Virus record (IMG/VR): IMGVR_UViG_3300006789_000163
Location: 1 to 23,587 of that record
Reading direction: 5' to 3' (one strand)
Source: a virus
Length of the DNA stretch: 23,587 bases
Shown here: one piece after another, positions 1 to 23,587 of the stretch
Position numbering within the stretch: the stretch's first letter is position 1
Layout of the letters: every line of letters begins with the position of its first letter
Notes under the pieces: generated by a model
What the model saw: only the letters and a program-made list of their open reading frames with translations
What the model was told of the DNA's origin: nothing
The model's database searches: none
Position numbers and translations under genes: made by a program

Positions 1-105
1 AAATTTGGTGTTGATGTTTGGGTTGGTTGCGGTCAGTTTGGAGATTGCAAAGACGAATTAATTGATACTGATGATTTAGTGATGTTTAAGAATGAGCAAC
101 GATAA
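1..105 (+). CDS. 3' end of an unknown protein (N-terminus cut by window edge)
   Basis: Frame 1 is open from the first base to a TAA at 103-105, giving the last 34 residues of a protein that begins outside the window. The visible tail is acidic (ELIDTDDL) with two cysteines (VGCGQFGDC). I do not recognise it. Its 3' end overlaps the next gene by 14 bases, which is the usual packing of this operon and supports it being real coding sequence. Confidence 0.5.
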   Translation, partial: KFGVDVWVGCGQFGDCKDELIDTDDLVMFKNEQR

Positions 106-247
106 AGACGCTTTGGCTTTTAGGCTAATATTGCAAATAGAAGATGCAGAGTTAGCAAAGGAATTAACAGAAGCAGTATCAGATGCCTTAATGGCTAAGT
201 ATAGAAAAGGCTTAGATGACGGCAGTGAAATAGCAATGAAGTCATGA
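92..247 (+). CDS. Small hypothetical protein, 51 aa
   Basis: An ATG at 92 opens a 51-residue frame that starts inside the end of the preceding gene and stops with TGA at 245-247. The next gene begins at 244, giving an ATGA overlap typical of translational coupling in phage operons. The protein is predicted helical and acidic in its first half (LILQIEDAELAKELTEA), with a short basic stretch MAKYRKG. No domain is recognised. The call rests on the tight overlaps on both sides rather than on homology. Confidence 0.5.
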   Translation: MSNDKDALAFRLILQIEDAELAKELTEAVSDALMAKYRKGLDDGSEIAMKS

Positions 248-726
248 ATATATTTGCAGTACATAAATGCCCTACTAAATCTGCTAAGGCATTACCCGAT
301 AAACTGATTGTAAAAATGCCGTTAGAGACAGCACAGATGCTATCAACAGCACACAGAATACTATCACCGCACGAATACTGTGAGATCAAAGGTATATACA
401 AACCTGCTTTTGTAAATCACCCTTGTACTATTTGGACAAGAGAAACACATGAAAACTATAGATGGGTGTTAGAACATTTTGTTGCTTTATGTGAGGAGTA
501 TCATAATCGCTATGATAAATACCATGCTTGTTGGATTAAGTTATGGGACGGTCTTGCAAGATTTCCTATGGATATTAAAGAGGGTGAACTAACTAAGTTT
601 GCACAAGCAATGCCCGATCAATATAAATCAGACAGTCATATATGGTCTTATAGAAAATATATGATCAATGAAAAGCATTACGCTAAATGGGAAAAGGGAA
701 CAGAAAAACCTACATGGTGGAAATAA
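244..726 (+). CDS. Phage protein of a family sometimes annotated pyrimidine-dimer DNA glycosylase
   Basis: This 160-aa protein has the layout of a family common in marine phages: an MNIF start, a DKLIVKM..ETAQML helix (about residues 19-34), HP..IW.RE.HENY (about 59-72), a long helix rich in aromatics and His, a QAMPD.Y segment (about 121-127), and a C-terminal KPTWW. From memory, relatives are labelled T4 endonuclease V-like or pyrimidine-dimer glycosylase. The T4 enzyme also ends in a RPTWY-type motif, but I cannot show that the catalytic residues are kept, so the enzymatic role is inference. The start overlaps the previous stop (ATGA). The gene lies in an accessory operon with a putative DNA-binding protein directly downstream. 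Confidence 0.6.
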   Translation: MNIFAVHKCPTKSAKALPDKLIVKMPLETAQMLSTAHRILSPHEYCEIKGIYKPAFVNHPCTIWTRETHENYRWVLEHFVALCEEYHNRYDKYHACWIKLWDGLARFPMDIKEGELTKFAQAMPDQYKSDSHIWSYRKYMINEKHYAKWEKGTEKPTWWK

Positions 727-728
727 TT

Positions 729-905
729 ATGGATAAACATAGAGGAAGATACGGGGTAGTTAATATAAACATACCAAAAGACATAAAAGATCAAGCAAAA
801 GACTTTTGCAAAGAACACGGATTGGTGTTCACAAAGTTTGTAGAACTTGCTTTAAAAGACCGCATGAAAAAAGTTAAGCGTTTCTACGAAGAATTAGATA
901 ATTGA
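729..905 (+). CDS. Ribbon-helix-helix-like DNA-binding protein, 58 aa
   Basis: The reading frame is open from 687, but ATG at 729 is preferred. It lies two bases after the stop of the previous gene, avoids a 40-base overlap, and begins the compact domain. The order is typical of ribbon-helix-helix (Arc/MetJ) proteins: a short basic N-terminus, one beta strand (VVNINIP, residues 10-16), helix A (KDIKDQAKDFCKEHG) and helix B (FTKFVELALKDRMKK). RHH proteins dimerise through the strand and contact operator DNA. It probably regulates its own operon or acts as an antitoxin-like repressor, though no partner toxin is visible. It is the last gene before a convergent junction. Confidence 0.55.
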   Translation: MDKHRGRYGVVNINIPKDIKDQAKDFCKEHGLVFTKFVELALKDRMKKVKRFYEELDN

Positions 906-932
906 TATGTTATTATAAAAGAGTTAGAAAAC

Positions 933-1022
933 ACACTTGGAAATGTTTACAGCTTTACTAGTGGAGTTGCGAGGTAGGAGACCCCAAGTGTAGTCTCCGA
1001 TTAGGTTTCCTACCACACTAGT
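933..1022. other. Structured non-coding element with a predicted pseudoknot at a convergent gene junction
   Basis: Three complementary pairs nest here. The outer stem ACTAGTG (957-963) pairs with CACTAGT (1016-1022). The inner 11-bp stem 973-983 pairs with 1004-1014, with one G-U pair. The apical loop starts with CCAAGTGT (984-991), the exact reverse complement of ACACTTGG at 933-940, so an 8-bp loop-to-5'-flank pseudoknot is possible. An alternative hairpin GGAGAC (977-982) with GTCTCC (993-998) would compete with it. The element lies between the ends of the (+) gene at 905 and the (-) gene at 1018, overlapping that stop codon. No T-tract follows on either strand, so a simple intrinsic terminator is not convincing. 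The function is unknown. Confidence 0.6.
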
Positions 1023-1911
1023 CCATTATATCCCTTTCATCAGCGTATACAATTACACAACGACAGTTAACAACATTCTTAGCACCGCCTTTAGAATCAC
1101 CTGCAAATTCCATTTCAGCACCACCAATTAAAAAGTTTTCATCTATATCAACTGTTTGACCGCTTGCTTCTGCATGAGTTGGTCTAGTTCTATCATCACC
1201 AGTAGCCACCCACCGTTTTAACATTTTTGTTCCTAAATCTCTTTGCACCTGTAAGTGATACGAATGATTAGAGAAACCTGCTGCATTATGTGTTTCTGTT
1301 CTTGAAATAAGTGCTGCACGACTTCGGCTTATGGGTAAAAACTTGTCAGAAACTAATTTGGCAATCTGTGGTAATGTTAGATTGTCTGCCCTTCCTTGTT
1401 CTATAACTTGACTTATTCTGTTTGCCATTCTTTCTGTTATTCCGCTTAGTATTAATTGTCTTGAATTAAAGTATTTATTAACGACTGATTCAAAGTCTGT
1501 GCTTCTACCGAATACAAAGGCTTCTTGCTTCTTGTTATAGTATTTATCCTCATTCATTTTATACATTGCTAAAAACACTCTCCTGTAGTGTGACAACACC
1601 AATGGAAAAAAATCTTCTTGCAATGTTCTTTCTGCTATTGCGGGTTGGTATATACCGTACTCTTTGTAAAGGTGCATTTGCACTCTGACAAACTTACGAA
1701 AAAGTGTGTTGAGGTTTCTAAAAAACCTTTTTTCAAGATTGTTTCTAAGTGCAAGTTGTTTTCTTATTTCAGACCTAGTGTTAACCCTGCCCTGTCTAAA
1801 GGTATTTATTTGCTTTTTGTTGGGTGCCTGATTCAAACGCATACTCCAATCATCATTCAAATCAGGTCTTACTTGATAGTGGGTGTCCTTTTGGGAATAA
1901 ATCTGTGTCAT
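1018..1911 (-). CDS. Minor head protein, SPP1 gp7 / Mu gpF-like head morphogenesis protein
   Basis: About 297 aa. The C-terminal half carries the Mu gpF-like signature: an SRTETHNAAG helix, then W.ATGDDRTRPTHAEASGQ, a F.....MEFAGDS segment, and the terminal NCRC motif. In phages with portal plus gpF/gp7 pairs, a few copies sit inside the procapsid near the portal and help capsid assembly. The N-terminal half is helical and basic. I chose ATG at 1911; two in-frame GTG codons just upstream (1920, 1923) are alternatives, and neither has a clear Shine-Dalgarno. The gene overlaps the end of the portal gene by about 50 bases. It is the last gene of the leftward head operon. No protease, scaffold or major capsid gene follows. 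Confidence 0.85.
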   Translation of the reverse strand: MTQIYSQKDTHYQVRPDLNDDWSMRLNQAPNKKQINTFRQGRVNTRSEIRKQLALRNNLEKRFFRNLNTLFRKFVRVQMHLYKEYGIYQPAIAERTLQEDFFPLVLSHYRRVFLAMYKMNEDKYYNKKQEAFVFGRSTDFESVVNKYFNSRQLILSGITERMANRISQVIEQGRADNLTLPQIAKLVSDKFLPISRSRAALISRTETHNAAGFSNHSYHLQVQRDLGTKMLKRWVATGDDRTRPTHAEASGQTVDIDENFLIGGAEMEFAGDSKGGAKNVVNCRCVIVYADERDIMD

Positions 1912-3901
1912 GTTTGCCACCACTAAATCTTCCGCTAGACAAGGCTCTTAGAAAACTATTAACTCTTGCATATGCCCATTGGTCAGGTCCAGTTACATTA
2001 GGTCTTACAGATTGTGGGTTGGTTCTGTATGCACCAACACCTCTACGAAATACAGCTTCTAACATTCTAAGTGTTGCTCTTTTTGTAGGTTTATCACCAT
2101 GTTTTTCATTGTGCTTATCTACTTTCTTTTTAAGACCTTCTCTAACTTTGCCACTTAGTGCTTTTTCATCTTCAACAAGACCTATATGTTCTTCTAATTC
2201 AAACTCTTTTGATTCTTCTCTTTCAATTTGATTTCTTACTTTTCTTGACCAAGAAAAACCTGCATCACCACCCCACAATGCCCAAGCAATTCTGCCTGCA
2301 CTTGGGTAGCCTTTTTCACCTTGTTTGAAACCTTGTCCTTGTTTGTCTACTTCATGCCTACTAAAGAAACTGAACATACGCTTTACGGTGGATATTGATA
2401 GTCTTTCTTTGTTCATAAGTTGATTGGCTCTTGCGACCCCAACACTTGTACCACCACGCTTATATTTTCTTCTCCACTCTAAACCTCTAGCAGCTTCTTC
2501 TGCCATAGAGTTTGTAGGAACTGTATTAATGTCTGCTAAAGCCTTTTCTTCTTGTAATAGATAAGCTATTTCTTTATCTATATCTTCTTCATCTTGGTCA
2601 TCTCCATTATCGTAGTCATCTACATCTTCTTCATTAACTGGATTTTCAGGCTTTTCTACCTCTCCATCACCTAATGGGAATAATGTTGCTGATATGTATA
2701 AATCGTCTGCGCCATCTAAAGGTTCTAAGCCTAGTTGTTCTCTAGCTTCATTCCTTGTCATGATGCCCTCTCTAACAGCACTGGTCACATTTTCGTATGT
2801 TCTTTTAACCCTTTCACTCAATGCAGGTATTGCATCAATATCAAACTCTAATGTAAGACGATCATCAAATAGTGGTACTAACCACTCGTTAAGATCAGAT
2901 GCCATTTTTCTAAGGTGTGGGATTATCGTTTCTTCATATAGAGCAAGCCTTGCTTCTGCGACATTGGCATATGTCTGACTGTCAGGAACTCCCACAAGCT
3001 GACTTGGTACACCAAAGCACAATGCAATATCTGTAGCACTCATATGTTTAAGATTTAAAAAGTCCATATCTTTAGGACTTAGACCCATTTCTTTCCAATC
3101 AAAATCACCTTCAAGTAGCAAAGGTCTGCCTGCATTGTTTGCACCAGTAAACCTGTTGTTCATGTCAGTTATAAGTTGTTGTCTTTGTGATTCGCTTAGA
3201 TTGACCGCAAAACCTTGATCATCTTGTGGTTTAAATACAACAGCACCACTTGGTCTAGCACCGTTTTGTAAAAGATTTACATTGTGTTTACTAGACATAT
3301 TGAATTGATCTACTTCAACTGCTGCGGCACTCATGGGACTAAGACCATAATAATCGTCTAATGGATTCCATAACTTAATGTGTTTTAATTCGCTAAAACC
3401 ATTTTCTTGGTCTACAAGGTAAGTTTGTGCAACTCTGCCATTAACCATGTATTCATACTTTTCGGGTATAGGTTTTCCACTTCCTTTTATATTGATACGA
3501 TCAGGTCTTAATTGGTGTAGTTCTTTTGGTGAACCCATATCAGAACCAGTTTTTAAAATGTAAGCATTACCGCTTAATAATACATAACCAAATAGACTGT
3601 TAAAAAACTCACTATAAGATTGCAAAGGATTGGGTCTATTTAATAAATCAATCAACGGATGATCTTCTATTATTTGATCTTTTGCTTTAATAATAAAAGG
3701 TACTGCACTAGCACCTTTACTAATCTCATTTACACATCTGTAAACAATAGCGTTTTTAAGATAGCCCTCTTTTGCAAGGTCTTGGTATTTATAGCTCTTT
3801 GCTTCTTCAGTGCCTACACCAAAGTACCCCATCATGTTTGAATTTTTTTGTTCAACAGGTCGTCTGTTAAACAATCTTTGTAGAAATGTTTGATCTGCCA
3901 T
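1862..3901 (-). CDS. HK97-family portal protein with two extra C-terminal modules
   Basis: This 679-aa protein is far longer than usual for HK97-type portals (roughly 380-450 aa). Residues 1-410 are the portal proper: Y..C.N.IS..A...PF near 55-70, HPL..LLN.PN at 81-91, SGNAYI.K at 110-117, the HIK.WNP.DDYYGLSP run at 174-189, and FGVPSQL at 296-302. The portal forms the dodecameric DNA-entry ring at the capsid vertex. An acidic linker at 413-445 leads to module one (about 465-555; RHEVDKQGQG, YPSAGRIAW, LWGGDAG). Module two (about 585-677) has RRGVGAY, SVRP, QWAYARVNSF and GKHDTDL. I know similar modules as parts of other phage proteins, function unknown. TAATG overlap with the terminase. Confidence 0.9.
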   Translation of the reverse strand: MADQTFLQRLFNRRPVEQKNSNMMGYFGVGTEEAKSYKYQDLAKEGYLKNAIVYRCVNEISKGASAVPFIIKAKDQIIEDHPLIDLLNRPNPLQSYSEFFNSLFGYVLLSGNAYILKTGSDMGSPKELHQLRPDRINIKGSGKPIPEKYEYMVNGRVAQTYLVDQENGFSELKHIKLWNPLDDYYGLSPMSAAAVEVDQFNMSSKHNVNLLQNGARPSGAVVFKPQDDQGFAVNLSESQRQQLITDMNNRFTGANNAGRPLLLEGDFDWKEMGLSPKDMDFLNLKHMSATDIALCFGVPSQLVGVPDSQTYANVAEARLALYEETIIPHLRKMASDLNEWLVPLFDDRLTLEFDIDAIPALSERVKRTYENVTSAVREGIMTRNEAREQLGLEPLDGADDLYISATLFPLGDGEVEKPENPVNEEDVDDYDNGDDQDEEDIDKEIAYLLQEEKALADINTVPTNSMAEEAARGLEWRRKYKRGGTSVGVARANQLMNKERLSISTVKRMFSFFSRHEVDKQGQGFKQGEKGYPSAGRIAWALWGGDAGFSWSRKVRNQIEREESKEFELEEHIGLVEDEKALSGKVREGLKKKVDKHNEKHGDKPTKRATLRMLEAVFRRGVGAYRTNPQSVRPNVTGPDQWAYARVNSFLRALSSGRFSGGKHDTDLFPKGHPLSSKT

Positions 3902-5208
3902 TAGCTTATTCTCCAGTTTATATTACCCTGTGATTTGCTTAGTTCGGTTAAACCCCAAACAAGAGCATCTAATCTATCAGGACTGGGTTTCACTTGACCC
4001 ACATAAGTACACATTTGTGTCTCTAGTTCAGGGAAAACACCAAGATGATGCACTTTTCTCTGTTCATACAATGCAGCAATTGGTTCTGCTCTTAGCATTT
4101 TTCCCCTTGTTGCCCTTACTGATCTGTAAGGAATATTAGGGTCAACACTTCTTAGCAGTCTTTCTACCAAGTCTCCACCGTTGTTTGTTTCTGCAACAAT
4201 CCTGTCGGCTTCCCATTCATAAAATGTTTTTACCGCAAGTCTGCCCCATTGATCAGGAGTGTACTTGCCTGAAACATCTTCTAGTACATAATACTCATTA
4301 TTATGGTCTTTGCCTACTACTACAATACCTGTTTCGTCAGAATCTTCACCTGATGTAACTGCAGGGTCTATTGCTACAAGTATTGTTTTAAGTTCTCTTT
4401 CTTCGTTAGACGGCAATCTTTTTTCTTCAATCATGGCTTGATTCCATAAAGCACCCTCTATATCGTCAAGTATCTCTGCGTATAATTCTTGTCTACCTAA
4501 TGCAGTACCCTCATATCTTTCTCGCATCATCTCCAATGCTGACTCTGCAAGATTGGCTTCATTTTCAAATGTATTACCTTTCGTTACATAAACATCTTCT
4601 CTAATAATTAAATTTTTTAATATGGGTATTGGTTTGGGTGTTGTTGTTATAAGACACTGTGGATTATCACCAAGTCTTAGACCAAACATTAATTGATCAA
4701 ATGCTTCAGGGTATCGCCATGCTGCTAATTCATCACACCATGCTCTATGAAACTGTGGTCCCCTTAATCTTTCGGGGTTAACTGCAGCATATCCAACTAT
4801 CTTTGAGCCATTAAATAGTCTTATCTCCATGACACTTGCAGAATAACCCTCTGTACCAAAGCTAATATCAAAACATTCTTTTGGAATTATAGACATAAGA
4901 CCTGACGGTCCGTTAAAACAAACTCGTCTAAGGTCTCCAAATGTCGGAGCAACAACTGCTGATATAGTGTTTGGATTTCTTAGGGCATAGAGGGCTATGT
5001 CCTGTGCGCCAGTTCTTGTCTTTCCCCAACCCCTACCTGCAAGTATCAACCATATAAAATGATCTGTATGAGGTTGTACTTGTTTTGCTCTAGCTGTCTT
5101 TAGCCAACTAGTGTATAGCTGTATCGCCGCTTTCTGACTTTGCTCTTGCAACCTCGTCAAGCAGTTCCATAGCTTCTCTGAAGGCATCTGTGTCTGTGAT
5201 TTCTGCAT
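3901..5208 (-). CDS. terL: Terminase large subunit (ATPase-nuclease packaging motor)
   Basis: A 435-aa protein with all expected motor elements. Walker A is AGRGWGKTRTG (57-67), Walker B RAWCDE (155-160), and the coupling motif TTTPKP (188-193). The RNase H-like nuclease begins at VAIDPAV (278-284), with acidic residues at D281, E340 (VAETNNGG) and D411/D414 (DRLDAL). It pumps DNA into the procapsid and cuts concatemers. The N-terminus LYTSW..TAR.KQ precedes the ATPase, as in Terminase_6/GTA-type large subunits. ATG at 5208 overlaps the small-subunit gene by 101 bases; ATG at 5187 is possible, and neither has a strong Shine-Dalgarno. Its stop overlaps the portal start (TAATG). Confidence 0.95.
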   Translation of the reverse strand: MQKSQTQMPSEKLWNCLTRLQEQSQKAAIQLYTSWLKTARAKQVQPHTDHFIWLILAGRGWGKTRTGAQDIALYALRNPNTISAVVAPTFGDLRRVCFNGPSGLMSIIPKECFDISFGTEGYSASVMEIRLFNGSKIVGYAAVNPERLRGPQFHRAWCDELAAWRYPEAFDQLMFGLRLGDNPQCLITTTPKPIPILKNLIIREDVYVTKGNTFENEANLAESALEMMRERYEGTALGRQELYAEILDDIEGALWNQAMIEEKRLPSNEERELKTILVAIDPAVTSGEDSDETGIVVVGKDHNNEYYVLEDVSGKYTPDQWGRLAVKTFYEWEADRIVAETNNGGDLVERLLRSVDPNIPYRSVRATRGKMLRAEPIAALYEQRKVHHLGVFPELETQMCTYVGQVKPSPDRLDALVWGLTELSKSQGNINWRIS

Positions 5209-5680
5209 TAAGTTTCATGTTCTCAGTTGATTCACCCAATGCTAACTTGCCTAGCTTTTGGGCTTGTAGTGCAGCATTACCTAATTGCTGAACCATTTGT
5301 GGTGTAAACTTTTCTTCATCATTTGGGTTGTTTGCTCTTTTCTGATTGTTTTCATTTAACAACATTCCTACTTCATTCATAAGAATTTTAGCTAGTCTAA
5401 GTGCTGTGCTGTCAAAACTTTTAGATTCTTCTACTAGTTGTTCTTGTCTTTCTTTGTCTAGTTTTTGTAGGTACTCTTTATGAAATCTGTCCTGTTGTGT
5501 TTTCCAAGATTCTTTTTGTGCCCATTTGTAGAGAGTGCTTTTGGCTACGCTGTACTCAATTGCTAATGCATCAATGGTAAAGTATTTCCTTTCTCCACCC
5601 TCTGTTTCTATGCCTTGTACGAACTTGTTGCGTATGGTTTCAGCAAGTTCCAGTGTTAATTTTTTGTTTTTTGTGGTCAA
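5108..5680 (-). CDS. terS: Terminase small subunit
   Basis: A 190-aa protein directly upstream of the large terminase, with a helix-turn-helix-like N-terminus (DALAIEYSVAKSTLYKWAQKE, about 38-57) that would recognise the packaging site. Charged helices follow, and the C-terminal tail resembles that of TerS proteins that contact TerL. The only plausible upstream start is TTG at 5680, preceded by a weak GGA eight to ten bases away; no ATG exists before the HTH. It opens the leftward head operon and faces a rightward promoter across a 148-base divergent gap. The assignment rests on HTH plus position, because TerS sequences are poorly conserved. Confidence 0.8.
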   Translation of the reverse strand: MTTKNKKLTLELAETIRNKFVQGIETEGGERKYFTIDALAIEYSVAKSTLYKWAQKESWKTQQDRFHKEYLQKLDKERQEQLVEESKSFDSTALRLAKILMNEVGMLLNENNQKRANNPNDEEKFTPQMVQQLGNAALQAQKLGKLALGESTENMKLNAEITDTDAFREAMELLDEVARAKSESGDTAIH

Positions 5681-5772
5681 AATTTATCCAAAAATTCTAA
5701 GTTATTCTCACTCTAAAATTGTAGTCTAGTTGAACTGGTACATTATGTCTACATTTAATTGTACATTTTGGG

Positions 5773-5800
5773 TTGCAACGATTTGATAATTGATTATAAT
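5773..5800 (+). promoter_or_regulatory. Sigma-70-type rightward promoter P1
   Basis: TTGCAA (5773-5778), a 16-base spacer and a perfect TATAAT (5795-5800), preceded by GG to give GGGTTG. The predicted transcript starts about 20 bases before the ATG at 5829. It lies in the 148-base gap between terS and the rightward genes. I could not place an equally good leftward promoter for terS there. Confidence 0.65.
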
Positions 5801-5806
5801 AATAAC

Positions 5807-5833
5807 TTATAAATTGATAGGAGATATTATGAA
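5807..5833 (+). repeat. Duplicated 27-nt leader/ribosome-binding region, copy 1
   Basis: These 27 bases, covering the leader, the AGGAGA Shine-Dalgarno and the ATG with two more bases, are identical to 16542-16568. Both copies follow a promoter of the same design, so they probably give similar expression to two otherwise unrelated small genes. Confidence 0.9.
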
Positions 5834-6017
5834 ACAAACAGAATGTAGAACAGTAGCTTTGCAATTCTATAAGAGAAGATTCCATAAGCTAGTACATCAA
5901 CGCGGTTATGTTGGTGCTATTGATTACATGGATTCCCATTACTTATTGTGGGGTGATCTCAAAAATGAAGTCTTTCAATGGTACGACTTTGAAATATTGG
6001 GGGTTAGCTATGGATAA
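5829..6017 (+). CDS. Small basic hypothetical protein, 62 aa
   Basis: ATG at 5829 follows a strong AGGAGA (5819-5824) and promoter P1, so this start is preferred over an in-frame ATG at 5790 that lies on top of the -10 box. The N-terminal half is basic (YKRRFHKLVHQRG), the C-terminal half acidic and aromatic (LLWGDLKNEVFQWYDFE). No domain is recognised. As the first gene after P1 it is likely expressed early; the next gene starts within its last codons. A small host-takeover protein is a guess from position only. Confidence 0.65.
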   Translation: MKQTECRTVALQFYKRRFHKLVHQRGYVGAIDYMDSHYLLWGDLKNEVFQWYDFEILGVSYG

Positions 6018-6195
6018 CATGAATGGGTCTGAATGGACTGATCTAAGCGATTACGAAAAAGAAGTTGTCTTACTTAGTATCAAGTATCAAATGGATTTAA
6101 TGTCTATGTCTATGGAAGATGTAAAGAACTTAATTACTAATGCCGATTGGGATAAATTACAATTAGTTATGAAACACGGTAAGAGGATTCACTGA
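6010..6195 (+). CDS. Small acidic hypothetical protein, 61 aa
   Basis: ATG at 6010 overlaps the upstream stop by eight bases; a second ATG at 6019 is equally possible. The product is helical and Met-rich (YQMDLMSMSMEDVKNL), acidic overall, and not recognised. Its stop TGA overlaps the following start (TGATG), which supports three coupled genes in the P1 operon. Confidence 0.55.
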   Translation: MDNMNGSEWTDLSDYEKEVVLLSIKYQMDLMSMSMEDVKNLITNADWDKLQLVMKHGKRIH

Positions 6196-6368
6196 TGGTT
6201 CATACACACCCTTATTATTGGGATTGCGAATGTGCAAAAGATTACATTCATGCCAAAGATACTTGTGATCACTGTATAATATGTGATGCCAAACAAGATG
6301 AGCAACCCGACTCACATTATGATGAGGTTGTAAAAGCAGGTTTCATGCCAACATATGACGATTGTTGA
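6195..6368 (+). CDS. Cysteine-rich small putative zinc-binding protein, 57 aa
   Basis: A TGATG overlap places this start directly on the previous stop. The short protein has five cysteines plus histidines in its first half: CEC at residues 11-13, then CDHCIIC at 24-30. The CxC...CxxCxxC spacing suggests a small zinc-ribbon or knuckle fold, rather than disulfides, in a cytoplasmic phage protein. It ends in a conserved-looking aromatic tail (FMPTYDDC). I cannot name the family. It closes the P1 operon; a 176-base gap with another promoter follows. Confidence 0.6.
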   Translation: MVHTHPYYWDCECAKDYIHAKDTCDHCIICDAKQDEQPDSHYDEVVKAGFMPTYDDC

Positions 6369-6544
6369 CATGACAGTAGCGTGACACACTAATAGCTACT
6401 TAAAAATATATAAAGGTGGGTGGTTTTCTAGTAGTCCATGCCAAAAAAACTAGCCTAAATTAATTCATTTTTTTTGTCCTAAAAGGTTGTATATGCAACT
6501 ACAGTTGTTATAATAACTACATATTAAACTGAAACGGAGATAAA
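6369..6544 (+). promoter_or_regulatory. Intergenic region with promoter P2 (TTGTAT-16-TATAAT at 6487-6514)
   Basis: This is the longest gene-free stretch. Promoter P2 has TTGTAT (6487-6492), a 16-base spacer and perfect TATAAT (6509-6514), with AGGTTG at the -35. It drives the amidoligase operon, whose ATG at 6545 follows a CGGAG Shine-Dalgarno. The -10 sits in a near-palindrome, GTTGTTATAATAAC. Upstream, AGTAGC (6375-6380) and GCTACT (6395-6400) could form a hairpin after the preceding gene, but without a T-tract. A TTGACA at 6365-6370 has no good -10 partner. Confidence 0.6.
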
Positions 6545-7411
6545 ATGATAAACCTAAATAACCAAAGAACCTACGGAGTTGAAGTAGAGTTCATATCAAA
6601 AGAGTGGAGCAGACAGGAGTTGATCGCTAAGATCAATGACCATGCTCTTTCCTATAACAGTGATACTTTGAGAATGCCTACGATTCACAGAGCATCATGG
6701 TCTGACACTACTACTTCACAGTGGAGAATCAAAACAGATTCATCAGTAAGTGATAGGAGAGGATTTGGACTAGAATTGGTTTCACCGATTCTTGAGGGTA
6801 GTCAAGATATGGAAATTCTTAAAATCTTTTTAAAGATTCTTAATGAATTACATTGTGATGTTAACAGAACTTGTGGACTTCATGTTCATGTAGGTGTTAG
6901 AGATTGGGGTGTCAAACAATTCAAAAATCTTGCTAAGAGATATGTAAAGTTTGAGACTGCAATTGATACTGTTATGCCTCATTCAAGAAGAAGAAGCAAC
7001 AATTCATACTGTCTTTCTAATGCTAGAAGATATGGTAGCGATGTCACCCTTGCTGAAATCTTTGCAAGCATCCAAAGATGCAGGTCAGCACAACAACTTA
7101 AAAACTACATTCAAGGTGGTAGATATTACAAACTCAACATGGAGAGTTTTTGGAAGCATGGAACTATTGAATTCAGACATCACAGTGGTACGATTTGTCC
7201 TGCTAAGATTGAGAATTGGGTTTATGTTTGCATGGGTATGACTAAACTTGCTGACACTAACAGAGCAGTCAAAGTTAAAAGCACTGATCGTGTTAACAGT
7301 TATAAAGACAAACTTTCAATCTTCATGAACGGTCTTTCAAAGAGTGGTTTGATTGATTCAAGCGTTAGAAGATTTTATACAAAAAGAGCGAGGGCATTAT
7401 GCACAAGTTAA
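6545..7411 (+). CDS. Amidoligase family protein (putative ATP-dependent amide-bond ligase)
   Basis: A 288-aa protein with the amidoligase (COOH-NH2 ligase, glutamine-synthetase-like fold) motifs in order: YGVEVEF (10-16), GLELVSP (75-81), CGLHVHVG (110-117) and TIEFRHHSGT (207-216). The acidic and His residues bind Mg-ATP and the substrate in this fold; relatives are proposed to join amino acids or peptides to proteins or small molecules. It starts after a CGGAG Shine-Dalgarno under promoter P2. It is followed by a small unknown protein and a gamma-glutamylcyclotransferase-like gene. That pairing is known for amidoligase operons and suggests making and trimming of a gamma-glutamyl-type amide. 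The substrate is unknown. Confidence 0.85.
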   Translation: MINLNNQRTYGVEVEFISKEWSRQELIAKINDHALSYNSDTLRMPTIHRASWSDTTTSQWRIKTDSSVSDRRGFGLELVSPILEGSQDMEILKIFLKILNELHCDVNRTCGLHVHVGVRDWGVKQFKNLAKRYVKFETAIDTVMPHSRRRSNNSYCLSNARRYGSDVTLAEIFASIQRCRSAQQLKNYIQGGRYYKLNMESFWKHGTIEFRHHSGTICPAKIENWVYVCMGMTKLADTNRAVKVKSTDRVNSYKDKLSIFMNGLSKSGLIDSSVRRFYTKRARALCTS

Positions 7412-7635
7412 AATACACCATGAAAGGTGGTGCAATATTTGTTGGTTATGACAAGTATGAGATTGTAGAAGCAATTGCAGAATCTAGCTTTGCACCTACC
7501 AACACCACAGAACAGTTTATGCAGGAGTGTGCTAACCGTATCAAGATACAGTTTGGTTATAGGTTAGATTACTACAATGCAGATACTTTCATTGACGAGT
7601 TGCTTAAATATCAATTATTACAGGAGATCAAATAA
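7399..7635 (+). CDS. Small hypothetical protein in the amidoligase operon, 78 aa
   Basis: It starts 13 bases before the amidoligase stop and ends in a TAATG overlap with the next gene, so it is firmly embedded in the operon. An internal ATG at residue 8 (MKGGAIFVGY) is an alternative start. The protein is mixed alpha/beta with several aromatics (FGYRLDYYNADTF) and no Cys pairs beyond one Cys. I do not recognise a domain. Its position between ligase and cyclotransferase suggests an accessory or substrate-carrier role, which is inference only. Confidence 0.65.
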   Translation: MHKLKYTMKGGAIFVGYDKYEIVEAIAESSFAPTNTTEQFMQECANRIKIQFGYRLDYYNADTFIDELLKYQLLQEIK

Positions 7636-8108
7636 TGTTTTACTTTGCCTACGGTGCGAACCTTAATATCCGAAACATGAGTGTTAGATGCCCTAATGCT
7701 AAACCAATAGTGCCTATTACACTTAATGATATGCAGTTAGTGTTTAGGGGTGTTGCTGATATAGAACATAAACAAGGTGCAATATTGCATGGTGCTATAT
7801 GGGATATTACAGACGAGTGTGAAGCTAGTCTTGATATTTTTGAGGGTTATCCAAGTCTATACAGAAAAGAATACTTTACTGTAAAACTAAGCGATCAACT
7901 TGCAAAAGACTTTGGTGATACTGCTGATGTTTTAGTTTATCGTATGAATCGTGATGGTTATTCACCACCAAGTCATATGTACTATGAAACCATAAGACAG
8001 GGTTATAGGGATTTTAACTTAGACCCTACTAATCTTATACAAGCAAGGGACTCATTCCCTAACCATATGCACAAACAAGACATATGGCGATCTAAACAAT
8101 GGGGGTAA
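7635..8108 (+). CDS. Gamma-glutamylcyclotransferase-like (AIG2/GGCT) protein
   Basis: A 157-aa protein beginning MFYFAYGANL, a variant of the family's YGSNL substrate-binding loop (residues 5-10 are AYGANL). The candidate catalytic Glu is in IFEGYPSLYRKEYF (near residues 74-87), with a hydrophobic core strand around VLVYRM. GGCT-fold enzymes cleave gamma-glutamyl amides with release of 5-oxoproline. Being last in the amidoligase operon, it probably acts on the product of that ligase. The stop TAA at 8106-8108 lies in the loop of a perfect 7-bp inverted repeat (AATGGGG/CCCCATT) and touches repeat element R1. Confidence 0.8.
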   Translation: MFYFAYGANLNIRNMSVRCPNAKPIVPITLNDMQLVFRGVADIEHKQGAILHGAIWDITDECEASLDIFEGYPSLYRKEYFTVKLSDQLAKDFGDTADVLVYRMNRDGYSPPSHMYYETIRQGYRDFNLDPTNLIQARDSFPNHMHKQDIWRSKQWG

Positions 8109-8188
8109 AACCCCATTACTTCGTTAAGGGTTTACCATTGGTAGACCCGCAAGAAGTTCACCAAGAGCCTGTCAGACAACCAATTTCT
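8108..8188 (+). repeat. R1: 81-nt element, left arm of an inverted repeat around the IbrAB-ParB cassette
   Basis: It starts at the stop of the GGCT gene and matches the reverse complement of 11274-11354 without gaps (64 of 81 by hand count). The inner 19 bases, 8170-8188, are exact. It folds well: GGGTTTACC (8127-8135) against GGTAGACCC around an ATT loop, flanked by ACTTC...GAAGT. The overlapping AATGGGG/CCCCATT pair (8098-8117) adds a second hairpin. It may also help end convergent transcription, although no T-tract is present. Confidence 0.85.
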
Positions 8189-8715
8189 TAATCAAACTCC
8201 CTTTCTTTCGTATCGGGAACCCAACCTTTACTAAATTCACTACCGCTACCTTTTTCTGTCATAGGTGCAAAATCATATAAACGATCTATTTCTTCTTGTT
8301 CCATACCAAGCATTTTCTGAATCTTTTTATCATCGTAGTTATGTTTATCTCTCATTTCTCTAACAATGTTTGTCATAGACAAGATCATGTGATTACCCCT
8401 TGCCCTGTTGTGAACTATAGTTGCAACCATTTGTTGTGCTTGATCTACTTCTTTGCTTAGATAAACAACTGGAACATATCCATCTGTCATAGCAAAAATA
8501 TCTTCATCTGCTGAAACAGTCCATCTATGAAAACCATCCACTATCTCTCCACTTTGCCTTGCTACTATTGGTTGTGTCCAACCGCACAAAGTTATACTTG
8601 TTTTAAGAAGTTCTAATTCTACTGGTGCAACTTTGTTTGGGTTGTAATCATTTGCTTTAAGTTTATCTCTATGCACCCATTCCATATTATTTATAGGTTG
8701 TTTATTCTTGCCCAT
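8188..8715 (-). CDS. ParB-like nuclease-domain protein, IbrB-like
   Basis: 175 aa from ATG 8715, preceded by GAGG/GGAAAG and overlapping the IbrA-like stop by 14 bases; the long in-frame extension into that gene is an artefact. The ParB/sulfiredoxin-fold core is clear: W....KL..NDYNPN (13-27), GW.QPIVA (45-52) and VDGFHRW (59-65), in place of the GERR-type nucleotide box. A helical C-terminus (LGMEQEEIDRLYDF) follows. In E. coli prophages, IbrB pairs with the PAPS-reductase-like IbrA and affects prophage-linked gene expression; the biochemistry is unsettled. Gene order and spacing here match that pair. The stop codon abuts the exact core of repeat R1. Confidence 0.8.
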   Translation of the reverse strand: MGKNKQPINNMEWVHRDKLKANDYNPNKVAPVELELLKTSITLCGWTQPIVARQSGEIVDGFHRWTVSADEDIFAMTDGYVPVVYLSKEVDQAQQMVATIVHNRARGNHMILSMTNIVREMRDKHNYDDKKIQKMLGMEQEEIDRLYDFAPMTEKGSGSEFSKGWVPDTKEREFD

Positions 8716-9916
8716 GTCTTTCCGCCTCATATTTCTTTTTTTGTGATTCTTGTTGTTTAGGATCAGTTGTAAACAATGGTTGTTTACGACCTTTATAATC
8801 ACCTCGCATTGCAATACGAAGAAGATACTCCCAACCAACCCCTGTTACATAATGGTGAGTTTTTAAAATCGGCTCAGAAGTTTTTTGATAGTGTGCATCT
8901 ATTTGTTCTTGTATTCTTTTTGCGACCTCTGATCTATAAGGTTGTGGATGTTTGCCAATATAGTATTTTACAAACTGTAACCATGTCATGTCTTTGGGTT
9001 TTTCTGGAAGTCCACCAAAACCATAGAGTTCAGTATTTGCATATCTTGCTGCTGTTGCTGCACCTGCTACCCTTGTTTGCATTTTTTCCCATATATCGGG
9101 AAAAGCTACAGAGTATTGCCAAAGACCACGCATGGGTTCTTCACCATATGGGGGTGCGCACCTTTGTTGTAAATGTGTAAGACCCAATCTTTCTAAGATG
9201 TCATATGTGGTGTTGTAATCCCATTCAAACTTTTGCGGTAGTGTCCAAACATCAACAGTTTTCATGTCATATATTGGGCATACCTTAAATACATTCCCTA
9301 ATGCAGTTTTAGACTTTAAAGAAATTATGTAATCTTCATATCTTTTACCATCACCAGTTTGCAAGATGGTTCTGTATCTAGTCAAAGATTCTTCTGACCG
9401 TATTCCCATAATAACCCCAACTTCTCCCCAGTCCTGTGGGGGGAAAAGCAAACCATTACACTCAGGAACAGTTGGTCTTTGATTAACTTCTGACGGGAAA
9501 ACATCTAAATCATCACCAGTTATTACACAATCATAATCAGGCATAGGGCGAACCCATTTATCTTTATCTTCAGGTGCCCACGGATACCAATAGGGTTCTG
9601 ACCTTGAGCAACCGTTTCTATGTTTCACTGGTATGCACAACCAATTCATTTTGACTTCGGGAAGATCAGCTACACGCTTCACATAATCTATTGTTTCATA
9701 TGGGATTGCTTCTTCATCAAAGAAGTAAACTTCTAGGGGTAGTTTGTTTCTTTCTTTTGCTACTTCTAATGTTAGATTAAGACATACTGTAGAATCTTTG
9801 CCACCACTAAACATAACCACGACATTATCAAAAATATCATAAGTTCGTCTTATGCGTTCCAGTGCAAGTTCATAGACATTTTGCTCTATTTCCTTTTTTT
9901 TATGTACTTTTGACAT
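8702..9916 (-). CDS. PAPS reductase-like PP-loop protein, IbrA-like
   Basis: 404 aa with the PP-loop ATP-pyrophosphatase motif SGGKDST (37-43) after a VVVMF strand, as in PAPS reductase, DndC and related adenylating enzymes. Other landmarks are FFDEEAIPYE (65-74), VGVIMGIRSEES, VCPIYDM and QRCAPPYGEEPMRG with a conserved Cys, and a basic C-terminus. The length and C-terminal half fit IbrA-type proteins rather than assimilatory CysH, which is shorter and ends in an ECG(L)H-type Cys. It probably adenylates a substrate or transfers sulfur, target unknown. The Shine-Dalgarno AGAGGA lies in repeat R4. It is coupled to the IbrB-like gene downstream. Confidence 0.85.
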   Translation of the reverse strand: MSKVHKKKEIEQNVYELALERIRRTYDIFDNVVVMFSGGKDSTVCLNLTLEVAKERNKLPLEVYFFDEEAIPYETIDYVKRVADLPEVKMNWLCIPVKHRNGCSRSEPYWYPWAPEDKDKWVRPMPDYDCVITGDDLDVFPSEVNQRPTVPECNGLLFPPQDWGEVGVIMGIRSEESLTRYRTILQTGDGKRYEDYIISLKSKTALGNVFKVCPIYDMKTVDVWTLPQKFEWDYNTTYDILERLGLTHLQQRCAPPYGEEPMRGLWQYSVAFPDIWEKMQTRVAGAATAARYANTELYGFGGLPEKPKDMTWLQFVKYYIGKHPQPYRSEVAKRIQEQIDAHYQKTSEPILKTHHYVTGVGWEYLLRIAMRGDYKGRKQPLFTTDPKQQESQKKKYEAERHGQE

Positions 9917-9924
9917 AATTTAGT

Positions 9925-9982
9925 CCTCTGACATACGGTCTGTGAGCATCTTGAGGGTAGGTTAATACCCTAAGACCTACCC
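9925..9982 (-). repeat. R4: member of the post-stop repeat family with an 8-bp hairpin
   Basis: On the minus strand, 9966 down to 9925 aligns without gaps to 16089-16130 (33 of 42 by hand count), including ATTAACCTACCC and AAGATGCTC. A perfect stem GGGTAGGT (9955-9962) and ACCTACCC (9975-9982) spans the stop codon of the cupin gene. Its 3' end supplies the Shine-Dalgarno (TCAGAGGA) of the IbrA-like gene. Confidence 0.75.
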
Positions 9983-10669
9983 TTTTCCGTGATTTATGTA
10001 GGTTCTGTTTAACATTGGGTGATCTATATCTGTGGGCCCAAAGTCTGAATCGGGGTGATATGCAATTATGTCCATATAGTTTTCTGCAGTCCTAAAGCTA
10101 TGAACTTCACCCTCTTCTAAACAAAACATCATGCCTTTAGATAAATCTTCTTCCCATCCCTTTTGTTTGCCATCAGGCTTTTGGAATGCTTCGCCTTTAC
10201 CACCTATTACAATGCCCATTCTTATACTTGGGTGTAGATGTTGGGTTTGATCTATACCCATTGGAAAGTGCAAATAGTTTAAACATGGGTCGCCCAGGCG
10301 GGGTGGCATAATTAGCAAACTATCAGTACAACCATCAATGTAAGACAACCTGCCGTTTTTTTCAGATTTACCAACCATATCAATACCTCTAAAACCATAC
10401 CTCACAATGACAAATAGCTGTCCATCTTCCATCATTTCAATATGGGTATTATCTTGAATTGGGGTTTTAAGACTAAAAAAGTCATTTTCGCTTATTGTCC
10501 ATGTATCTTCAGAATGAATAACAAAAGTACCTTTAGTGCAAAACCCGTACATATTGCCTATTGTTTCTTCCATTACATAATTATCAGATACAGAAATCAT
10601 TTTTGTCGGATACATGGTATCTGTCATATCAATAATTTCTCCGTGCGTAGGTTCAGGTATTAAGATCAT
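9977..10669 (-). CDS. Cupin-fold protein of unknown function
   Basis: 230 aa with two weak cupin repeats. The C-terminal one is clearer: LHFPMGIDQTQHLHPSIRMG (133-152) provides HxH (H144, H146), and GMMFCLEEGEVHSF (179-192) provides the second-motif His (H190), so a metal site is likely. The usual Glu after HxH is replaced by Arg150. The N-terminal repeat (YGFCTKGTFVIHSEDTW) lacks an evident metal set. The start overlaps the ParB-like stop (ATGA). Cupins include dioxygenases, isomerases and binding proteins; no substrate can be named. Its place between ParB-like and IbrA/IbrB-like genes suggests work on the same substrate. Confidence 0.7.
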   Translation of the reverse strand: MILIPEPTHGEIIDMTDTMYPTKMISVSDNYVMEETIGNMYGFCTKGTFVIHSEDTWTISENDFFSLKTPIQDNTHIEMMEDGQLFVIVRYGFRGIDMVGKSEKNGRLSYIDGCTDSLLIMPPRLGDPCLNYLHFPMGIDQTQHLHPSIRMGIVIGGKGEAFQKPDGKQKGWEEDLSKGMMFCLEEGEVHSFRTAENYMDIIAYHPDSDFGPTDIDHPMLNRTYINHGKG

Positions 10670-11256
10670 TTGTAGTTCCTCACTAAATATAAAAAAGCAT
10701 TTGATTTTGTTTGTAGTTCCTTGTCATCTCTTATTTTTTCAAGAAGATTCATTACCTCATCTCTTTCTTCTGTTTCAAAATAAAACATTAAGGGTACTTG
10801 GTTTGTAAGTTCGCTTGCTGAATAACCAACAGAATCTACTGAAACATCATCATCAATCATATCATCTAAAGACTCAACAAATGACTCTGAATCATCAAAA
10901 GTAAAACCTGCTACTTCCATGTTCATTTCTTTAAGTTGTGATAATTCTTTATCTAAAAAATCTTGTTCCCATTGCGAATATTCTGCAACTTTATTATCTG
11001 CTAATCTATATGCGTTTATACTTTCGGGTTTGCCTTTATAGATAGTGCAAGGCATTTCAGTTAATCCAAGTTTCTTTGCTGCCAACAATCTTGTGTGACC
11101 TGCAACTATGACATTGTTTTCATCAATACATATAACTTGTTGTATACCATGATTGTTAAATGACTTAGCAACTTCATTTACAGCTTGCTCAGATATAACT
11201 CTTGGGTTTTGAAAGTAAGGTATTAGTTCATCAACCTTTTTTGTTACTATGTCCAT
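10666..11256 (-). CDS. ParB-like N-terminal domain protein, second copy in the cassette
   Basis: 196 aa. Residues 1-90 are a ParB/Srx nuclease-type domain: V.ELIPY..NPR (8-19), a helix ending HGIQQVI (36-42), and VIVAGHTRLLAAKKLG (49-64), the GHTR box being the nucleotide site. The C-terminus is acidic (SLDDMIDDDVSVDS) and then hydrophobic-charged. Phages carry such proteins beside methyltransferases or IbrA-like enzymes; partition activity is unlikely without ParA. No Shine-Dalgarno precedes the ATG at 11256, and promoter P4 ends ten bases before it, so the mRNA is probably leaderless. It heads the leftward four-gene cassette. Confidence 0.8.
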   Translation of the reverse strand: MDIVTKKVDELIPYFQNPRVISEQAVNEVAKSFNNHGIQQVICIDENNVIVAGHTRLLAAKKLGLTEMPCTIYKGKPESINAYRLADNKVAEYSQWEQDFLDKELSQLKEMNMEVAGFTFDDSESFVESLDDMIDDDVSVDSVGYSASELTNQVPLMFYFETEERDEVMNLLEKIRDDKELQTKSNAFLYLVRNYK

Positions 11257-11265
11257 ATTGGGTTA

Positions 11266-11293
11266 ATAATAACAGAAATTGGTTGTCTGACAA
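11266..11293 (-). promoter_or_regulatory. Leftward promoter P4 for the ParB-cupin-IbrAB cassette
   Basis: On the minus strand, TTGTCA (11293-11288), a 16-base spacer and TATTAT (11271-11266). The -35 is half of the dyad TTGTC-A-GACAA inside repeat R2, which could be an operator. Expected initiation is within a few bases of the ATG at 11256, and no Shine-Dalgarno is seen, consistent with a leaderless transcript. Confidence 0.5.
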
Positions 11294-11354
11294 GCTGTCT
11301 ATTTACTTCTTGCGGTAAGGTTAATGGTAAACCTTTAACGGAGTTATGGGGTTT
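11274..11354 (-). repeat. R2: 81-nt element, right arm of the inverted repeat
   Basis: It begins on the base after the primase-helicase stop and runs leftward. It matches R1 (8108-8188) as an inverted copy, 64 of 81 without gaps, and R3 (16067-16128) at 41 of 62 by hand count. The inner 19 bases are identical to R1. It can form AAGGTT...AACCTT, and it contains the -35 and spacer of promoter P4. Confidence 0.85.
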
Positions 11355-13067
11355 CTAGCGATTTTGCCATTCTTCAGGTATTTCAAAATCACTGGTAATT
11401 TTGTGTTCTCTAAAAATTCTACGGTTCATATCAAATTTAAATGTGGCTTCACCTATTTTGCCGTATAAATCTTGCTCTCTAATTTTTCTTGTTAAGACCT
11501 GTGTAGTGTTTTCATCAAAGTCTCTATGAATTGTAAGAATACAATCAGATTGGTTTGACCAATGACTAGCACCACTAATGTCATATGAAGATGGGGCAGA
11601 ATAACCACCGTCATTATTTTTTTGTAATTTTGTGGGATGTGCAACAACCCAAACAACTATGTCATGTACACGGGCAAACCTTTTACATTTAGATATAAAA
11701 TCTCTTATATGCTCATCTTCTCTTTGATTACCCTGTCTTACAGCACTTACTTCGTTGTAAGGGTCTATTACTATTCCATTTATGCCGTATTTAAGTACGC
11801 TTGCTTTTGCAATTTCTAAAATATAATCAATGTTAGGAACTGTGTCTTGCGTTTCAATAAAGTAAAAGTGTTTGTGTAACCATTCCATAGCTTGTTCTAA
11901 TTCATACTTGCTCATTCTATTTTGTTCGCCAATATCAAATGGTTTTTCGTTATACATTTGCACCATTCTTCTTATGTGCATTGATGTGCTATGTTCGGGT
12001 GAGAATAAAGCAAAAGACCATTCTTGTGATTGTGCTAACTTAATTAACATTTGATCTAAAAAATATGATTTGCCGTGATTAGGTACACCAGTTATACAAT
12101 GAAAAGTACCTTTCATAATTTTGTAGATTTCATCAAGGCTTGGATAACCTACTTCCACTGGTTTCACATAGTTGCCATTGTAGAGATCAATTACACTTCC
12201 TGCATATTGGTTTGTCGTGTATAAACCGTCTACTGGATATGGGACTGCTTGCTCAATCACTTGTTTTAATTTTTCTGTACCGTGTTTAACCAATACTTCA
12301 TTTGCATCTTTGCAGTCATTTGGAATCTGTACATACCAACATATATCTTTGCCGAATCTATGTAGCAATTCATCATGTAAACTTTTACCTGCTTGATCGT
12401 TGTCAGTAAATATAATTATGTTTTTTGCTTTTAAACTACAATTTTCCAAAGCCTTAAACCTTGCATCATCTTTTTTAAATTTAGCTTCTTTTGGTGCGCC
12501 ATCGGGTAATGACACTGCATTGGTATAACCAACCTCATATAAGGAAAGCACATCCATTTCACCCTCAACAAAAATTACTGTTTCAGTGTCTTTAGCATTT
12601 TGGAAATTAAATAAAGTCCTTTCGGCATTTGGTGATTGTTTAAATTTTTTATCTCTAGTTCTGTATTTAATGTTTACAACTTCATTGTTGTCATTAAGGT
12701 ATGGAAAAGCCAACCAACTACCCTCAACATATATATCAAGAGCATCTACTGTATCTTTATGTATGCCGCGCTTTGCGAAAAAAGAATACATACTTTCTGT
12801 CTTACTTGGTTCGCTTGGTGTTGTTGGTCTTACATATATGCTTTTCTTTACATAGTTATTTTGATAATTATTTCCACCTGTACCACCAGTCCAATCACAA
12901 TGATGGCATAACCAAACAGCACTTCCATCATCATTAATGCTTACCGAAAGTGGGTTATCATGTGAATCGTGGGGTGGTTGGCATTGTGGACATTTGGTTT
13001 TTTTATTTCCAACTGTTGTGTTTTTGAGACTAATACCGTTATCAGCTAATTTACTTTCTACATTCAT
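11355..13067 (-). CDS. Bifunctional primase-helicase (T7 gp4 / Twinkle type)
   Basis: 570 aa with the full domain order. The zinc finger is CPQC (26-29) and CHHC (54-57). The Toprim domain has FVEGEMD (166-172) and TDNDQAG (221-227), then KDANE (253-257). The RecA-like DnaB helicase has Walker A GVPNHGKS (327-334), Walker B GIVIDPYNE and the VAHPTKLQK motif. It would unwind the replication fork and make primers for the phage or host polymerase. GCAGGA lies about ten bases before the ATG at 13067, inside the end of the initiator gene. It is the third gene of the leftward replication operon; R2 follows directly after its stop. Confidence 0.95.
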   Translation of the reverse strand: MNVESKLADNGISLKNTTVGNKKTKCPQCQPPHDSHDNPLSVSINDDGSAVWLCHHCDWTGGTGGNNYQNNYVKKSIYVRPTTPSEPSKTESMYSFFAKRGIHKDTVDALDIYVEGSWLAFPYLNDNNEVVNIKYRTRDKKFKQSPNAERTLFNFQNAKDTETVIFVEGEMDVLSLYEVGYTNAVSLPDGAPKEAKFKKDDARFKALENCSLKAKNIIIFTDNDQAGKSLHDELLHRFGKDICWYVQIPNDCKDANEVLVKHGTEKLKQVIEQAVPYPVDGLYTTNQYAGSVIDLYNGNYVKPVEVGYPSLDEIYKIMKGTFHCITGVPNHGKSYFLDQMLIKLAQSQEWSFALFSPEHSTSMHIRRMVQMYNEKPFDIGEQNRMSKYELEQAMEWLHKHFYFIETQDTVPNIDYILEIAKASVLKYGINGIVIDPYNEVSAVRQGNQREDEHIRDFISKCKRFARVHDIVVWVVAHPTKLQKNNDGGYSAPSSYDISGASHWSNQSDCILTIHRDFDENTTQVLTRKIREQDLYGKIGEATFKFDMNRRIFREHKITSDFEIPEEWQNR

Positions 13068-13072
13068 AATAT

Positions 13073-13672
13073 TTATCCTGCTATGTTATTCAAATTACTT
13101 TTTTTCCATTTTACATTTTCAAAATCAATAAACCTTTTTTGACTTAACCATGTTGAGCCATGTGGTATAAATCTTTCTTCCGTGTTATTACTTTTGACTT
13201 GTTGTGCAAAGATGATAGTAGCTTTCATTAATTTATCAAAGTCGTAATCTTTTACTGCAATCTTGAATTTTTGCATGGTTGCATACTTATTAATTTTTCT
13301 AGGATAGACTTTCCAAAATTTTTCAAAATCCACACTATATTTATCTTTTGTATCTTCTTTAGTATTAGTGGTCGTGGGTGTCCTAACGGGTAGGACATCA
13401 GTGTCCACACTAAGATAATATCTATTACTAGTACCAGTTCTATGTTCTATGTTTAAAAAATTATTTTCTTGTAGATATTTTAATGATCTGCGAATTGTAC
13501 GATCTGAAACGCCAACTAATTTTCCTAAATGTTTTTCACTTGGATAACAACTGTTATGTTCATCACAGTAATTTGCTAATAATATTAATACGCATTTAGT
13601 AGTTGGTGTGTCGCAAGTTTGTTTAATTGACCATGAAAGGGCTTGAATACTCATTGGCACATATTGTACCAT
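13073..13672 (-). CDS. Helix-turn-helix replication initiation protein (lambda O / DnaD-like)
   Basis: 199 aa from ATG 13672, or 193 aa from ATG 13654. Residues about 8-85 form a winged helix (LLANYCDEHNSCYPS, LVGVSDRTIRRSLKYLQ), typical of phage replication initiators. A polar Thr-rich linker leads to a C-terminal domain with FEKFWKVYPRKINK (about 116-129) and FIPHGSTWLSQKRF, seen in lambda O-like and replisome-organiser proteins. It likely binds an origin and loads the primase-helicase encoded directly downstream. A near-perfect dyad TGGCACA-TAT-TGTACCA (13655-13671) covers the region between the two candidate starts and may control translation or bind a regulator. Confidence 0.75.
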   Translation of the reverse strand: MVQYVPMSIQALSWSIKQTCDTPTTKCVLILLANYCDEHNSCYPSEKHLGKLVGVSDRTIRRSLKYLQENNFLNIEHRTGTSNRYYLSVDTDVLPVRTPTTTNTKEDTKDKYSVDFEKFWKVYPRKINKYATMQKFKIAVKDYDFDKLMKATIIFAQQVKSNNTEERFIPHGSTWLSQKRFIDFENVKWKKSNLNNIAG

Positions 13673-13681
13673 TTCATTTAT

Positions 13682-13894
13682 TTATTCAAGTGGTAAATTG
13701 TAAAAATCGTTTGCAGTTACCTCGCCATTTGTAGATTTGTAAATTACATTCATTTCCTGAAGTCTTGGAATCCTATGCCCACGACACCATTTAGCTAATG
13801 CACTATGCGAGATAACCATTCCTTGTTCATTGCATATATCTAAGAACTCGGCATGGGTTAATTGTTCTTTTTTTAACCATTCGTTGATTTTCAT
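13682..13894 (-). CDS. Small HTH repressor (YdaS/Cro-like), 70 aa
   Basis: A compact helix-turn-helix protein: WLKKEQLTHAEFLDIC, then VISHSALAKWCRGHRIPRL with the recognition helix SALAKWCRG (about residues 30-38). The C-terminal VTANDFYNL is typical of small Cro/YdaS-type phage regulators. The ATG at 13894 has no Shine-Dalgarno. It lies seven bases past a leftward extended -10, so the mRNA is probably leaderless, like lambda cI from PRM. It heads the replication operon and faces the recombination operon across a dyad overlapping the rightward -35, so it likely represses that promoter and possibly itself. Confidence 0.75.
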   Translation of the reverse strand: MKINEWLKKEQLTHAEFLDICNEQGMVISHSALAKWCRGHRIPRLQEMNVIYKSTNGEVTANDFYNLPLE

Positions 13895-13900
13895 AAATCC

Positions 13901-13946
13901 AGTCTAGCACAATAAGGGTTGATTGAAACCCATTTTGTGTCATAAT
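13901..13946. promoter_or_regulatory. Divergent promoter and operator region of the genetic switch
   Basis: Rightward P5 is TTGATT (13919-13924), 16-base spacer, CATAAT (13941-13946), followed by GAGGTG (13960-13965) before the ATG at 13972. Leftward, TGC-TAGACT (-10 at 13906-13901, extended by TG) has a weak -35 TTTCAA 16 bases upstream. The inverted repeat GGGTT-N6-AACCC (13916-13931) overlaps both -35 regions and is a good candidate operator for the HTH protein at 13682-13894. Confidence 0.6.
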
Positions 13947-13971
13947 AGGTGCATATTTTGAGGTGCATAGT

Positions 13972-14769
13972 ATGAAAAATAATCCGTTTGAACAACATGG
14001 GGTTGAATATCTAAGCCCAACATCTATAAACAAATTCAGAAAAAATCCTGCTAAATGGTTAGTAAATATTGCAGGGTATAAAGATAGATTTTATTCGCCT
14101 GCTATGAGTTACGGTACTTGCATTGAGCAAGGAATTACACACGGTTGTTTTGACCATAATGCCAGTGTTGATGATTGCATAAATGCAACTAATCTTGAAT
14201 ATAAAAAGATATACGACAAAGTTATAGAAACAAAAGCTGATTATGACTTTGATGCTTGTGCAAAAAAAAGAGAAATGACAAGAGATACCATTGAAGCTAT
14301 GTTGCCATTGTTTAGATCGTTTGGCATACCTACAGATGCACAATTAAGAGTTGAACATGAGATTGAAGATTTGCCTATTCCTATGATTGGATACATTGAT
14401 TTGTTATACAAAGATTGTGTAAGAGATATAAAAACAACTGGTATACAACCCAAACCAAAAAAAGATTATCAGTATCAATTATCATTTTATGCAAAAGCTA
14501 CTGGTGTGACACCTATAGTTGATTGCATATATTCCCTAAAAACAAAAAAAGAATTACATAGTTTTGAGGTTTCAGATATAGAGCAAAACTGGAACGAAAT
14601 AAAAAGAATTGCTAACAAGATGATGAGATTGCTTTCATTGTCTAGCGATATTAGTGAAGTATGTTATTTGTCATGTCTTGAACCCGACATATCAAATGAA
14701 GATTTTACTAATCAATGGGGTACTAATGAAATCATTGGTGCTAAAAAATTATTTTTTGAAAGAGGATAA
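13972..14769 (+). CDS. PD-(D/E)XK nuclease, RecB/Cas4-like exonuclease
   Basis: 265 aa. The start is ATG 13972, six bases after GAGGTG; GTG at 13963 is inside that ribosome site and unlikely. The N-terminal LSPTSINKFRKNPAKW (14-29) is the usual first helix of PDDEXK_1 nucleases. The active-site core is GYIDLLY (140-146, D143) and VRDIKTT (150-156, D152/K154), followed by the Q-motif YQYQLSFYA (167-175). Such proteins resect double-stranded ends to give single strands. Directly downstream is an ERF annealing protein, so the two should form a Red-like recombination pair. No Cas4 cysteine cluster is seen. Confidence 0.85.
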   Translation: MKNNPFEQHGVEYLSPTSINKFRKNPAKWLVNIAGYKDRFYSPAMSYGTCIEQGITHGCFDHNASVDDCINATNLEYKKIYDKVIETKADYDFDACAKKREMTRDTIEAMLPLFRSFGIPTDAQLRVEHEIEDLPIPMIGYIDLLYKDCVRDIKTTGIQPKPKKDYQYQLSFYAKATGVTPIVDCIYSLKTKKELHSFEVSDIEQNWNEIKRIANKMMRLLSLSSDISEVCYLSCLEPDISNEDFTNQWGTNEIIGAKKLFFERG

Positions 14770-14770
14770 A

Positions 14771-15433
14771 ATGAACGATAACTTAATTAACGCTTTAGTA
14801 AAAGCACAAAACGAAATAGATAATGCACATAAAGATGCAAAGAACCCTTACTTTAAGAGCAACTATGCAACCCTTGAAAGTGTAATAGAAGCTGTGAAAC
14901 AACCGTTGTTAGATCACGGAATATTATTTTTACAAAAATCAGACCTTAATGAGACAGGTGTTTGTATTGAAACTGTTTTTTACGGACATGGTGGTGAGTT
15001 GCCTACTGGTAAACTTCATGTACCTGCAGACAAACAAGACCCACAAGGCTACGGTAGTGCCTTAACCTATGCTAGAAGATATAGTCTTGCTATGGCTTGT
15101 GGTATTGGCTCGGGTATAAAAGTAGAAGAAACGGGGTTTGATGATGATGGTAATAGTGCTACCGATTCATACAATGCTAAGAAAATGAAAAGTGGTTTTG
15201 TTTTCAGAAATGAAAAAAATGTGCCGATTAATGCTTTTATGACTCCTGCTGATTACATACAAGCACTTAGAAATGCTTGGGGTAAAGTAGATGATGAGAA
15301 AATTAAACAGACAATGTTTGATAATAATAGTGAAGAAATAGAGAAAGCATATAACTCTATTGCAGACAAAGACCAAACACTTAAAGACTCATACAATACT
15401 TTAATTGATATGCACACCAAGAAAGAGTCATGA
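14771..15433 (+). CDS. erf: ERF-family single-strand annealing protein
   Basis: 220 aa from ATG 14771, one base after the nuclease stop, with AGAGG upstream. The N-terminal domain shows the ERF signature KNPYFKSNYATLESV (24-38), then a glycine turn and GYGSALTYARRYSLAMACGI (about 95-114). ERF proteins form rings that anneal complementary single strands during phage DNA circularisation or recombination. The C-terminal 90 residues are charged and variable, as usual. It is coupled to the next gene (ATGA overlap). It pairs functionally with the upstream nuclease and the SSB-like protein two genes on. Confidence 0.9.
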   Translation: MNDNLINALVKAQNEIDNAHKDAKNPYFKSNYATLESVIEAVKQPLLDHGILFLQKSDLNETGVCIETVFYGHGGELPTGKLHVPADKQDPQGYGSALTYARRYSLAMACGIGSGIKVEETGFDDDGNSATDSYNAKKMKSGFVFRNEKNVPINAFMTPADYIQALRNAWGKVDDEKIKQTMFDNNSEEIEKAYNSIADKDQTLKDSYNTLIDMHTKKES

Positions 15434-15702
15434 AGAAAAAAGATTTAACATTAGATGATTGTGTATTTCTTTGTATGAACAAAGGCGGTTGGTGGACTTT
15501 TTGGGAACTACAAGCCATGATTAAAGAGAACACTGGTAAGTTTTATGGTGAACCCACCATATCAGCATCAATAAGAAATTTGCGAAAAGAACCTGCAAGA
15601 CTCAAATATGGGTTATCAATGGTTGATGAGGTTGTAATTAAAAAACGAATAGAAAATGGCAAAGGCTATAAATATAAATTAGCGAGGATTGAAACAATAT
15701 GA
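15430..15702 (+). CDS. Putative winged-helix protein, 90 aa
   Basis: Start and stop both overlap neighbours by four bases (ATGA), so it belongs to the recombination operon. The sequence looks like a small winged helix: TLDDCVFLCMNKGGWWTFWELQ, a helix MIKENTG, the recognition-like helix EPTISASIRNLRKE (about 41-54), and a basic hairpin VVIKKRIENGKGYKYKLA. It may bind DNA as a regulator or architectural helper. I do not recognise a named family; similar small proteins occur beside ERF and SSB genes in phages. Confidence 0.65.
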   Translation: MKKKDLTLDDCVFLCMNKGGWWTFWELQAMIKENTGKFYGEPTISASIRNLRKEPARLKYGLSMVDEVVIKKRIENGKGYKYKLARIETI

Positions 15703-16064
15703 GTGATCAAAAAGAATACGATAATGAGTTGCAAGGTTTTTTATGGCATGAAAATAATGCAGTAATTCATAGAAAAGGTAGCCTTACTATCAATGGTGAA
15801 AAAAAATATGTAGCTATTGTTGAAAGCAAGAATGACAAAGGTGATGCCAAGTATGAACTTATGATGAGTGTTGGACTTGTACACACTAATTCCGAAGAAG
15901 AAAAAATGAAACCAACTTCTCCCGATATAGGTGGCAAGGTGACTATTGATGGCACTGTTTACAAATTTGGTGGTTGGAAAAAAGAAAGCAAAGATGGTGC
16001 GCCATATACAAGTTGCAGTCTTAGAATTGACCAACCCGTCAATAAAGAGAAAGTGCCATTTTAG
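15699..16064 (+). CDS. Putative single-stranded DNA-binding (OB-fold-like) protein
   Basis: 121 aa, beta-rich. It has alternating strands (KGSLTINGEKKYVAIVESKN, ELMMSVGLV), then PDIGGKVTIDGTVYKFGGWKK resembling the G-x-W turn of DUF736-like and small SSB-like phage proteins, and a short C-terminal tail KVPF. The position after nuclease, ERF and winged-helix genes fits a single-strand binding role in recombination and replication. The OB fold is inferred from pattern and context; the acidic tail of bacterial SSB is missing. The stop TAG is followed after two bases by repeat R3. Confidence 0.55.
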   Translation: MSDQKEYDNELQGFLWHENNAVIHRKGSLTINGEKKYVAIVESKNDKGDAKYELMMSVGLVHTNSEEEKMKPTSPDIGGKVTIDGTVYKFGGWKKESKDGAPYTSCSLRIDQPVNKEKVPF

Positions 16065-16066
16065 TG

Positions 16067-16130
16067 ATAACTTCGTTAATGCTAGACCATTAACCTACCC
16101 AAAAGATGCTCTTAGAAGCTACATCAGAGG
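16067..16130 (+). repeat. R3: post-stop repeat family member
   Basis: It aligns without gaps to R2 over 62 bases (41 identities) and to R4 over 42 (33 identities, hand count). Conserved blocks are ATAACT-CGTTAA, ACCATTAACCT, AAGA, TAGA and TCAGA. GTTAAT...ATTAAC can form a 6-bp stem. It starts two bases after the SSB-like stop and precedes the HNH gene by 26 bases. Confidence 0.75.
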
Positions 16131-16156
16131 TTGATTTTTTGATATTTTAGATAGAA

Positions 16157-16504
16157 ATGGCTAAAAAATACGAAAATGCAAAACACTTAGCTTGGATAAG
16201 AACCCTGCCGTGTCTTATAGAAAAAGCAGGTTATTACGCTCATAGTGGTGATATTCAAGCACACCATTTAATGAAACCATATGACGGTGTAAGGGGTATG
16301 TCTTTAAAAAGCAATGACAGAAATGTTATACCCTTGTGTCAATTTCACCATCAAGAACTTCATACAAAGTATGGTGACGAGTTTGCATTTTTTAGGGCAT
16401 ACGGTTTACCCGAAACATTTGGACAAACTTCTGCAAAAATTTATTTTGAAACAAAACAAGATTTACAACCACCAATAAGAGATGATGATGATTTACCCTT
16501 TTAG
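16157..16504 (+). CDS. HNH-type nuclease, DUF968/Ref-like
   Basis: 115 aa with the features of the DUF968/Ref-type HNH fold: an N-terminal helix ending WIRTLPCL, IQAHHLMK (33-40), the central GMSLKSNDRNVIPLC (47-61), and FHHQELHTKYGDEFAFF (63-79) carrying H64/H65 and H69. Cys19 and Cys61 may help bind structural zinc. Phage proteins of this type nick or cut DNA during recombination; P1 Ref requires RecA. The ATG at 16157 lacks a clear Shine-Dalgarno. It follows R3 and closes the recombination operon. Its stop lies in a small dyad, ACCCT-TTT-AGGGT, that runs into promoter P3. Confidence 0.75.
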   Translation: MAKKYENAKHLAWIRTLPCLIEKAGYYAHSGDIQAHHLMKPYDGVRGMSLKSNDRNVIPLCQFHHQELHTKYGDEFAFFRAYGLPETFGQTSAKIYFETKQDLQPPIRDDDDLPF

Positions 16505-16506
16505 GG

Positions 16507-16534
16507 TTGCAATAATAATATAAGTTGTTAAAAT
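16507..16534 (+). promoter_or_regulatory. Sigma-70-type rightward promoter P3
   Basis: TTGCAA (16507-16512), a 16-base spacer and TAAAAT (16529-16534), preceded by AGGG. It has the same -35, spacer length and downstream leader as P1. It overlaps the ACCCT/AGGGT dyad at 16495-16507, which may be a weak hairpin for the end of the HNH gene. Confidence 0.6.
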
Positions 16535-16541
16535 AACCCTA

Positions 16542-16568
16542 TTATAAATTGATAGGAGATATTATGAA
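16542..16568 (+). repeat. Duplicated 27-nt leader/ribosome-binding region, copy 2
   Basis: Identical over 27 bases to 5807-5833, including AGGAGA and the ATG. The identity stops soon after the start codon, so the repeat is regulatory rather than a duplicated gene. Confidence 0.9.
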
Positions 16569-16767
16569 TTCATCAGAAAATGCAAGAGTCCAAGATTTTA
16601 TATATGGGCATGAGTACGGTACTGTTATATATAACTTTATTGTGCAAAACAAAGATAAGTTTAGTTATCTTAAATTGCTTCATATGCAACTTAAATCTAG
16701 GGGTTGGCTTACAGCAAAACAAATACAAGTTGTTTTGAGAATGAGAGAGGCAAACTACAATGGATAA
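16564..16767 (+). CDS. Small hypothetical protein, 67 aa
   Basis: The ATG at 16564 sits at ideal distance from AGGAGA in the duplicated leader, so it is preferred over the in-frame ATG at 16549. The product is aromatic and basic (FIYGHEYGTVIYNFIVQNKDKF, then LKSRGWLTAKQIQVVLRMRE), ending in what looks like a small helical DNA-binding segment. Comparable short proteins with a RGWLT.KQ motif are common in marine phages, function unknown. It is first in the P3 operon and overlaps the next gene by eight bases. Confidence 0.7.
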   Translation: MNSSENARVQDFIYGHEYGTVIYNFIVQNKDKFSYLKLLHMQLKSRGWLTAKQIQVVLRMREANYNG

Positions 16768-17824
16768 TTCTGTATTACAAAAATTATTGCATGGTCATGT
16801 GTTAATGCAAAATGACCAATATAAATTTAATAAAATGTTTATGCCACCTACTCACATAAATACAACAGGTAGCAATACAAACATTCCAGTACCACTTATG
16901 AAAAAGTATTTAGAATTTCATGCAAAGAGAATACAACAAAGCATGAAGTTTTATTTGCCCGAGGGTACATCTGAAAACTCTCTTACAAGTGATGAATTTA
17001 AAAAACTTTCACAAGATATGAAAATGTTTTTGCCTTTTCGTTCTACATTTGTACAACAAGAGTGTGAAATTGGAATAACAGAAAGTGCAGATACAGAAAG
17101 ATTGTGGAACTACATGAACACCACAGAAGATAAAGATTATACTAAAGAAGATTTAAAAAACATTGAAGATACCCTAGATGGTGAACACGCTGTTGCAAAT
17201 GTCTACTTAGAAGATTGTGGATTCAGTGATGATGAAGAACAACCAATGTTCAAAGGCAATCTTTCAATATGGTTTAAAAATGATAAAGTTTTTTTCTTTG
17301 ACCCAAATGATTATTATTTTTCATATAGAAATGATGATTTAGCATATACCTTTTGGTTGCCCGAACAATCTGCATTCTATCCTTACACCGATACCCGTTC
17401 TGATGTAGATGGTGGTCTATACAATTCGCCATCTTTAAATACATTCGTATCAACTATAATAAATATACATACCCAGTTAGTTCTTATGCTTTCTTATCCA
17501 CAAATTGCTAACAAGCAAGATGTCTTGGGGATAACTCCTGCAAATGCTTCTAAAGTTCCGTTTAGCACTAGATTTACAACCAGTGAATTTCTAAGAAAAC
17601 CAAAGTATGAGCATAAGGTTTTGAAATTAGATTTATTTGGTATTAACGATACCAATAGCAATAGCGAAACTGGTACAGGTGGAAGTCGTGCCTTTCATGC
17701 TGTAAGAAAACACATAAGACAATACAGCGATGGTAAAATTAGCTTTGTGAAAGCACACTTTAGGGGTAGCAAAGATGTTGGACTGGTCACTAAAGATTAT
17801 GAAATTATAAATAGGAGTAAATAA
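16760..17824 (+). CDS. Phage protein of unknown function with a conserved basic C-terminal motif, 354 aa
   Basis: The start follows GAGG within the end of the previous gene. No enzyme motif is visible. The middle is acidic and aromatic (VFFFDPNDYYFSYRNDD). The C-terminal 40 residues carry RAFHAVRKHIRQY, FVKAHFRGSKDVG and KDYEI. Versions of that R.H.R...FV.AHFRG motif recur at the ends of phage proteins I remember as unassigned or regulatory. The stop overlaps the Cro-like HTH start (TAATG), and a Shine-Dalgarno AGGAG for that gene is built into its last codons. A regulatory or early host-takeover role is inference from context. Confidence 0.7.
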   Translation: MDNSVLQKLLHGHVLMQNDQYKFNKMFMPPTHINTTGSNTNIPVPLMKKYLEFHAKRIQQSMKFYLPEGTSENSLTSDEFKKLSQDMKMFLPFRSTFVQQECEIGITESADTERLWNYMNTTEDKDYTKEDLKNIEDTLDGEHAVANVYLEDCGFSDDEEQPMFKGNLSIWFKNDKVFFFDPNDYYFSYRNDDLAYTFWLPEQSAFYPYTDTRSDVDGGLYNSPSLNTFVSTIINIHTQLVLMLSYPQIANKQDVLGITPANASKVPFSTRFTTSEFLRKPKYEHKVLKLDLFGINDTNSNSETGTGGSRAFHAVRKHIRQYSDGKISFVKAHFRGSKDVGLVTKDYEIINRSK

Positions 17825-18012
17825 TGGAAGGAACTGAACTGCAAGAAAAAAGAAAACAAGCAGGTGTCACACAATTAGAACTAGCAAAGTATTTAGGGTA
17901 CACAATAAATGGTGAACCAAATAGAAGTATGATTGCTAGGTTTGAAAATGGACACGCTAAAATAAACCCTAGAATTGCTATGTTGATTGATAGTTTTTTT
18001 AAAAATAAGTAA
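17824..18012 (+). CDS. Cro/XRE-type helix-turn-helix protein, 62 aa
   Basis: A classical XRE-type HTH: LQEKRKQAGVTQLELAKYLG (6-25) and, after an insert TINGEPN, the recognition helix RSMIARFENGHAKINP (34-49), then a short hydrophobic tail. Length and layout match Cro-like repressors. AGGAG precedes it, and a TAATG overlap links it to the 354-aa gene. Together with the YdaS-like repressor at 13682-13894 it gives two opposing small regulators, one per direction. That is the usual logic of an early/late or lysogeny switch, although no integrase is in the window. Confidence 0.8.
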   Translation: MEGTELQEKRKQAGVTQLELAKYLGYTINGEPNRSMIARFENGHAKINPRIAMLIDSFFKNK

Positions 18013-18110
18013 TGGAGCTGTTTGTAAATATAGTGGTTGGTTTTTTAGCACTTTATGGTGCTTGTGGTATATTTTTAGCTATGGTCATATGGATTAAGGG
18101 GAAAATATGA
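18012..18110 (+). CDS. Tiny single-span membrane protein, 32 aa
   Basis: It starts in a TAATG overlap with the HTH gene and ends in an ATGA overlap with the next. The product is almost all one hydrophobic helix (IVVGFLALYGACGIFLAMVI, residues 7-26) with a basic C-terminus (KGK), which predicts an N-out or short-tail membrane peptide. The call rests on coupled overlaps plus the clean transmembrane segment. Function unknown; a membrane-targeting early protein is possible. Confidence 0.5.
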   Translation: MELFVNIVVGFLALYGACGIFLAMVIWIKGKI

Positions 18111-18250
18111 ACTATTTATTTTGGATTATATTGCCAGTGGCAATTTGGTGCATGACTTGGATTGTTATTGATTTTGTAATCAATGAGAACAATGGTCATG
18201 AGTTAGAGGATATTATTAACTGTAAGTGGGGTAAAGATAATGACTACTAA
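18107..18250 (+). CDS. Small membrane protein, 47 aa
   Basis: An ATGA overlap precedes it. Residues 3-25 are a Trp-rich hydrophobic helix (LFWIILPVAIWCMTWIVI), followed by a polar, acidic tail (NENNGHELEDIINCKWGKDN). One cytoplasmic or periplasmic tail on a single span is expected. Its end overlaps the next small frame by 11 bases. It pairs with the 32-aa membrane peptide just upstream, and the two may work as a complex. No family is recognised. Confidence 0.5.
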   Translation: MNYLFWIILPVAIWCMTWIVIDFVINENNGHELEDIINCKWGKDNDY

Positions 18251-18341
18251 AGTTCAAGGTATAGAGATACCTAAACATCTACAACATTTGCCGAAACAAA
18301 CAATAAGAAATCTTTTGTATTTATTTAGAGTTAGAACTTAA
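18240..18341 (+). CDS. Tiny basic hypothetical protein, 33 aa
   Basis: The frame runs between an 11-base overlap upstream and a TAATG overlap with the oxygenase downstream. The peptide is basic and helical (IPKHLQHLPKQTIRNLLYLF). It may only be a translational coupling device for the oxygenase. No homologue is recognised, and support is purely positional. Confidence 0.4.
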   Translation: MTTKVQGIEIPKHLQHLPKQTIRNLLYLFRVRT

Positions 18342-18898
18342 TGAACTCGTTTTGTTATTCATGGCAAGCAGAGTTAAGTGAAGAACACTGTGAAGCTATT
18401 AAGGCTTTATACATTGAGGGAAAGCCTAAAGAAGCTGAGATAGGAAATGTTGCCAGTATTGATAAGAATGTTAGATCATCTAATATCTTGCCATGTGAGT
18501 ATGACTCTGAAAATAGTGCTTATCTTAATAGGATTATGAATCAATACATTACTATGGCTAATCGTGAGTGCTTTGGCGTTCAATTAAATGGTTTTCAAGA
18601 GTTTCAAATAGCCAAGTACGGCAAAGGTGATTTTTATGATTTCCATATGGACTCTAATATCTTTGACCACTCATCACAAAGAAAACTAAGCATTACTGTG
18701 CAGCTATCAGATAGTATTGATTATGTTGGTGGAGACTTTGAGTTTAGCAAAGATATGGGAAAGCTAGATCAAAAAAAACTAAGAGAAAAAGGAACTATAT
18801 TAGTGTTTCCGTCTTTTCTTTATCATAGGGTCACTGAGGTAATCAAGGGCGAGAGATATAGCCTTGTTGGATGGTATGAGGGGAACGACTGGATTTAA
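18341..18898 (+). CDS. 2-oxoglutarate/Fe(II)-dependent oxygenase, prolyl-4-hydroxylase/PKHD-like
   Basis: 185 aa with a complete double-stranded beta-helix active site. FHMDSN (101-106) provides the iron ligands H102 and D104, VFPSFLYHRV (155-164) the distal H162, and RYSLVGW (172-178) the Arg172 that would hold 2-oxoglutarate. Between them RKLSITVQLSD and YVGGDFEF are standard for PKHD-type hydroxylases. Phages encode such enzymes widely; proposed targets include proteins and nucleic acids, none proven here. It ends the P3 operon, two bases from the convergent leftward gene. The start is fixed by TAATG. Confidence 0.9.
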   Translation: MNSFCYSWQAELSEEHCEAIKALYIEGKPKEAEIGNVASIDKNVRSSNILPCEYDSENSAYLNRIMNQYITMANRECFGVQLNGFQEFQIAKYGKGDFYDFHMDSNIFDHSSQRKLSITVQLSDSIDYVGGDFEFSKDMGKLDQKKLREKGTILVFPSFLYHRVTEVIKGERYSLVGWYEGNDWI

Positions 18899-18899
18899 A

Positions 18900-19115
18900 C
18901 TATTTTTCGCTTGAATACTTGATATTAAGTCCCGACAAAGTGCAGAGTCGGTTTTTCTCATCAATGCCTTTATCTGTGAGTTGAAAAGTATTATCAACTT
19001 TCTCTACAAAACCATGCCGTATGACATCCTCTAGCATCTCCTGTGGCGTTTCTTCTTTAAACATAACACTTAGTATTACCCCAAGCCTTTTGTTCTGTGT
19101 CTTGCTGAGAGCCAT
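18900..19115 (-). CDS. Small putative winged-helix protein at the end of the lysis operon, 71 aa
   Basis: ATG at 19115 immediately follows the endolysin stop. The sequence has a basic N-terminal helix (LSKTQNKRLGVILSVMF), a second helix (TPQEMLEDVIRHGFVEKV) and a hairpin-like TFQLTDKGIDEKNRL reminiscent of winged-helix wings. I do not recognise a family. It is the last gene of the leftward late block and converges with the oxygenase gene with only one base between. Confidence 0.55.
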   Translation of the reverse strand: MALSKTQNKRLGVILSVMFKEETPQEMLEDVIRHGFVEKVDNTFQLTDKGIDEKNRLCTLSGLNIKYSSEK

Positions 19116-19559
19116 TTAGACATGTTCCCAGTGTTTACCCTCAAATAACAATGCTTCTGCTTCTCGTCTACGAATTAGACCATCATTAACTTGTCCGCTT
19201 ACTTTGTTCCATCTTTTGATTTGATATGGAACACCTTCGTAATCACCTTGATTTAATACTTGCAACATGGTGCTACTTTGCAAGTTGCTTGGTCCTAAGT
19301 TAAATGTCCAAGAAGTAAGAGCATCAAACTGACATTGATTCAGAGGTATGGTTACTAATTCTTCTACATACTTACCATATTCTTCTAGTTCGTCTATAAG
19401 CATTATCTCTGCTTTTTCTTGTGACCATGTATCACCTTTTTGTACACCATGCGTTGAACCATAACCAATAGTCCAAACACCAGCAGCACATTGATATGCT
19501 TCTAGTTTGCAACCCTCAAACTTCTTGACTAAATCTATACCCTCTTGTGATATGTGCAT
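19116..19559 (-). CDS. Endolysin, GH24 lysozyme (T4-like muramidase)
   Basis: 147 aa. The true start is ATG 19559, behind GGGGAG in the end of the nuclease gene; the frame stays open further upstream, but that part is SNase sequence in another frame. The catalytic triad has the E-8-C-5-T spacing: E15 (KKFEGC), C24 (AYQC) and T30 (VWTIGYG), with Cys where T4 lysozyme has Asp20, a variant seen in many phage GH24 enzymes. The C-terminal FDALTSWTFNLG and GLIRRREAEALLFEG motifs are conserved. No signal or anchor sequence is present, so it needs the holin to reach the cell wall. Confidence 0.92.
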   Translation of the reverse strand: MHISQEGIDLVKKFEGCKLEAYQCAAGVWTIGYGSTHGVQKGDTWSQEKAEIMLIDELEEYGKYVEELVTIPLNQCQFDALTSWTFNLGPSNLQSSTMLQVLNQGDYEGVPYQIKRWNKVSGQVNDGLIRRREAEALLFEGKHWEHV

Positions 19560-19560
19560 A

Positions 19561-19953
19561 TTATTCTCCCCAAGTTCCGTCATCTCTGACTTTTGCTTTT
19601 TTAGTACCGCCCCAGTATTCAACTGCGTGACCTTCTTTAATAAGCATTTGGCAAATATCTTGCCCATCTTCTGTATAAGGGATTGCAAGTATTCTGCCAT
19701 ATTTACCTTTGCCTAATGATTGTATTTTAAATGAGCCTACGCATACTTCTTTTAGTCTTGCTGATGCCTTTTTACCAAGTGCCTTTTCGGCTAAGTTGCG
19801 GGTTCTTGACTCGGGTGTGTCTATACCTGCCAACCTGCAGCGTTGCTTGTGAAGAAAGACACTGAAACCCAAGTCAAGAGTAACATCAATAGTGTCTCCA
19901 TCTACGACCCTTTCAAGAATAGCGTTATATACGAATGGTGTTACTGTTGCCAT
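19561..19953 (-). CDS. Thermonuclease-like (SNase family) nuclease
   Basis: 130 aa with the SNase core: VVDGDTIDV (16-24, Asp18/20), RCRLAGIDTPES (38-49, R40, D45, E48), KYGRIL (84-89, R87) and LIKEGHAVEYW (104-114). These match the Ca-binding Asp, Arg35, Glu43 and Arg87 positions of staphylococcal nuclease. No signal peptide is seen, so it would act in the cytoplasm on DNA or RNA, perhaps host DNA for recycling or cleanup before lysis. It lies between holin and endolysin. The ATG at 19953 has no Shine-Dalgarno and follows a hairpin, so translation may differ from its neighbours. Confidence 0.85.
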   Translation of the reverse strand: MATVTPFVYNAILERVVDGDTIDVTLDLGFSVFLHKQRCRLAGIDTPESRTRNLAEKALGKKASARLKEVCVGSFKIQSLGKGKYGRILAIPYTEDGQDICQMLIKEGHAVEYWGGTKKAKVRDDGTWGE

Positions 19954-19962
19954 AAATTAAAT

Positions 19963-19978
19963 AGGTGCTTCTGCACCT
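19963..19978 (-). terminator. Possible terminator hairpin after the holin gene
   Basis: On the minus strand, AGGTGC-AGAA-GCACCT is a perfect 6-bp stem with a tetraloop, followed by ATTTAATTT. The T-run is interrupted, so it is at best a leaky intrinsic terminator. It sits between the holin stop and the SNase start, whose ATG comes ten bases later. Confidence 0.45.
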
Positions 19979-19985
19979 TTAGTTA

Positions 19986-20147
19986 TTACTGTTTAGCTTT
20001 ACCAATGTTCAATGCCATTAGTTCTAAAAATTTATAGAACTTACCGATCATTGCATCGTCTTTTGGAGTCGGAGTTAATGCACAGATAATAGATGCTAAA
20101 CATACTACGCCTGTGATAATTCCTATCCATTCTCCTATCATTCCCAT
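19986..20147 (-). CDS. Putative holin, 53 aa
   Basis: ATG at 20147 follows a strong AGGAGAAT. The protein has one hydrophobic helix (residues 4-24: IGEWIGIITGVVCLASIICA), then TPTPKDDAMIGKFYKFLE and a basic end (LNIGKAKQ). Small single-span proteins with a TPTPKDD segment next to lysozyme genes are a marine-phage holin type as I remember it. It would form the membrane lesion that lets the endolysin through. The position between Rz1 and SNase/endolysin fits a lysis cassette. The family label is from context and memory. Confidence 0.7.
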   Translation of the reverse strand: MGMIGEWIGIITGVVCLASIICALTPTPKDDAMIGKFYKFLELMALNIGKAKQ

Positions 20148-20183
20148 ATTATTCTCCTATATGAAAATTTAAGGCTATCAGAT

Positions 20184-20573
20184 TTATTCTTCATTTGAAA
20201 GGTTTTCAGTTGTTACTTTGCGGTAGTAAACAACCACATCTTTAAGCTCTGTGATGTATCTTTTGATTTCCTGCATGTTGTAAGCCATGACTTCATAATC
20301 AGGAATGGTCATAGCTAGGAACACTAACTCACCCTCTTGTTGCTCTATTCTTGCCAATTGATCTTCCCAGTTGTCAGGTGTAACGGTCATCCACTGCAAT
20401 TCCTTTAGGTCAATTGCTCTAGGCATGATAGGTTGAACTATCTTGCGTTCCATAGGTTTTGCGGTTACTTGTATTTCTCTAGTCGGAAGTAGACTGCAAC
20501 TGCAAGCCATTATCAAGATCATCAACATCACTGCTGATTTGCTCAATGTTTTCCATGATATGCTTTGTACCAT
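20184..20573 (-). CDS. o-spanin (Rz1-like outer-membrane lipoprotein)
   Basis: 129 aa. A basic N-terminus and hydrophobic stretch (AVMLMILIMACSC) end in a lipobox-like IMAC, so lipidation at Cys24 is expected, with anchoring in the outer membrane. After cleavage the protein has Pro and charged residues (KPMERKIVQPIMPR) and a helical C-terminus. The start ATG lies 95 bases inside the Rz gene in another frame, behind GAGAGGA, the classic Rz/Rz1 nesting. Paired with Rz it fuses inner and outer membranes in the last step of lysis, which implies a Gram-negative host. It is longer than lambda Rz1. Confidence 0.8.
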   Translation of the reverse strand: MVQSISWKTLSKSAVMLMILIMACSCSLLPTREIQVTAKPMERKIVQPIMPRAIDLKELQWMTVTPDNWEDQLARIEQQEGELVFLAMTIPDYEVMAYNMQEIKRYITELKDVVVYYRKVTTENLSNEE

Positions 20574-20874
20574 TATTTATTTTCCTCTCCATTTTTACTG
20601 GGTCTGCCAGTATTTCAGATGCTAACTCATAGTTCTGTATAAACTGTGTGTATCTGTTTAATTCTTGTTGTGCAGCTTGGCTCTTGACCGTAAGGTCTTG
20701 TAGCTGTTGTGTTTGCAATTCAAAGTCTGCTTGTATTGTAGCAATCGTTTCTTCTTGTGTAGCAACTGCGCCCTCTAATGCCACATTGTTTGCTGTTAGT
20801 ATTTTATTTTGACTGTAGAAATAATAGCTTGCTAAACCAAGCATTAAGATAATTCCTATTAGTATCTGTTGCAC
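20479..20874 (-). CDS. i-spanin (Rz-like inner-membrane protein)
   Basis: 131 aa from GTG 20874, seven bases after GAGG; an ATG three bases upstream is followed at once by TAG and cannot be used. The N-terminal helix (ILIGIILMLGLASYYFY) anchors it in the inner membrane. A long coiled-coil-like region (ATQEETIATIQADFELQTQQ and beyond) would span the periplasm, as in Rz. Its 3' third contains the start of the Rz1-like gene in another reading frame. It sits directly after the methyltransferase gene in the leftward late operon. Confidence 0.8.
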   Translation of the reverse strand: MQQILIGIILMLGLASYYFYSQNKILTANNVALEGAVATQEETIATIQADFELQTQQLQDLTVKSQAAQQELNRYTQFIQNYELASEILADPVKMERKINNGTKHIMENIEQISSDVDDLDNGLQLQSTSD

Positions 20875-20883
20875 TACATATCC

Positions 20884-21396
20884 TCAATAATTTCTAGTTA
20901 ATTTTATATTTCCCTTATAGTTTCTTTGGTAATAGATGCACCCTGTAGAAAAACCAAATGGAAAACCGTGTTGATTGCCACCGCCCATGTGTATGATTTC
21001 TTTTATGCCACCATACTCACATATTTTTATATCTAGCTTTTTGCCTTTAAAAACTTTTGTCAATGGGCAAAAGAAAACTACATTGTCAGCAATATCAAAA
21101 GATTTAAGTAAAAAGGCATCAAAAATACTAAATGGTGGATTTGTAATTATCCAATCTACTTTTTTTGTATAATTCAAAAAATCCTTATTTTCTAATATTT
21201 CGCACCAATCTGTGTCTCCATAATTTTTTAAAATATTACAAAAAGCACCATCGCCTTTACATGGGTCAAGCAATTTTCCGCTTGGTGCAAAATAATCAAC
21301 AATCCACTTTGCGGTGTTTGGATTTGTCATTATCACATCATTAGGAGTTTTCTTTCTTTCCTTTGGAGTGCTTACTCTACCAACATATGACTGCAT
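20884..21396 (-). CDS. Small DNA adenine-N6 methyltransferase-like protein
   Basis: 170 aa. SAM-binding motif I is LLDPCKGDGAFC (42-53), motif IV TNPPFS (85-90), the signature of N6-adenine enzymes, and FPFGFSTG fits the late strands. There is no clear target-recognition domain, and at 170 aa it is far below the 260-300 aa of Dam-type enzymes, so it may modify short or RNA targets or be a minimal version. The start (MQSYVGR) is set by a TAATG overlap. It lies between virion-type genes and spanins. Possible roles are protection from restriction or marking of late DNA. Confidence 0.75.
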   Translation of the reverse strand: MQSYVGRVSTPKERKKTPNDVIMTNPNTAKWIVDYFAPSGKLLDPCKGDGAFCNILKNYGDTDWCEILENKDFLNYTKKVDWIITNPPFSIFDAFLLKSFDIADNVVFFCPLTKVFKGKKLDIKICEYGGIKEIIHMGGGNQHGFPFGFSTGCIYYQRNYKGNIKLTRNY

Positions 21397-21614
21397 TAAA
21401 TATCCTCAATAATGTAATTTAATCCGCCTGCACTTCTATATTCAATAGTCTTGTTATCAAGATCACGAAACTTCAGATGGTTTTCTTTTTGCACAAGTAT
21501 TTTTTTGCTTATGTAGACTTTATCGTCTGAATCTCCGTACTCTTTGTTAAACGATACTCTTACTTGATAGTGTTGAACAAATAGGCTTACTAACCAATTA
21601 AAAACCTTTTTCAT
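21396..21614 (-). CDS. Conserved hypothetical protein, 72 aa
   Basis: It starts 17 bases inside the lipoprotein gene and ends in a TAATG overlap with the methyltransferase. An N-terminal basic-hydrophobic patch (MKKVFNWLVSLFVQHY) is too short and polar for a sure membrane anchor. The rest is beta-rich (VYISKKILVQKENHLKFR, then YRSAGGLNYIIEDI). I recall similar short proteins ending GLNYIIE in marine phages, with no known role. Support is good from coupling, poor for function. Confidence 0.6.
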   Translation of the reverse strand: MKKVFNWLVSLFVQHYQVRVSFNKEYGDSDDKVYISKKILVQKENHLKFRDLDNKTIEYRSAGGLNYIIEDI

Positions 21615-21801
21615 AATCTTTGCTCATACATTTTGACCATTCATCTTGTTGTACTTCTTCGGGATAAGCGGTGTATAACAAATCTCTACATTCCTCAAAC
21701 TGTTTACGCCAAGCAGCAGGGTCGTACTTATTATTCCATTCTTTTTGCACTGGTGCTGTTGCACAAGCAGTAAGAACCACGCTAATTATTAAAAGACGCA
21801 T
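21598..21801 (-). CDS. Small lipoprotein, 67 aa
   Basis: The first 13 residues (MRLLIISVVLTAC) are a short signal with lipobox LTAC, so Cys13 would be lipidated. The mature part is polar with an aromatic stretch (WNNKYDPAAWRKQFEECRDL) and two more Cys (37 and 58), which could form a disulfide in the periplasm. The start overlaps the stop of the coiled-coil gene (TAATG). The place in the late operon suggests a role in the envelope: lysis, superinfection exclusion or virion release. No family is recognised. Confidence 0.7.
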   Translation of the reverse strand: MRLLIISVVLTACATAPVQKEWNNKYDPAAWRKQFEECRDLLYTAYPEEVQQDEWSKCMSKDYEKGF

Positions 21802-22160
21802 TATCCGTTTAGTGGATTACTGTCTTTCTTATCTAGCTTAGTTTCTAATTTGTCTAAGTTGCTATCTAGGCTTTGTAAGTCAGCTTTAATTGTGGCTATA
21901 TCTGTTTTTATTTCAGTTACATCAGGAACTTTAATATTGTCTAATTCCTTTTCCAAGAACTGTACTGATGTTTCTATAGATGCAAAGCGTTCTTCAATGA
22001 TCTGTACATTGTCCTCTGCTTCACTTATACCACCAATCTTTGCTTCTAGGTTTTCTAACCTATTAACATATTCTGCGCCAGTGTAGCCGAAGCCTGCTAG
22101 CGTTCCCACGATACCAACAAGAGCAATTATTTGCGTTGTTTTATTTTGAAACCAATCCAT
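21801..22160 (-). CDS. Membrane-anchored coiled-coil protein, 119 aa
   Basis: One transmembrane helix (IIALVGIVGTLAGFGYTGA, 11-29) leads into about 80 residues of heptad-like sequence with IETSVQFLEKELDNIKVP and TIKADLQSLDSNLDKLETKL. The heptads end in KLDKKDSNPLNG. The layout resembles late phage proteins that tether to the inner membrane, such as i-spanin-like or holin-accessory proteins. Since a Rz-like spanin is already present, its job is open. It lies three bases downstream of the acidic structural gene. Confidence 0.6.
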   Translation of the reverse strand: MDWFQNKTTQIIALVGIVGTLAGFGYTGAEYVNRLENLEAKIGGISEAEDNVQIIEERFASIETSVQFLEKELDNIKVPDVTEIKTDIATIKADLQSLDSNLDKLETKLDKKDSNPLNG

Positions 22161-22163
22161 TGA

Positions 22164-23587
22164 CTATCTCCAAATATTAGGTTGATCTTCAATCATCTGA
22201 CTAAGACCTTGTAAATTTTCATTCACGAGTCCATAAAATGCACCCACATTGTCATTTAGTGTAGCAGATTCATATATTGTTTGACTAGAGTACCAATCTT
22301 GTGCATCGGGAACTGTTACTTGTGTATAATTATTAAAACTAGGCACATAACCAATAAGTGCTATAAGTTTTGATTCATCTCCGTATTCGCCAGTTTCTTG
22401 TTGTTGTTGCTCTATTTCTTCCTGTTGTGCTTCTATGTTTGCAGCAATTATTTGATCAGCTATTTGATCTGCTTCTGAACTTGTCATAACTCCTGACATT
22501 GCAGTATCTATTTCTCCTTGTACACTTTGCACTTGTACATCTGCTATTGCAACTGATGCAGAATTATCAAATGTAGGCAAAGGTGTAACAGACATAGTTA
22601 CACCACCGACTGTATCATTGGACATAGACAAAACTTGGTTTGTTTGTTGGGTTGCACTTGCAAACTGGTCAGATGCACTTGGACTTGATGAAGTGCTTAT
22701 TCCACCGCCTGATACTGTCGCACTCCCTGTGGTTGTATTTGTATTAGATGAGTTATTACCTGTGTTATTTGTTTGAGAGCCACTAGAAGCCTGAGAATAG
22801 CTGTTAGAAGCTGTTTTTATGCCTGCTTTGATTACATTTAATGCTGTAACCATTAATTTACTTTTACCACTAGGACTTTCGCTTTCTACAGCTTCAAAAT
22901 CTTCTTCTACTTCTTCTAACAATTCTTCTCTGTTTTCTTCTTCTCTTTCAGCTATTCTTTCTTCTTCCATTGCTACCTGCATTTCTTCTATTTCTTCAAA
23001 GACTTCTTCTACCGCTTCTTCTTCAAATATTTCTTCAATAAATTCTTCTTCAGGCTCATCTAAGTCTGCTAGTCTTTCTTCAGGTCTTTCTTCAAAATGC
23101 TCATTTATTTCTTCTTCAAACCACTCATCTAGTTCTTCTATAGAATTAAACTCAATAAAAGTATTTGGTTCTGAATAATCTTCAACTAAAAATGTTTCCT
23201 GAAACACAAACTCATCAAGTAGCAGTTCTTCTTGATGTGGCAAATCATCATGCGGTGTTGCAAACTCTTGAAAGGGTAATGGCTCAGGGTCAAAAAAAAC
23301 AATTAATTCATCTGCAAAAGGTTCTTCAAAGTATTCGTTGAAATCGTCAAATTCATCGTATGGCATAAACATTTCTTCTTCAAAAACTTCTACAATAAAA
23401 AATTGATCTTGAAAATCTTGTTCAAGAAAACCGTCATCAAAGTTACCTGTAGCAAACTGCTCTTGTTCATCTATAAAACCATAATCAACATTGCTGTCAT
23501 CAAAAAATGCTACAGATTCTTCTTGACTATAGCCTGCACAAAAAGGTGCATATTGGGGATCATCAGCACATTGTTGGTCATCATAGG
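22164..23587 (-). CDS. Large acidic, low-complexity putative virion protein (N-terminus outside window)
   Basis: The frame stays open from the stop at 22164 to the window edge: at least 473 codons, with no stop in the final 215 bases, so the ATG at 23372 is internal. From the N-side it shows a CADDPQYAPFCAGY motif, then about 200 residues dominated by Glu, Asp and Phe/Leu. A small basic patch (GKSKLMVTALNVIKAGIK) and Ser/Asn/Thr/Gly linkers follow, then a Gln/Glu run. The C-terminal domain has VPDAQDWYSSQTIYES, DNVGAFYGL and MIEDQPN. I recall marine-phage structural-module proteins with CxxDPxY...CxGY and a DAxxxY..xxIY....DN end. Tail or internal virion protein is inference. Confidence 0.65.
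   Translation of the reverse strand, partial: YDDQQCADDPQYAPFCAGYSQEESVAFFDDSNVDYGFIDEQEQFATGNFDDGFLEQDFQDQFFIVEVFEEEMFMPYDEFDDFNEYFEEPFADELIVFFDPEPLPFQEFATPHDDLPHQEELLLDEFVFQETFLVEDYSEPNTFIEFNSIEELDEWFEEEINEHFEERPEERLADLDEPEEEFIEEIFEEEAVEEVFEEIEEMQVAMEEERIAEREEENREELLEEVEEDFEAVESESPSGKSKLMVTALNVIKAGIKTASNSYSQASSGSQTNNTGNNSSNTNTTTGSATVSGGGISTSSSPSASDQFASATQQTNQVLSMSNDTVGGVTMSVTPLPTFDNSASVAIADVQVQSVQGEIDTAMSGVMTSSEADQIADQIIAANIEAQQEEIEQQQQETGEYGDESKLIALIGYVPSFNNYTQVTVPDAQDWYSSQTIYESATLNDNVGAFYGLVNENLQGLSQMIEDQPNIWR

Follow-up and report, generated by a model that had tools for sequence, protein, structure and literature searches.

How phages shuffle their genes at gene borders without breaking them is an old question. 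In lambdoid phages, boundary sequences lie between the modules, and in enterobacteria the REP/BIME palindromes, short non-coding repeats that form hairpins behind stop codons, are spread by RAYT transposases. T4-like phages reportedly carry PeSL (promoter early stem-loop) cassettes, a finding ascribed to Arbiol et al. 2010 and Comeau et al. 2014. According to one published account, these cassettes are repeated and intergenic, combine a stem-loop with a promoter and are tied to shuffling at gene borders (PMC4503421). In Cluster A mycobacteriophages, the repressor binds to 13-bp stoperators, of which a genome has up to about 30, mostly in one orientation to transcription (PMC6550527).

Here we analyse an uncultured marine tailed phage represented by an IMG/VR virus record, which is taken in full (23,587 bases) and referred to as the window. 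It holds four copies (R1 to R4) of an element that have a common origin, align without gaps, are non-coding, lie behind stop codons and are present or absent among relatives. The reading we favour, with a probability of about one half, is that they represent one mobile, PeSL-like, non-coding gene-border cassette that is put to local use. The element family is real and apparently new to description, and as far as we searched it is restricted to a single clade of marine, tailed and uncultured phages.

The element appears to work most like the PeSL cassettes. Both lie between ORFs and recur within a phage genome (the window has four copies and the relative G001 five), both have, here at some of the sites, a stem-loop and a promoter-like part, and an association with shuffling at gene borders may be shared as well. 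The original prediction had pointed to phage gene-border stem-loop elements, and as the closest analogy this stands; a conserved stem-loop terminator and an early promoter fail as general features. Whereas PeSL cassettes have a host-type early promoter, the present element is promoter-like only at R2 and R3 of five sites, and where they have a conserved stem-loop terminator it has a bias towards hairpins at R1, R3 and R4, with no common stem and few terminators. PeSL phages are T4-like and the present phages are not, copies here are few, and shuffling, which in PeSL phages concerns genes, is shown here more for the element than for genes. Stoperators have in common with the element the dispersed sites and the mostly single orientation relative to transcription, but they are short, asymmetric and present in many copies, and the element is 76 bp long with no more than five. 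REP/BIME repeats are likewise short, non-coding, placed after stop codons and capable of forming hairpins, but they hold the sequence of the hairpin, which varies here. Lambdoid boundary sequences also provide short border homology together with a phage annealing protein; unlike them, the element places the same sequence at several borders of one genome. By eye, we set aside a likeness to boxA (lambda / rrn), because most copies do not retain the word GCTCTTA seen in R3 and some R4 copies, as well as likenesses to integron attC (core polarity wrong) and loxP (second arm absent).

Four copies of the element in one phage genome

The genes of the window include those of a terminase, whose best deposited relatives are below 60 % identity, a portal, a primase/helicase, SSB-like and HNH-like proteins and HTH proteins. 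Another, nearly identical contig matches 14 kb of the window at 99.97 %. Table 1 lists the four copies with the genes that surround them; a profile search of the 23,587 bases found no fifth copy above noise.

As originally proposed, the copies start at stop codons (0-8 bases away, R4 overlapping) and have the same sense as the gene that ends there. The ungapped local matches of R1 with R2 (64 of 81) and of R3 with R4 (33 of 42) were reproduced exactly, and the best ungapped segment of R2 and R3 has 31 matches in 40 positions. All six pairs among R1-R4 score above every one of 400 dinucleotide shuffles.

Table 1 Positions in the window of the element copies and of associated features
Feature	Position	Strand	Basis	Gene context
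Element copy R1	8113..8188	+	Profile match 64.6 bits	Follows stop codon (8106-8108) of GGACT-like gene 7635-8108; R1 ends on the stop codon of convergent ParB-like gene 8188-8736
Element copy R4	9915..9990	-	Profile match 53.7 bits	Overlaps stop codon of cupin-like gene 9977-10669; next gene is PAPS-reductase-like 8702-9916
Element copy R2	11274..11349	-	Profile match 55.5 bits	After stop codon of primase/helicase gene 11355-13067, before ParB-like gene 10666-11256
Element copy R3	16065..16140	+	Profile match 63.3 bits	After stop codon of SSB-like gene 15699-16064, before HNH-like gene 16157-16504
Likely -10 box TATTAT of R2 promoter-like site	11266..11271	-	Position read from sequence	Just downstream of R2
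Extended -10-like TGnTATTTT	16140..16148	+	Conserved in five phages; position read from sequence	Behind R3
PD-(D/E)XK nuclease-like gene	13963..14769	+	Pfam PF12705, 23.6 bits, barely over cut-off 22	
ERF-family single-strand annealing protein gene	14772..15433	+	ATG at 14772; Pfam PF04404, 74 bits, over ORF 14654-15433	

The element recurs at orthologous gene borders

A profile, first built from 15 copies and later used in an enlarged form, located the same element of about 76 bases in roughly ten marine relatives, at orthologous borders between genes, and 26 distinct copies align gap-free over 76 columns. Orthologous copies mostly score 30-66 bits, compared to a maximum of 11.9 bits in eight dinucleotide shuffles of 1.37 Mb with the enlarged profile. 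In the distant relatives L028, L069, L071, L033, L072, L031 and L060 the best copies reach about 31-52 bits, while reversed sequence gives 8 bits. The original prediction of a family of non-coding repeats that phages carry at gene borders had named beforehand what should speak against it, namely alignments no better than shuffled sequence and a lack of further copies; the shuffles were beaten and further copies were found in relatives, and the prediction holds.

Among 31 whole records searched, no genome has more than five intergenic copies, the maximum being found in G001; in G009 the sites R1 and R4 are occupied, and G013 has a weak copy behind the primase. Deposited phages gave no match to R3, whether as DNA or as translated peptide, and a pattern scan of 84,980 host species genomes returned nothing. 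Copies are known from five sites. R1 lies between convergent genes, R2 between the primase and ParB-like genes, R3 between the SSB-like and HNH genes and R4 between the cupin-like and PAPS-reductase-like genes. The fifth, R5, follows the portal gene of L074 and L072, and in these phages the portal is read as about 120 amino acids shorter than in the window. At all sites the copy trails a stop codon and is oriented as that upstream gene, an agreement that carries information at the four co-directional sites only and has a chance of 1 in 16.

Where relatives are without a copy, the genes abut or are separated by ordinary short spacers or terminators. R2 is missing from L029, L030, L034, L042 and L070. 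R3 is missing from L029, L034 and L072, in which the SSB and HNH genes abut, and R4 from L030 and L042, in which the flanking genes abut or almost abut. The R1 site of L070-L072, L034 and L079 is occupied by ordinary sequence or terminators.

Exchange, gain and loss of copies

Identities along the R1 region show an exchange of R1 over a short tract between diverged phages. Between the window and G009, identity rises from 62 % in the gene upstream to 91 % in R1 and falls back to 77 % in the gene downstream, and the near-identical stretch takes in the final codons of the upstream gene; for the closer relative L010, the corresponding values are 84 %, 77 % and 86 %. R2 of the window matches R1 of its own genome at 59 of 76 positions, compared to 49 for R2 of L010 and 43 for R2 of L011 (sign tests for R2 being nearer to R1 than to its ortholog, p = 0.026 and 0.002, respectively). 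This excess does not reach significance when R2 is compared with its orthologs in L069, L033 and L071, and R2 copies are not a single clade in the tree. R3 and R4 copies mostly track the phylogeny of their sites and, in close relatives, evolve no faster than their flanks, so that these comparisons prove movement for R1 alone and suggest it for R2. Concerted evolution across all sites is not general.

The R1-site copy of L069 lies behind a full ordinary terminator, an arrangement that suggests insertion and not replacement. Comparing filled with empty sites by eye, across diverged flanks, we saw neither a target-site duplication nor terminal inverted repeats. No mobilising gene was seen, the search being for tyrosine integrases: PF00589 was absent from all 17 records searched, some of which are fragments. 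Lysogeny is thus not indicated, and we rejected a tyrosine-recombinase site. The ERF-family protein, the PD-(D/E)XK nuclease and the SSB-like protein could be the movers of the element. Rad52-like phage recombinases carry out relaxed recombination, and Erf of phage D3 reportedly works efficiently on sequences that have diverged (PMC3945230).

The earlier suggestion that the repeat travels with gene cassettes survives in one part, as the element is gained, lost and exchanged, and not in the other, as the neighbouring genes are syntenic in most relatives. As possible signs of gene shuffling at the borders, we saw the exchange at R1 and a different portal end at R5, with synteny otherwise kept.

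Hairpins without a common fold

The 5' half of the element is hairpin-prone (mean z of -1.7 compared to -0.2 for control windows), and the 3' half, in which the best conserved word (TCAGA) lies, shows no structure (mean z of 0.17). The bias depends on the site: it is strong at R1, where the hairpin is GGGTTTACC/GGTAGACCC, moderate at R3 and R4, and mostly absent at R2 and R5. Stems of 9, 6 and 8 bp were confirmed in R1, R2 and R4, respectively, and the stem of R3 has 7 bp (GTTAATG/CATTAAC), not 6. Because the stems are in different registers, the idea that a hairpin is kept while its sequence drifts is valid for three of the five sites (R1, R3 and R4).

A kept RNA fold was not found. RNAalifold returns no consensus (energy 0), the named stems are without covariation, most R2 and R5 copies form no notable hairpin, and the stem that the copies share best (columns 11-17 paired with 24-30) covaries no more than shuffles do. 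A structured RNA family was rejected on the grounds that there is neither a common fold nor covariation. No Rfam family matches the window at E-values up to 1, and no tRNA or tmRNA was found. These results call for caution, since conserved blocks between phage genes are not necessarily folded RNAs.

Unpaired blocks such as AAGATGCTCATAGA and TGTCAGA are conserved as well, which counts against the reading we favour.

Local use of the ends of the element

The 3' end of the element carries a -35-like TTGTCA, and at R2 the arrangement TTGTCA-N16-TATTAT forms a promoter-like site ahead of the ParB-like gene. A -10-like box is found 15-17 bases behind R2 in eight of the nine copies tested and behind R3 in five of five, compared to 8 % of random windows. 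No acceptable -10 box is present at R1, R4 or R5, so a promoter role is not general; we rejected it for all copies, only R2 and R3 being promoter-like. In phages that are without R2, the ParB-like gene retains words resembling -35 and -10 boxes around the stop codon of the primase, and hence where R2 is present the element seems to have assumed the -35 function for this gene. At R4, the same conserved word at the 3' end provides AGAGGA, which is probably where ribosomes bind for the PAPS-reductase-like gene. Comparable downstream use is not visible at R1 and R5. Such differing local uses across sites, with none visible at two of them, argue for a border patch rather than a fixed-function cassette. 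We infer that the element is a patch whose ends are locally co-opted and which has no single fixed function.

We hypothesize that the copies would serve as short homology patches at gene borders, and that the ERF protein, the PD-(D/E)XK nuclease and the SSB-like protein would carry out annealing recombination between them. Such recombination, from border to border or from phage to phage, would convert copies, add them or remove them, leaving the genes unharmed. Once placed, the 5' half of a copy may form a hairpin at the 3' end of the upstream transcript, most clearly at R1, and its 3' end may serve the downstream gene with a -35 box at R2, the stretch ahead of an extended -10 box at R3 and a ribosome-binding site at R4. 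A border repeat, filled and empty sites, one clear exchange and an annealing system together make the old question of border shuffling testable beyond T4-like and lambdoid phages. A bolder proposal, to which we give little weight, is that the element belongs to a new class of phage cis-elements, 76 bp long with fixed spacing, in which one phage factor recognises several borders, which is spread by annealing recombination and which possibly originated from the antisense strand of a cyclase gene (see below).

Alternative explanations

The copies could be putative compound binding sites of one phage protein that tunes or blocks transcription at borders, similar to stoperators. Such sites would fit the gap-free conservation of sequence and spacing where RNA folding is not conserved, the imperfect palindrome GTTAA/TTAAC (columns 11-15 and 26-30, paired in about 85 % of cells), the orientation of every copy with the upstream gene and the presence of HTH proteins in this phage. 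We nevertheless consider this rather unlikely, given four to five copies of 76 bp compared to up to about 30 stoperator sites of 13 bp (PMC6550527), the missing first conserved block in R4 and R5 of L072, R2 copies that are 45-73 % alike between relatives with flanks 62-85 % alike, and the negative search for an integrase. That the copies are related 3'-UTR hairpins which terminate or protect the upstream transcript, as terminators or REP-like stabilisers, seems improbable to us, even though R1 argues for it. The R1 hairpin is strong (-18.7 kcal/mol in the window and -26.7 in L011) at the same convergent genes where several relatives carry a classical terminator, the R1-site copy of L031 is a good terminator (-18.5), and a compensating pair in the outer stem distinguishes the window from G009 (ACTTC/GAAGT to ACCTC/GAGGC), making up two of their few differences in R1. 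Against these stand the mostly hairpin-free R2 and R5, the unstructured 3' half with TCAGA, the full terminator already ahead of the copy in L069 and the missing stem next to a T-run in most copies. Copies of terminator strength occur only at the R1 site of L031 and L060, where they match the terminators of other relatives, and as a G+C-rich hairpin before a U-run is clear only in these, we rejected an intrinsic terminator as the general identity.

We give practically no credence to a short coding repeat or pseudogene. The R3 frame reads ...FVNARPLTYPKDALRSYIRG, with similar readings in R4, R1 and R2, and it is open through all four copies of the window, but over 32 copies there are stops in all six frames (16 of 32 in the best frame, 26 to 32 in the other five), on which ground the coding reading was rejected. 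In addition, conservation is without codon periodicity, and R2-R4 have no start codon in the FVNARPLTYPKDALRSYIRG frame. The element may also derive from the antisense strand of a gene for a CHASE2-cyclase in related phages, or pair with that strand. A profile from intergenic copies only matches the antisense of the membrane segment of this gene in L011 at 25.0 bits (E of 1.5e-5) and that of the L008 ortholog at 16.7 bits, compared to at most 11.9 in shuffles, and predicted duplexes are above shuffled ones for most copies. We regard this as very unlikely all the same: the copy of L008 fits its own cyclase at 35 of 76 positions and that of L011 at 42, which argues against co-evolution, synonymous sites there are not unusually conserved, the score falls in other cyclase orthologs, and the window has no cyclase gene at that place. 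A functional antisense to the cyclase was rejected on the first two of these grounds. The match itself may be a fossil of the origin of the element or a coincidence.

Element copies and neighboring genes

Comparing the window with the related phage G009, we found that the GGACT-like gene upstream of element copy R1 is 62 % alike overall, yet its final codons and R1 itself are near-identical. At the same site in L031 and L060, the terminator carried by the element copy reads ACCACCCTC...GAGGGTGGTTTTT and could represent either an acquired or the original state. R1 and R2, which are mutually inverted, flank a gene block whose synteny is common to many relatives. Separately, L074 and L072 have a shorter portal gene with an element copy (R5) directly behind.

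Coordinates of the genes and element copies compared
Feature	Location	Strand	Description
Portal gene	window 1862-3901		679 aa
Portal gene	L074:15953-17629		558 aa
Portal gene	L072:16703-18388		561 aa
Syntenic block	window 8188-11256		2 ParB-like genes, PAPS-reductase-like gene with DUF3440, cupin-like gene
R1-site element copy	L031:14934-15009, also L060	minus	strong intrinsic terminator
R1 and final codons of upstream gene	L146 (G009):2560-2800	minus	near-identical to window

Other resemblances and repeats

The antisense strand of the CHASE2-cyclase gene in another relative (L011:16927-16991) resembles the element, scoring 25 bits against the profile of intergenic copies; no synonymous constraint was found in the gene over this interval.

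We also observed a second, leader-like repeat family with two copies in the window (5766-5854 and 16500-16589), which are about 79 % alike over 71 bases, both contain TTATAAATTGATAGGAGATATTATGAA and each sit 5' of a small gene, the two genes being unrelated.
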